From: a virus
Strand: one strand, 5' to 3'
IMG/VR virus record: IMGVR_UViG_3300021077_000008
Location: 1-50,183 of that record
Length of the DNA: 50,183 nt
In this document: positions 1 to 50,183 of the stretch, piece by piece
How the letters are laid out: each line of letters starts with the position of its first letter
Numbering within the stretch: the first letter of the stretch is position 1
Translations under genes and position numbers: made by a program
Notes under the pieces: model-generated
Told to the model about the DNA's origin: nothing
Database searches by the model: none
The model's input: the letters and a program-made list of their open reading frames with translations, nothing else

Positions 1-152
1 CATCCTGTAACCGATCGGCGGTCGGGTCGCCTTTGAGGGCGAGTGCGATGAGCTTGCGGGTCAACGCCGCCGCCTTGCGGTCGATCAGCGAAAAATCCCC
101 GGCATCCACGGGAATGGGAACGTCCGAGAGATTGCGGAACAATCGGTAAAAC
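1..152. other. Foreign GC-rich fragment at contig end (probable chimera)
   Basis: The first ~150 bases are about 65% GC (39 of 60 in the first line), against roughly 25-30% in the adjoining phage DNA, and the change is abrupt near position 150. Read on the minus strand in a frame different from the phage fibre, the part next to the junction encodes FYRLFRNLSDVPIPVDAGDF followed by SLIDRK. This closely resembles the conserved block of GtrB-type polyprenol-phosphate glycosyltransferases. The remaining residues (AALTRKLIALALKGDPTA) recall a different family (DUF5681-like). Both likenesses are from memory. A mosaic of bacterial fragments fused to a phage gene is best explained as an assembly or amplification chimera. 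Confidence 0.7.
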
Positions 153-3100
153 AGTTTGTAAAGAATCTGTATAAGTTATTCCGTTGACTGTTATAGAATT
201 ATTAAAATCTAAATCAGAAACATTTCCAAAAATTTTTATAATGCTATTTGTATAATTATTTCCGGAAACTGGCGTAAAATTTATTACTGGTTGATTAGTA
301 GCATATACAGCAAATGGAGAACTAACAGCGGAACAATTATTATTAGATGCTAGAACTTGATAATAATTAAAGGTTTCCGAAATTTGGTTTTCGTAAATCT
401 TTTCATCTAAAGAATTGTTAAAAGCATAATATGTATTCCAAGGACCATTAGGAGATGATGACTTTTTAATATACACATTAACAACATCACCATTAGAAAC
501 GTCTGCATAATTGTCTACTGAATATTCAAGAACTTTTTGAGAAACATTTGGTTGAATTGTTAGAAGATTTGAACTTGGATATACAATACTTAAATCTATT
601 TGTTGTTCTGTATTGACATTGAAAGAACTAGAATATACAACATTTCCTGGATAATTAAACGAAACATTATATCCAGTATTTCCATAAACCGGAGAATCGA
701 CATTTGCGAACCAAGAATTTCCAGAAATAGTTACAGGAGCATTTACATAACTATTCGAAAAGTTTTGCCAAGTATATGAGAACGGCGTGGTGTTAATTAC
801 ACTTAATCCGACATCTGTTCCAACCCAAAGATAATTGTCAGAAGATGTTACTAATGTTTTGTTTACATTGTTAGAAAGCATTCCAGAATAATTTGAGACA
901 TCTAGAACAGACCATCCAGAAGAAACCGAGCCTAAATTATTTCCAGTAAATTCTACAACACCACCATTATATTGATTGTTATTTGTGGAAAATCCAATTA
1001 CTTTAGTGTTAGCAGAAGTTATTGTAATACTCTTTGCTTGAACATTTGAAAGATGTCCTGCACCAGAATTTAATCCATTCGGCCATATTGGTGTAGCAGA
1101 AGATTTAAGTTCTATAAAAGTGCTTCCAGAAAGAGTGGCTATACCAGAATCGGTGGCTAACCAAAGAGTTCCAAAAGTATCTACGGCTATATCATTTATG
1201 TTTTGAAAAGTAGGTAAAGAATAATTTATCCAACTTCCAGAAGTATATTTTGAAATTCTATTATCAGACGTTGCAACGAATATGTTTCCGGAAGTTGTTA
1301 AAACCTTTCTTGGGTAAATTCCTGGATTATATTTCGTAACATATTGGCCTGTAAATGTAGCTCCAGATAAAGACAAAACCGAATTTACATTATTCCAAGT
1401 TAATGCAATATATTTTGTGTCATTAGAATCTATATAAATGTCCGAAATATCTGTAGCATTTGAAGGATAGGCCGAAAGAGAACTATTAGAAGTGGTAAAC
1501 AAATACCAATCATTAGAATTTTGTGTAGACCAATTTTTAGAGTTAAATGTTCCTATACCATTTCCAGAATATGCAATCCAAATGAATCCAAGAGAATCCA
1601 TAGATATGTCAGAAATTTTTTGGAAAGCTATACTAGAATTTGCTGTAGTATATCCTATAACAGAACCAGTATTACGATTTATTCTATATAAACCATTTCC
1701 GTCAGTTCCGACCCAAACAACACCAGAGTTTAATCTATCTTCTAATAAACAAGTAATTTTCTTGTCGTTAGGAATATAAGAATTAACATAAGAAATACTT
1801 CCAGATGTAGGAGAACCATTAGAAATATCTATTGTCCCATTTATAATAATGTTTCCAGAATGACACAAAGCATTGCTAGATACAGTTATTATTGGAGATG
1901 TAGTAAATGTAATAGTAGAAACATCGCTTTGGCCATAATTTCCTAAATCACTTAACGCCCTTACAATAAAGTCATAAGAACCGGGAACCAACGAAGTAAA
2001 CGTATTCTGCCAATTTCCTAAAGTTGTTTGAGAAAGACTTCCTAAAAATTGATAAGGACTTACTGAATTGGTTGCTCTATAATATGCACCAACACTTTCT
2101 ACAGAACCTCCGGAAATACTTGTAGATGCCTGAATAGTAAATGTAGGATTAAAAATTACAGAACTTGCAGATGGCGATGTTATAGTAGCGGAAGGAGTTG
2201 GACCAGAGGTGTTCAAAGAATTATAAGAAATCAATAATTCTGGATATGCCGCAATTGGACCGGACCCAGAAACTCTACCAGAATTAAATCCTATAGAAAT
2301 ATTTGAAGTGTTATTTTCATTACCACTATCGAAAAGACTTACTAAAAATCCAAAGTTGTTTGCTGGATTTTGCCTCCAATTGTCTACGATATTTGTTACA
2401 TCAAAATCCATCCAAAATTGATTTGCAGAAGTAGAAGAAGTAAACGAATTAGAAAGATTAGAATTTCCTATCCATAGAGCAGGAGAATTTATATAATCTC
2501 CACCAGAAGTAACCCAAGTTGCGGAAGAATTTCTCTGCCCCCACGTTACTTGATTTTCTACCCAAGAAGAAGAAACCTGATATACCGCAACCGAACCAGT
2601 CGTAGTAGGATAGTTCCAAGCATTTGTTAAATTATTTGTGTTAATCCTTAGAACAGCACTCTTAATACTTGTTGCAGAAGAAGGGATGGCAGAAGTATCA
2701 AATTTTATTAAAGACCTTCTACGGTTGTCTGAGCCACTTCCTTTTGATTGTATATATAATTCTCCGGAATCAAATGTTCCAGCAGATATAGGATTATTTC
2801 CAGAAACTGAAATATAAACTGAGTTATTGTTTCCAGTAGCACTATTAACAAGTTTTATAAAATTACTATCTGTTAATAATTGTCCAGTTAAAGTATCTAA
2901 AGTATTTGCATCAGTATATTCTTGAACGTTTACCCAAGAACTTCCATTAAATTGCTGAAGTATGAAATAAGGATTGTTAGAAAGTGTTGTAGAATTTGGA
3001 GAAGAATACCAAGCAGATGTTACAAAAGAACTAGGAAATAATCCGGGATTTATTTGTAAATATACATCCGTTCCAGTTAAAGCAAAACCATTCGGAATAA

Positions 3101-3707
3101 GTGCTGGAGAGTTCGGCCAAGATACTATAATTTGACTATCGTATTTGTTTCCCTTTGCTCTAATATATTCTGGAATTTTTTGAATAGATATTGAAGGAGA
3201 AGAAGTTAAGGAAACAGAACTAGTATATGTGTTATAATTTCCTGGAAGAAACCAAGAAACCGTATACCCAGGAACAGGAACAACATCATCTAAAATTATA
3301 TCAAAATATGTAGGATTGTTATTAGCATAAGCCACTACCGCAATGCTCGAAGACTGTCCATTAGGAGCATTCAAAGTCAACTGAGGAGCTATCTTAGTGC
3401 TATCTATAATGTTATGGAAAACTCTATAGGAAGTTGCCGTAAGATTTAGAGAAACTATGCCGGACTGTGGAAGACCATTCGTAGGGTCAACTGCCGAAGA
3501 TATTTGCGAAAATGTTCCTAAAGAGTTTACGCCAGAAGTAAACTGAGTCCCTATATTGGTTTCTTGAAGCCACGCATAAGATATGACGCGAACTGCCGAA
3601 AGGGGAATAGACGACGTATCAAAATTTTGAATAGCTAAAGATAAGTCAAAATTGTTCTGACTATTAAAACCACTTCCTTGAGCAACCAACAAATTAAGTT
3701 TAGCCAT
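1..3707 (-). CDS. Giant tail-fibre/appendage protein with beta-propeller repeats, 3' end missing
   Basis: One reading frame is open from an ATG at 3707 to the left edge (1235 codons) with no stop. The phage-derived part is about 1186 residues. About residues 320-470 form a DNRLRE-like carbohydrate-binding module (SDNRRRSLIKFDTSAIPSSA, then a Trp-rich strand region). Around residues 660, 850 and 965 are propeller-type repeats of the two-component-regulator kind (VWVGTDGNGLYRIN, LWLATDSGIATLS, LWVGTDVGLSVIN). The composition is Ser/Thr/Asn-rich, as in phage fibres. A T4-late-like promoter lies 24 nt upstream. It follows the baseplate, FN3 and esterase genes, so a host-binding appendage is the likely role. 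The frame in the last ~50 codons is Arg/Gly/Pro-rich and spurious, belonging to the foreign end. Confidence 0.8.
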   Translation of the reverse strand, partial: MAKLNLLVAQGSGFNSQNNFDLSLAIQNFDTSSIPLSAVRVISYAWLQETNIGTQFTSGVNSLGTFSQISSAVDPTNGLPQSGIVSLNLTATSYRVFHNIIDSTKIAPQLTLNAPNGQSSSIAVVAYANNNPTYFDIILDDVVPVPGYTVSWFLPGNYNTYTSSVSLTSSPSISIQKIPEYIRAKGNKYDSQIIVSWPNSPALIPNGFALTGTDVYLQINPGLFPSSFVTSAWYSSPNSTTLSNNPYFILQQFNGSSWVNVQEYTDANTLDTLTGQLLTDSNFIKLVNSATGNNNSVYISVSGNNPISAGTFDSGELYIQSKGSGSDNRRRSLIKFDTSAIPSSATSIKSAVLRINTNNLTNAWNYPTTTGSVAVYQVSSSWVENQVTWGQRNSSATWVTSGGDYINSPALWIGNSNLSNSFTSSTSANQFWMDFDVTNIVDNWRQNPANNFGFLVSLFDSGNENNTSNISIGFNSGRVSGSGPIAAYPELLISYNSLNTSGPTPSATITSPSASSVIFNPTFTIQASTSISGGSVESVGAYYRATNSVSPYQFLGSLSQTTLGNWQNTFTSLVPGSYDFIVRALSDLGNYGQSDVSTITFTTSPIITVSSNALCHSGNIIINGTIDISNGSPTSGSISYVNSYIPNDKKITCLLEDRLNSGVVWVGTDGNGLYRINRNTGSVIGYTTANSSIAFQKISDISMDSLGFIWIAYSGNGIGTFNSKNWSTQNSNDWYLFTTSNSSLSAYPSNATDISDIYIDSNDTKYIALTWNNVNSVLSLSGATFTGQYVTKYNPGIYPRKVLTTSGNIFVATSDNRISKYTSGSWINYSLPTFQNINDIAVDTFGTLWLATDSGIATLSGSTFIELKSSATPIWPNGLNSGAGHLSNVQAKSITITSANTKVIGFSTNNNQYNGGVVEFTGNNLGSVSSGWSVLDVSNYSGMLSNNVNKTLVTSSDNYLWVGTDVGLSVINTTPFSYTWQNFSNSYVNAPVTISGNSWFANVDSPVYGNTGYNVSFNYPGNVVYSSSFNVNTEQQIDLSIVYPSSNLLTIQPNVSQKVLEYSVDNYADVSNGDVVNVYIKKSSSPNGPWNTYYAFNNSLDEKIYENQISETFNYYQVLASNNNCSAVSSPFAVYATNQPVINFTPVSGNNYTNSIIKIFGNVSDLDFNNSITVNGITYTDSLQTVLPIVPQSLGRSHSRGCRGFFADRPQGGGVDPQAHRTRPQRRPDRRSVTG

Positions 3708-3731
3708 TTATAATTCCTTTCAACATGGAAT

Positions 3732-3739
3732 TATTTATA
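3732..3739 (-). promoter_or_regulatory. T4-late-like promoter box TATAAATA
   Basis: TATAAATA followed by ATTCC, 24 nt before the ATG of the giant fibre gene. Confidence 0.7.
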
Positions 3740-3761
3740 GAGACTACAACAACTTCTAAGA

Positions 3762-3793
3762 AATTTAAGTAGTTCGGCGATGTTGCTTAAATT
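3762..3793 (-). terminator. Possible hairpin after the SGNH gene
   Basis: An 8-bp perfect inverted repeat (AATTTAAG / CTTAAATT) with a 16-nt interarm lies 35 nt past the stop of the SGNH gene. The stem is AT-rich and there is no clear U-run, so it is a weak terminator candidate. Confidence 0.3.
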
Positions 3794-3827
3794 CGTATGG
3801 CGGCTTTTGAATTATTACAATTTTGAC

Positions 3828-4520
3828 TTATGTTACTCCAACAGCAGTTGCACAAGCAAGAAATCTCGTAACTAGATTTTGACCTACACCAAGAGAACCT
3901 CCGGACCCAATAGCATCATAACCGCTTTGATTTGGGTGGGTTCCATCTGTTGTATATGACGCCAGCCATTGTTGTCCTTGGGACGCAAGATCAACAGCAG
4001 GATCCTGAAGAATATCATCATGCCTAAGCAGCTTAGATCCCCAGCGTGATATTGCTGGATAAAGTAGTTCGTCTCTAAACCTAAAGTTTGGACCAGACGG
4101 ACCATACAAACTGGCTCCGAATGTTTGCGGTATAAATGCGATGCTATTGGTCGCGCACCAAGCTTCGGCAGATAATGCTGTTGCCCAGGCTCCATTAGCA
4201 GAGGTCAATCTAGCGTAATCCCAGACTCCTGCCGACGTAAACATACCATTTGGAGAGTAAATATCGTAAAGTAGAAGCGTTGGTCGGAGACTGGACGGTG
4301 TTCCATTATATATTTGAACTAAACGATTGAAGTGCTGACTAGATGTAAATCCGCTCATACCAAGATTTAGCAAACTCCACGTAGGATTGGATGCAGAAAA
4401 ACCACTAAGAGACGTTATCAACCTAATCGGGACGCCAGTAATTGTTGGGAGATAGTTTATATCACCATACCCCTGACCAATTGAGTCGCTATTGGTCCAG
4501 ATAATGTTACGTGTTGTCAT
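3828..4520 (-). CDS. SGNH/GDSL-type hydrolase (putative carbohydrate esterase of the tail)
   Basis: The 230-residue protein has SGNH family blocks. Block I is NSDSIGQG with the candidate nucleophile Ser13. Block II is NLGMSG (Asn52, Gly54). Block V is DGTHPN with Asp192 and His195. These enzymes usually remove acyl groups from polysaccharides, so it may deacetylate a host surface glycan during adsorption. I chose the ATG at 4520 rather than an upstream in-frame ATG at 4610. It has a G-rich ribosome site (GGGGGA) and overlaps the upstream FN3 gene by ATGA, indicating translational coupling. No signal peptide is evident. GC is about 45%, well above the neighbours, suggesting recent acquisition together with the FN3 gene. 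Confidence 0.75.
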   Translation of the reverse strand: MTTRNIIWTNSDSIGQGYGDINYLPTITGVPIRLITSLSGFSASNPTWSLLNLGMSGFTSSQHFNRLVQIYNGTPSSLRPTLLLYDIYSPNGMFTSAGVWDYARLTSANGAWATALSAEAWCATNSIAFIPQTFGASLYGPSGPNFRFRDELLYPAISRWGSKLLRHDDILQDPAVDLASQGQQWLASYTTDGTHPNQSGYDAIGSGGSLGVGQNLVTRFLACATAVGVT

Positions 4521-5602
4521 GGTGTCCCCCAGGCTGCTGCTAAAATAGGAAGTTGGTGTAAATAAGGAGGCCAATAACGCCCAAGTGCGAGACCCGGAGT
4601 CCAGGACCAATTACCACTGTTCATCGGATCAAATGATGCTATTTTGTCACCGTCCTGCCACGAAACTGTGATACCTTTAGTTCCCGTGCTATCGTTTAAG
4701 ATTGGCCAAGTAGCCTTATCAATCATATATAAGATAGAAGTTGTAGAATTAACTGCGGTCGTGTCGGAAGTGTGGTCTTCATACGTACATGCGTATTGTT
4801 TACCAGATATAAACTGAGGAATAAACACTCTAAGTACAACACCGAACGCAGAGGTTGTGGACCCAAACGGCAGAGTACACCATTTATATGCTTCGTTTAC
4901 CGTAGTCAATTCCCAATTGGTATCGTAGTATATGCTGTCTGGCCCTGCCGGAATATCGGTCGCTGAAGAGGGAAGGACGGCGTAACCTGTAGATGGGTCA
5001 CCAGTAACCGCATTATTTGGATCGGATGTAGAAGTCATATATGCGTCGGATGACATCAATGCGTAAGCGATCTTCAAACCACTGATCGATGCGCTTGTTA
5101 GATTACCAATCATGACGGAAAGACTGTTAACAGGAGTCTGATGATTGCAATACCAATTTGGAATGAAAAATATTATAGTGCGGCCAGCCACAGGAATTAC
5201 GGTAGATGCAGGGGATGTCGTAGCATCCTCTTTCCAGTCCTGCGAAGAAAACATTCCAGACCATCCCTGAACAAGAGACGCCTGCTTTGTAAATCCAGTA
5301 GCAACAGATGTAGAACTGCTTGAGAATCCATTACCAGTTGTTACGTTGGCTCTGACTTCTATCAAATAGCTTGTCGAAGCAGTCAGGCCAGTGGCGGTGG
5401 CGGATAAGATGCTAGACGATACGTTAGTCCACGACGAAGCAAATCCTCCCGCTGGAGTGTAGCGCCAATCATACGATGTTGTTTCTGAAACGGCTGTCCA
5501 AGAGAACGACATTGTTGATGTTGTTCTCTGATTAATCGTAACGGTAGGTGGTGATGACCTTTTATCCAATCCCAAATTTACATAAGCCCCATTTAATTGC
5601 AT
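4517..5602 (-). CDS. FN3-domain tail/receptor-binding protein
   Basis: This 361-residue protein begins with a fibronectin type III-like domain (about residues 15-108, with SFSWTAVSETTSYDWRY and a final YLIEVRANVTTG strand). It continues as a Ser/Thr-rich beta-type region of unknown fold. It is coupled by a 4-base overlap to the SGNH hydrolase downstream and preceded by TGGAGAA 6 nt from its ATG. Position after gp6 and composition suggest an adsorption-apparatus protein that presents or binds glycans. GC is higher than in flanking genes. The function is inferred from context and the FN3 domain only. Confidence 0.65.
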   Translation of the reverse strand: MQLNGAYVNLGLDKRSSPPTVTINQRTTSTMSFSWTAVSETTSYDWRYTPAGGFASSWTNVSSSILSATATGLTASTSYLIEVRANVTTGNGFSSSSTSVATGFTKQASLVQGWSGMFSSQDWKEDATTSPASTVIPVAGRTIIFFIPNWYCNHQTPVNSLSVMIGNLTSASISGLKIAYALMSSDAYMTSTSDPNNAVTGDPSTGYAVLPSSATDIPAGPDSIYYDTNWELTTVNEAYKWCTLPFGSTTSAFGVVLRVFIPQFISGKQYACTYEDHTSDTTAVNSTTSILYMIDKATWPILNDSTGTKGITVSWQDGDKIASFDPMNSGNWSWTPGLALGRYWPPYLHQLPILAAAWGTP

Positions 5603-5616
5603 AAAAAATTCTCCAT

Positions 5617-8223
5617 TTAATTATATAGATATTGACTTAATTCTGGGGCAGTAATTCGAGGAATCTCATGGCTTAATGAAAAATTTACTATATTTTCATA
5701 ACCATCTAATAAATTTTCAGTAATTGGTGATTCCAAACTATTTTTAAACCATGTAGCAATGTTTATTAAATCATTGTCAACAAATGATTTAAGTTCTTTT
5801 AAATTCACGGTTGTCAAAGATTGTTTGCAAAGAGTTGTTTGATTTTGTGTTACTGAACTTTGGTTTTGAGAAATTTGACTTAGCGCACAAAAGCAATTTC
5901 CGCGATTCGCCAAAAACTCATCAAAAGTTTTTATTAAACTTGCGGCAGTATTTGAATTACTCGTTGAAGTGTCTTGTGAAAGCAATAATTGAATATTGTT
6001 ATAAAAACATTGTAAAAATCCTAGATAAAGATTTCTTTGAGATGGTTCGAAAGAAGTATTTACATTGCCATTAGAAGTATAAGTAACACCACAGCTATCA
6101 TCATTTACCATATTAGTGCTTGGCCAAATAATCTCTGTTCTAACAGTTGTAGAATCATACTTATATATTTTCAATTCTAATTTCGGCAAAAGACAGCAAA
6201 TGGCATTTAAAGTATTTTGAGAATATGCCGAAAGACTATTGATTTGAATAATTGCCTTCTGATAAAAAGAAACTATATCATCCGTTCCAGAAACCGAATA
6301 TTCTCTTACTCCACATTGTCCAGTAGAAGATATAGAAGAATTGAACACATACCCTACAGGAACATTTGGAAAAATTGCTGAAATGCTTGGCATCTCTGCT
6401 GCTGAATTTGTAGTATAAAGATAATATTGGTTTGGGTTTATATTAGGTTGAAAAGAAAGATTCGCATGATTTACTTGTGGAAAATTTTGAACAACATCTA
6501 TAACGTCGGAAAGATATACTGGAGAATTAAAATTTGTAGAGTTATTAAAGTAACTATAAAGAGCATCCGTAATTGCCGAATATGTGCTAGGAATATCTAC
6601 CAAAGGATTAAGATAAATGTTCCCGGCTAATTGAAAATCTCTTATCTCTGGTGTTACATAAATGTTTTTAATTGTTATCATAGACCTTGTGTAAAGATTT
6701 GAATAAATTGTTGCCAAGTCTGAATTACTCGTTATTAAAGAATTTATAGCAGGATCTTTCAAAGGCGTAGAAGAATCTGAAAGAACCATTAAATTGAACC
6801 AATCATTAGATGTAGAATTTACTAGCAACACATTTGAATCATCTTTAACACCTACATATTTTCCGTTAAGTTGAGAATAAAGATTTGGGAGAACCGAAAA
6901 TAATACAGTATTGAACATCTTTATATTAGGAACTTTATATGTATTATCTCTGGTTTCTTCTTGTTCTCCAAAAGTAATAGCATTTTCAATTTGGCTTCCC
7001 ATAATTGTCAGCGTTTTTAAATAACTTACATAATCTCTAGGAGTAACACATCTATCCTGACTATAAAAAATTTCTGGAGAATTTACTTTAATAGAATCTA
7101 TGCTTTCTATATCAGCACCACCAACAACATTTGATGCTAATGTAAATTTCATATTAGACGTAGTAAAAGTATTTCCATTTCCAAAAGAATTTGCTTGAGA
7201 TTGAATACTTCTTCCAATTACTCCAACAGTATTTCCAGCAGAACCTAATGTAGAAAGATATTGAACGTAAACATTATCATTTCCAGTAGCACCGATAGAA
7301 GCAATCACATCATCGGCAAATTTTAATTGAACGGTATCGTCTAAATTGGTTGACAAAACACACCACTGAATGTCCTGACCTGCTCCAGCGGATGTTTGTA
7401 ACGGTATTGTATAATTGTTTAAGAAAGACCTTCTATCAATTGTAAATTCTCTTCCATTGGAATTTGAAAATACATTTGAATCTGTTCCGCAAGCAACTCT
7501 AGTCATATTTGATGTTAATGTAATATTTCCTGTATCGGCGTCAAACCCAAAATCTTGGTCTCCAAAATAATTACTAAAGGTTACGTCTGGAATTTGATAA
7601 GATTGAAACCTCTGGTCAGCTTGGGTTTGGCTATTGTTTATAGTGAAAACTTTCTGAGATGCTTGAACCAATTGGATAGTATTCTGGTATTGTTGAGGAA
7701 TTAACTCTGTAGAAAATAATTGATAGTTATACCCAGGCTGTGAAGACCAATACTTAAATGTTAAAAAGAAACTAGGATTAGCGAAATTGTTTATATCAGT
7801 CTGAGTTAAAATATACTGCAATGGTTGAAGAAGCAAAAATGATTGCCCATTAAAAGTAAATTGAGAAAATTTCTTAAAAGTTATAACCTGACCAGCGGCA
7901 GCACCATTAGGAATAGAATTTATATTGATGTTAATTGAAGTAGTAGCCGGAATAGGTCTTCGAATAACATATCCAAGAATTTTCGAAAGCTCTACAATAG
8001 AACTTCTTAATTGTGCTGTAGAAGGAAATGATTCATTAGCTCTACGGTCAATATAAAAGTTAGTCATATCAGTAGCCGCTAAGAAAATTTCCGAAATTAC
8101 ACTATACAACTGAGACTGAGAATAATTAGCAAATCGACTATCTTGAGCTAAACGAGAAATTACAGAATCTCTCATTTCATTATATGTTAGTCCAGTGTAG
8201 TTCAAAATGTTGTTCGTGGCCAT
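5617..8223 (-). CDS. 6: Baseplate wedge protein, T4 gp6 / J-like family
   Basis: At 868 residues, this has the N-terminal organisation of the gp6/baseplate J family: a helical start (TGLTYNEMRDSVISRLAQDS), then SELYSVISEIF-type and NFYIDRRANESFPSTA segments that pack around the central hub. It also has the long middle region with an ITIKNIYVTPEIRDFQLAGN strand typical of baseplate J proteins. In T4, gp6 forms the iris of the baseplate with gp7 and gp53. The last ~220 residues are Asn/Gln/Cys-rich (several CC and FC pairs) and unlike T4, so they may be a lineage-specific attachment domain for the downstream fibres. A late-like promoter sits 23 nt upstream, overlapping the end of the glycosyltransferase gene. 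Confidence 0.8.
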   Translation of the reverse strand: MATNNILNYTGLTYNEMRDSVISRLAQDSRFANYSQSQLYSVISEIFLAATDMTNFYIDRRANESFPSTAQLRSSIVELSKILGYVIRRPIPATTSINININSIPNGAAAGQVITFKKFSQFTFNGQSFLLLQPLQYILTQTDINNFANPSFFLTFKYWSSQPGYNYQLFSTELIPQQYQNTIQLVQASQKVFTINNSQTQADQRFQSYQIPDVTFSNYFGDQDFGFDADTGNITLTSNMTRVACGTDSNVFSNSNGREFTIDRRSFLNNYTIPLQTSAGAGQDIQWCVLSTNLDDTVQLKFADDVIASIGATGNDNVYVQYLSTLGSAGNTVGVIGRSIQSQANSFGNGNTFTTSNMKFTLASNVVGGADIESIDSIKVNSPEIFYSQDRCVTPRDYVSYLKTLTIMGSQIENAITFGEQEETRDNTYKVPNIKMFNTVLFSVLPNLYSQLNGKYVGVKDDSNVLLVNSTSNDWFNLMVLSDSSTPLKDPAINSLITSNSDLATIYSNLYTRSMITIKNIYVTPEIRDFQLAGNIYLNPLVDIPSTYSAITDALYSYFNNSTNFNSPVYLSDVIDVVQNFPQVNHANLSFQPNINPNQYYLYTTNSAAEMPSISAIFPNVPVGYVFNSSISSTGQCGVREYSVSGTDDIVSFYQKAIIQINSLSAYSQNTLNAICCLLPKLELKIYKYDSTTVRTEIIWPSTNMVNDDSCGVTYTSNGNVNTSFEPSQRNLYLGFLQCFYNNIQLLLSQDTSTSNSNTAASLIKTFDEFLANRGNCFCALSQISQNQSSVTQNQTTLCKQSLTTVNLKELKSFVDNDLINIATWFKNSLESPITENLLDGYENIVNFSLSHEIPRITAPELSQYLYN

Positions 8224-8245
8224 TTATTATCCTTGTTCAATAGAA

Positions 8246-9403
8246 TTATTTATAATCTAAGAAAGAGTTTCCGAAAAGTTTCATTTCAAACTTCTCTACA
8301 TCATCTTCAAAAATCACTTCACCATTTCGAAAATAGAACTTCAAATATCCTAAAAACTCTTTATAAAAATGTATATCAAAATCAGAAATGTCTTTACAAT
8401 GGATTCCTAAAAAACTTTCCTTTCTATTATTCGTCAAAAAATTCTTAAAAACTATTTTATAATTTTTAGAATACTTTTCCGAAATCCATTCTAAAATATT
8501 CCAAACACGAAAATCAATTCCTTCTATATCTACTATGTTTTTAATATTATTTTTCTCATGTAGCCCAAAAGAAATCCACAAACCTTTTTTAACATTTTGA
8601 ACAGGACCTTCGAAAACTCCGGATAAAACCATTGCTTCAAGTTTTTTGGAAAGGTCTTTAAGTTTTTTATTCTTCTCTATATGATTCTTCTTTTGTTCTA
8701 GATGATAAAAATGATTTACAAAACAATCCTCAGAGGCTAATAAAATATATCCACCACATCTATAAAGAATATGCGAAATAAAATTGTCTTCTCCTCCCCA
8801 CTTCCCATCGAAAGAAATATTGAAAACTCTCTTGTCACTTCCTAATTTTTCATTAACATCCTGACAAAGTTCTATAGAAAGTTTATTAAATCCTAGATTA
8901 CAAGAATAAGTAAAAATGGTTTCTAACGTTAAATAATTTGCTACAATCATTCTTCCATTTTTGTTTGTGAAAGAATATTCATTTACCCATTTTTTATTAC
9001 ACCTTTCGTCATCTTCCCAATTTCCATCTATGTCTTGCTTAAATCTTTTCCCGCAAGATACTATAGGAAAATTTTGATTAAGATTTTCCAAATGTCTTTC
9101 TAAAAACTTTTCCGAAGGTATACAATCGCCATCTGAGAAAATTATGTTTTGATATTCTGGATAGTTTTCTTGAACGTAATTTATTCCGAAATCTCTTGTC
9201 AACCCAGCCGAAAAATTCTCTCCAGTAGTTTTTGTAAGATATTTGACTAGGATTTTTTCGGAAAAGATTTCTTGAATTTTTTCGGAATACCTATCTAAAA
9301 CAAAAAGCAAAAGGTCTGGTAGAATGGTTTGGTTCTCATATCCAGAAACAATTTTCGGAATATGCTCTGCTTGATTATGAGAAGGAACAATAATTATGTT
9401 CAT
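8246..9403 (-). CDS. GT-A fold glycosyltransferase (family 2-like)
   Basis: The protein has 385 residues. It starts like GT2 enzymes (IIIVPSHNQAEHIPKIVSGY, FVLDRYS). It has a DxD-type motif DGDC at 91-94 for sugar-nucleotide/metal binding and a KWGGEDNF motif at 201-208, like the acceptor-side WGGED of galactosyltransferase C-terminal domains. Such phage enzymes modify phage proteins, DNA or host glycans; here the neighbours are baseplate genes. Its start overlaps the gp25 stop (TAATG). Its own stop lies inside the gp6 promoter box. A second gene of the same type is at 30963-31916. Confidence 0.8.
   Translation of the reverse strand: MNIIIVPSHNQAEHIPKIVSGYENQTILPDLLLFVLDRYSEKIQEIFSEKILVKYLTKTTGENFSAGLTRDFGINYVQENYPEYQNIIFSDGDCIPSEKFLERHLENLNQNFPIVSCGKRFKQDIDGNWEDDERCNKKWVNEYSFTNKNGRMIVANYLTLETIFTYSCNLGFNKLSIELCQDVNEKLGSDKRVFNISFDGKWGGEDNFISHILYRCGGYILLASEDCFVNHFYHLEQKKNHIEKNKKLKDLSKKLEAMVLSGVFEGPVQNVKKGLWISFGLHEKNNIKNIVDIEGIDFRVWNILEWISEKYSKNYKIVFKNFLTNNRKESFLGIHCKDISDFDIHFYKEFLGYLKFYFRNGEVIFEDDVEKFEMKLFGNSFLDYK
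8247..8254 (-). promoter_or_regulatory. T4-late-like promoter box TATAAATA
   Basis: TATAAATA plus ATTCT, 23 nt before the gp6 ATG. The stop codon of the glycosyltransferase gene overlaps its end. Confidence 0.7.
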
Positions 9404-9780
9404 TAGAAAACAATCTTTTTTGTAAACTTTCCTGGAGTTTGGTCTTCATTCAAATAATAAACCAAAGTTAAAGTAAGAGAATGTTGACTTTGAGAAATTT
9501 GCATAGAACATGAATTAGAAATCACGGTAATTCTTGTTTCATACTTTATTACTAAATTTATAATAGCATCTAGCAACTTTTCAGCAGAATTTGATGTAAG
9601 ACTTTCGAAAACTATTCCGGAAAGAAACGAACCGTAATTTGGAGAAAATATTCTTTCATTGGGTTCCGTCATAAGTATCGACTCAATTGACTGTGAAATG
9701 GCTTGTAGGTCTAATGCATCTACGTCTGATATGACTTTCTTCGCGATATCTAAGGCATATTCGTTGGCATATAAATTCAT
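9403..9780 (-). CDS. 25: Baseplate wedge protein, T4 gp25 family
   Basis: At 125 residues it has the size and signature of the gp25/GpW-lysozyme-like wedge family. An N-terminal helix is followed by AISQSIESILMTEPNERIF and a SPNYGSFLSGIVFE segment. The EPNER-x(n)-P-x-Y/FGS pattern is the family hallmark. It is a structural wedge component that contacts sheath and gp6 and has no expected enzyme activity. It is coupled to the glycosyltransferase downstream and lies 1 nt from the upstream unknown gene. Confidence 0.9.
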   Translation of the reverse strand: MNLYANEYALDIAKKVISDVDALDLQAISQSIESILMTEPNERIFSPNYGSFLSGIVFESLTSNSAEKLLDAIINLVIKYETRITVISNSCSMQISQSQHSLTLTLVYYLNEDQTPGKFTKKIVF

Positions 9781-9781
9781 T

Positions 9782-10843
9782 TTAATCTACCTCAGAAGAG
9801 TTTGGAGAAGACAATCTAATAACCATTCTTACTGGAGTTCCGTCTGTTATGCCTGGAGTCATTAAAGATTTTCTATTTGCAAGATTATTTTTAATGGTTG
9901 CTAATTCATCGCTATTGTATGGAAGAGTTTGATTAGAATTTGGAGTGGATGGCGCTGGAGTGTTGTTTGGTGTAATTTTGAAAATTGTTGAAGCACCATT
10001 TATAGGAGCCATTAGAGTATTATTGAAAGTAACCATTTCCGAATTAGCTTGAGAAAAACTTTGAGTAAGATCTGCGTAAAGTGCTTCCTTAGTTATAGAC
10101 CATTGATTTCCTACTGGTTTCGTAGCATCTCTATTGGCTTTATAGGCATTCGCAAAATTCTCCATATAATTCTGGGTGCTCATTTTAAAATCGCAAATGC
10201 TAAAAGAACATTCTAAAAACATTCCAAGCTTATTCATAAATGGTAATATAGTATTATTGAAAATTGCATCATATTCGGCAATCAATAATAAAAGTTGTCT
10301 ACCAATAAACGTATTCCCCAACCAAAAATTTATGTCAAAGTATTTCGTAAATTTGTTTATAAATGTTAAGATATTGTTTATTAAAGTATCAGTAATACTT
10401 TGCAGAATTCCTTGAAGCGAAAGGCGGCAAAAAACATACTCAAACAATTCATACCTACTGTTAAACTCCGTGGTTATTCCGTATTTAGACAAGTCTATTC
10501 CGTTTATGGGATGGCTTCCGAAAATTTCATTATACAACTCTGGAGAAATTGATTTGCTAATCATTTCTATCGCGAATTCGCACTTATACAAAATATTACA
10601 AAAATCAGCACGGGCTTTGGAACTATCAATTGCTCTCAATCCTAACAAGCTACTTATATTCTCTTCAAGACTTTTTATAGTGTTTATGATTTGGTTTATA
10701 ATAGTATTTTTAATTCTGTCTATAATCGCTTGGATTTGTGCCTTAATTCTATCCAAAAGAGTTGCGAGATAGTTTATTAAAGTAACTATAGAATACCACT
10801 CACCCTTTAACGCATTACAAATAGTTTGTGTGTTATCTGACAT
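9782..10843 (-). CDS. Unknown baseplate-region protein with helical N-terminus
   Basis: I do not recognise this 353-residue protein. Residues ~15-75 are strongly helical and may form a coiled coil (LLDRIKAQIQAIIDRIKNTI and a following Ile/Asn-rich stretch). The middle has several Cys residues (CNILYKCEF, CSFSICDFK). The C-terminus is Pro/Asn/Thr-rich and ends in a basic and acidic tail. It lies between a gp5-side small gene and gp25, so it is probably a baseplate component or assembly factor. A promoter box (GATAAATA) ends exactly 5 nt before the ATG and there is no Shine-Dalgarno sequence, suggesting a leaderless transcript. Confidence 0.6.
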   Translation of the reverse strand: MSDNTQTICNALKGEWYSIVTLINYLATLLDRIKAQIQAIIDRIKNTIINQIINTIKSLEENISSLLGLRAIDSSKARADFCNILYKCEFAIEMISKSISPELYNEIFGSHPINGIDLSKYGITTEFNSRYELFEYVFCRLSLQGILQSITDTLINNILTFINKFTKYFDINFWLGNTFIGRQLLLLIAEYDAIFNNTILPFMNKLGMFLECSFSICDFKMSTQNYMENFANAYKANRDATKPVGNQWSITKEALYADLTQSFSQANSEMVTFNNTLMAPINGASTIFKITPNNTPAPSTPNSNQTLPYNSDELATIKNNLANRKSLMTPGITDGTPVRMVIRLSSPNSSEVD

Positions 10844-10848
10844 AGGAA

Positions 10849-10856
10849 TATTTATC
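10849..10856 (-). promoter_or_regulatory. Late-like promoter box GATAAATA, 5 nt from ATG
   Basis: GATAAATA, then TTCCT, then the ATG at 10843. At the usual T4 late spacing, transcription would start at the A of the start codon. Confidence 0.6.
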
Positions 10857-10864
10857 TAACAAAA

Positions 10865-11359
10865 TTATTCTAAAATTAAAGGAACAGTAGGAATAGGAAT
10901 TTGAGGAGGAATTACTACGCCCAAACTAGACAAACCATTTTTAATTAAATTTAGTTCCTGCCCCAAAACTATAAGTGCTTCGTGAACATTTGTTGTAGCA
11001 GGGAGACCGACTTGATTTAGTAATAATAATTCTGTTGCTGGGTTTACAACAAAACTTATATTCGCGCACCCATCACTTTTCAAAACACCTTGCGAAAAGC
11101 CTTGTTGAAACCCTATTAAAATAGCTCTCGAAATAGCATCTACAATTGTTTCTAAAGCTACTGAGGCGGTTGGTGTGCCGTTTGGACTATCGTATATTTG
11201 AATCCCGCCAGAAGTGATTGGAAGGATTCTAGCAGGACTACCCATAGCTAAATTTTCATTCAACAAGCCAGCCGATTCTAATATTTGTAGCGCTTGTAAA
11301 AAAACAGGATTAGGAATATTAGAAATGTTATTTTTATCATTTATTGTTTCGGCTATCAT
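10865..11359 (-). CDS. Unknown baseplate-region protein
   Basis: This 164-residue protein is rich in Ile, Leu, Pro and Ala, with a hydrophobic middle (VDAISRAILIGFQQGFSQGV) and a Pro-rich C-terminus (PPQIPIPTVPLILE). It sits 5 nt downstream of the gp5-like spike gene, as small spike-tip or spike-associated proteins often do. I see neither the PAAR motif nor metal ligands, so assignment as a tip protein would be speculative. Confidence 0.55.
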   Translation of the reverse strand: MIAETINDKNNISNIPNPVFLQALQILESAGLLNENLAMGSPARILPITSGGIQIYDSPNGTPTASVALETIVDAISRAILIGFQQGFSQGVLKSDGCANISFVVNPATELLLLNQVGLPATTNVHEALIVLGQELNLIKNGLSSLGVVIPPQIPIPTVPLILE

Positions 11360-11363
11360 TTAA

Positions 11364-12821
11364 TTACTCCGTGAAAAGACCAGCGCCTATACTTAAATCT
11401 TTAGCATTGGTTTTATTTGTTATATCCAAAGCCGCCGTAATAGTGGCTGCGGGAAGTGTAACAGTATTATATATATTTCTCTTACCCTCTGGAGAAGTTA
11501 TGTTTAAAGTTGTTCCGAAAAGTGGTTTAGAAAGGTAATCTCCATATGTAGTATCAATGTTGGACAATTCTTGATTCATAGCATCTGTTAGAGAGGTCTG
11601 CAATGCTAAAAGTTCTATTGCCTGTTGTTGGGCAATTATCGAACTCCCCTCTATGCTTGATGCGGCTACAACAAGCTGTGCTAGAGAATCTATAGAAGCA
11701 TATTTCTTAGCCATTGTTGTAACCAAATCGGCTTGACGTTTTGTATATTTCGCAACCACCTTAGCTTTTAGTGTAGCAATTTCGGCAGCTACTTGAACAT
11801 TATCTATAGCAAACCCAATCGGATTTATTACACCGGTTGCTATACGACCTTGATGTGGAACTCCGGTGAGTGGATCGAAAAGCAAACAATTAAATGGTCC
11901 TCCAGTCGGATCGGGAGTTACGAACATTGTAGAAACTTTTGTCAAATCATTTCCAATACTTACTTGAAACGCCGGAGGAACTATTCCCGGAATTCCAGAA
12001 ACATCTATAGTATTAAAATTAGAAGTTGCTGGCAAAAGTTCAAAAGAGTTTGTTTGAATACTTGTTTCCAAAGTTGATAGCAAAATCTTTTCTCTAGTCT
12101 TTATAGAAACTCTTCCGCCATTTTCTATATCAAAATCTCTATTAGTTTGAAAAGAAATATCATCTAAACATTGAACCGAGATTCCTGCATTAGACATTAA
12201 AGAAACATTCGAGAAAGCTGAGACCGAGATTGCTTGAGATATTTGGTAATAATTTGCAAGCCTATTATCTACAGTAAAATTCCCTCTAAACTTAAAATTT
12301 ACATCTCCTGTTTCTGTAGCATTGTTTGTTAAATTTATTGTTCCGTCTTGATGTAATTTAAAAAAACATCCAGCACCAGTTTTTAATGTAAATTCTCCTT
12401 TTTGTCTATTTATTTTTTGGTAACTACCATCTTCACATTCATACAAAATTACACTATTAGGATAACTTTCTAGATAGTCGGCTTCAAAATTAAGATTATT
12501 TCTATCTATAACTTTTCCAAAATAAACGGGCTCGTATAAATCCGCATCATCATAACGAATTTTTACTAGGGTGTTAATTTCCGGAACCATAAAGGAACCT
12601 TTTACAGAAAACGCCATAGGAAATTCCGGAATTGCCCAAGGCAAATCTTCAACGTGAATACTATCCGTAATTCCATATACTTCTACTTTAACTCTTCCCA
12701 TTTTCAAAGGATCGTTATTATCTAAAACTATCCCGATGTATTCTCCAGTATACGGATCTTCCTTTTCCGAAAGGTATTCTTTAACGGTTTCCTGCAAAGA
12801 GTTTCCTAAAAATTCTCTCAT
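11364..12821 (-). CDS. 5: Baseplate central spike, T4 gp5-like (OB-fold, no lysozyme domain)
   Basis: At 485 residues. Residues ~26-110 form the OB-fold seen in gp5/VgrG proteins (YIGIVLDNNDPLKMGRVKVE and AIPEFPMAF). This leads into repetitive beta-prism-like sequence (residues ~120-260: GEFTLKTGAGCFFKLHQDG, FKFRGNFTV and similar). The C-terminal ~130 residues are helical (AEIATLKAKVVAKYTKRQAD). T4 gp5 carries a lysozyme domain between OB-fold and needle. It is absent here, and a muramidase domain is instead fused to the tape-measure-region protein at 15390-17543. The start overlaps the gp27-like stop by ATGA. Confidence 0.8.
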   Translation of the reverse strand: MREFLGNSLQETVKEYLSEKEDPYTGEYIGIVLDNNDPLKMGRVKVEVYGITDSIHVEDLPWAIPEFPMAFSVKGSFMVPEINTLVKIRYDDADLYEPVYFGKVIDRNNLNFEADYLESYPNSVILYECEDGSYQKINRQKGEFTLKTGAGCFFKLHQDGTINLTNNATETGDVNFKFRGNFTVDNRLANYYQISQAISVSAFSNVSLMSNAGISVQCLDDISFQTNRDFDIENGGRVSIKTREKILLSTLETSIQTNSFELLPATSNFNTIDVSGIPGIVPPAFQVSIGNDLTKVSTMFVTPDPTGGPFNCLLFDPLTGVPHQGRIATGVINPIGFAIDNVQVAAEIATLKAKVVAKYTKRQADLVTTMAKKYASIDSLAQLVVAASSIEGSSIIAQQQAIELLALQTSLTDAMNQELSNIDTTYGDYLSKPLFGTTLNITSPEGKRNIYNTVTLPAATITAALDITNKTNAKDLSIGAGLFTE

Positions 12822-14083
12822 GGGTTTACCAAATTTCCTTCAAAAAGAATATTCGCAAGATTAGATTGATTTGTTCCGTTTCTAAACAATGTCAAAATCA
12901 TAGAATACAAACCATCCTTTTTAATATCATGACTAATTCCGCCAACCAAATATGCTCCAGAGTTTACGGCATCTACGTTTGGTGTTCCGTTCAAAAGTCT
13001 TCCTAAGTTATCGTAAATCAACACATCAATCTTATCTCCAATATTTATGTTCATGTTTGGGTTGATAGTGATCTGAAGATAGTTTCCGAAAAAGTTTTGT
13101 TTCAAATATAGGTTTTGTGATTTAGCTAGGAGATAGTTTTCGTGAACATTTTTCGAAAGGCTATTATAAGTAATTCCGTTAGTATATTTTCCAATGTTAT
13201 TTTTATTCTTATTTTCAAACTTAGACAAAGGAGCATATGGAAAGTTTAGAGAATAATCAAAGAAATTGGTGTGGTCGAAATATGTAAAATCAATTCCATA
13301 GCCATTCATTTTATTAAGGATTGGAGAAAGGTTTTTATAAGTTATTCCAGTTCTATAAAAAAGTGTTTCCGAATCTTTTCCTATTTGTTCTTTAATTTTT
13401 GCTATAGTTGTATCATTGCCATTATCCATAAAAGCATGGTCATTATTAATAGCTAAGAATTTTGGTTTAGAATTTGTTTTATATGACAACGATGAATATA
13501 CAGCTTGATTGTTTCTATTAAAATAAAATAAAGGTAAATCTTCGGGACGGATAAATGCTCTAGTCATTAAATGTTTTGTGAAAGCGTAATTACAAACATT
13601 AGACTGGATCCAAGTTTGGTTGTCGTTTGAAGCATCTTCTAATACAAAATTTATTCCAGACTCTTGACAAACGGTTTGTAAAGCATCTGAAGAACCTTGA
13701 TTGGAAAATGGTCTAAAACGAATTGGATAAAAATAATCAGTGGTTTTTTGAAAAGCTATGAAATGAATTATGTAAAGTGAGCCATTATCAGCATCTACTC
13801 TTTCAATTTCCCACGCATTCATTGCCATATCCATTTTGACTTTGTCTAGGTCACCATTTTTTGAGAACTCTATTTGAACAGGACATTCATCATAAAGAGG
13901 AGATAGTTCTACGAATGTTCCAGTGTCCATAAAAGTGCATTCATATGTAACAATCTGGTCAAAAATCCATTCTCGTAAAACTGACGAATTTACATTTACC
14001 GGAGATACGGAAACGTTGTTAATAGTTAAACTTAAATTGAATTGAGAACCAGTTACGTTTTGGTCGAATTTTTTATCACTCAT
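12818..14083 (-). CDS. 27: Baseplate hub protein, T4 gp27-like
   Basis: At 421 residues, it lies directly upstream of and is translationally coupled to the gp5-like spike, as gp27 accompanies gp5 in hub assembly. The sequence fits the tube-like domain duplication of the hub: an N-terminal region with REWIFDQIVTYECTFMDTGT, a middle region with TFYRTGITYKNL, and a C-terminal strand region NMNINIGDKIDVLIYD, then YLVGGISHDIKKDGLYSM. The motif of a parameter-setting strand followed by YLVxxxxHxI is typical of phage hub/late-control D proteins. The call is by sequence pattern plus order. Confidence 0.7.
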   Translation of the reverse strand: MSDKKFDQNVTGSQFNLSLTINNVSVSPVNVNSSVLREWIFDQIVTYECTFMDTGTFVELSPLYDECPVQIEFSKNGDLDKVKMDMAMNAWEIERVDADNGSLYIIHFIAFQKTTDYFYPIRFRPFSNQGSSDALQTVCQESGINFVLEDASNDNQTWIQSNVCNYAFTKHLMTRAFIRPEDLPLFYFNRNNQAVYSSLSYKTNSKPKFLAINNDHAFMDNGNDTTIAKIKEQIGKDSETLFYRTGITYKNLSPILNKMNGYGIDFTYFDHTNFFDYSLNFPYAPLSKFENKNKNNIGKYTNGITYNSLSKNVHENYLLAKSQNLYLKQNFFGNYLQITINPNMNINIGDKIDVLIYDNLGRLLNGTPNVDAVNSGAYLVGGISHDIKKDGLYSMILTLFRNGTNQSNLANILFEGNLVNP

Positions 14084-14086
14084 TTT

Positions 14087-14437
14087 TTATTGTTTCTTAT
14101 TAAAACTATAGAAATCTTGAATGTCTAATATTGAAGGAAGACTTATCATTTCACTTGGGATTAAAGCATTAGGATATTTTGACTCTTGGTCATCCGTAAT
14201 TGCCATGTCGTTCCAAATATCTTCTATGTTAGGGTTTGTTAAAAGTATTATCCACCAGTAATCTATTGTTCCATAATTTTTTAAAGATATCAAATCAGGT
14301 CGCATATAGTCTTCATAAGTTAATCTATAATTTTTAAAATCTCTTTTCCAAACAAATTTCGAAAAAGAGTTTAGCAAAAAATCTTTTTCTCCATTTACAG
14401 TCTTTATGAAATTTGAACGATTGTATAAATTAGACAT
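14087..14437 (-). CDS. 53: Baseplate wedge protein, T4 gp53-like
   Basis: At 116 residues it matches the N-terminal domain of gp53. It has YTLTYEDYMRPDLISLKNYG-type and TIDYWWIILLTNPNIEDIWND elements, with the hallmark Y-x-D-xx-RPDLIS and YWWIIxxxN motifs found in wedge proteins and LysM-linked baseplate proteins. gp53 clamps neighbouring wedges in T4. No LysM domain is present, so this is the minimal form. It lies between the tube-initiator gene and the gp27-like gene with only 3-8 nt gaps. Confidence 0.85.
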   Translation of the reverse strand: MSNLYNRSNFIKTVNGEKDFLLNSFSKFVWKRDFKNYRLTYEDYMRPDLISLKNYGTIDYWWIILLTNPNIEDIWNDMAITDDQESKYPNALIPSEMISLPSILDIQDFYSFNKKQ

Positions 14438-14445
14438 TGTGTTCC

Positions 14446-15390
14446 TTAACTATCAAAAGAAACTCGACTTGTAGAATTTGTTTTATTTAATCCAGAACCA
14501 AAAATGTTTTCTTGAGTAACATCTGAATCATTACCAGTTTGTCTTAAGGTAGCAGCATTAAAAAGAGATTGTAATGTAACATCAAAATCTCCATAAAGAG
14601 GAATTCCTTTCCGCAAATATTCTTTCGAAAATTTTATAGAAACCGACTTAACAAACATCATATCTTTTGCGAAAATGTTTCCAATAGTTACTTTACACAC
14701 TGGTGGTTTTTTAGAAACATAATCATCTGGTTTACTATTTGCAATTTTATCTATAATAGCGTTTGAAGAATTTTCCGCGGCTATTGCTTCTTGTGTGGCA
14801 GAGGTGCTTATTCCTAAAGACTGTAATGCTAAAGCACCTGCGGCGGCATATCCATTTCCAGCAGTTTTTAGAACATTTCCAGCAGTTTTTAGAACATTTC
14901 CTAAGAAATCAGATGTGCTTTTTGAATTAAATATGTTATCTGAACCAACTCTTGGTAAAGTAGCTCCTATTAAAGCATTTGCAACTTTTACTGGGTCATT
15001 GGAATCATTAAACGTAGCTGGCTGGTCACCTTTATCTTCTCCTGCCCAACATCGGAAACTAACATCTAATACAGGAGATTCACCATTCAAATAAACTTTT
15101 TTAGTAAGCAGCCCATAATTCATAACGTTTCTTTGGGTTTCATCTCTTAATATATTTGCTAATAGGCCGTTAGAAAACCCGAACTGACTATTAAAAATAT
15201 TTGTATAGTTTCCAGTAGCATTATATTCAAACTCTTTCGTCATATACCCTTTAATTGTCCCTAAAGATTTGGAATCATTTAAAAAATTTTGTTCATCATA
15301 CAAAGAAATCGTAATCAATTGCTCTTGAGAAGCATCTGGAAAATTTTTTGTAGAACCATTTCCTGTATTATATATCGAAAAGCTTGCCAT
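14446..15390 (-). CDS. Baseplate tail-tube initiator, T4 gp48/gp54-like
   Basis: At 314 residues, it shares with gp48/gp54 an N-terminal region (EFEYNATGNYTNIFNSQFG), an LDVSFRCWAGEDKGD strand region and a C-terminal strand region (FVKSVSIKFSKEY..GIPLYGDFDVTL). In T4 these form the platform from which the tail tube polymerises. It follows the tape-measure genes, the expected order. The middle contains a recent tandem duplication (VLKTAGN twice). The start overlaps the stop of the upstream gene. Confidence 0.75.
   Translation of the reverse strand: MASFSIYNTGNGSTKNFPDASQEQLITISLYDEQNFLNDSKSLGTIKGYMTKEFEYNATGNYTNIFNSQFGFSNGLLANILRDETQRNVMNYGLLTKKVYLNGESPVLDVSFRCWAGEDKGDQPATFNDSNDPVKVANALIGATLPRVGSDNIFNSKSTSDFLGNVLKTAGNVLKTAGNGYAAAGALALQSLGISTSATQEAIAAENSSNAIIDKIANSKPDDYVSKKPPVCKVTIGNIFAKDMMFVKSVSIKFSKEYLRKGIPLYGDFDVTLQSLFNAATLRQTGNDSDVTQENIFGSGLNKTNSTSRVSFDS
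14858..14899. repeat. 21-bp perfect tandem duplication in the tube-initiator gene
   Basis: Two identical 21-bp units (14858-14878 and 14879-14899) encode VLKTAGN twice, in frame. This is a recent slippage duplication in an otherwise non-repetitive linker. Confidence 0.9.
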
Positions 15391-17543
15391 TATTCCGTCC
15401 CGTAATTTAATTTAATATGTTCCGCTAGAGCCGGTATAACTTTATTTATCAAGAAATTCGCATCGGCATCTCTTTTCGAAAGTGGCGGTTCAACTGTTTG
15501 GATATTATTCGAAGAAGTTATTTCTACAGCTTTCTGAGAACTTTCGGCAAACATTTCTCGTTGTGTCTGGTCACGATTCAACCAACCAGAAAGATACCCA
15601 GTTTGATTTTTGCGATATGCCTGTTCTGTAAATTTCTGGTCTCTTAATTCTAAAAATTTATTAGCGTCTCCATTTATTCCGCCCGCTTGTTTTAATAATG
15701 TATTTGCTCTATCTGGTCCATTTATATAAGCATCAAAATAAGCATATGCAAGTTTTGGGTCAGAGATTTGGGGGGCTTGGGAACCATACCAATAATTTTC
15801 TCTATATATTTCTATAGACTCCTCTTTGGTCATTTGCTTTACTGATTGCTTTGGAAGACCGTTTTTCTTTCTATATGCATCGTATGTTAAATGAGTAATC
15901 CCAAATTTAGTTTCCCCGCCAGAATCTCTAACATCATTAGCATATCCACCCTCAAACGCATAAACTTGATTTATAAATGTTTTGAATCTATCATCTGGAT
16001 TTTTAGAAACATTAGAAAAATCTATTAACTTTTGGAAACCACTTTTAGAAAGTTTTCCTACACCCCTTTCTATATTTTCTGTAACATTTACTAATTTATA
16101 TGTGAGTGTTTCTGGAGTAAATACTTGAAGAAACTTTTCGAAATTTATTTTAGAAACTATTTTCTTAAAGCTTGAATTGATTTCCGAAAAAGTATTCTTA
16201 AATAACTCTGATTCGTTTTTAGATTTTGCTTCGTTGGTTTGAAAAGCTTCTGGACCATTTTCACCAACCAAATATGTAGAATCTTTCTTTACATTTCCTC
16301 CAGCTTTTTTAGGACTTATTTCCGAAATGGTGTCTCCAAGTTTCATCTTAGGTTTTCCATTTTCTAAAATTAAATCTGCGAGACCGTTAGCAGTTTGAAT
16401 CTTATATTTCGAAACCCCTTTATCATCAGAACCAGCTTGTTGAATTCTATCTTTTCCAGAAAGCATAGACAAAGGTTTTCCATCAGAAGATAACAAAGGA
16501 ACCCAATCATCTGAATCATAATCTTTATAAAGCCAAGTTAAATCTGTAGAAGGCTTTAATTGAACTATACCGTATTTCTTTCCTTGGTCTAATCTATCCA
16601 TAGCATAAGCAGCTTTTTGTTTGTCTTGTATTCCTTTATTGCTTTTATCTGCTATTATACTGTCGTAATCAGAAGAGGTTTCTTTCATGAACATTCCTAA
16701 TCCAAGCAACAATGGACCTAATGGAAACGGAATCCAACCAGACGCTCCTTGAAACAAATCTCCAAAACCACCAACAACAGTTTTATAAATTACACCATTT
16801 GCCTTTACATTATCTCCTAAAAGTTTTGCCGCATTATAATCAGCTATCCCACCTTTTATTCTAGAAATTAAATCTATAATTCCCATAATCGGCATAACAA
16901 CTTTAGATGCGACTTTTCCTACAGTTTTTGCTACAGTTTTGAATCCGAATTTTCCTATTAAACCACCAACAGCAGATCCAGCTAAAAGGTTCTTAATTTT
17001 ATCAAAGGCGGTCTCTTGTTTTTCTTCTGGTTTCTTTTCATCTTTTCCAGAACCTTTCAATAAATCTAATTTGGAAGAGATTGATTTCAAAGTCTTCAAT
17101 TTTTCTTCTTGAATATCAAAATCGTCATTATCATTTCTAGTAAAATCTATTTGAGACTTTTGAGAAGATATTTTAGGAAATTTTGGCAAAGTTATTTTAA
17201 AAGATTTTCCCGAAGAGTTTTTAGAAATATTTTTCGGAAACAATTCGGAAAAGGAACCTATAGTAATTCCTAAATTTCTTTTTACTTTATCTGTTTCGTT
17301 ATTCTTTTTTTCTTTCGGAACCAATTCTAAAAAATTAGATATAGCAGAGTTTATTTTCTTATCTACGTCTACAGGAACCAATTTCTTTTTTTTAGCTTTG
17401 GCTTTTTTCTCTTTAATGTTCTCTATTTCTTTTAAGATACTTTCTAATTCTATCCCTTTATTTTCGGAAAGTTTTTTTAACAATGAAGCAATCTTTTCAT
17501 TTGTCTTTGCTAAATCGTCTATCAACTTAGGATTTATTATCAT
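15390..17543 (-). CDS. Tape-measure-region protein with C-terminal muramidase (GH108-like)
   Basis: At 717 residues. Residues 1-180 are Lys/Glu-rich and coiled. A hydrophobic Gly/Ala-rich segment follows (~185-300: LLAGSAVGGLIGKFGFKTV, FPLGPLLLGLGMF). A lysozyme domain starts near residue 520: FEGGYANDVRDSGGETKFGIT with the family's catalytic Glu at 531, then LPKQSVKQMTKEESIEIYRE and NYWYG. That is the GH108/N-acetylmuramidase pattern. It probably cuts peptidoglycan as the tail tube penetrates, replacing the lysozyme missing from the gp5-like spike. It shares the QEEKLKTLKSI.SKLD and YLVGENGPEAF segments with the preceding gene, so the two are partial paralogues. It overlaps that gene by 4 nt. 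Confidence 0.8.
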   Translation of the reverse strand: MIINPKLIDDLAKTNEKIASLLKKLSENKGIELESILKEIENIKEKKAKAKKKKLVPVDVDKKINSAISNFLELVPKEKKNNETDKVKRNLGITIGSFSELFPKNISKNSSGKSFKITLPKFPKISSQKSQIDFTRNDNDDFDIQEEKLKTLKSISSKLDLLKGSGKDEKKPEEKQETAFDKIKNLLAGSAVGGLIGKFGFKTVAKTVGKVASKVVMPIMGIIDLISRIKGGIADYNAAKLLGDNVKANGVIYKTVVGGFGDLFQGASGWIPFPLGPLLLGLGMFMKETSSDYDSIIADKSNKGIQDKQKAAYAMDRLDQGKKYGIVQLKPSTDLTWLYKDYDSDDWVPLLSSDGKPLSMLSGKDRIQQAGSDDKGVSKYKIQTANGLADLILENGKPKMKLGDTISEISPKKAGGNVKKDSTYLVGENGPEAFQTNEAKSKNESELFKNTFSEINSSFKKIVSKINFEKFLQVFTPETLTYKLVNVTENIERGVGKLSKSGFQKLIDFSNVSKNPDDRFKTFINQVYAFEGGYANDVRDSGGETKFGITHLTYDAYRKKNGLPKQSVKQMTKEESIEIYRENYWYGSQAPQISDPKLAYAYFDAYINGPDRANTLLKQAGGINGDANKFLELRDQKFTEQAYRKNQTGYLSGWLNRDQTQREMFAESSQKAVEITSSNNIQTVEPPLSKRDADANFLINKVIPALAEHIKLNYGTE

Positions 17544-19342
17544 AGGAAAGGACTCGAAACAGGACTAGACATAGAAAAATCTTTAACTTTTTTAATCTTA
17601 ATAGCAGATGCAAATGTAGGAAGAAATTGTTTCATCCAAAATGTTTCATTTAATGCACCATCATCCGAAGAAACTTGATTAGAAACTTTCAAAGAATAGT
17701 TAGATTGAATTTCCGGTGCAGCTTTAGGAACATGCATATCAGGAAAAGTATTGGCTTGAATATCAGGAGTAATTTTAGGAATTTGAACATCTGGAACTGG
17801 ATTATATTGAGAAAGAACATCCGATGTTTCAGAAACATTACTATCAGATTTTTTATTAAACTTCATAAAATCTGGAGGGGTGGTTGTAGTTGGCTCTTTC
17901 TTATCTTTAATTCCTAAAAGTTTCTTACCAGCACCTCCAACATTCTTAATAATATCTTTAGCGCCATTTACAATCAACGAAGGAATGTTTTTAACCTTAT
18001 CTCCGAAATCTCTCAAACTATTTTTAACTCCATCAAACCATTCGGAAAGCCTATCAGAAATACTCTTCCCAAGGTTTGTAAATGTATTGTTAAACTTTCC
18101 TACAAACAAATTTATATTCTTGTTAAACCCTGTCTTAAAATCATTCAAAATAATTGCAAAAGAACTTCCCAAATCACTTTCCGAAGATGTTTTTAACAAT
18201 CTATGGTTCGGAACTATAACACCATCTCTATCAGGAACGAACAATTCTTTACCAGCCTCTCCAACCAAATATGGAGAATTTTTCTGAACATCTCCTCCAA
18301 ATTGCCTAGGCTGAACTATCTGAGAAGAATCATCTTTATCTTCGCTTTTGAAATATTTGTAAGCACCATAACTAGCTAATCCAGCACCAGCAATAACCGC
18401 AGTAGCAGGAGTAGCAATCTTTCCCAACATACTCCCAGCTTCTCCGATTTCTTCTAACTCTCCTAAACCACCAGCAGCATCTGTAGCGACGGTTCCTGCT
18501 TTAGAAGCTCCGCCAGCTTCTGTAGCGACGGTTCCGGCTTCAGAAGCTCCACCAGCGGCTCCAGCACCCTTTCCGAACAATCCCTTAAGCTTTCCTAAAA
18601 GACCTACAGCACCTGCTCCTCCGGCTCCAGCACCAACTTCTCCAGCACCAGTTAAAAGACTTGATATACCATTCTTAAGAAAATCAAAAATACTTCCAGA
18701 ACCTTCCATAGACAAATTATCTATCTTAGAATCAATCTGTTTTAATACGTGTAATTGGTCTTCTTGTATATCTGCATGTTCTTCTTTTCTAGTAAAATCT
18801 AAAAGACTATTTGATTTAGGCTTCTCCTCAGTCTTAGAAAACATTTTCTTCAAAGACTTTATAGAATTCCCTACAACTAATCCTAATTCTTTTGTGGTGT
18901 AAGAATTATCTCCAGGAAGCCTAATTTGCTTAGAGCCTAATTTTTTGAAGACATCCTTTTCCGAAAACATTTTCTTCAAAGACTTTAGAGAATTCCCTAC
19001 AACTAATCCTAATTCTTTTGTGGTGTAAGAATTATCAAAACCTATTCTAAACTCTTTCTTAGAAAGTTTTCGAGAAGCTTCCGTAAGATTTTTCAAAATA
19101 ACTTTTTTAGAAACCGTTACTTTCTTTTCTTGTATCTCGGTTTTTAATTCTGTCTTTCGTTCTTCTTTCTGCAATGCCTCTAATTTCTTAGTAGCATTCT
19201 TAATCTTATCATCGGCTTCTAATAATTTTTTATGCTCTTCAAAAATCTTCTCTACACTTTCTAATTCAGTTTTCGAAAGCGTTTCTAAAGTTTTATATAT
19301 CTCGTTAAGTATTTTTGCAGCATCATTTGGATTCGGAGGCAT
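17540..19342 (-). CDS. Tail tape-measure-like protein
   Basis: At 600 residues: a coiled N-terminus, a 42-residue duplicated module (NSYTTKELGLVVGNS twice), and a Gly/Ala-rich hydrophobic stretch (~215-330). Then comes the tape-measure-associated segment GGDVQKNSPYLVGEAGKELF, with FVPDRDGVIVPN (~350-385), followed by helical sequence and a Pro-rich tail. YLVGExGxE(L/A)F is common in phage tape measures and recurs in the next gene. Position after tube and hub-chaperone genes supports the role. At 600 aa it is short for a sole tape measure, so the two large proteins may act together. A promoter box ends exactly 5 nt before the ATG, with no Shine-Dalgarno sequence. Confidence 0.75.
   Translation of the reverse strand: MPPNPNDAAKILNEIYKTLETLSKTELESVEKIFEEHKKLLEADDKIKNATKKLEALQKEERKTELKTEIQEKKVTVSKKVILKNLTEASRKLSKKEFRIGFDNSYTTKELGLVVGNSLKSLKKMFSEKDVFKKLGSKQIRLPGDNSYTTKELGLVVGNSIKSLKKMFSKTEEKPKSNSLLDFTRKEEHADIQEDQLHVLKQIDSKIDNLSMEGSGSIFDFLKNGISSLLTGAGEVGAGAGGAGAVGLLGKLKGLFGKGAGAAGGASEAGTVATEAGGASKAGTVATDAAGGLGELEEIGEAGSMLGKIATPATAVIAGAGLASYGAYKYFKSEDKDDSSQIVQPRQFGGDVQKNSPYLVGEAGKELFVPDRDGVIVPNHRLLKTSSESDLGSSFAIILNDFKTGFNKNINLFVGKFNNTFTNLGKSISDRLSEWFDGVKNSLRDFGDKVKNIPSLIVNGAKDIIKNVGGAGKKLLGIKDKKEPTTTTPPDFMKFNKKSDSNVSETSDVLSQYNPVPDVQIPKITPDIQANTFPDMHVPKAAPEIQSNYSLKVSNQVSSDDGALNETFWMKQFLPTFASAIKIKKVKDFSMSSPVSSPFL
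18837..19036. repeat. 126-bp spaced direct repeat in the tape-measure gene
   Basis: Near-identical 74-bp copies lie at 18837-18910 and 18963-19036 (one difference seen). Their period is 126 bp = 42 codons, consistent with in-frame segment duplication, which would change tail length in a tape measure. Confidence 0.85.
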
Positions 19343-19347
19343 GTGAA

Positions 19348-19355
19348 TATTTATC
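19348..19355 (-). promoter_or_regulatory. Late-like promoter box GATAAATA, 5 nt from ATG
   Basis: GATAAATA, TTCAC, then the tape-measure ATG at 19342. It predicts a leaderless message. Confidence 0.6.
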
Positions 19356-19361
19356 TATATA

Positions 19362-19517
19362 TTAAAACCTCGAACCATCCGCTACATTCTTTTTAGAAGT
19401 CTTTTCGGAAATCATTTTGAAATGTTCTTGAAGCCTAGCAAATTTCTTCTCTACTTCAAAAAATTCTAAATGATTAAAATAAGGAATATGGAGATGGAGA
19501 CTCAGTTGAAACTCCAT
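19362..19517 (-). CDS. Small ORF between hub protein and tape measure (possible tail-assembly chaperone extension)
   Basis: From an ATG at 19517 this encodes 51 residues beginning MEFQLSLHLHIPYFNHLEFF and ending KKNVADGSRF. The frame stays open upstream and would join the gp26-like gene by a +1 shift near its last codons, adding about nine residues (PDIGLDDIL). Many tailed phages encode two tail chaperones at this place, the second made by frameshift. Size, position and acidic/helical character (EVEKKFARLQEHFKMISEK) fit that, but no homology is claimed. Start or frameshift is undecided. Confidence 0.5.
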   Translation of the reverse strand: MEFQLSLHLHIPYFNHLEFFEVEKKFARLQEHFKMISEKTSKKNVADGSRF

Positions 19518-19530
19518 CTCTAAAATATCA

Positions 19531-20340
19531 TCAAGCCCTATATCTGGGAAGAAAAAACTCCGGTCGAAAGCTAACTGGTATCTTGTTAACCTCGCCGCAA
19601 CTCTTACAAGAATGTTTAATCTCAGGAATTACTCCAAAATCCATTTCTAAAATCTTAGAGTGTAAATAAGCATAATCTTCAGGATCGTTTTCTAAAGATG
19701 CTATAAACTCACAAGCCTGTCTTAAAGAAACCGGAGACCCATCTACTAGTTTAATTGCAGAAGCCATTGCTAATACATCTTCGTCAATTTTTCCATAACC
19801 ATTTTTCAAATTTTCTTGAAATGCCTTTACCTTATTCTCATCGCGGATTCTAAGAATATCCAAAGTAAGTTTCTTATCACTATTCAAAAGCTCTAGTTCC
19901 TTTTTGTCATAGTTTTCCGGAAGGTATTCTATGTCAAAACTGTCTAAATCAAATTTATATTCATTCTTAGTTTCGCAATGATCGCAACTATATTTTGCAA
20001 CGAAATTTGAGTTCTTAAATGTGTTAGCTCTTAACCAAAATATTATGTAAACTTTATCGGCAACACAAATATCCTCTATATCTATACCCCTTAAAGTAGC
20101 TGTTAAAATATCTTTCAAAATAACATTGAAATTGTTTTCATTCATCGTTGTTAATTTTTTCACTTCAGATACTTTAAGAGTTCTTCCGAAAATCTTGGTT
20201 CCTTCTGGATACAACTTATAGCGAGAAGGAAGATCTTCAATCGGGAAAAAATTATCTTCAAGTTTTTGCTCTACAACTTTCGGAACTTCAACTACTTCAT
20301 CTACATCAACCATTCTAGGTCTTTTAACTTTATCAACCAT
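19531..20340 (-). CDS. T4 gp26-like baseplate hub/tail-assembly protein with zinc-like cysteine pairs
   Basis: At 269 residues. After an acidic N-terminus comes the family start LPSRYKLYPEGTKIFGRTLK and VSEVKKLTT, followed by a helical body (DILTATLRGIDIEDICVADK). Two CxxC pairs (CDHCETKN near residue 118, CKSCGEVNK near 246) could bind one zinc. This matches the T4-type baseplate assembly (gp26) family found between tail tube and tape measure. A Shine-Dalgarno GAGGT lies about 10 nt from the ATG and a promoter box 26 nt upstream. Confidence 0.7.
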   Translation of the reverse strand: MVDKVKRPRMVDVDEVVEVPKVVEQKLEDNFFPIEDLPSRYKLYPEGTKIFGRTLKVSEVKKLTTMNENNFNVILKDILTATLRGIDIEDICVADKVYIIFWLRANTFKNSNFVAKYSCDHCETKNEYKFDLDSFDIEYLPENYDKKELELLNSDKKLTLDILRIRDENKVKAFQENLKNGYGKIDEDVLAMASAIKLVDGSPVSLRQACEFIASLENDPEDYAYLHSKILEMDFGVIPEIKHSCKSCGEVNKIPVSFRPEFFLPRYRA

Positions 20341-20366
20341 TTTTATATTACCTCAATTGTTAGAAT

Positions 20367-20374
20367 TATTTATG
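20367..20374 (-). promoter_or_regulatory. Late-like promoter box CATAAATA
   Basis: CATAAATA plus ATTCT, 26 nt upstream of the gp26-like gene. The box contains the stop codon of the second tube gene. Confidence 0.65.
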
Positions 20375-20960
20375 ATGGTTCTGGATAAGAATAATTAGGG
20401 TCGGTTAAAACAGCTTCTTCATAATCTGTTTGAAAATGGTCAGCCTTGAACGTAATATCATATTCTATTTTTTCGGAAGTATTATATGAATAAGTTGGAG
20501 TAGAGCTTTTTAGAAAATAACAATTTAAAAAACTTCTTCTATAAATTCTAGTTCCATCAGGCTTATAAACATCTACCACGATTCTATCTAAAACTGTTTC
20601 TGAATATTTGTGATAATATCCATCAGAACGAATATTCCTTTTCGTTAACACATCTATCAAAAATTGAATAGTTCCTTGGTCATCTTCTTCAAACTTTATG
20701 GTAAATGCAAAACCATGATGCTCTAATACTGGAAAGGTTTTTACGAAAGATCCTATTCTATATTCTTCATCTTTGAATTCATAATTAGGGATTTCTATAG
20801 ATGTTGCGTAATAAGAACCTTTGTAAAGATTTGTGGTTCCAATTCCTAAATATCCCAAGTCAGACAATTCAAAGACAACCACATAATTGTAGGATCTTTG
20901 GATTGTTTTACTTATATAAAAACTACCAGTAGCTTTTGTTAAGGGGCCGTTGTCTGCCAC
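20370..20960 (-). CDS. Tail tube protein paralogue (gp19-like)
   Basis: At 196 residues it shares the gp19-type layout with the gene before it: an N-terminal SFYISKTIQRSYNYVVVFEL strand, a mid region with FAFTIKFEEDDQGTIQFLID, and a C-terminal YDITFKADHFQTDYEE strand. Two tube-like genes in tandem are known in several T4-like lineages. The second may form a distinct tube segment or terminator ring. It has AGAGGT upstream of its ATG and no own promoter, so it is likely co-transcribed with sheath and first tube genes. Confidence 0.75.
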   Translation of the reverse strand: MADNGPLTKATGSFYISKTIQRSYNYVVVFELSDLGYLGIGTTNLYKGSYYATSIEIPNYEFKDEEYRIGSFVKTFPVLEHHGFAFTIKFEEDDQGTIQFLIDVLTKRNIRSDGYYHKYSETVLDRIVVDVYKPDGTRIYRRSFLNCYFLKSSTPTYSYNTSEKIEYDITFKADHFQTDYEEAVLTDPNYSYPEPS

Positions 20961-20973
20961 TTATGTTACCTCT

Positions 20974-21621
20974 TTATGGTGAAGTTTCTGAAGTAATTGT
21001 AGGAGTAGAAGTTGTTCCACTACCAATCTGTGGGTCTGTTGAAGAATATACCCAGAAATCATATTGAAAAGTAGCGTTAAACTTTACCGAATCTGCAGCC
21101 TGATTATAATCAATATTAACTTCGGCAACATTTTGTAACCATGCATTGTAAAGATAATACTTGTTTGGTTCCGCAGTCATCTCAGAAGTATTTCCACCAT
21201 TTTTATAAGCAGTGATTATAATTTGGTCTACAATACCATCTCCGCCAACATTACTAGCAGCATTAGTTCCACGCTTCTTTACATATTTTGAATGTCCAGC
21301 AGTAATGTCAAAAATTTTCTGTTGCCAAGCATATAAAAACGTAGCAACATTCTGACTTTCAGTTTCTTCAAACGTGATATCTGAAGTATTGGAAAATGTT
21401 GGCTTGCCTGGAAAGAACTGTTTCATAGCACCAAAATTAGATTCTATGGCTTCATTACCACGTTGAGGAATGGTAAATGAACGAGCACGTAAAGTAATGT
21501 CATCATCTTTCCAACCAATCAAAGAACCAGCATTTACGAAAGTCACTTCATAATTATATGTCCTTTGAATATCAGAAAAATTCTTAATATTTCTTCCTTC
21601 TATATATAATCCACCAGCCAT
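20974..21621 (-). CDS. 19: Tail tube protein, T4 gp19-like
   Basis: At 215 residues, directly downstream of the sheath gene (3 nt gap), as gp19 follows gp18 in T4. Recognisable strands include SDIQRTYNYEVTFVNAGSL, FSNTSDITFEETESQNVATF, LYAWQQKIFD and VKFNATFQYDFWVYSS. The FxxTxxFxYDFW(V)Y ending is typical of T4-type tube subunits. It polymerises as hexamer rings inside the sheath. The C-terminal ~15 residues are a Thr/Ser tail. Confidence 0.85.
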   Translation of the reverse strand: MAGGLYIEGRNIKNFSDIQRTYNYEVTFVNAGSLIGWKDDDITLRARSFTIPQRGNEAIESNFGAMKQFFPGKPTFSNTSDITFEETESQNVATFLYAWQQKIFDITAGHSKYVKKRGTNAASNVGGDGIVDQIIITAYKNGGNTSEMTAEPNKYYLYNAWLQNVAEVNIDYNQAADSVKFNATFQYDFWVYSSTDPQIGSGTTSTPTITSETSP

Positions 21622-21624
21622 TTT

Positions 21625-23394
21625 TTATCCCTCACTCACGGAAACATTGTCCGAAGAAATTGTTACAGTTAAACTAATAAACTCAATCGTATATGTTGGT
21701 TGAATATACACATCTACATTTAGAATATTTTGTGTAATTGTTGTAGAAGTGTTATTAGAATCATTACAAACAACCTTATAACTTTGAACACCACTTCCAG
21801 AAAGAACACTGGCCAAGAAAGAATTTATTAAAGAACTTACTCTCTCTCTCGCCTTTGATGTATTTCCAGTGAACAAAAATCCATTAAGAATTGATGCAAT
21901 ATTATCTTCTACGTAAATTAACATCTTTCTTACATTCAAACGGTCTCTAGCAGTGGCCTGTAGCTGCGCAGTCTTTTGCCCCCAAATAACACCACCAGTT
22001 CCATTTATGTATTTTACAGTATTCAAGTTATACTGATTGTAAAGTGGTCCAGCTTGAGATGGAGTTAAATTAACATTTTGTTTTCCAGAAGGAAGTTGTC
22101 CTACAGAAATTCCAGCAGGCGCATCCCAAGGATTACCAACACGACTAGCTCTTAAAGAAACTTCCGCACCATAAATCGCATTTGGCAAATATACTCTAGA
22201 AGAATTATATCTATCAAACACCAAATTCCATCCTACATATTTTCCGAAATAACTTGGATTAGATGCGACCGTAACATTTGAATTATCTTGAACAATTGCG
22301 TTTACTGAAGTAGATGCTAATGAAGATGCTTGAATGTATCCAGTAAAATCTAATCGCTGGCCAGCCAAAGAAGCTAATGCAGCAACTTCATTAGAATCAG
22401 AATATGAATCTTTGGTTCTAGGAATTACTACAGCTACATCCATTTGTGCCGTTTCTTTATTAGCAAACAAATTCCAAACAGTTGAAGTATTGATCGGAGA
22501 AAGACTTGTAGCATCACTCCCACCAACTAACCCAAAAGCAGTAGTAGTATAAGCAGGAAGAGTTCCATCAGTCTTATTGCTAGTAACATAAACATAATTT
22601 GAATTTCCATTTATAACAGACTGTATGAATAAATCATTTCCATTAGGATCCGTGTCCATAAAATTTGTAGACCCATACCAAGTTTCTACCGGAGCAGAAC
22701 TAGTTGCAGACCACCAAGTAGTATCGAAATTCTGATTGGAAAGCTTTGTAAAAACCTGAACCTTAAACACCCTACTCGCAACTTTTGTGGAAGCAGACGA
22801 AATAGTTGAAGAATCATATTTGTTCGCCCAATCGTAAAGTCCAGATAATCCAGTAGAAGAAATCACAGGAGTCCAAACAGCCACGGCAATATTGTTTCCA
22901 GCAGCACCAGGACCAAGTGCAGCAAATCTCAATCCATTAGGAACACCATTATATACACTTAAATCATAATTGTTGTTAGATGTGTTTCCATCAGGATATC
23001 CAGCAATGTTAGGATATGCAGTAGAAGCCGCAGCAGAAACTACGCTAACCGTTCCAGATGTCGCAGATGCAGAACCAGTAGGAACAGTTATATTCGCATA
23101 GGTCTCGGTTCCATCAGTAATTCTAACATAATAAAGATTTGTGGTCTCTTTCAAAGCTTCTATCCCCGCATAAATTCCATAATCTATTGCAGAAACCAAC
23201 GGATAAGAACCAGACACCATAGGAATTCCAAATGTCTGAACTAATTCTGATTCACTCTGAACTAAAACTTTTGAATTTGGAAGACCCTGAAACGCCCTTC
23301 CTAAAACCGCTGCATAATACGCATTGGAATTTTTCGGAACATTTGAATTGTCCACCTCTTGTAAATAAATTCCTGGATAAGTTCCTACAGCCAT
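21625..23394 (-). CDS. 18: Contractile tail sheath protein, T4 gp18-like
   Basis: The 589-residue protein begins with the sheath-family N-terminus GTYPGIYLQEVDNSNVP and continues with AAVLGRAFQGLPNSKVLVQS. It ends in the conserved core: NPWDAPAGI, LTPSQAGPLYNQYNLNTVKY, GGVIWGQKTAQ, RDRLNVRKMLIYVEDNI. These pack around the tube and drive contraction. The variable middle (~110-330) corresponds to surface domains. Two promoter boxes lie 26 and 51 nt upstream. Confidence 0.95.
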   Translation of the reverse strand: MAVGTYPGIYLQEVDNSNVPKNSNAYYAAVLGRAFQGLPNSKVLVQSESELVQTFGIPMVSGSYPLVSAIDYGIYAGIEALKETTNLYYVRITDGTETYANITVPTGSASATSGTVSVVSAAASTAYPNIAGYPDGNTSNNNYDLSVYNGVPNGLRFAALGPGAAGNNIAVAVWTPVISSTGLSGLYDWANKYDSSTISSASTKVASRVFKVQVFTKLSNQNFDTTWWSATSSAPVETWYGSTNFMDTDPNGNDLFIQSVINGNSNYVYVTSNKTDGTLPAYTTTAFGLVGGSDATSLSPINTSTVWNLFANKETAQMDVAVVIPRTKDSYSDSNEVAALASLAGQRLDFTGYIQASSLASTSVNAIVQDNSNVTVASNPSYFGKYVGWNLVFDRYNSSRVYLPNAIYGAEVSLRASRVGNPWDAPAGISVGQLPSGKQNVNLTPSQAGPLYNQYNLNTVKYINGTGGVIWGQKTAQLQATARDRLNVRKMLIYVEDNIASILNGFLFTGNTSKARERVSSLINSFLASVLSGSGVQSYKVVCNDSNNTSTTITQNILNVDVYIQPTYTIEFISLTVTISSDNVSVSEG

Positions 23395-23420
23395 TTTGAT
23401 ACCTCTGAATTTTATAAAAT

Positions 23421-23428
23421 TATTTAGC
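23421..23428 (-). promoter_or_regulatory. Late-like promoter box GCTAAATA (sheath)
   Basis: GCTAAATA plus ATTTT, 26 nt before the gp18 ATG; proximal of two boxes. Confidence 0.5.
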
Positions 23429-23445
23429 TAATTTTTCTTTAGAAG

Positions 23446-23453
23446 TATTTATA
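23446..23453 (-). promoter_or_regulatory. T4-late-like promoter box TATAAATA (sheath)
   Basis: TATAAATA plus CTTCT, 51 nt before the gp18 ATG; distal and closer to the T4 consensus. Confidence 0.65.
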
Positions 23454-23466
23454 AATTTCTAAGGAT

Positions 23467-25101
23467 TTAGTTATAACCATTTCCGAAATAGATATCATTG
23501 TTTTGGGAGTTTTGGAAACCTGAGCCATCATTTTGGGGGTTTTGGAAATCATTTGAAAAAGCATTTCCGAAAAAGTTTGAATGAATATCTTCCGAACTTA
23601 GAAATGTTGGAACGTCTTCATCTGAACCTTTATTTGATTTCCCAGAATCTTTTGCATTAGTTGTTGCGTCGTAAAATCCAGAGATTAGATAGTAGAGTCC
23701 AATCCACATAGAGCAAACAGTATCATCATTTTCATTTTGTCCAATTGCTTGCCAAACTCCAGGATTTTTCTCTTCAAATCTACTTAGTTCATAGAGTGTC
23801 TTCATATCATTTATCTGAAGCCAACCATTTTCTATATATTTTTTCATTAACAAAACGCCTGCCAGTTTTGTTTTTTTTGTAGAACGAATACCTAGGCCAT
23901 TCTTATCGAAATTTATAAGTTTGTCACAATCGTATTCGTAAAAAATCTTATCACAAACCAATTCTCCTATATCATTACTTTCAACCATCATCTCTGCTTT
24001 ATTATAATATTCTGAAATACCCACACATATACCAGCAAACGTTTCTGGGTCGGTTTCATTATTGCGAAAAACTGCAACTTGGTCTATATCTTTTTCGGAA
24101 TTTATTTTTAATACTTGAACAACAGAATAATCAGAACCAGTGCCTCTACTTGGATCGACCCCTAATACATATTCACAGCCATCTATAGGTAATTCATATA
24201 TCAGCATTGCTCCATTGTATTTATTTTCTATTGGTGTTCTTGTATCTATTCTTTCTAAAATTCCAGGAGTTATTAAGGTATTTGAACTTCCTTGGAATTG
24301 GCCCTCATGCTCCTGAAGGAACGCTTGTGTTGTCATATCTTTTTTTGTATCTTCTGCCCATTTTTCATCTCTATCTGGATGGTCTCTCCAAGTTATTTTA
24401 ATAGGATAAAAATTGTTTTCTCCTTTAACTGCCTTTGAATAAATTTCATAAAAATGATTCAAGCCTTTTGGCGTAGATACCATAATAAGCTTTGATTTTT
24501 TTCCAGATGACATAATAGAATAAACAGAATTCCAAAATTGCTCCCAGATATGCGGTGGCACAAAACTTGCTTCGTCAAGAAAAACTAATCCTGAAGTTTT
24601 TCCACGGACAGAATCTGACGAACTAGAAGCAGCTAAAATAGTCATTCCGTTTTCAAACTGAACAGAATTCTTATTCCAACCGCCATTAACAACCCCTTTT
24701 TGAAGCCATAGAGGAAATTTCTGAATCGCTATTTTAATTTTTTCCAAAGTATCTTTGGCTGTTGCTTCTTTGTTTGCTAATATAATAATATTGTCATCTT
24801 TTTCAAATAGAGAATAATGAGTAAGAAAAATACTAGTCATCATCCCCTTCCCGACCTGCCTAGCTGCCAGAAGACATATATGTTTTTTGCCATTTGGGGG
24901 GTCTGACATAGCTTTTAATACTTTTTTTTGATACCCATACAATTTTACTAATTGTCTGCCACCATCAATAGTTTGAATGTAAAAATAATGTTCCGCAAAA
25001 TATATTATATCATTTTTACATTTAACATATTCGTCTATTTGCTCTTTTGTGATTACTACCTTTTCTCCAGCAGCGCGAAGCGATGGATTTCCTTGATACA
25101 T
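23467..25101 (-). CDS. 17: Terminase large subunit, T4 gp17-like
   Basis: At 544 residues. The ATPase half has a Walker A-like RQVGKG at 81-86 (variant form ARQVGKGM), Walker B LVFLDEAS around 172-179 and a coupling motif MVSTPKG near 207-213. The nuclease half has GVDPSRGTGSDYS at 314-326, VESNDIG, and NDDTVCSMWIGLYYL with the late acidic residues. It packages DNA into the prohead and cuts concatemers. The C-terminus is Asn/Gln/Gly-rich and repetitive (NDFQNPQNDGSGFQNSQNND). Its start abuts the HNH gene (shared base), a sign of HNH insertion between gp16 and gp17. Confidence 0.95.
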   Translation of the reverse strand: MYQGNPSLRAAGEKVVITKEQIDEYVKCKNDIIYFAEHYFYIQTIDGGRQLVKLYGYQKKVLKAMSDPPNGKKHICLLAARQVGKGMMTSIFLTHYSLFEKDDNIIILANKEATAKDTLEKIKIAIQKFPLWLQKGVVNGGWNKNSVQFENGMTILAASSSSDSVRGKTSGLVFLDEASFVPPHIWEQFWNSVYSIMSSGKKSKLIMVSTPKGLNHFYEIYSKAVKGENNFYPIKITWRDHPDRDEKWAEDTKKDMTTQAFLQEHEGQFQGSSNTLITPGILERIDTRTPIENKYNGAMLIYELPIDGCEYVLGVDPSRGTGSDYSVVQVLKINSEKDIDQVAVFRNNETDPETFAGICVGISEYYNKAEMMVESNDIGELVCDKIFYEYDCDKLINFDKNGLGIRSTKKTKLAGVLLMKKYIENGWLQINDMKTLYELSRFEEKNPGVWQAIGQNENDDTVCSMWIGLYYLISGFYDATTNAKDSGKSNKGSDEDVPTFLSSEDIHSNFFGNAFSNDFQNPQNDGSGFQNSQNNDIYFGNGYN

Positions 25102-26039
25102 TATTTTCTTCCAACAAAAACATAATCGATTATAGGAAACAAATCCTGTGCTCTTTTTCTATCATCATCTTTTGTTATCTTAAAATAATCTGCTATTTTT
25201 AATAATTCTTCATTGTGCTCAATTAAATTCCAATAAATTATATCGCTTTTTATTCCATTTATATCTCCAGGAATCCACCTAAGATTAACAGGCAAATGTA
25301 GCATTTTCATATCTTCCACATTTTGCGGATTACCGACTCTTAAAGGAATAATATGATCTAACGCAAACCCAACAAATGGTTTAGTTCCTATTTTTTCAAA
25401 CACAGATTTGTCTATATATTGATATGTATGAAACTGTTTACCGCCAATAGAATTACGTCTTACATATGTATTAACGGTTCCTCTGACATTATAAAAAGCT
25501 TTAAAAATAGGGTCTCTAGCTCTTCTATTTTTTCTATACTTATTGTCTCTTCTTGTTTTTCGTGCCCTATGTTTTTTATGATAAGATTTATCCCAACCAC
25601 GTATTTTTTCTCGATTTTCTTCTCTCCATTTTGCACGGACTTCTAAACGATTAGGAGTTAACCAATACGCTAATCTTTTTTGAGCAAGAACTTTAGCCCT
25701 ATTAGCAATTCTATACAATCTATTATAATGAGCACAACAGACCTTACAATTAGATTCTAACCCATCCAAATGCCGTTTATTTTTATGAAATTCTGAAACT
25801 AATTTATGTTCATGACAAGTATTGCATTGTTTGGAAGTCAAGACTTTATATACAGTTGGATTTTTATATACTTTATTTGTCTTATTATATCGTTTTTTAA
25901 CAAATCCGGTTCGTTTTAATTCTTCAATACATTCTAAACAAACATATCGTTCGACATCACTGTCTGAATTTTCATAATCTGTAATTTGGTTGAAATGAGA
26001 TTCGTCTTTAATTTCGTGACATAAGTTACATTCTTTCAT
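25101..26039 (-). CDS. HNH endonuclease with zinc-ribbon N-terminus (putative homing enzyme)
   Basis: At 312 residues from the ATG at 26039. A TTG 42 nt upstream would add 14 residues, but the ATG gives the same start MKECNLCHE as the related enzyme at 36597-37268 (MRECNQCHE). Cys pairs (CNLCHE, CLEC, CNTCHE, CKVC) form two zinc-ribbon-like modules, followed by a very basic region. Near residues 227-260 is the HNH core LDHIIPL, LPVNLRWIPGDINGIKSD. It lies immediately before the large terminase, a common target for phage homing nucleases. A promoter box lies 55 nt upstream. Confidence 0.85.
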   Translation of the reverse strand: MKECNLCHEIKDESHFNQITDYENSDSDVERYVCLECIEELKRTGFVKKRYNKTNKVYKNPTVYKVLTSKQCNTCHEHKLVSEFHKNKRHLDGLESNCKVCCAHYNRLYRIANRAKVLAQKRLAYWLTPNRLEVRAKWREENREKIRGWDKSYHKKHRARKTRRDNKYRKNRRARDPIFKAFYNVRGTVNTYVRRNSIGGKQFHTYQYIDKSVFEKIGTKPFVGFALDHIIPLRVGNPQNVEDMKMLHLPVNLRWIPGDINGIKSDIIYWNLIEHNEELLKIADYFKITKDDDRKRAQDLFPIIDYVFVGRK

Positions 26040-26094
26040 TTCGAAAATTTCCTTACATAGTTTTTTGAAAAGGTCATTCAAACCTTTCTAGAAC

Positions 26095-26102
26095 TATTTA
26101 TG
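26095..26102 (-). promoter_or_regulatory. Late-like promoter box CATAAATA
   Basis: CATAAATA plus GTTCT, 55 nt before the HNH ATG; it may also serve gp17. Confidence 0.55.
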
Positions 26103-26188
26103 TAAATTTTTTGAAAATTCAAGAAAAATCTTCAACAAAGTAAACTTTAATGGCGTCTTAAAAGTCTTCTACGCTTTATAAAATTTCG

Positions 26189-26497
26189 TCACATAGCTGT
26201 AAAAAACTCTATCTGAAATGACATAGACTTTTCAAACATTTCAATATCCCAAGGACAATCAAAGAAATATTTATCCTCTCTATCACAATATCCATAATCA
26301 TCATATCCAAGTTCTAAAAAATATTTTTGAAAAACCTTTACGGAAAATTGTATTTCATGTTTATAGAAAACTTTTATATGGTGATCTTCATAATCTATAT
26401 CAAACTTTGCATATCTATTTTTCTTCAATTCTTCCAAAAGACCTTCTATCAAAATCAAGTTCATGTCTTTTTGAAACTTTCCTGCATTTTTTGTCAT
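26189..26497 (-). CDS. Small unknown protein, paralogue of 26553-26903
   Basis: At 102 residues from the ATG at 26497. This start (MTKNAGKFQKDMN) aligns with MAKNATNFQKELN of the paralogue and has GGGGGTT just upstream, so the ATG at 26524 is not used. Shared features are an N-terminal helix, HIKVFYKHEIQFSVKVFQKYF (paralogue: HIGVIYKGRVRMHVQVFSKYF) and an acidic aromatic stretch ending in WDIE. No function is recognised. A near-perfect sigma70 promoter precedes it. Confidence 0.65.
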   Translation of the reverse strand: MTKNAGKFQKDMNLILIEGLLEELKKNRYAKFDIDYEDHHIKVFYKHEIQFSVKVFQKYFLELGYDDYGYCDREDKYFFDCPWDIEMFEKSMSFQIEFFTAM

Positions 26498-26514
26498 AAG
26501 TAACCCCCAACAAT

Positions 26515-26543
26515 ATCGTATCATTTTTAATACATGTTGTCAA
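26515..26543 (-). promoter_or_regulatory. Sigma70-like promoter TTGACA-17-TACGAT
   Basis: TTGACA at 26543-26538, a 17-nt spacer and TACGAT at 26520-26515, about 18 nt before the ATG at 26497. The flanks (CTTGACAA) match the three other promoters of this type in the window. Confidence 0.7.
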
Positions 26544-26552
26544 GAACTATTT

Positions 26553-26903
26553 TCAATGTCTCCTCAAAATTCTCCTACGTTTAACCAAAGTTTTCTTCAT
26601 GCTCTTAAAAACTGCCGTCCAATTTTCTAAAACACTTTTGAAATTTTCTATATCCCAATCGTAGGCAAAGTAGAAATCATCCTCGTCAAAAACTTGGTGC
26701 CATTCATTAAAATGGTTTACGTGAAAATATTTCGAAAATACTTGGACATGCATTCTCACACGGCCTTTATAAATTACTCCTATATGTAGTTGTTCTAAAT
26801 CTGGCAAAACTTCTACGCCTCTTATTTTCTTAAAATCTTCAAAAAAGCTATCTACAAGCATTACGTTCAATTCTTTCTGAAAGTTTGTAGCATTTTTCGC
26901 CAT
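26553..26903 (-). CDS. Small unknown protein, paralogue of 26189-26497
   Basis: At 116 residues, it aligns over most of its length with the next gene (see WDIENF / WDIEMF near the C-terminus). It ends in a strongly basic tail (KKTLVKRRRILRRH) that the paralogue lacks. AAGGAAA lies 5 nt from the ATG. No recognised domain. Tandem duplication with divergence of the tail suggests selection for different partners. Confidence 0.6.
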   Translation of the reverse strand: MAKNATNFQKELNVMLVDSFFEDFKKIRGVEVLPDLEQLHIGVIYKGRVRMHVQVFSKYFHVNHFNEWHQVFDEDDFYFAYDWDIENFKSVLENWTAVFKSMKKTLVKRRRILRRH

Positions 26904-26940
26904 ATATTTCCTTAAATTATTTCAAAAAGTTTTCTAAAGT

Positions 26941-27258
26941 TTAATGAGAAAGTTTCATAAAATTTTTTCTAGTATCTTTTTCTCCAACAGGTGCGTCATA
27001 TACTTTATCACTATTGAAAAACTTGAATTTTCGTTTACCATTTTCTTCTAGTTCTGTAGTTTCTAACCATTCTCCAGAGTTAATTTCTTCTTCGTGGGTT
27101 TCGTTCCATTCTTTCATCTCTGTGTAGGAATGTGTTAAAGAAAACATTTTTAAAAGTTCATGAGTATTTTTATTTCTCATTCCATAACCAACTTTAGAAA
27201 GTCCTGGAAATTTATATTCAGATTCTTCCATTAGTTTTTTATAAAGTTTGAAGCTCAC
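26941..27258 (-). CDS. Unknown small protein with putative capsid-targeting N-terminus
   Basis: The 105 residues begin MSFKLYKKLMEESEYKF, a member of the recurrent M-[KS]-F-x-x-[YF] start shared by twelve genes here. The rest is charged and hydrophilic (EEEINSGEWLETTELEENGK) and unrecognised. It overlaps the upstream gene by 4 nt. Confidence 0.55.
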   Translation of the reverse strand: MSFKLYKKLMEESEYKFPGLSKVGYGMRNKNTHELLKMFSLTHSYTEMKEWNETHEEEINSGEWLETTELEENGKRKFKFFNSDKVYDAPVGEKDTRKNFMKLSH

Positions 27259-27566
27259 GGAAACACCTTATTCAATTTTTCTTCTATATCGTTTCTGGAA
27301 GCTTCTAAAATATTTTCGCCGTAAATTTCATCAAACCATTCTCTTGAAAGCATATTATCTCTGTTTTCAAGAACTAACATTAGAGAGTCTTTATCACCTT
27401 CTTCAAGCAACAGTAACCACTTATCATACCATTTTTGCTGAGATTCTTTAATAACATTTTTAGAAATCTTTCCGAAATAGCCTTTTGAATAATATTTCTC
27501 AAAGACTGATTCAAAGATTTCTTGTTTGTCTGTTTTAGCTTTGTAATAGAAGTGTTTGAATGACAT
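27255..27566 (-). CDS. Unknown small protein with putative capsid-targeting N-terminus
   Basis: At 103 residues, starting MSFKHFYYKAKTDKQEIF, then mainly helical, charged sequence with many Trp and Tyr (QQKWYDKWLLLLEEGDKD). No domain is recognised. The ATG lies exactly 5 nt after a GCTAAATA promoter box that contains the stop of the upstream gene, so it is probably translated from a leaderless message. Confidence 0.55.
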   Translation of the reverse strand: MSFKHFYYKAKTDKQEIFESVFEKYYSKGYFGKISKNVIKESQQKWYDKWLLLLEEGDKDSLMLVLENRDNMLSREWFDEIYGENILEASRNDIEEKLNKVFP

Positions 27567-27571
27567 GAAAT

Positions 27572-27579
27572 TATTTAGC
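27572..27579 (-). promoter_or_regulatory. Late-like promoter box GCTAAATA, 5 nt from ATG
   Basis: GCTAAATA, ATTTC, then the ATG at 27566. The TAA stop of the kinase-like gene (27577-27575) is inside the box. Confidence 0.6.
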
Positions 27580-28012
27580 GTTTCTTTGGGAGATAATGTG
27601 TATTCAGCACCGTATCGTTAAAACCCAAATCGAGTAACCTAGCTTTTCCATTAAAATCCCCCCAAGAAGCTAATCTACAAATATCTCCAGGAGGCATATC
27701 AAAGTTTATCATTAAATCTACGACTTGATATACTATAGAGTCTTCATCATTCAACATTTCTTTTGTTTTTTCTGATATGTTTTCTTTTTTAATCTTTCCA
27801 CGATAATCTAAATCAGCTTCGGAAATAGCTTTTGTGAAATCTTGCCAAGAAACTTTCGAAAGAGCTTGGAACTTACTTGGAGTCATCTTGGTTCCTTTTT
27901 TCATAATTAACCAAGAACAATCATCTTCTTCATCTTTATCAATCAATTCAGGAATAATATCGGGATACATTTTTTGCATTCCCCCAATCACCTTCTGTAT
28001 TGTTCTGGTCAT
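27575..28012 (-). CDS. C-terminal part of a frameshifted kinase-like protein
   Basis: Homologous segments align with the C-terminal two thirds of the intact paralogue at 28212-28847: WLIMKKGTKM ~ WIVMEKAKPV, SKVSWQDFTKAI ~ SKIPFKTFQKAM, ISEKTKEMLN ~ VSEETKELLK, DICRLASWGDFNGKARLLDLGFN ~ DVIKTSSWGTIGNRLVILDVGLS. The true N-terminal part is in the overlapping frame at 27948-28208. The ATG start MTRTIQKV is probably spurious. Joined by a +1 shift in the A6 run (27970-27975) the gene gives 210 residues, against 211 for the paralogue. Confidence 0.65.
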   Translation of the reverse strand: MTRTIQKVIGGMQKMYPDIIPELIDKDEEDDCSWLIMKKGTKMTPSKFQALSKVSWQDFTKAISEADLDYRGKIKKENISEKTKEMLNDEDSIVYQVVDLMINFDMPPGDICRLASWGDFNGKARLLDLGFNDTVLNTHYLPKKR

Positions 28013-28208
28013 ATCCTTTTACATTTTTAGCAAGCTTTAATACATTTCCGTCTCCCATATCAAAGACTATACGAGAACTGCCCTGACCAATCTTAGGAAA
28101 GAATCTAGCAACATACTGAGCCTTTTTAGAAAAACTTTGAAAAGTATCTATAGAATCTTTATTAAACTTTTCTTCATCTTCTTTTAGGTAAAATTTCTTA
28201 AATGACAT
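27948..28208 (-). CDS. N-terminal part of a frameshifted kinase-like protein
   Basis: At 86 residues. It starts MSFKKFYLKEDEEKF (capsid-targeting-like signature), then the Gly-rich loop IGQGSSRIVFDMGDGNV and LKLAKNVKGYDQNNTE, as in protein-kinase folds. The frame then ends in unrelated residues after the A6 run. The continuing sequence is in the +1 frame (27575-28012). An indel, whether real or sequencing error, is the simplest explanation. Confidence 0.65.
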   Translation of the reverse strand: MSFKKFYLKEDEEKFNKDSIDTFQSFSKKAQYVARFFPKIGQGSSRIVFDMGDGNVLKLAKNVKGYDQNNTEGDWGNAKNVSRYYS

Positions 28209-28211
28209 AAT

Positions 28212-28847
28212 TTATTTCCTATGTTTTTTGTATAGACTGTTAAAGATTATTTTACTAAGACCCACATCAAGTATAACTAATCTATTTCCAATCGTTCCCC
28301 AGGAGGACGTTTTAATTACATCACCGACAAGTAATCCTAAAGAGAATGTTAAATCCTGAACCAAATCTAAGAAGTGAGAAGTTTTTAATAGTTCTTTAGT
28401 TTCTTCTGAGACATCTTTCTTTTCTTTGTAATTAACTAATTTCATTTCTTTCATAGCTTTTTGAAAAGTTTTGAAAGGTATTTTAGAAATCTTTTCGAAA
28501 GTCTCTTCATCAACTGGCTTGGCCTTTTCCATAACTATCCAATAAATTTCCGCGCCTTTACATTTCCTTTTTAAAGCTGGAACCAAATCTCCAAAAAGTT
28601 TATGAATTTGGTCGGATGATTCTAATTGATTTTGTTGTAAGCCTTTTTCGTTCCAGGCTAATTTCAATACAGAATTTTTAGAAAGGTTGAATACTAATCT
28701 TGATGAGCCTTTTCCAATTTGATTTAGATTTTCTTTACAATATTTAATTTTTTCTTCAAATGTTTCTAAAGAATCTAAATTCGCGAAATTGAATTTACTT
28801 TCGGCAAGTTTTTCAGATTCTATTAAATAAAAATTTCTAAAAGCCAT
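28212..28847 (-). CDS. Minimal protein-kinase-fold protein with putative capsid-targeting N-terminus
   Basis: At 211 residues. The N-terminus MAFRNFYLIESEKLAES resembles the shared targeting signature. Then come a glycine-rich loop GKGSSRLVF (45-53), a strand with candidate ATP lysine VLKLA (Lys62), a possible hinge IYWIVMEKAKPV (~103-114), and ILDVGLS (Asp194), which resembles the DFG position. I see no HRD-type catalytic loop, and the protein is far shorter than a full kinase. It may be a minimal or pseudo-kinase. If packaged and injected it could act on host proteins, as phage kinases do. AGGA lies upstream of the ATG and a promoter box 30 nt upstream. Confidence 0.6.
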   Translation of the reverse strand: MAFRNFYLIESEKLAESKFNFANLDSLETFEEKIKYCKENLNQIGKGSSRLVFNLSKNSVLKLAWNEKGLQQNQLESSDQIHKLFGDLVPALKRKCKGAEIYWIVMEKAKPVDEETFEKISKIPFKTFQKAMKEMKLVNYKEKKDVSEETKELLKTSHFLDLVQDLTFSLGLLVGDVIKTSSWGTIGNRLVILDVGLSKIIFNSLYKKHRK

Positions 28848-28877
28848 TTGGAAAAATCCTTGGAAACATTTTAGAAA

Positions 28878-28885
28878 TATTTATG
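28878..28885 (-). promoter_or_regulatory. Late-like promoter box CATAAATA
   Basis: CATAAATA plus TTTCT, 30 nt before the kinase-like ATG at 28847. Confidence 0.6.
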
Positions 28886-28914
28886 GAGATTAAAATCATT
28901 CTGAATAGTTTTAT

Positions 28915-29451
28915 CTATTTTATCTGAGAATCTACTTCGAAATCTACTTCAATAGCGTCTAGCTGATTGTTTTCTTTAGCATTTGAAATAGACTTTGAAA
29001 TAAGATTGTCAAGTTCATTTGAAGAGAGATTGAATGTATTGTTGTTCTGAATATTTTGCGTAATGTTTCCAGTGCGTATTTGATATGAATTTTCTGCTCT
29101 TAATACATTTAATTCTAGATCGGCAACATTAACGCACATTTTTCTATATTCTACCAGCAAATCTTTACATTGAGATACTAGAATTGAATAAGACTCGATC
29201 ATACTTGCCGAGAAACCTGGACGGGCCAATTCTTTTTCAACAATATTTTTAACCATCGAGGCAGAATTTAATAATTGAACTAATTCTTTTTTAATTATAT
29301 CTACATCTTGAATTTCAATTTTATTTTTATTATATTTCTCAGTCTGTTTTTCTAAATCTGTTAAACTAGTCATCACTGAACGTTCTTGTGCAGGTTCGGA
29401 AAAATCATTCTCAAAGCTAGTGTCAAGTTTTTTTGAAAGACCATCTATCAT
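28915..29451 (-). CDS. 16: Terminase small subunit, T4 gp16-like
   Basis: At 178 residues (T4 gp16 is 164). It has an acidic N-terminus and a central helical hairpin (SMVKNIVEKELARPGFSASM, then SILVSQCKDLLVEYRKMCVN) comparable to the oligomerising coiled coil of gp16. The C-terminal NITQNIQNNNTFNLSSNELD resembles the T4 segment around MNIQNATVFMGSPTELMDE. It recognises DNA and stimulates gp17. It is upstream of gp17 as in T4, but separated by inserted accessory genes. AAAGGG lies upstream of the ATG; a promoter box is 34 nt upstream. Confidence 0.75.
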   Translation of the reverse strand: MIDGLSKKLDTSFENDFSEPAQERSVMTSLTDLEKQTEKYNKNKIEIQDVDIIKKELVQLLNSASMVKNIVEKELARPGFSASMIESYSILVSQCKDLLVEYRKMCVNVADLELNVLRAENSYQIRTGNITQNIQNNNTFNLSSNELDNLISKSISNAKENNQLDAIEVDFEVDSQIK

Positions 29452-29485
29452 TTTTTCAAACCCTTTCGGAAAAATTCTTCAAAAC

Positions 29486-29493
29486 TATTTAGA
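29486..29493 (-). promoter_or_regulatory. Late-like promoter box TCTAAATA
   Basis: TCTAAATA plus GTTTT, 34 nt before the gp16 ATG. Confidence 0.5.
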
Positions 29494-29510
29494 AAAATCT
29501 CAAAAAGTTC

Positions 29511-29539
29511 TTGACAAACGAACCATCTTTGATTATATT
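29511..29539 (+). promoter_or_regulatory. Sigma70 promoter TTGACA-17-TATATT (plus strand)
   Basis: TTGACA at 29511-29516, a 17-nt spacer and TATATT at 29534-29539, about 56 nt before the ATG of the secreted protein. It lies in the 144-bp divergent gap between gp16 and that gene. Confidence 0.8.
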
Positions 29540-29568
29540 CTTAGAAAGGACTAAACTGGTTCTTAAAA

Positions 29569-29576
29569 AATAAATA
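29569..29576 (+). promoter_or_regulatory. Late-like promoter box AATAAATA (plus strand)
   Basis: AATAAATA, 19 nt before the ATG at 29596. Its downstream bases (TCTAA) fit the window's NTTYT pattern only partly. Confidence 0.4.
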
Positions 29577-29595
29577 TCTAAAACAGGAGAACAAT

Positions 29596-30972
29596 ATGAA
29601 AAGTCTAATTTTGAGTCTTTTAATTCTGGCAGGGCTTTCTAAAGCTGCTGACGTAAATATTTCCGGGCAGATTGATTTATCTCAAACACCGAGAAGCGCA
29701 ACGGTTTCTGTAGTAACATCGACAGGACTTGTAGGAAATGTTTCTCAGGATGGAAAGTATACTATTACAGGAACTACAAATCTTTCCGTAAAAACTTCTC
29801 AAAAAGATTCTCCAAAGATTTCCTGGAAAACTTTCGGAAAAGAATTGCAAATTACTGGAACAAATAATTCCGAAAATTATACAGTAGATGCTTGGACTAT
29901 TGATGGAAAGAGTGTCGGGGTTCGAGTTCCTTTCCAAAATGGTATTGCAAAGTTTCCCACATCTTCAGAGAAAGTTTTCGTAAGACTTAACCATTCTGGA
30001 AACTCTATGAATGTTGCTTCTAGGAGGTTAGTAGATTCTACTTTGGGAACTGTTTACTTTATTGTAAACGATCCTAGCAATGGGGTTGTAAATGATACCC
30101 TTGTAGAGATTCCTGTTACAAATTGGATTGGGGTTCTTGGTCCTAAGTATATTGTAGGAAGAAATGTAGATGTAACTGTTCCTAATGCTTTTGTAGGAGA
30201 TACTGTTAAAGTTGGTTGGTTTAATGTTTATACAAATCCTAGCAACTATTATAGCACCGTCCTAGGAAGATCTTATTCAGGTTCTTATAGCGGATTTGTT
30301 TATACTGCTTATGATTCGGCAAGTTTCGGAAATAATTCTTATCTTTATTCAGCAGTGTCTATCATCAAACATGGAGATTCTGTAGTAGCTTTTTCGAAAG
30401 ATCTTGACACAGTTACTGCAAAGGTAGGAAATTTTAAGTTTGATTCTAGCCGATTTGTTACTAAAATTCTTTCGGATCTTGATACTACTTTGACTATCCC
30501 TTGGTATGCGTTTTCTTTGAATGGAACTTCTGTTAGTCTTTATTCTAGCGTTGTAAAGCATTTGGATAGTGTCGTTACTTTCGACACCATCACAACGAAA
30601 GAAGATACAACTGGAATGTTTTTCTCAATATATTGGCAAAAAGTAGAAACATTAAACCATGATACTAGTTTTGAGATTAACGACACAATCATTTCAAAAA
30701 AATTATTCGGAGCATTCATTCATGAAAAGACACACAATCTTCCAGACACATTAAGCATATCGGTTAATGATTGCGGGGCTGAAGAGCTTGTGTACGGGGT
30801 CAATTCTTCTATTGATACTACAATTTTCCTACCAATAAACAATGGGACAAATGGATGCTTAGATCTACGGACGACGAATAGAACGGCAATCATGGGATTA
30901 AAGACATATAACGCATACACATATATTCAAACAAGCATAGTATATGCTATAACCAAAAAATATTACAAATAG
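29596..30972 (+). CDS. Secreted host-like protein of unknown function (possible moron)
   Basis: This is the only complete long plus-strand gene. The 458 residues begin with a signal peptide MKSLILSLLILAGLSKAAD (predicted cut after KA). Next come a carboxypeptidase-regulatory-like segment with STGLVGNVSQDGKYTITGTT, then SWKTFGKELQITGTNNSENY and VDAWTIDGKSVG. That arrangement recalls surface proteins of Fibrobacterota (from memory). The rest is Ser/Thr/Tyr-rich beta sequence with repeated SxxDTTxT motifs and two late Cys. AGGAG lies 6 nt from the ATG and a strong sigma70 promoter upstream. A separate promoter, opposite orientation and signal peptide suggest expression during infection or lysogeny and action at the host envelope, for example receptor masking. 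Its 3' end overlaps the glycosyltransferase by 10 bp. Confidence 0.75.
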   Translation: MKSLILSLLILAGLSKAADVNISGQIDLSQTPRSATVSVVTSTGLVGNVSQDGKYTITGTTNLSVKTSQKDSPKISWKTFGKELQITGTNNSENYTVDAWTIDGKSVGVRVPFQNGIAKFPTSSEKVFVRLNHSGNSMNVASRRLVDSTLGTVYFIVNDPSNGVVNDTLVEIPVTNWIGVLGPKYIVGRNVDVTVPNAFVGDTVKVGWFNVYTNPSNYYSTVLGRSYSGSYSGFVYTAYDSASFGNNSYLYSAVSIIKHGDSVVAFSKDLDTVTAKVGNFKFDSSRFVTKILSDLDTTLTIPWYAFSLNGTSVSLYSSVVKHLDSVVTFDTITTKEDTTGMFFSIYWQKVETLNHDTSFEINDTIISKKLFGAFIHEKTHNLPDTLSISVNDCGAEELVYGVNSSIDTTIFLPINNGTNGCLDLRTTNRTAIMGLKTYNAYTYIQTSIVYAITKKYYK

Positions 30973-31916
30973 CCTTTCTGAAGATTTTCGAAATATTTTC
31001 TAGAATAACTTTGCATATCGGTTTTCGAAAAATGAAGGCCGGTTGCATTTTTTTTATGTGCCAATTCTAATAATTTTTCATATTCTTTTTTAGAGTTTTT
31101 TAGAAAATCTTCATTTGATTTTGATTCATGCCAAATATGTTTAACGTTATGTTCCGGATTTATTGCTACAACATCTATTCCGAACAACATAGCAGATAAC
31201 CCTACAAAATCATCCTCTCCACCCCATGTTCCATCAAAAGCCGGAGAAAATATTCTTTCTATATTATAAAGATTTTTGTTAATATTCTTTAGTTCAGTTA
31301 TTGCTAAAGAATTCATTCCTAAACAACAAGACCAAGTAATCATTCGCAATCTAGATAAATCCATATTTTTTACTATATTGTTTTTACCATCGACAAATAT
31401 TAAATCTTTTAACCAAGGATTTCCAACTCTACTATCCGACAAATAAACGGACGAATCTTTTTCAAATTGATTTAATCTGGAATTAATGGTTATCGTTTGT
31501 TTAGGAGTTTTTAATATATTTGAAACTTCTAAAAATAAATCTTTTGAAGGAATACAATCCCCATCTAAAAACAATATATTAGCATTTTTATTTTCTTTAT
31601 GTATTTCTATTTCTCCCAAATCTCTATAATACCCTGCCATAAAATTATTTCCGAAATTATTTTTTATAATTTTTGTATGATGGTTTTCTGAAAACTTTTT
31701 TATAATATTTTCCGAATTATCACAACACCTATCTAATACAAATACAAAATATTCCGGAATAAATGATTGTCTAGAATACGCATCAAGAATACTTTGTAAA
31801 TTTTCTTCTTGATTGTGTATTAACGTTATTGTATAAAAATTATTAGTAATTGGCAAGGAAAGACCCAGTAAACCACCAATTGGTCCCATCATACACAAAC
31901 CAATTGTATGGGCCAT
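30963..31916 (-). CDS. GT-A fold glycosyltransferase, paralogue of 8246-9403
   Basis: At 317 residues from the first ATG. ITLIHNQEENLQSILDAYSR and YFVFVLDRCCD align with the start of the other glycosyltransferase. DGDC sits at about 118-121 and a TWGGEDDF motif near 235. The first ~20 residues lie inside the 3' end of the fibre gene and have no counterpart in the paralogue. A TTG at 31856 would give a start matching it and a short overlap. Location directly after the fibre suggests glycosylation of fibre or receptor, but that is inference. Confidence 0.75.
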   Translation of the reverse strand: MAHTIGLCMMGPIGGLLGLSLPITNNFYTITLIHNQEENLQSILDAYSRQSFIPEYFVFVLDRCCDNSENIIKKFSENHHTKIIKNNFGNNFMAGYYRDLGEIEIHKENKNANILFLDGDCIPSKDLFLEVSNILKTPKQTITINSRLNQFEKDSSVYLSDSRVGNPWLKDLIFVDGKNNIVKNMDLSRLRMITWSCCLGMNSLAITELKNINKNLYNIERIFSPAFDGTWGGEDDFVGLSAMLFGIDVVAINPEHNVKHIWHESKSNEDFLKNSKKEYEKLLELAHKKNATGLHFSKTDMQSYSRKYFENLQKGYL

Positions 31917-34881
31917 TTGAAAAAGAGGAAGGCCTTGCGATTGCTACACTACTAGCGAAGTTGTTGTATATTGTGCTTATAATAGCAGAACCAGCATGAA
32001 CAGTAACACCATCCGCCGTCGCATTTACTACACAAAAAGCACACCCAACACTAGGAGATGCTGGCAAATTAATAACCACATTAGTTGTATTGGCGAACAC
32101 CCAATATGGAGATATGTTTCCAAGATTATATGGATTCGTGTTTGCCGTTTGTGATGCTTGTCTTCCTAGCATTACTCCGGAAACATTTAGATTGTTAGAA
32201 ATTGTTGTAAGCGCATTTGTATTAACGTTTGTCGGAGTAACTTCTAAAACTGTTTGGTCATTATTTGGCCTAAATCTAATATAGGAATCAGATCCATTAG
32301 AATTTATATAACAACCACCTGTCGGAAGTGCTCTAAATCCCGCCATTGCTGTTGTTGTGGTAGAATTTAATCCAGAATATCCAAACCACGCTTGAGTAAC
32401 CCCAGGGACGGTCCCGATCGCGGCAGTATTTGCTATAACCGTTCCATTAGCATTTGATGCAGCATTTGTCTGAATTGTTCCGGAAACGTTTAGATTTCTT
32501 GGAATATATGAAATATTAGTAGAAAGGTTATCATATAATCCGCATTGTGCTGCGGCTTGGGTTCCTGCTGGCAAAGAAGAATTTATAGACATGTCGCCAT
32601 AAACGGCATTTGTAGGATTTATCATAATAACATTTAATGTATCAAATGCATTAGGATTTTGAATATATAATTTGACAATTTTTACGGAAGAATTATCAGT
32701 CGTTTTTACTAATAATACTTGAGAAGGAGTAATTCCGGTTAGATTAGAACATTCAGCTTCCCAAACATCTAATCCGGCAGTCATAGCATTTTGTTGTTTT
32801 CCTCTAACGGAAACATTCCCACAAATCCAAGCGCCGGTGCCTGTATTGCCTGCACCACCATTACTAGTAAATTGTATAGTTGCACCAAAACTTCCATATT
32901 GTCCACCGATAGTAAACACGGCGATTTGGTGCCAATAATTAGCATTTCCAGCAGTGCTTGAATTTAACCCTAAAATAGGAAGTGTTGATGTTAACGCGGC
33001 GCAGGTAATATATAATTTCGGGCTAGAATCTAATTGGAAAGACATTGTAGAAGCAGATGCCCCATTGATAGCAATATTTCCATTATTATCTGCTATGAGC
33101 CCTTGCCAAAATGCATTATTAGTATTTTTTCCAGAATATCCGAACCAAGAATACAGATTATTTACCTGTAGTGTTCCTAATGCAGCATTTCCAGCAATTA
33201 TATTTCCATTATTGTTCGATGCCTGATTCGTTTGAATTGTTCCAGAAACATTTAATTTTTGTGAAACTGTAGTGTTAGCATTTAAGGAAAGCGTTTGATT
33301 ATTTGGTGAGGAAGCGACATTTGCAACTATTGGTGAATTTGTAAGTTCGGTTGTTTGGTTTATTCTACCATAAGAATCTATTATTATTAAATTGCTAGCA
33401 CTTGTTTGATTTAACCCAGCGGCGTATCCTAAAAATAAATTATTTCCACCAGTGCTACCAATTCCAGCCTGAAATCCTATATTTGTATTAAATCCTAAAT
33501 TATTACTATACCCTGCCTGTGCTCCTACATTTGTATTTCCGCCAGCACTAGTATTTTGAAAGCCCGCTTGATATCCTATATTTGTATTATAATCTCCTTT
33601 TGTTTGTAAACGACCAGAAGATAACCCAAAATTTGAATTATAATTTCCGGAAACATTAGAAGCTCCGGCACTGAACCCGATATTAGAATTACTATTTCCA
33701 TAAAAATTTATATAATCTTTTACGACAAAATTTCCGGAAACATTTAGATTTCCAGGACTAGATAAAGTTCCTCCAGACAATGGGAGATACAATCCAGAAA
33801 AGCTAGGAAAATCCGAAGAGGTGGCAATAGATACAACACCTGAAGTTCCTTTCAAAATCCCGTTCAAACTTCCTAAAGTAGTTGTTCCGGAAACATTTAG
33901 ATTTTGAGAAACGGTAGTATTAGCATTTAAGGAAAGTGTTTGTAAAGATGGAAAAGTGTGACCTGTTCCGACGATTAAACTATTAGACAATTCGGCACCA
34001 GGCGACCCACGGCCACCGCCAGTATCTATCAATAAAAGATTCGTCGCGGATAATTGATTATATCCAACAGAAAATCCCAGGAAGGTATTATTCGATCCGG
34101 CATTTACTTGCCCATTAGAAGATCCTACATATACATTTCCACTACCTGATATATTATTCGATCCGGCATACGGACCAATAAAAACATTAAACGTGGCAGC
34201 AGATGTTAAACTGATACCCATTTGAGACCCTATTAATATATTGTTATTTCCATTATTATTTGGGTTACTAATAGAAATATTTTGGTTGGCATCTGTATAA
34301 AAATTCGAAGCAATTATTGTTCCCGCTACGATTTCATTTCCGGAAACCCTCAAATTTCCTGGACCAGATAACGTTCCTCCAGATAATGGGAGATATGCAC
34401 CAGACATTAAATATTTCTTGTCAAACAGATTATCGGAACTTGTAATACCATATCCGGAAAGTGTTGTTGGTGTTCCTGAAATTTTAGTCCAAGATATAGA
34501 AGAGCTTGTAGGATAATATGGTAATACAGGAATATCACCAGAAGTCAAAGTAGTTCCAGAAATTACTCTCCCATAAGCATCCGAAGAAATCTTTGCATAT
34601 ATTCCAGAAGTTCCAAATAAAGAAAGATTCACAGAAATATTTCCGGAAGTTGTAATTGGAGTATTTGAAATCGATAATGTATTTGAACTTATTCCGACTG
34701 ATGAAACAGAACCAGTCGTAGAAGTTCCGGCAGCAGACAAATATCTATAAACTCCATTTTCATCTACGGTGTATAATCTATTCTGAGTATCAACTGCTAT
34801 TAGAATGTTTGAAGGATCGGCATTAACTGGTAAAGAATCTTTTTTTCTTAACTCTAATGCACCAGACTTAAATCCACTCAT
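31843..34881 (-). CDS. Large repetitive tail fibre/appendage protein
   Basis: At 1012 residues. Recurrent units include YLPLSGGTLSGPGNL, LNVSGTxxLG, VSQxLNVSGTIQTN, and head-like repeats of the NxxxGxxAGxxN type (NSNFGLSSGRLQTKGDYNTN, NIGFQAGIGSTGGNNLFLG). The latter resemble trimeric adhesin and Bacteroidetes-type fibre repeats. The C-terminal ~90 residues (NLGNISPYWVFANTTNVVIN, ending WFTGSFLANY) form a small domain common at fibre tips. The leader is 69 nt with AAAGG near the ATG. Insertion between gp15 and gp16 is unlike T4. Confidence 0.8.
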   Translation of the reverse strand: MSGFKSGALELRKKDSLPVNADPSNILIAVDTQNRLYTVDENGVYRYLSAAGTSTTGSVSSVGISSNTLSISNTPITTSGNISVNLSLFGTSGIYAKISSDAYGRVISGTTLTSGDIPVLPYYPTSSSISWTKISGTPTTLSGYGITSSDNLFDKKYLMSGAYLPLSGGTLSGPGNLRVSGNEIVAGTIIASNFYTDANQNISISNPNNNGNNNILIGSQMGISLTSAATFNVFIGPYAGSNNISGSGNVYVGSSNGQVNAGSNNTFLGFSVGYNQLSATNLLLIDTGGGRGSPGAELSNSLIVGTGHTFPSLQTLSLNANTTVSQNLNVSGTTTLGSLNGILKGTSGVVSIATSSDFPSFSGLYLPLSGGTLSSPGNLNVSGNFVVKDYINFYGNSNSNIGFSAGASNVSGNYNSNFGLSSGRLQTKGDYNTNIGYQAGFQNTSAGGNTNVGAQAGYSNNLGFNTNIGFQAGIGSTGGNNLFLGYAAGLNQTSASNLIIIDSYGRINQTTELTNSPIVANVASSPNNQTLSLNANTTVSQKLNVSGTIQTNQASNNNGNIIAGNAALGTLQVNNLYSWFGYSGKNTNNAFWQGLIADNNGNIAINGASASTMSFQLDSSPKLYITCAALTSTLPILGLNSSTAGNANYWHQIAVFTIGGQYGSFGATIQFTSNGGAGNTGTGAWICGNVSVRGKQQNAMTAGLDVWEAECSNLTGITPSQVLLVKTTDNSSVKIVKLYIQNPNAFDTLNVIMINPTNAVYGDMSINSSLPAGTQAAAQCGLYDNLSTNISYIPRNLNVSGTIQTNAASNANGTVIANTAAIGTVPGVTQAWFGYSGLNSTTTTAMAGFRALPTGGCYINSNGSDSYIRFRPNNDQTVLEVTPTNVNTNALTTISNNLNVSGVMLGRQASQTANTNPYNLGNISPYWVFANTTNVVINLPASPSVGCAFCVVNATADGVTVHAGSAIISTIYNNFASSVAIARPSSFSNGPYNWFVYDGTNWWFTGSFLANY

Positions 34882-34950
34882 TTCGAAAAACCTTTATAAA
34901 ACATTTTCTAATAATCTCCCGAAGGACGCTTTTCAGCCATTATTCAAAAT

Positions 34951-34958
34951 TATTTATC
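34951..34958 (-). promoter_or_regulatory. Late-like promoter box GATAAATA
   Basis: GATAAATA plus ATTTT, 69 nt before the fibre ATG. The TGA stop of gp15 overlaps the box. Confidence 0.6.
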
Positions 34959-35742
34959 AATTTTCAAAATAATTATTATCAACCTTCACATAACCAGTTG
35001 CGGAAGTGTTTACAGGAAAACTCCAATTAAATCCAATAGGAGGTGTTGCAGAATTAGCCAGCCCAGAAGTTGAATAAAATTCTCCTAAGTTAGCACCGAA
35101 ATTATAATTAGTATTGATAATTTTAATTATAGATCCATAGGAAATTGGCCTATACATTTGCCCATCTACTTTGAAAGAAATCTTTGCATTAAAATATCTA
35201 GATTGTTCTTCGGAGAGTTCTGTAGGTTGGTCTAATGTAACACCCAGCAATTCCACTCTTAAGTTTCTTTCTAAATTTAAAAAATCAAATTCTTGAATCC
35301 TTAAATAAGAAGTTGGAGAAAAGAAAGGACATATTTGTTCTAATACTTGAAAAAGGTGATCCATGCTTTCCGTAGCTATTTCTAATTGAAAAGAATAATC
35401 ATAAGGAACTGGTTGGATATCTTCTACAAAAGAATCTCCAAAAGCTGACGTATAAAATTCCCGAGCATCGTTTACGGACCTTGCTCTATCTTGAGAAAAC
35501 CCTAAAGAATCTATAGATGCAAGAATCGATGGCAAAGAGGGATAATATTTTTTTCCTGATTGCTGTTGAAGATTAAACAAATAAGCTTTATCTGCTACAC
35601 CATATTTCAAAGGAACTGGAATAATTTGCGTCACTACATTACTAGTTCCTGAAGTATAATTATAAACAGAAATATTATTAAACATATCTAGAAAAGCTAC
35701 TAAAATCTTTCTAGACGTTCTTGGATAATAATATGCTTCCAT
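34957..35742 (-). CDS. 15: Tail sheath stabiliser/completion protein, T4 gp15-like
   Basis: At 261 residues (T4 gp15 is 272). The N-terminus YYYPRTSRKILVAFLDMFNN matches the gp15 pattern (FYNSSFRRYATLMGDLFSNI). PYDYSFQLEIATESMDHLFQ and VLEQICPFFSP match the conserved YELSIFTRYEDDMFQIVEQI and LPYFQP of T4. AKISFKVDGQMYRPIS matches its FEVNGWMYPP. gp15 forms the hexameric cap ending the tail and joins it to the neck. A promoter box lies 15 nt upstream. Confidence 0.85.
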   Translation of the reverse strand: MEAYYYPRTSRKILVAFLDMFNNISVYNYTSGTSNVVTQIIPVPLKYGVADKAYLFNLQQQSGKKYYPSLPSILASIDSLGFSQDRARSVNDAREFYTSAFGDSFVEDIQPVPYDYSFQLEIATESMDHLFQVLEQICPFFSPTSYLRIQEFDFLNLERNLRVELLGVTLDQPTELSEEQSRYFNAKISFKVDGQMYRPISYGSIIKIINTNYNFGANLGEFYSTSGLANSATPPIGFNWSFPVNTSATGYVKVDNNYFEN

Positions 35743-35749
35743 CGTTTCC

Positions 35750-36175
35750 TTATTTCGTATTTACTACAGTGGTGCTTCTAGCTGTTTTGGTGACTTCTGG
35801 AATTGATGGAAGATTTCCATTTAACAGAGACGAAGTTGTAGATGCAGATTTTTCTATAGCGGTAGTTTGTGTATGATTCAAAGTAGCACCTAAATAAAAT
35901 ATCAAAAAAGCTAAGAATAAAATTGGTTGCCCATATTTCAAAATGTTCTCAAATCCAAATTTAGCAGGTTTGTTATATTCTATATGGTCTTCAATCTTTA
36001 CTAACCGAACTTCATGATTGTTTATTGTAGTATCTATCTTGTCTAGTTTTTCGTCTATTTTGTTGAACCTTTGCTCCATCCTATTAAATCTATCATTGTT
36101 ACTGTCGTTAATAGAGCGAGTCTGATTATCCAAAAGTTGCTGAAAGTGTTTCAAGATATCCATGTCTTCGCCCAT
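35750..36175 (-). CDS. Coiled-coil protein with one membrane segment
   Basis: At 141 residues. Residues ~25-65 form a heptad-rich coiled coil (RFNRMEQRFNKIDEKLDKID). One transmembrane helix lies at 81-99 (YGQPILFLAFLIFYLGATL), followed by a Thr/Ser-rich tail. The layout (cytoplasmic coiled coil, single membrane span) fits a phage membrane protein such as a holin-like or superinfection protein, without clear homology. AGGGGGA lies 8 nt before the ATG and TATAAATA 23 nt upstream. It sits between neck genes, which is unusual for a lysis gene. Confidence 0.6.
   Translation of the reverse strand: MGEDMDILKHFQQLLDNQTRSINDSNNDRFNRMEQRFNKIDEKLDKIDTTINNHEVRLVKIEDHIEYNKPAKFGFENILKYGQPILFLAFLIFYLGATLNHTQTTAIEKSASTTSSLLNGNLPSIPEVTKTARSTTVVNTK
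35758..35765 (-). promoter_or_regulatory. Weak late-like box AGTAAATA
   Basis: AGTAAATA, 15 nt before the gp15 ATG. Downstream bases (CGAAA) do not fit the NTTYT pattern. Confidence 0.3.
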
Positions 36176-36198
36176 TTTTATGTTCCCCCTTTTAGAAT

Positions 36199-36206
36199 TA
36201 TTTATA
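36199..36206 (-). promoter_or_regulatory. T4-late-like promoter box TATAAATA
   Basis: TATAAATA plus ATTCT, 23 nt before the ATG at 36175. Confidence 0.7.
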
Positions 36207-36231
36207 AAAACAAAAGACAGGAACTTATCTA

Positions 36232-36600
36232 TTATTCTGGTTCAATTTTCTTTAACAATGAATAATAATTAGGAACTTGTTTCAAATGGTCTTTAGCAAT
36301 TATTTCGGCAATTAGTGGTTCTGAAGTATGTTCCATTTCTTCTTTTGAACCAGATTTTAATTCTTCTTTATCTCCAGTAAACTTTTCATAACGTCTATAA
36401 AGAAAATGGTTCAATATTTCAAAAACCATTTCGAAAATTTCTTCCGGGGGTTTATCATTCTCTTTAGCAATTTGTTCTAGCTCTTTTATAGTAACTTTCT
36501 TATCAAAATTAAACCTTTTAATAAGTTTTGCTTTAAGCGTTTGCTCTTTTTCTTTAAGACTTTTTTGAGAACTTTCTTTAATGTAGGTTGTAAATTTCAT
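36232..36600 (-). CDS. Unknown charged protein with putative capsid-targeting N-terminus
   Basis: At 122 residues, starting MKFTTYIKESSQKSLKE, another copy of the recurrent signature, with an E-S pair where T4 internal proteins are cut. It is helical and Lys/Glu-rich throughout (KEKEQTLKAKLIKRFNFDKK). No domain is recognised. It overlaps the end of the HNH gene by 4 nt. Confidence 0.55.
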   Translation of the reverse strand: MKFTTYIKESSQKSLKEKEQTLKAKLIKRFNFDKKVTIKELEQIAKENDKPPEEIFEMVFEILNHFLYRRYEKFTGDKEELKSGSKEEMEHTSEPLIAEIIAKDHLKQVPNYYSLLKKIEPE

Positions 36601-37268
36601 TCGTAATATCCAAAAATAATGTTGAGTATATAAACTAGTTCAGGATCGTCATAAACGTAATTTAGTATATCATCCGATTTATGAATATTTTCAAGTCCAG
36701 GAAGCCATTGAAGATTGCAAGGAAGATGTGCTAATCTAACATGTTCTGGATTGTCTAAATTGAATATTGAAATAGGTATAATGTGGTCCAAATGCCATTC
36801 TTTACCTGTTCCTGGCCTGGGTCCAACTTTTTCGAAAATTGCATTAAAATCTATTCCATACTGTTTAGAACTCTTAGTTTTACCATTTTTGGAATATAAT
36901 CTAAACGCCCTTGATATGTTACATCTGAGTCTTTCTATTATCAAAAATTTAGGATCTGTTTTTCTTTTATTTCTTGTATAATTTTTATTTTGATTAAGTA
37001 TAAAATGTTTATTGTTTAATCTCCATTTTTTCATATCATCTTTATGTTCATTTCTATACTTTTCATAATATGTTTTTCTTTTATCTTTATTTTCAACAGA
37101 ATAAATTCTATGTTTCGCGTCTATTTCTTCTTTATTATCTAAATAATATTCTTTACTATTTTTATGACGACAATCTTTACAAACTTTTCGTAAACCATCT
37201 AAACAATCTTTTCTTTTGGTAAATTCTGTTTCGTCTTTTAATTCATGACATTGATTACATTCACGCAT
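36597..37268 (-). CDS. HNH endonuclease (putative homing enzyme)
   Basis: At 223 residues. A zinc-ribbon-like start MRECNQCHELKDETEF and CKDCRHKNSKEYY is followed by a basic region. The HNH core is LDHIIPIS at about 160-167, and HLPCNLQWLPGLENIHKSDD supplies the N and the final K/D. It is related to the enzyme at 25101-26039 (same two-part layout, ~90 aa shorter, lacking its second Cys module). It sits between gp14 and gp15. AAAGGT lies 8 nt from the ATG; the promoter box lies over the gp14 stop. Confidence 0.85.
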   Translation of the reverse strand: MRECNQCHELKDETEFTKRKDCLDGLRKVCKDCRHKNSKEYYLDNKEEIDAKHRIYSVENKDKRKTYYEKYRNEHKDDMKKWRLNNKHFILNQNKNYTRNKRKTDPKFLIIERLRCNISRAFRLYSKNGKTKSSKQYGIDFNAIFEKVGPRPGTGKEWHLDHIIPISIFNLDNPEHVRLAHLPCNLQWLPGLENIHKSDDILNYVYDDPELVYILNIIFGYYE

Positions 37269-37286
37269 TATAAATACCTTTTTAAG

Positions 37287-37294
37287 TATTTATA
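37287..37294 (-). promoter_or_regulatory. T4-late-like promoter box TATAAATA
   Basis: TATAAATA plus CTTAA, 18 nt before the HNH ATG. It contains the gp14 stop codon (37292-37290). Confidence 0.65.
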
Positions 37295-38000
37295 TATTCC
37301 ACCATTCATTAAACGGATCTTTTGGAGGGCATTCTGAAATGGCTGGTTGATATGCTATAGTTTGATTTTCTTGGTTTATAAAATTGCCTATATTAAATTC
37401 GTCACTCTGATTCACATACTGCAACAAATCACTCATTGTTCCAGAAGTATCCGGAGAAACATTTAAGTGTTTGTCTCTAAAGACTCTCAAAATTATTTGC
37501 CAAGAATGTTTTCCTTGTAAGAAAATTTCAGCACTATCTTTTATCGAAATAATTTCTAACAGGAGGCCGTTGTAACTTGTTTCAAGCAAATCTGCAACTT
37601 GTGGAATATAAGAAGGATATGCAGATAAATTCCCAGACGAATCACAAGTAGACGCGACGTTGAAGTGAGCTTTCGAAACATATATTGTTATAATATCAGA
37701 CCAACCTATTCCGGCATTCGAAAAAGTCTTAGTTTCTCTCGGCAAATCAAAATAAGCCATAAGATTAAAACGTCTTTCTATAGTTCTATTATTATCTTCT
37801 TTTAGGAGTTTATCATAATTTATATCATACGAAATTTTGATATATGAACAACAAACACCATGCTTGTTATATGCTTCTGCTAATAACAAATCATATAAAA
37901 ATCTTTCATTGTTATAATTCGAATTAAAATGGTTGAAATAAACTTGACTAGGAACTCTTGAAGTAGAGAACGCAGTCTGGTTTGGATCGGCAGAAGGCAT
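37290..38000 (-). CDS. 14: Neck protein, T4 gp14-like
   Basis: At 236 residues. VYFNHFNSNYNNERFLYDLL, LAEAYNKHGVCCSYI matches T4 gp14 (YVNFNHYKNSQILADQLVAE, SIQMRGVECYYV) closely in pattern. The later IITIYVSKAHFN matches VTITINPNLF. With gp13 it forms the collar joining head and tail. It is 10 nt downstream of a small gene and preceded by AAAGGG. Confidence 0.8.
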   Translation of the reverse strand: MPSADPNQTAFSTSRVPSQVYFNHFNSNYNNERFLYDLLLAEAYNKHGVCCSYIKISYDINYDKLLKEDNNRTIERRFNLMAYFDLPRETKTFSNAGIGWSDIITIYVSKAHFNVASTCDSSGNLSAYPSYIPQVADLLETSYNGLLLEIISIKDSAEIFLQGKHSWQIILRVFRDKHLNVSPDTSGTMSDLLQYVNQSDEFNIGNFINQENQTIAYQPAISECPPKDPFNEWWNI

Positions 38001-38009
38001 AAAATCCCT

Positions 38010-38210
38010 TTAAGAAATTATTCCAGCACTAGTAGCGAAATTTATAATAGCAGCAGTTCCAAAAGGAGCCTTAATATCAAACGGAATATGTCCTTGCAAA
38101 ATATTTAAGTTTTTAGCAGCATCTACATAAACAATATTATATTTAGAACCATCTACAGAAATATTTACTATGTTTACGGCAGATGTTTTAATAGTAGCTG
38201 ATATATTCAT
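38010..38210 (-). CDS. Small unknown protein
   Basis: At 66 residues, largely beta and hydrophobic (IVNISVDGSKYNIVYVDAAK), without Cys or a signal peptide. AGAGG lies 6 nt from the ATG and a promoter box 18 nt upstream. It leads the gp14 transcript. It could be a head or neck accessory protein; no family is recognised. Confidence 0.55.
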   Translation of the reverse strand: MNISATIKTSAVNIVNISVDGSKYNIVYVDAAKNLNILQGHIPFDIKAPFGTAAIINFATSAGIIS

Positions 38211-38228
38211 TTTAGCCTCTTTTCCAAA

Positions 38229-38236
38229 TATTTATC
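38229..38236 (-). promoter_or_regulatory. Late-like promoter box GATAAATA
   Basis: GATAAATA plus TTTGG, 18 nt before the ATG at 38210, just after a terminator. Confidence 0.6.
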
Positions 38237-38264
38237 TAAAAACTTTCGGAAAAGATTCTCAAAA

Positions 38265-38290
38265 AAAGGCTCAACTTTCGAAGAGCCTTT
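38265..38290 (-). terminator. Intrinsic terminator
   Basis: A perfect 8-bp stem AAAGGCTC / GAGCCTTT with a 10-nt loop, followed on the minus strand by a U-run, lies 24 nt past the stop of the charged protein gene. Confidence 0.85.
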
Positions 38291-38313
38291 CAAGAAAAAC
38301 ATAACAAACTTTT

Positions 38314-39048
38314 TTAATACTTTACGATCTTCCAAAACTCTTTATCATTATCTTTCTTCTTCTCATCATAAAAATATACTACATCACCCTTCAAATCTTT
38401 AACTCTTTTTGTAATCGCAGCAGGAGTCTTCAAATCCCTAGCATTAAACATAGCAGCCATTACATCCTCTCTATACGCCAAACCCTCTATGTCCCTCACA
38501 CTCAGTTCAGTATCGCCCACAATGGCTTCTAAAACCTCTCCATCGTCTTCTTTCTTGACAATCCCTAACAAAACTTTCTTAGGCTTCCTACCAACCTTCT
38601 TCTCAAGCTCTTTCAAATCCTTCTCAGTCTCTTTCTCTAACTCTTCATCATCCTTAGCATTCTCTTTAGCCTTCTTAGCAATCTTATCATCATCTTCGGA
38701 ATCTTCTCCATGTTCTTCTTCAAAAGCCTTTCTCTTATCACTTTCTAAAGATGCTGTCAAATATGATTCAACTTCCTTATGCTTTATTCCAGATTCATCT
38801 AAAATCTTCCTAACTTCTTCTACCTGTTCTTTTGTCAAGTATGATGGTTCCTTCGCAAAATTTTCTATCAAATCTTCTAAAACTTTCAAAATCTTTTCCG
38901 CAAACTCTTTTACCAAATCTTCTTTATCATCTTTGTCTTCAGTTTTTTCAATAGATTTTTGAGCAGTGTTTAGAATACTGGTCAATTCTTTTACATTAAC
39001 ATTTGCAGACTCTTTTAAGAGAAATTTTTCGAAAGATAACTTAGACAT
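38314..39048 (-). CDS. Highly charged protein with putative capsid-targeting N-terminus
   Basis: At 244 residues. It begins MSKLSFEKFLLKESANVN (FEKFLLKE resembles the T4 YQEFIAEA signal). The body is extremely rich in Lys, Glu and Asp (EEHGEDSEDDDKIAKKAKEN). The C-terminal ~80 residues form a more compact domain (KKVLLGIVKKEDDGEVLEAI, ending YFYDEKKKDNDKEFWKIVKY). Charge pattern and N-terminus suit an internal head or scaffold-core protein. It has its own promoter and ends at a strong terminator. Confidence 0.6.
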   Translation of the reverse strand: MSKLSFEKFLLKESANVNVKELTSILNTAQKSIEKTEDKDDKEDLVKEFAEKILKVLEDLIENFAKEPSYLTKEQVEEVRKILDESGIKHKEVESYLTASLESDKRKAFEEEHGEDSEDDDKIAKKAKENAKDDEELEKETEKDLKELEKKVGRKPKKVLLGIVKKEDDGEVLEAIVGDTELSVRDIEGLAYREDVMAAMFNARDLKTPAAITKRVKDLKGDVVYFYDEKKKDNDKEFWKIVKY

Positions 39049-39072
39049 ATTTTTGTTCCCTACTTTTTTAAT

Positions 39073-39080
39073 TATTTATT
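39073..39080 (-). promoter_or_regulatory. Late-like promoter box AATAAATA
   Basis: AATAAATA plus ATTAA, 24 nt before the ATG at 39048. It overlaps the TAA stop of the zinc-repeat nuclease gene. Confidence 0.55.
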
Positions 39081-40644
39081 AGAGTTCTTCCTCATCCTGT
39101 TGGTCTATATTTTCTGGAAATTTTTCGATATCATTTGAGAAATCTTTGCTTAACTTTTTATAAGGATTTTCGTAAAACATTTCAAGTTGTTTCGGGAAAA
39201 GTTTCGGGAAGAATTGCTTAATCATTTTTTCTATATTCTTAATGCCTTTTAGGAAATCTTTATAAGTTATTTCGAAAAGATTTATATCGTTATTTTCGCA
39301 ATAAGTTTTCTTGATTTTGTCCGAACGTTGAATATCTGCAAAAGTTTTCTCATTCTTTTCTGGGTCACTACTATAATAAGGTATAATATAATGTTGTTCT
39401 CCTTGAAATTCAATTAAACCAAGAAGGACTCCATTTTCGAAAACAGCAAAATCAAATGGTAACTTATTTTTTAGCCCTCTACAATCTTCAAATTTATATT
39501 GTGTGTCAAAATCAATTTGAAACCTTTTTAATATTTTTCTTACTTCTACTTCACCAACAGACGTATTACAATCAGAGCATCCCTTTCCTTGCAAATGAGA
39601 AGTAGGGGTTTGTTCAAACATTCCATGTTTAGGACAAATTATTTTAACCTTTGTATAGGAATTCTCATAAATAGTATCCACATAACTATACTTGAAATCG
39701 TGAACTTCATTTGCGTCATCTATAAATTCATCTGTCGTTTTATTTTTTCCAACACACTTTGGACAACCACATCCTCTTAAATGAACTTCTGGCAACTGCA
39801 TAAAAAATTTATTACAAGTATTACAATAAATTTCAAGTTCAACATCTCCATTTATATAAACAACATTATCATAATTAAATTTATTTCCGTGAATAGCAAT
39901 AGCCTCAGTTTTGAATTCGGCAGTGGTCTTTGTTTTAGTTCCTCCACAAGCATCGCACCCATGTCCAGCCAAATGATTTCCAGGTAGTTGTTCAAATTCT
40001 CCATGTATCGGACACCATATTTTAACTGGAGTATTACTATTTTTATATTCGACTAAATGATACTTATATTTTCCTTCATGAATTTCATCTGCTTCTTTAT
40101 TAAAGTCTTCTGTTGTTTTATTTTTTCCAACACACTTTGGACAACCGCAGCCTTGTAAATGGCTCGCCGCTAGTTGGTCAAATTCACCATGTTCTGGACA
40201 AATTATTTTAACCTCTTTGTCTCTACCATCATAATTCACAAGATGGTATTTATATTTCTCTCCGTGTTTTAATTTCGCATCTTTTATAAACCCATCAGTG
40301 GTCTTTTTTGGAGTGCTATAACAATTATGGCACCCATGACCTATCGCGTGTTTTCCGGCTTGTTGCCAAAATTCAATCCCGCAAATATTATGTTTAATTA
40401 AAATTTCTATTTTATTTCCTTTATATACAGCCTTTTCATAATCATATTCAGTTTCATTTTCAGGAAATTTTATAAAAAGTTTTTCTAAATATAGTTCTTT
40501 TGATATCGGAGCCTGGGAACATTCTCGACAACCACCGCCTTGATAATGATTATTTGCAGTTTGTTGAAATATATGACCTTTCTCTTTACATATAAGAGTC
40601 ATTTCATTTAATATACCAGGTATAATGTGCATCTTTATAATCAA
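39079..40644 (-). CDS. Zinc-repeat homing endonuclease, main part (5' end frameshifted)
   Basis: At 521 residues in this frame. Six consecutive modules of the form CxxxGxxFxQxxxxHxxGxGCxxC lie in residues ~15-360 (for example CPEHGEFDQLAASHLQGCGC). A nuclease domain follows from ~363: LPFDFAVFENG with Asp398, and LIEFQGEQHY with Glu412 and Gln414. That is a D...E-x-Q arrangement like Vsr-type/PD-(D/E)xK phage homing enzymes. The first residues MIIKMHIIPGILNEM belong partly to the wrong frame; the gene really begins at 40921. Confidence 0.7.
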   Translation of the reverse strand: MIIKMHIIPGILNEMTLICKEKGHIFQQTANNHYQGGGCRECSQAPISKELYLEKLFIKFPENETEYDYEKAVYKGNKIEILIKHNICGIEFWQQAGKHAIGHGCHNCYSTPKKTTDGFIKDAKLKHGEKYKYHLVNYDGRDKEVKIICPEHGEFDQLAASHLQGCGCPKCVGKNKTTEDFNKEADEIHEGKYKYHLVEYKNSNTPVKIWCPIHGEFEQLPGNHLAGHGCDACGGTKTKTTAEFKTEAIAIHGNKFNYDNVVYINGDVELEIYCNTCNKFFMQLPEVHLRGCGCPKCVGKNKTTDEFIDDANEVHDFKYSYVDTIYENSYTKVKIICPKHGMFEQTPTSHLQGKGCSDCNTSVGEVEVRKILKRFQIDFDTQYKFEDCRGLKNKLPFDFAVFENGVLLGLIEFQGEQHYIIPYYSSDPEKNEKTFADIQRSDKIKKTYCENNDINLFEITYKDFLKGIKNIEKMIKQFFPKLFPKQLEMFYENPYKKLSKDFSNDIEKFPENIDQQDEEEL

Positions 40645-40921
40645 ATTTTTCTAAATTTTCTGGAAATATTTCAAAAAGTTTTCGGAAATATTCTTCATGT
40701 TTTGTGATAGAATGATAACATAGATTACAACCATTTCCTTGCATATGATTATGTGCGGCTTGATGAAATTCTTCTCCACAATTATTACAAATTATAGCTA
40801 AAATGCTTTTATTGTTGACATAATGAGCATTTTCATAATTAAACTTTTCTTCATTTTCTGGAAATTTTTCGAAAAGTCTTCTGAAATATTCTTTCTGTGT
40901 TAGTCTTGGTTGACCCATCAT
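40604..40921 (-). CDS. N-terminal part of the frameshifted zinc-repeat homing endonuclease
   Basis: At 105 residues. It contains the first module CNNCGEEFHQAAHNHMQGNG, with closing CNLC, and the start of the second (FPENLEKFDYKDAHY) before ending at a TGA. A +1 shift at AAA-TGA restores YIKEMTLIC and gives the same 10-residue spacing to the next Cys as in the first module. The region 39079-40921 is therefore one gene of about 614 codons with seven modules. CCAGGAG lies 8 nt from the ATG, directly after a large RNA hairpin. Confidence 0.7.
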   Translation of the reverse strand: MMGQPRLTQKEYFRRLFEKFPENEEKFNYENAHYVNNKSILAIICNNCGEEFHQAAHNHMQGNGCNLCYHSITKHEEYFRKLFEIFPENLEKFDYKDAHYTWYIK

Positions 40922-40934
40922 TAAATTCTCCTGG

Positions 40935-41000
40935 AGGTTTGATTTGTTCTCTGTAGCGCGAAAGTTTTTACTCTTTCAGAACAAATCAAACCTGCTACAG
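40935..41000 (-). other. Structured leader with two interleaved complementary pairs (A-B-A'-B')
   Basis: On the minus strand, A = CTGTAGC (41000-40994) and B = AGGTTTGATTTGTTCT (40993-40978) are adjacent. After a 20-nt piece containing a small GAAAG/CTTTC hairpin come A' = GCTACAG (40957-40951) and B' = AGAACAAATCAAACCT (40950-40935). Both pairs are perfect complements. The two stems interleave with no linkers, so they probably cannot both form. This suggests alternative RNA folds just before the ribosome-binding site of the homing nuclease. Confidence 0.8.
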
Positions 41001-41017
41001 AAGACTTATTCTAATAC

Positions 41018-41048
41018 TATTTATATCATATTTAATCTAGGTTGTCAA
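41018..41048 (-). promoter_or_regulatory. Combined sigma70 / late promoter of the homing nuclease
   Basis: TTGACA at 41048-41043, a 17-nt spacer, then TATAAATA at 41025-41018. The TATAAA serves as a -10 hexamer while the 8-mer is a perfect T4 late box. It lies 96 nt upstream of the ATG at 40921, so the leader includes the A-B-A'-B' element. Confidence 0.7.
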
Positions 41049-41065
41049 GAAAATAAACAATAAAC

Positions 41066-41815
41066 TCACCCCACCATGAAAGAGGGCGGAGTGGTTTCAA
41101 GAATAATAGATTGTAATGCCGCATCATATTCTTTTTCTCCACGATCCATTTGCACCTGACCAGAAATCGTTCCACCACCAGGAAGACCAATCTGCCCAAA
41201 TTTTCCAAGGATTTCTCCCCACAATATTTTAACTTTTGCGGTTGCTAATTTTTTCAAAAGTATATTATTATACAAATCTGTAGGATTTTCTGTTCTCCAT
41301 ATTATTAACATAGATGGATGAGAAATTTCAGGAGTTGGATAAATTCTTAACGTGTTTGTGTTATTGCTATATTGGCACGTATATTGCTTCATGAATGTGT
41401 TTGAAATATCGGCAAGATACATCATTGACATATTAAAAGATCCAATACTATATGCTCCTCCCATATTAGCTTCCATTCCGCCACCATTTCCAACAACGCC
41501 GCCATTATAAAATTGATTATATAATACTTCATGTTGGACAGAAAATAGACGATTTATGTCTGCGTCAGAATTATTTCCATTTATTTCTAAAACATTACTA
41601 ACATAACTTGGTAATTGATATGCAGAAACGCCAGCGGAAATGTTTATTGTTATTGCATCTTTATAAGTGGCGTCACCATATGTATATCTTAAAAAAATAT
41701 CAGTGCAATCTTCCACCAATTGAACGATTTGCTCATCCGCGACCTCGATGTTGACTACTGGCGATCCGAGCATAAGCCTAATATAACTAACGAAATCGTT
41801 CATATTTGTTATCAT
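41066..41815 (-). CDS. 13: Neck protein, T4 gp13-like
   Basis: At 249 residues. The N-terminal DFVSYIRLMLGSPVVNIEVA plus DEQIVQLVEDCTDIFLRYTY is the characteristic start of phage neck/head-completion proteins of the gp13 type in T4-like phages. The middle is Gly/Asn/Met-rich, and the C-terminus has LATAKVKILWGEILGKFGQI typical of connector-associated proteins. Order before gp14 supports it. The promoter box is 82 nt upstream. Confidence 0.75.
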   Translation of the reverse strand: MITNMNDFVSYIRLMLGSPVVNIEVADEQIVQLVEDCTDIFLRYTYGDATYKDAITINISAGVSAYQLPSYVSNVLEINGNNSDADINRLFSVQHEVLYNQFYNGGVVGNGGGMEANMGGAYSIGSFNMSMMYLADISNTFMKQYTCQYSNNTNTLRIYPTPEISHPSMLIIWRTENPTDLYNNILLKKLATAKVKILWGEILGKFGQIGLPGGGTISGQVQMDRGEKEYDAALQSIILETTPPSFMVG

Positions 41816-41896
41816 TTATTTCCGCCTATTTTTCCGAAAAACTTCTCAAAAACTTCTCTAAACCTTCGACAAAAAATCCACAAAACTTTTCTAAAA

Positions 41897-42364
41897 CTAT
41901 TTATAAAAATCCCCAAAAATTTCCGACAAATCTTTCCCAGAAATCACCATACCTTTTTCAATATCTTTCCGAAAATGTTCTACGTCAGGGTATAGTTCAA
42001 ACGAGTCCCCATTAAAGAAATAGCTATAGCAAATATTCCCTTTATCTTCTCCAAGGTTCAGAACAATCTTAAAAACGATATCCTTACTTTTCGAAAAATT
42101 CCCACCAAGTTTCCCAGCAAATTTCCCCGCAAGTTTTTTCAAATCGTTTTCGGAAAGTTTATAGCAAAGTTCTACAATGTCCGACCTAGGATGAAAAGAT
42201 TTATCAAGAACCTCTGCAACATCTTTATTTTTCATTACTACTCTAGATTCTTCTTTATCAATTTTTCCTGGAATTTCTTCGGAAAATATTACGGAAACTT
42301 TTTTAATAGGCTTTTCGGAAACGTCTTCTAAAAGATCTGCCAAAAATTCTTGATAGTTGCTCAT
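41897..42364 (-). CDS. Unknown protein with N-terminus like T4 internal-protein signals
   Basis: At 155 residues. The start MSNYQEFLADLLEDVSEK is the closest match in the window to the T4 internal protein signal (MKTYQEFIAEA). The body is mixed alpha/beta with SFHPRSDIVELCYKLSENDL and a hydrophobic IVFKIVLNLGEDKGNICYSY segment. No enzyme motif is seen. AAGGAAA lies before the ATG, and it is 1 nt downstream of the next paralogue, so probably co-transcribed with it. Its stop codon (TAG) overlaps the gp13 promoter box. Confidence 0.6.
   Translation of the reverse strand: MSNYQEFLADLLEDVSEKPIKKVSVIFSEEIPGKIDKEESRVVMKNKDVAEVLDKSFHPRSDIVELCYKLSENDLKKLAGKFAGKLGGNFSKSKDIVFKIVLNLGEDKGNICYSYFFNGDSFELYPDVEHFRKDIEKGMVISGKDLSEIFGDFYK
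41898..41905 (-). promoter_or_regulatory. T4-late-like promoter box TATAAATA
   Basis: TATAAATA plus GTTTT, 82 nt before the gp13 ATG. Its last two bases are part of the upstream gene's TAG. Confidence 0.6.
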
Positions 42365-42365
42365 A

Positions 42366-43934
42366 TTATTTTCCTTCTAGCAATTGGACGATTTGTTCTT
42401 TATGTTTTAAGTCAGATTCTTGAATAGCTTTTATTAAAGTTTTAGTTCCCCAATGTTGATGTATCATGAATTCTATTAGTTCTAGTTTTCTTTCTGGTTT
42501 GAAGTCATGTTCACAAATTTTATAGAATATAGAATCTTTACCTAGGTCAGAATCTACTTTAGGATTTAGACCGGCTATTACTAAATCTTCTAATATGGTT
42601 TCTATTCCTTTTGTTATAGATATATGGTCGAAAGCTTTTGCAATTTCTTTTTGATTATTTTTAACTGGATAATTTTCTAAAAGTTTTTCAAAGTTTTTTA
42701 GAGTATCTGGTTCGAAAATCGCTTTATAACCAGTTAGAACATCTTTGATTAAACTTATTACTACGTCTTCATTTGCTGTTCCATATTTCCAATCAAGTTT
42801 AGGATGATGTGATAGAAAATCTTCTAGATATATTTCCCCACGATCTAAAAAATTTTTAATATAATATCTGAAAAGAGGACCATTGTTATGTTCGGTTTTT
42901 CTAGTCGCTATTCCAAATTCTAAAGCCTTGATATATTCTCGATAATCTGATATATAATCTTCGGCATATTTTTCTTCGGAAGAATGTGGGGCATCTAATT
43001 TCAAAAGTTTTTCTAAAATATTCCAGGAACCATTTCGGAAAGCTAGGTCAGTTAGATACAACCCTTTCTCAGTTTTTTCGGAAAGGTTGAACAAATTTGT
43101 TTTTAAAAGTGGTTCTAAAAGATCTTCCAAACCTTCTTTAACAGTTGCTTCTAGAGCATTCAAATCCGCCCCATCTTTTTGTTTAAGATATTTGTAACGA
43201 GTTTTATCTTCTAACGCATCTAATATTAAAGTTTCGTTCCAATTCTGTTCTGATATTTTATCTAATTTTAATAGAGGATTCTTAGTATGTTTGAATCTTT
43301 CTTCAGTATCTATAAACTCTTCATCTATTACTTTATAAGATTTTGGATTTAGAAATACTGCTTGCGTTGGTTCGTTTGAATGGATTACTTTAGTTCCATT
43401 ATCTACTACATAATCGAAACCTAGGTCTATTAAAATTTTTGTCCATTTTGTAGGGGATACCATATTATTTACTCCTACACCATTACCATTTCTTGAAAGC
43501 TCTCTAGTAATATTCCAAAGTTTTCCCATAGGAGTATCTATCAGTGCTTCATCAGACCATTTCTCTATATGGTGCTCTTTTATGTTATATTTAAGTTTAA
43601 TGATTTCCAACAAATTTTCTAAAGCCTTTTCGGAAATATCATCGGAAAGAACCTTATCATTTGTAGGTTTAATTATTTTAATCTTTACTGGTTTGTTCTG
43701 TCCACGATAGGGTATATTTTCAGTCATAGCAAACTTCAAAGGATACACATAAACGCCTATAGGAGTGTCGTAAGGGCTTTTAGGATTGATTCCAGCTTTG
43801 TCTACCGAAACGAATGATACAAATAAATTATCATCTGGTTTATAATTCTTTTGAAGATATTCTAACCAAAGTTCTTTATTCTTTTTTCCTACTGGTTTGT
43901 CTTCGTTTATTTGTAGATATTGTGAGAATTTCAT
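42366..43934 (-). CDS. Tandem paralogue 3: N-terminal phage domain plus repeat-like tail
   Basis: At 522 residues. MKFSQYLQINEDKPVG is followed by the domain shared by three genes: NKELWLEYLQKNY, DKAGINPKSPYDTPIGVYVY (~45-65), GKLWNITRELSRN, then LGFDYVVDNGTKVIHSNEPT with QAVFLNPKSYKVIDEEFIDT (~178-215). The C-terminal ~290 residues are helical with an ankyrin-like look (KGLYLTDLAFRNGSWNILEK, then LLKLDAP). The function is unknown. It overlaps the upstream paralogue by 4 nt. Confidence 0.6.
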   Translation of the reverse strand: MKFSQYLQINEDKPVGKKNKELWLEYLQKNYKPDDNLFVSFVSVDKAGINPKSPYDTPIGVYVYPLKFAMTENIPYRGQNKPVKIKIIKPTNDKVLSDDISEKALENLLEIIKLKYNIKEHHIEKWSDEALIDTPMGKLWNITRELSRNGNGVGVNNMVSPTKWTKILIDLGFDYVVDNGTKVIHSNEPTQAVFLNPKSYKVIDEEFIDTEERFKHTKNPLLKLDKISEQNWNETLILDALEDKTRYKYLKQKDGADLNALEATVKEGLEDLLEPLLKTNLFNLSEKTEKGLYLTDLAFRNGSWNILEKLLKLDAPHSSEEKYAEDYISDYREYIKALEFGIATRKTEHNNGPLFRYYIKNFLDRGEIYLEDFLSHHPKLDWKYGTANEDVVISLIKDVLTGYKAIFEPDTLKNFEKLLENYPVKNNQKEIAKAFDHISITKGIETILEDLVIAGLNPKVDSDLGKDSIFYKICEHDFKPERKLELIEFMIHQHWGTKTLIKAIQESDLKHKEQIVQLLEGK

Positions 43935-45106
43935 TTTACCATATCCTCTAGCCTATCTATTATTTCTTTTCTATTTTTTACATATTGAGAATGTTCTAAA
44001 TCTCTTTTAAGATATATTGAAAGTTTCGTAAGATATCCAGAAGATATTTCTTTACTATACATTCGTTCGTCTTCCAAATTTATTAACTTATTTAATATTT
44101 TAAAATGGTTTTCATTATCATAATTTTCTTCTATAGCGCCTTTAAAATAAAATTCAAAATTTTCTAATTTATTGTTTTTTAAAAAATATTTAAAAATCTT
44201 ATCGAAAAGAATTCCATTATCTATTTTTATAGTATAGTCTAACGCATCTAACACATCATCACTATCTGTTATCTTTAAAAACTTATATTTCTTATCTTCT
44301 AAAATTTTTTCTACAAGATGATAATTCCATCTACCTTTTGAAATTTTTTCTATCAAATCTTTGGTCTCTTTATTATGAGTATGCTTAAATCTTTCTTCAG
44401 TGTCTACAAACTCTTCATCTATTACTTTATACGCTTTAGGAGTTAAAAAAACTGCTTGAGTAGGTTCTGAAGGATGTATAATACCAAACCCATTATCTTG
44501 AACATAATCGAAACCAAGATCTCTTAAAAGTTTGTTCCAAATGACTGCTGAATTTTTTGCAGGATTTTTGTTGACTCCAGAAAGCGCATCAGCCAATTCA
44601 TCTGGAGTCATATCTTTCGGAGATTTTTCTGGTTTGTTTTTAGAAAGTTTTAACGAAAACATTCTAGCAATATTCCAAAGCTTTCCAAATGGCGTTTTCT
44701 TTCTAGCTTTGTTATTCCATTCTAAAAGTTCTACAGAATCTATTTTATATTGTTTCTTTAATATGTCCTTGTAATGATTTAATTCAGCTTCTGTCAAATC
44801 ATCATTAAGAACTTTTTCGGAAAGTCTTTTTAAAACCTTTACTTTCTTTGGTTTAATCTCTCCACGAAAAGGAACATCTTCTTCCTCTAATACAAATTCT
44901 AAAGGATATGTATAAACGCCTATAGGAGTGTCGTAAGGGCTTTTAGGATTGATTCCTATCTTATCTACATTTACAAAAGACACATAAAGTTTGTCTAGAT
45001 CTTTTGATTTTGAATACTTTTCTTTCAAATAATCAAGCCAAAGTTCTTTATTTTTTAACCCGACCGGAACATCTTCAAATAACTCTATGTATTCTGAGAA
45101 TTTCAT
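43931..45106 (-). CDS. Tandem paralogue 2: N-terminal phage domain
   Basis: At 391 residues. MKFSEYIELFEDVPVG, then the shared domain: DKIGINPKSPYDTPIGVYTY, GKLWNIARMF, a unique Lys/Pro-rich insert (KNKPEKSPKDMTPDELADAL), LGFDYVQDNGFGIIHPSEPT, QAVFLTPKAYKVIDEEFVDT. The C-terminus is helical and shorter than in the two sisters. Conservation of GINPKS, TPxGVYxYPL and the EPTQAVFLxPK block across all three suggests a binding or catalytic site there. It overlaps the neighbouring genes by 4 nt at both ends, so one operon. Confidence 0.6.
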   Translation of the reverse strand: MKFSEYIELFEDVPVGLKNKELWLDYLKEKYSKSKDLDKLYVSFVNVDKIGINPKSPYDTPIGVYTYPLEFVLEEEDVPFRGEIKPKKVKVLKRLSEKVLNDDLTEAELNHYKDILKKQYKIDSVELLEWNNKARKKTPFGKLWNIARMFSLKLSKNKPEKSPKDMTPDELADALSGVNKNPAKNSAVIWNKLLRDLGFDYVQDNGFGIIHPSEPTQAVFLTPKAYKVIDEEFVDTEERFKHTHNKETKDLIEKISKGRWNYHLVEKILEDKKYKFLKITDSDDVLDALDYTIKIDNGILFDKIFKYFLKNNKLENFEFYFKGAIEENYDNENHFKILNKLINLEDERMYSKEISSGYLTKLSIYLKRDLEHSQYVKNRKEIIDRLEDMVK

Positions 45107-46923
45107 AAAAATGCTCCTAAAATTTTCTTAACAGTTTCCGGAACTTTATCAGACTTTAATGCGGACTTAAGATATTCTTTATTACAACAGAAATATTTCT
45201 TAAACTTCTTCCCATCTATGTTAAAAATAATTCCACCATCTGATTCTACCTTTTCTATATCATCTCCGAAAACACTCTTATCTATCCCTTCTACAAACTT
45301 TTTAATAGCAAATCCGTAGAGCATTCCTTTGAAAACTATGAAACCTTTTTTCTTAAGCATCTCCGAAAGTTCTCCAGTAGCTGCCGTCCAAAGAGGAACA
45401 TTTTTAGAGACTAATTCTTCAAGCCCTTTCAAAATTCCTTTAGGATTTCCAGCACAAGAAGTAATTTTCCAGAACCCAGACTTTTGAATTCTTACAGTTA
45501 CAAATCCTTCAGTGTTTCCAAAGAACTTCCAATTTGCGGATCTTTGAATAAACTTATTATAATCCCAAGATTGTCCAGTGGATTTTGTGTAAGAGTCTTT
45601 GAAAACTTTGTAAATCTTTTCTGAGTCTATTTCCGAAATCGTGAATTCAGATTCTAATAGATTGTAGGATTCTTTTAATTCGTCTTTTATTGCTTTCTTA
45701 ACATAGTTTACGGTAATTAAATTAGGATCGTGTTCATAAATTTTTTTGAATAAAGTTTCGTTTGCATAATATATTTTGTAATTAGTGGTTTTCAAAAGTT
45801 CTTTCATAAATCCTAATTCATATGCTTTTAATAATTCTTTTATAACATCATTAAAATAATCATAAAAATCTTCAGAACCTATAAATTCAAATATTTTATA
45901 ATCTTCTTTTAGAAAACTTTTGAAAATCTTTTCTTTAAAAATATCATGATAAGATTCTATAAAAGATAATACAGCATTTTTAGGAACAAAATATAAACTA
46001 TCAAAATCAGTAATTCCAACCGCTTTATAAAATTTAACAAAAAATGATTTGTATAGATTTAATACTTTATCAATAACTCTTGCACCAGCGCCACTATTAT
46101 ATAATCTTCCAAAAATAGCACTAACCAAAACTTTAAATGTGTCTATAATCTTATTTTCGGAAAGTTTCATAATCAATTCTTTATTATTCAAAAGAAAATT
46201 TCCAACAGCTTCTGGAGTAAATTTCTCTAAAAGTTCTTTCAAAGATTTTACATCAAATACTTTATTAGTTGTAACATATCTATTCTCAGTATCTATAAAT
46301 TCTTCGCCAATAACTTTATAAGATTTTGGATTTAAAAATACCGCTTGTGTGGGTTCGTTGTCGTGAATAATTCCATGTCCATCATCTACCACAAAATCAA
46401 AACCCAAATCAATTAGTAACTTAGACCACTTGTTAGGATTTTCGGAAAGTTTTCTAGTAATGTTCCAAATCTTTCCGAATGGTGATTTATTATTTGACTC
46501 TTCTATAACATCTTTTATAAAATTAGAAAAATCTTCATACCTAGATAGAAACGTTTCGTTGGTTTTCAAAAGGCTTTCTACAACTGGCGTCAATTTTTCC
46601 AAAGTCTTTTCTAAATCCTTTTCGGAAAACTTATCATTCAATACTTTATCAGAAACAGCCTTCAACACTTTAATCTTTTTTGGAGAACTTCCTCGAAAAG
46701 GTATTTTATTTCCTTCTAATACCCACGATAAAGGATATGTATAAACTCCATTAGGTGTGTTCCATTTTGATTTAGGATTTATACCTACCTTATCTTCCGA
46801 CACAAAGGTAACATACAGATCTTTAGGATCTTTCGAAAAATTATCTTTTAAATAATCAAACCAAAGTTCTTTATTCTTAATTCCAATTGGCTTTTCTTCT
46901 GTGATATATTCTGAGAATTTCAT
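45103..46923 (-). CDS. Tandem paralogue 1: N-terminal phage domain fused to a GNAT-like domain
   Basis: At 606 residues. MKFSEYITEEKPIG, then the shared domain (DKVGINPKSKWNTPNGVYTY; LGFDFVVDDGHGIIHDNEPT; QAVFLNPKSYKVIGEEFIDT). The C-terminal ~155 residues resemble a GNAT acetyltransferase: FVTVRIQKSGFWKITSCAGN at ~474, PKGILKGLEELVSKNVPLWT, ELSEMLKKKGF. That looks like the acetyl-CoA and substrate strands of the fold, but the call is tentative. The ATG lies exactly 5 nt after an AATAAATA box, itself just after a terminator, so this three-to-four-gene operon probably has a leaderless first gene. Confidence 0.6.
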   Translation of the reverse strand: MKFSEYITEEKPIGIKNKELWFDYLKDNFSKDPKDLYVTFVSEDKVGINPKSKWNTPNGVYTYPLSWVLEGNKIPFRGSSPKKIKVLKAVSDKVLNDKFSEKDLEKTLEKLTPVVESLLKTNETFLSRYEDFSNFIKDVIEESNNKSPFGKIWNITRKLSENPNKWSKLLIDLGFDFVVDDGHGIIHDNEPTQAVFLNPKSYKVIGEEFIDTENRYVTTNKVFDVKSLKELLEKFTPEAVGNFLLNNKELIMKLSENKIIDTFKVLVSAIFGRLYNSGAGARVIDKVLNLYKSFFVKFYKAVGITDFDSLYFVPKNAVLSFIESYHDIFKEKIFKSFLKEDYKIFEFIGSEDFYDYFNDVIKELLKAYELGFMKELLKTTNYKIYYANETLFKKIYEHDPNLITVNYVKKAIKDELKESYNLLESEFTISEIDSEKIYKVFKDSYTKSTGQSWDYNKFIQRSANWKFFGNTEGFVTVRIQKSGFWKITSCAGNPKGILKGLEELVSKNVPLWTAATGELSEMLKKKGFIVFKGMLYGFAIKKFVEGIDKSVFGDDIEKVESDGGIIFNIDGKKFKKYFCCNKEYLKSALKSDKVPETVKKILGAFL

Positions 46924-46928
46924 AAAAC

Positions 46929-46936
46929 TATTTATT
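46929..46936 (-). promoter_or_regulatory. Late-like promoter box AATAAATA, 5 nt from ATG
   Basis: AATAAATA, GTTTT, then the ATG at 46923; directly after a terminator. Confidence 0.6.
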
Positions 46937-46945
46937 TCAAAAATA

Positions 46946-46971
46946 AAAGGCTCAACTTTCGAAGAACCTTT
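46946..46971 (-). terminator. Intrinsic terminator
   Basis: An 8-bp stem (AAAGGTTC / GAGCCTTT in the RNA, one G-U pair) with the same 10-nt loop as the terminator at 38265, followed by TTTTATTTTT. It lies 29 nt past the stop of 47000-47731. Confidence 0.75.
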
Positions 46972-46999
46972 AAGAATATTTTCAATTGTTTTTAAGAAA

Positions 47000-47731
47000 C
47001 TATTTCGAAATCTTAGTGTAAATTGTCTCGACCCCTTCCTTAGTCTTTCCGGAAACTTTGAACCCTAACTTTTCGAAAATTTCTCCTTCAACTTCTGTGC
47101 ATTCTCCTGGATATTTTCCTAAAAGAATAATCCTCGAAAAAATATCTCTAAACCCTTCAAACATTTCCTTTTCTCTCGGATTCAATTTCTTAACATTTGT
47201 AGATAATGGGGCTTTAAGAGTTTCAACCAACTTATCTACATTAACTTTAGTTGCGAAATATTTGTCATTATCTAATTCTTTAGCTTCATTCAAATCTTTG
47301 CCAGTATACATAACACCAAATACAACAGCTTTCGGAAATTCTTTCTTAAATTCCCGGCCAACTATAATAGAATCTAACACGGCACTTTTAACATCTTTAT
47401 GCTGAATCTTTTTTGAAGTATCTCCATCAAAGTATCCAGAAATTTGAAATATATATTCTTTCTTTTCTTCCGCTTCTGTAAGTTTCTTCCCAGCTTCGAA
47501 AATGTCTTTAGAATATACTTTAAACTTTCTTTCGTCAAGACCTTCGGAATTTTCTTTACGACCACCCAAATCCCAAACAATACTGACATCACCATTCTTA
47601 TCCAAAACAATCGTATATCCCTTATTACTCCAATGAAATTTCTTACCAGCTTTAAGTTCTTTCTTAAGCTTTTCGAAAGTCAATTCTTCTACACTTTCCG
47701 CAAGCATTCCAATGTAATCTGCAAATTTCAT
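47000..47731 (-). CDS. Unknown protein with putative capsid-targeting N-terminus
   Basis: At 243 residues, beginning MKFADYIGMLAESVEEL (LAES resembles an LxE-type cleavage site). It has an N-terminal domain with KKFHWSNKGYTIVLDKNGDV and a C-terminal half with AVVFGVMYTGKDL, KYPGECTEVEGEIFEKLGFK. The last part faintly recalls an acetyltransferase C-terminus, too weak to assign. A promoter box lies 19 nt upstream and a terminator follows, so it is a single-gene unit. Confidence 0.55.
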   Translation of the reverse strand: MKFADYIGMLAESVEELTFEKLKKELKAGKKFHWSNKGYTIVLDKNGDVSIVWDLGGRKENSEGLDERKFKVYSKDIFEAGKKLTEAEEKKEYIFQISGYFDGDTSKKIQHKDVKSAVLDSIIVGREFKKEFPKAVVFGVMYTGKDLNEAKELDNDKYFATKVNVDKLVETLKAPLSTNVKKLNPREKEMFEGFRDIFSRIILLGKYPGECTEVEGEIFEKLGFKVSGKTKEGVETIYTKISK

Positions 47732-47749
47732 AATAGACCTCTTTTAGAA

Positions 47750-48037
47750 TTATTTAGATTTTTCAGAAAACTTTTTCAAAAACTCTTTCTCAAGTTTTCT
47801 ATAATCCTTTTCTAAATCTATCACCTCTAAAAGATACTCGGCATTATTATAAGCTTCATAACAACATTTGAGAAAATTTTGAATCCTGTTTTCCGAAAAT
47901 TCTAAAAGCTCTTCAAATGTTGGTTCTGAATATTTTCTCAATTCTTTCAAGCAATCTTCAAACATCTCTTTAAGAATAATATTAAAAATCTTTCCGGAAT
48001 ACTTTTCGAAAAGGTAATCTAAAATTGCAGGAAACAC
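47750..48037 (-). CDS. Small helical unknown protein (GTG start)
   Basis: At 95 residues from a GTG overlapping the upstream stop (TAGTG), which indicates translational coupling. It is Glu/Lys/Phe-rich and helical throughout (KEMFEDCLKELRKYSEPTFE), with a Cys pair (KCCYEAYNN). No homologue is recognised. Confidence 0.5.
   Translation of the reverse strand: MFPAILDYLFEKYSGKIFNIILKEMFEDCLKELRKYSEPTFEELLEFSENRIQNFLKCCYEAYNNAEYLLEVIDLEKDYRKLEKEFLKKFSEKSK
47751..47758 (-). promoter_or_regulatory. Late-like promoter box TCTAAATA
   Basis: TCTAAATA plus ATTCT, 19 nt before the ATG at 47731. The upstream gene's TAA stop overlaps it. Confidence 0.55.
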
Positions 48038-48369
48038 TAGACAATCTTCTTAGGTCTTCCGCGTCCTTTCTTAGTTTCGTTAAGAACTTGCTCAGTATTT
48101 TCCGAAGGCTTATCTACAATCTCTTCGTAAAGTTCATTGGGAATCACCGAAGTATTTTGTTCAAATAATTCTCCATCATTTCTCAAAACTTTAATAGTAG
48201 GAATAACTTTAGGACCAGCATTAGGAACCTCTACTAATGTCCCTCTATAACCCCTAGCAACAATTTCTGGAATGTCTGGAGTTAATCCTTGAGACTCTAC
48301 TACATACTTTGTTCCGTAAATCTTGTTCTCAATTGTAATCGGCCAGGGTCTAATGTTTCTATAAATCAT
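48037..48369 (-). CDS. Small protein with C-terminal AT-hook-like motif
   Basis: At 110 residues from the ATG at 48369, chosen because AGGAG lies about 8 nt upstream and MIYRNIRPWPITIENKIYG looks like a natural start; the ATG at 48396 would add nine residues. The C-terminus KGRGRPKKIV contains the RGRP core of an AT-hook, which binds the minor groove of AT-rich DNA. The N-terminal part is beta-rich. It may bind the phage's own AT-rich genome. A promoter box is 45 nt upstream. Confidence 0.6.
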   Translation of the reverse strand: MIYRNIRPWPITIENKIYGTKYVVESQGLTPDIPEIVARGYRGTLVEVPNAGPKVIPTIKVLRNDGELFEQNTSVIPNELYEEIVDKPSENTEQVLNETKKGRGRPKKIV

Positions 48370-48718
48370 TTTCAAATCTCCTGAGCATCTTTTCAATGTT
48401 TTCTTGCTCAGAATTATTTAGAGAGTCTTGGGTCAACTTTCGAATGTTTTTCAAAAGATTTTCTAAACTTCCCATGTTTCTGTAAATCACTTCAGCAAAC
48501 TTAGTGCGGAGTTTTTCATTAGATATTTTTAGAGAAATTGTATAGAAAGCTTTTAATGCTTTGTTAAGAGTATCTTTCGAATAATCTGGACGACAATTAT
48601 TCTTAGTCTGGTGGAATTTTTTAATAGATTCTTTCGAAGGTATTGGATTACCTTTTGAATCAAGGTCTTCCTTTATCGGAGTTTCGGAAAATAATTTATA
48701 AAACTGTAGAAATTTCAT
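48359..48718 (-). CDS. Unknown protein with putative capsid-targeting N-terminus
   Basis: At 119 residues from the ATG at 48718. An upstream in-frame ATG at 48835 would run through a terminator, so it is rejected. The start MKFLQFYKLFSETPIKED carries the shared signature with a SET/E pair. The remainder is helical and basic (FHQTKNNCRPDYSKDTLNKA). An AATAAATA box ends exactly 5 nt before this ATG and there is no Shine-Dalgarno sequence, which supports both the start and a leaderless message. Confidence 0.6.
   Translation of the reverse strand: MKFLQFYKLFSETPIKEDLDSKGNPIPSKESIKKFHQTKNNCRPDYSKDTLNKALKAFYTISLKISNEKLRTKFAEVIYRNMGSLENLLKNIRKLTQDSLNNSEQENIEKMLRRFENDL
48415..48422 (-). promoter_or_regulatory. 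Late-like promoter box TCTAAATA
   Basis: TCTAAATA plus ATTCT, 45 nt before the ATG at 48369; inside the upstream gene. Confidence 0.5.
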
Positions 48719-48723
48719 AGAAT

Positions 48724-48731
48724 TATTTATT
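48724..48731 (-). promoter_or_regulatory. Late-like promoter box AATAAATA, 5 nt from ATG
   Basis: AATAAATA, ATTCT, then the ATG at 48718. Confidence 0.6.
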
Positions 48732-48753
48732 ATAAGATTTGTTTTAAAAAGAA

Positions 48754-48773
48754 AAGACTCAACTTTATTGAGG
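48754..48773 (-). terminator. Weak intrinsic terminator
   Basis: A 5-bp stem CTCAA/TTGAG followed on the minus strand by TCTTTTCTTTTT. Its AAAGACTCAACTTT arm resembles the two stronger terminators. It follows the NUMOD gene by about 40 nt. Confidence 0.45.
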
Positions 48774-48812
48774 ATGTTTGGAAAATTTTTTAAAAATATT
48801 CTTAGGAAAACT

Positions 48813-49232
48813 TTAGAGATATTTGAAACCTTCAATTCCTTTGGATGTTTTTTCTTTCATTATCTGTCTAACTCTTGTATCGGTTTTTCCTATAGCTATT
48901 GAAGCATCTTTAATAGATTTATATTCTACATTTTCGAAAAGTATTGGTTTTGTTTTTGTTATAAATTTTTCGGAAAGTGTTCTTCTATTTAATCTTTTGT
49001 ATCTGTCGTTTCCTTTATCCTCCTCTCTATGTAATTTTGATATAATAGATTTTTCCGTTAATCCTAATATCACAGAAGCTTCCTTAAAATTTTTATAAAA
49101 AATTCCATCAAAAATTATTTCCGAAGAATTAGATTCTCCAATTTTATTGCGCGTTTCTTCTGAACGTTCTTTTCCATATCCAGGATGTAATTCTCCTTTT
49201 TGAAAAGTTCCAGGTTTAATTTGTTCGCTCAT
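48813..49232 (-). CDS. NUMOD/IENR1-type DNA-binding protein (homing-endonuclease remnant?)
   Basis: At 139 residues. ERSEETRNKIGES at 22-34 is a NUMOD3-like motif. Two helix-turn-helix modules of the IENR1/NUMOD1 type follow: IFDGIFYKNFKEASVILGLT (~39-70) and FENVEYKSIKDASIAIGKTD (~97-139). These modules normally sit behind a GIY-YIG or HNH nuclease domain, which is absent. It could be a degraded homing nuclease or a stand-alone DNA-binding protein. It has AAAGGAAA before the ATG and its own sigma70 promoter. Confidence 0.7.
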   Translation of the reverse strand: MSEQIKPGTFQKGELHPGYGKERSEETRNKIGESNSSEIIFDGIFYKNFKEASVILGLTEKSIISKLHREEDKGNDRYKRLNRRTLSEKFITKTKPILFENVEYKSIKDASIAIGKTDTRVRQIMKEKTSKGIEGFKYL

Positions 49233-49272
49233 ATATCATTTCCTTTTGTTTGATTTCTAATGAATTCCTTCT

Positions 49273-49301
49273 AATATAACAAATTTTTAATAACTTGTCA
49301 A
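49273..49301 (-). promoter_or_regulatory. Sigma70 promoter TTGACA-17-TATATT
   Basis: TTGACA at 49301-49296, a 17-nt spacer and TATATT at 49278-49273, about 40 nt before the ATG of the NUMOD gene. Confidence 0.75.
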
Positions 49302-49309
49302 GACCTTTC

Positions 49310-49489
49310 TTAAAGATATTTGAAAAGAGGATTTCCTTTGGCAACCTCTTCCTCCATTATTTGTTTTATCCGGGGCTGAGTTCTGTTAATTTTCTTTCCA
49401 ACTTCTGTTAAAGATTTATATTTTACTCCATTAAAAAGAACTGGTTTCATTTTTTCCGAATGGTCCATATTAACAATTCTATGCTCCAT
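49310..49489 (-). CDS. Short IENR1-type module protein (truncated paralogue)
   Basis: At 59 residues from the ATG at 49489, with an in-frame stop just upstream. PVLFNGVKYKSLTEVGKKIN, RTQPRIKQIMEEEVAKGNPL aligns with the last module of the neighbouring gene (PILFENVEYKSIKDASIAIG; TRVRQIMKEKTSKGIEGF), and both end in FKYL. It is probably a partial duplicate of that gene or the stump of a homing nuclease cut off near the TnpB insertion. Confidence 0.55.
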   Translation of the reverse strand: MEHRIVNMDHSEKMKPVLFNGVKYKSLTEVGKKINRTQPRIKQIMEEEVAKGNPLFKYL

Positions 49490-49558
49490 GTATGTTATTT
49501 AAGTATATTTAATATAGAATAGTTTAGAGATTTATAGAAAAATAATTTTAAGGAATTT

Positions 49559-49566
49559 GCTAAATA
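49559..49566 (+). promoter_or_regulatory. Late-like promoter box GCTAAATA, 5 nt from ATG (plus strand)
   Basis: GCTAAATA, CTTTT, then the TnpB-like ATG at 49572. Same geometry as the five minus-strand boxes of this class. Confidence 0.45.
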
Positions 49567-49571
49567 CTTTT

Positions 49572-50183
49572 ATGACGACTAAGATCAAGCACAATTACAA
49601 GATAGACAAGTATTTTATTAGTCCTGGGACTAAGGCTTGGTCTGAATGCGATACTATTTGTTGGAATGCTAAAAATTTATTTAATCAAGCGAATTTTAGA
49701 ATAAAACAATTTTATATAACTAACAAAAAATATCTATCTTATCCTAAGTTACAGAAGCAACTTCAAGATGAAGGAGCATCGTGTTACACTGAATTGCCAG
49801 CGAAGATAGCTCAAGGAGTCCTACGGACTCTAGATAAATCATGGATCAGTTTCTTTGCGGCTAAGAAGGCATATGCTAAGAATCCCAAGAAGTTTCTAGG
49901 ACACCCAAAACCACCTAAGTATAAAGATATTAAGGTTGGTCGATATCAAGTCACATTCAACATTCAAGCAATTTCAAAGACATGGCTACAAGCAGAATAT
50001 TTGAAGTTGTCTAGTTTAGAGTTTCTAACTCCGTTAAGACTGTTAGAAGAATTAGACGTGACAACCGGAGAGATTAGACATAAAGCGAATCCAAATTTAA
50101 GGGATGTGACGATAGTTCCTAGATCGGATGGATATGAATTGATCGTGAAGTATATGGACATTGAGGCGAAGCCTCAAGTAGCC
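49572..50183 (+). CDS. tnpB: TnpB / IS605 OrfB-family RNA-guided nuclease, N-terminal part
   Basis: 204 codons are open to the window edge. The N-terminal part of the family is clear: KHNYKIDKYFISPGTKAWSE, CWNAKNLFNQANFRIKQFYI, LPAKIAQGVLRTLDKSWISF, FLGHPKPPKYKDI, GRYQVTFNIQAISKTWL. TnpB proteins are omega-RNA-guided DNA nucleases of IS200/IS605-type elements. The RuvC catalytic part would lie beyond the window, so activity cannot be judged. No TnpA gene or terminal hairpin is visible in the 80 bp upstream. GC is near 45%, higher than the phage genes, pointing to acquisition. Confidence 0.85.
   Translation, partial: MTTKIKHNYKIDKYFISPGTKAWSECDTICWNAKNLFNQANFRIKQFYITNKKYLSYPKLQKQLQDEGASCYTELPAKIAQGVLRTLDKSWISFFAAKKAYAKNPKKFLGHPKPPKYKDIKVGRYQVTFNIQAISKTWLQAEYLKLSSLEFLTPLRLLEELDVTTGEIRHKANPNLRDVTIVPRSDGYELIVKYMDIEAKPQVA

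Follow-up and report, generated by a model that had tools for sequence, protein, structure and literature searches.

Hairpins that sequester the Shine-Dalgarno (SD) sequence are known from the leaders of several phage homing nuclease genes, namely those of I-TevI, I-TevII, I-TevIII, segB, and Aeh1 mobE, and the late promoter of I-TevI is placed so that late transcripts omit the 5' arm of the hairpin (PMC2988022). The closest published case to the leader described here is seg43(25) of Aeromonas phage 25, in which a very stable hairpin also lies right before the nuclease SD (PMC2988022; L186:1417-1460). However, that structure is a simple 9-bp hairpin with a 6-nt loop, its SD is free, and it has no interleaved pair.

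Two systems outside this group are comparable in their logic. For the MS2 maturation gene, experiments cited in PMC6733600 showed that a transient structure of the nascent RNA keeps the SD open until the inhibitory fold forms. Delayed masking would be the likeness to the present leader, for which the trap is a prediction; MS2 is an RNA phage, and its leader is unrelated in sequence and shape. The timP toxin mRNA adopts mutually exclusive folds, one of which masks the ribosome binding site while the other holds a pseudoknot pairing, but it is regulated by an antisense RNA, its translation relies on elements that lie a long way 5' of that site, and it does not encode a phage nuclease (PMC11228461).

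The window analyzed here is the whole 50,183-nt stretch of IMG/VR record IMGVR_UViG_3300021077_000008. Like the T4-type nuclease leaders, its leader combines a stable hairpin that hides the nuclease SD with a late-type promoter just upstream. T4-type late transcripts lack the 5' arm, whereas the start predicted in the window lies upstream of the structure, which also carries an interleaved pair, A:A'.

Genomic setting of the nuclease gene

The window belongs to a distant T4-like myophage, in which genes for the tail sheath, terminase, neck, and sheath-stabiliser were recognized. The zinc-ribbon homing nuclease gene, whose domains are listed in Table 1, is flanked by a gp13-like head-tail adaptor gene (41815-41066) and a 244-aa ORF (39048-38314). 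The same nuclease, at 90% identity and with a near-identical leader, was found in L002/L003 (IMGVR_UViG_3300050025_000015), where it matches the PHROGs families homing endonuclease and HNH endonuclease. The gene is frameshifted in the window and its leader is intact, while the L002 counterpart is an intact frame of 545 aa. Decay, a sequencing error, or a programmed shift could each account for this frameshift.

Between the window and L002, identity begins at the promoter, and amounts to 58% for the adaptor gene, 87% for gp14, and 90% for the nuclease. Since identity starts at the promoter and the adaptor gene is divergent, the promoter, leader, and nuclease look like one mobile unit. The low identity of the adaptor gene itself (window 41066-41815 versus L002:2124-2864) would fit an allele replacement, perhaps through gene conversion driven by the nuclease.

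Table 1. Positions of the promoter, leader, and nuclease features on the window, with the segments of two related leaders
Feature	Position	Strand	Basis or remark
-35-like TTGACA, 17 nt before TATAAA	41043..41048	-	also kept in L002
Late-type promoter element TATAAATA, overlapping sigma70-like -10 TATAAA	41018..41025	-	copy distribution in window
Predicted transcription start, ~6 nt past TATAAATA	41012	-	T4 late promoter geometry and local sequence
C, UCUUCUG (DNA TCTTCTG)	41004-40998	-	pairs with SD region C'; has three to four bases in common with A
A, alternative 5' strand, DNA TCTGTAGC, RNA UCUGUAGC	41001-40994	-	sequence
B, 16-nt 5' arm of main stem, AGGTTTGATTTGTTCT	40993-40978	-	inverted-repeat search
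Small hairpin GAAAG/CTTTC, 8 nt between	40977-40973 / 40964-40960	-	folding
A', complement of A, DNA GCTACAGA, RNA GCUACAGA	40957-40950	-	sits in main-stem loop
B', 16-nt 3' arm of main stem, AGAACAAATCAAACCT	40950-40935	-	inverted-repeat search
C', CAGGAGA, including SD AGGAG (40932-40928)	40933-40927	-	folding; CC separates B' and SD
Nuclease N-terminal part, 105 aa	40604..40921	-	ATG at 40921; frame ended by frameshift ~40620-40640
Remainder of homing nuclease, 521-aa frame	39079..40644	-	DUF4379 and DUF723 repeats, C-terminal nuclease domain
L002 HNH leader: C UCUCCUA; A CUAUCGC; B GGGUUGGUUUGUUUU; hairpin UGGGA/UCCCA; A' GCGAUAG; B' AAAACAAAUCAACCU; C' UAGGAGA	L002:2935-3005		
G001 nuclease leader: A GUUUUCGC; C CUCGAUG; B GUUGGAAUG; hairpin AAGG/CCUU; A' GCGAAAAC; B' CAUUCCAAC; C' UAUCGGG			

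Architecture of the leader

The functional strand of the leader is the minus strand, on which the segments follow in the order A-B-hairpin-A'-B'. The initial annotation had described this interleaved arrangement, with a 16-nt B/B' pair, a 7-nt A/A' pair, no linker, and a hairpin between, and its coordinates and lengths proved correct. A directly adjoins B, and A' and B' either have one base in common (8-nt version) or abut (7-nt version). The SD does begin two bases past B', as had been noted, but it lies inside the main stem through the pair C:C', which had been overlooked. Because C:C' prolongs B:B', the two form one long stem of 23 pairs, with most of A in a short bulge and the small hairpin on top.

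B/B' is the sole perfect inverted repeat in the window with arms of at least 12 nt and a loop of at most 60 nt. None of 100 Markov-shuffled windows reached a 16-nt arm, the largest being 15 nt. Computational folding also bore out a structured leader, with -33.1 kcal/mol on the minus strand compared to -18.9 +/- 3.1 kcal/mol for shuffles (z = -4.55). Given B:B', the chance of a perfect 7-nt A:A' in place was approximately 0.0017, and the chance of a perfect A:A' in position per leader was approximately 0.001-0.002.

Promoter and predicted transcription start

The promoter had been called both sigma70-like and late-like, and this holds at the sequence level, where TTGACA-17 nt-TATAAA overlaps TATAAATA. 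Eight of the nine TATAAATA copies in the window are on the minus (coding) strand, and 7/8 of these sit 19-97 nt upstream of ORF starts; by this distribution, TATAAATA behaves like a late promoter of the phage. The start was placed by the T4 late promoter geometry. The predicted position lies 8 nt upstream of C and upstream of the entire element, not downstream of 40935, which the initial annotation had named as a ground for refutation. Late-like elements upstream of the stem were also present in the L002, L092, and L162 leaders. Because the late promoter is upstream of the whole element, the I-TevI mechanism, in which the 5' arm is removed, is not applicable here. Thus the earlier comparison with I-TevI stands for SD masking and fails for the timing mechanism, since the late promoter leaves the 5' arm in place.

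Two other nuclease genes of the window also have leader hairpins. Another HNH nuclease (window 37268-37294; L092:4935-4949) is preceded by a small hairpin, AUAAAUAC/GUAUUUAU. At this 37268 nuclease, TATAAATA is inside the 5' arm and the SD is in or next to the loop, which is the I-TevI arrangement in the same genome. An EndoVII-like nuclease (window 25101-26110), encoded upstream of the terminase gene, is preceded by a leader hairpin whose 5' edge carries CATAAATA, and this 26039 nuclease leader may resemble the I-TevI arrangement. The terminase ORF (25101-23467) starts right behind the EndoVII-like nuclease and possibly lacks some N-terminal residues, as its PHROG matches begin at 91/347 and 265/807.

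Related leaders in other phages

On the L002 contig, just upstream of the shared nuclease, an HNH nuclease gene has a second leader of equal layout. A search with the gp14-like protein led to the contigs G001/L092 and L094. The G001 nuclease (324 aa; L162, start 2143) is 39% identical to the window nuclease and has a leader of the same design. The strand order differs in that C is located between A and B in G001, whereas A is located between C and B in the others. In L094 (15250-15490), a leader of the G001 type precedes a 28-codon ORF that resembles a nuclease remnant, so this leader seems to have outlived its gene.

G001/L092 also encodes an HNH nuclease approximately 80% identical to that of L002. 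Its leader is missing both A and A' and forms a perfect 22-bp hairpin running through the SD; it acts, if at all, without A:A'. At the same site (L092:2560-2634), the G001 HNH nuclease shares the C-terminal tail SNDTENI...DFQEEL with the zinc-ribbon nucleases, which suggests a deletion that fused two neighboring nuclease genes.

Covariation was examined across three independent sequence types from one phage group, which are perhaps homologous; a MAFFT alignment of the leaders showed traces of common ancestry. Each helix was paired without mismatch in each leader. A:A' had two-sided changes at 3/7 positions: position 1 (C-G / T-A), position 3 (G-C / A-T / T-A), and position 5 (A-T / C-G). In C:C', the focal UCUUCUG:CAGGAGA and the L002 HNH UCUCCUA:UAGGAGA differed by G-C to A-T and T-G to C-G. 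B:B' changed between the first two leader types by C-G to T-A plus a paired deletion, and the small hairpin was wholly replaced in the relatives. At the base common to A and C, the zinc-ribbon nuclease leaders have G, with C as its partner in both A' and C', whereas the L002 HNH leader has A, with U as its partner in both. Such a joint change of one base with both of its partners is the expectation for two alternative pairings of that base, as read from these alignments. The pairing is therefore conserved in homologues, with compensatory changes in related phages, and the earlier idea of competing stems that control nuclease translation is backed by this covariation and by the recurrence in relatives.

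Specificity of the architecture

To rank stability, 78 SD-containing ORF leaders from the window, G001, L003, and L094 were folded. The five most stable were all homing-nuclease leaders (-28.5 to -37.7 kcal/mol versus a mean of -14.6 kcal/mol). A descriptor search of 2.8 Mb (both strands counted) returned nuclease leaders among the best matches, with scores of 28-29 for the focal type, 26 for the L002 HNH leader, and 22 for G001. The shuffled control of 2.86 Mb gave three matches at a score of at least 21 with a maximum of 23; since the G001 score by itself is within this range, support for G001 comes from where its leader sits, in front of a nuclease start, and from the conserved order. High-scoring look-alikes in L014/L018/L048 (49-nt loop), L170/L171, and L003:9544 are not nuclease leaders and were set aside as probable chance matches.

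The same descriptor recovered no additional nuclease leader with this architecture at approximately 60 more distant nuclease loci, and no element scoring at least 21 in four sampled regions of annotated phages rich in DUF723-type nucleases. Three leaders used as nucleotide queries against phage records gave nothing relevant. Two degenerate-pattern scans of viral contigs (approximately 90 stretches) showed the architecture only in the related phage L003. In a scan of bacterial and archaeal genomes, the HNH protein matched only one distant relative.

Known RNA classes were also compared. At a permissive threshold, all Rfam hits were to eukaryotic families, at chance level and well under the gathering scores, and no riboswitch or other known family matched. 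No terminator-like site was found between 38000 and 44000; B' is followed by CCAGGAGAAUUU without a U run, and an intrinsic terminator or attenuator was rejected. HDV-like ribozymes have the same strand order, P1-P2-P3-P1'-P2', but require the catalytic C in a linker that separates P1' from P2'. The A'-B' linker is zero nt in all three leader types, and no HDV-family Rfam match appeared at E<=10, both of which speak against this candidate.

Folding energetics and proposed mechanism

In the predicted ensemble, the SD was less than approximately 1-2% unpaired in all four leader types, except for one base of the G001 SD, and nearly all positions were below approximately 1%. On the basis of these folds and the alignments, the leader very probably masks the SD, which would repress nuclease translation. 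Because this layout recurs before three different nuclease genes in related viruses, it probably serves as a genuine control element that limits the amount of nuclease.

The nested fold exceeded the fold with A:A' in stability by 13-14 kcal/mol. The leader had been proposed as a possible RNA switch: competing folds are indeed predicted, but this gap disfavors an equilibrium switch. A role for A:A' therefore needs either kinetics or a bound factor. On geometric reasoning, a complete pseudoknot with both full helices was rejected, because neither A-B nor A'-B' has a linker, and A:A' could coexist with only the inner half of B:B'.

In prefix folding, A:A' was the best structure once A' is out, until approximately 10-14 nt beyond A' in the focal-type and HNH leaders, and until only approximately 2-6 nt beyond A' in G001. 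Afterwards B:B' replaced A:A', and then C:C' closed over the SD. Non-pseudoknot barriers out of the A:A' state were 10.5-15.3 kcal/mol; pseudoknotted paths, ignored in this calculation, could be faster. With A:A' held, clear opening of the SD was predicted for the focal leader alone (0.44-0.84 unpaired per base); in the other two leaders, the SD was poorly freed owing to other local pairing.

We propose the following sequence of events. A and A' are transcribed before B', so that A:A' and the small hairpin would form first on the nascent RNA. A:A' is incompatible with the full B:B'/C:C' stem, given the missing linker and the bases common to A and C. During the lifetime of A:A', the SD would emerge less paired and ribosomes could load. 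Refolding into the long stem, which folding and covariation indicate as the stable form, would then shut the message and leave the finished mRNA almost silent. Each transcript, driven by a combined early/late promoter that moves together with the gene, would thus yield nuclease only briefly and in limited amount. From the alignments and folding models, A:A' is rather likely to have a real role. The more specific model, SD-masking repression in which A:A' acts as a transient timer on the nascent RNA and delays masking, has in our judgment an even chance of being correct.

Alternative explanations

The strongest alternative is a plain SD-masking hairpin as in T4-type nucleases, with A:A' as a functionless by-product. 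The L092 leader has a hairpin without A:A', the nested fold is far more stable, and mobE, segB, and I-TevI are precedents (PMC2988022). However, three lineages have A:A', which changes on both sides at three positions; A and A' appear or disappear jointly, and the base common to A and C tracks both partners. We consider this explanation rather unlikely.

It is less probable still that the stem is a processing site, where RNase III or a phage endoribonuclease cuts the duplex, frees the SD, and turns translation on. In its favor, several leaders have stems of 22-23 pairs that mask the SD, the L092 leader, being fully masked, seems to require some release step, and mRNAs activated by processing are known among type I toxins (PMC11228461). 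This proposal leaves A:A' unexplained, its cleavage is a prediction, and the G001 stem is shorter.

A switch dependent on a ligand or protein appears improbable. Here, a phage or host factor would turn the nuclease on by stabilizing the A:A' fold, perhaps as a pseudoknot that includes the inner B:B' half. The mutually exclusive folds do have the small hairpin and inner B:B' in common, and timP offers a precedent in which the active form is a pseudoknot (PMC11228461), but the leaders contain no conserved unpaired core resembling a ligand pocket, their loops vary in length and sequence, and no Rfam family was matched.

A DNA-level element, such as an operator or cruciform bound by the nuclease or another protein, is very improbable: I-TevI autorepresses by binding an operator over its own promoter (PMC2988022) and an inverted repeat of 16 nt without mismatches could serve as a palindromic site, but G-U pairs are present in C:C' and B:B', the stem runs through the SD in every leader, pairing stays while sequences diverge, and an interleaved A:A' is of no obvious use in duplex DNA.

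Implications for phage homing nucleases

Beyond the single locus, we tentatively suggest a family of bistable, interleaved A-B-hairpin-A'-B' leaders that travels with unrelated phage homing nucleases and acts as a co-transcriptional timer or pseudoknot switch. In such a family, one strand would possibly choose between a loop partner and the SD, and give each new transcript a brief translation window.

Homing nucleases must be made yet kept scarce. SD masking of nuclease genes is already known, and the interleaved A:A' and the upstream promoter are the new variation. If the timer model is true, these leaders would represent a second solution beside the T4-type hairpin bypassed by a late promoter, in which the transcript carries a built-in delay. 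Two folds would compete for the same bases, and no factor would be required. The leaders would then be a compact, natural kinetic timer of translation, with natural variants that have or lack A:A'.
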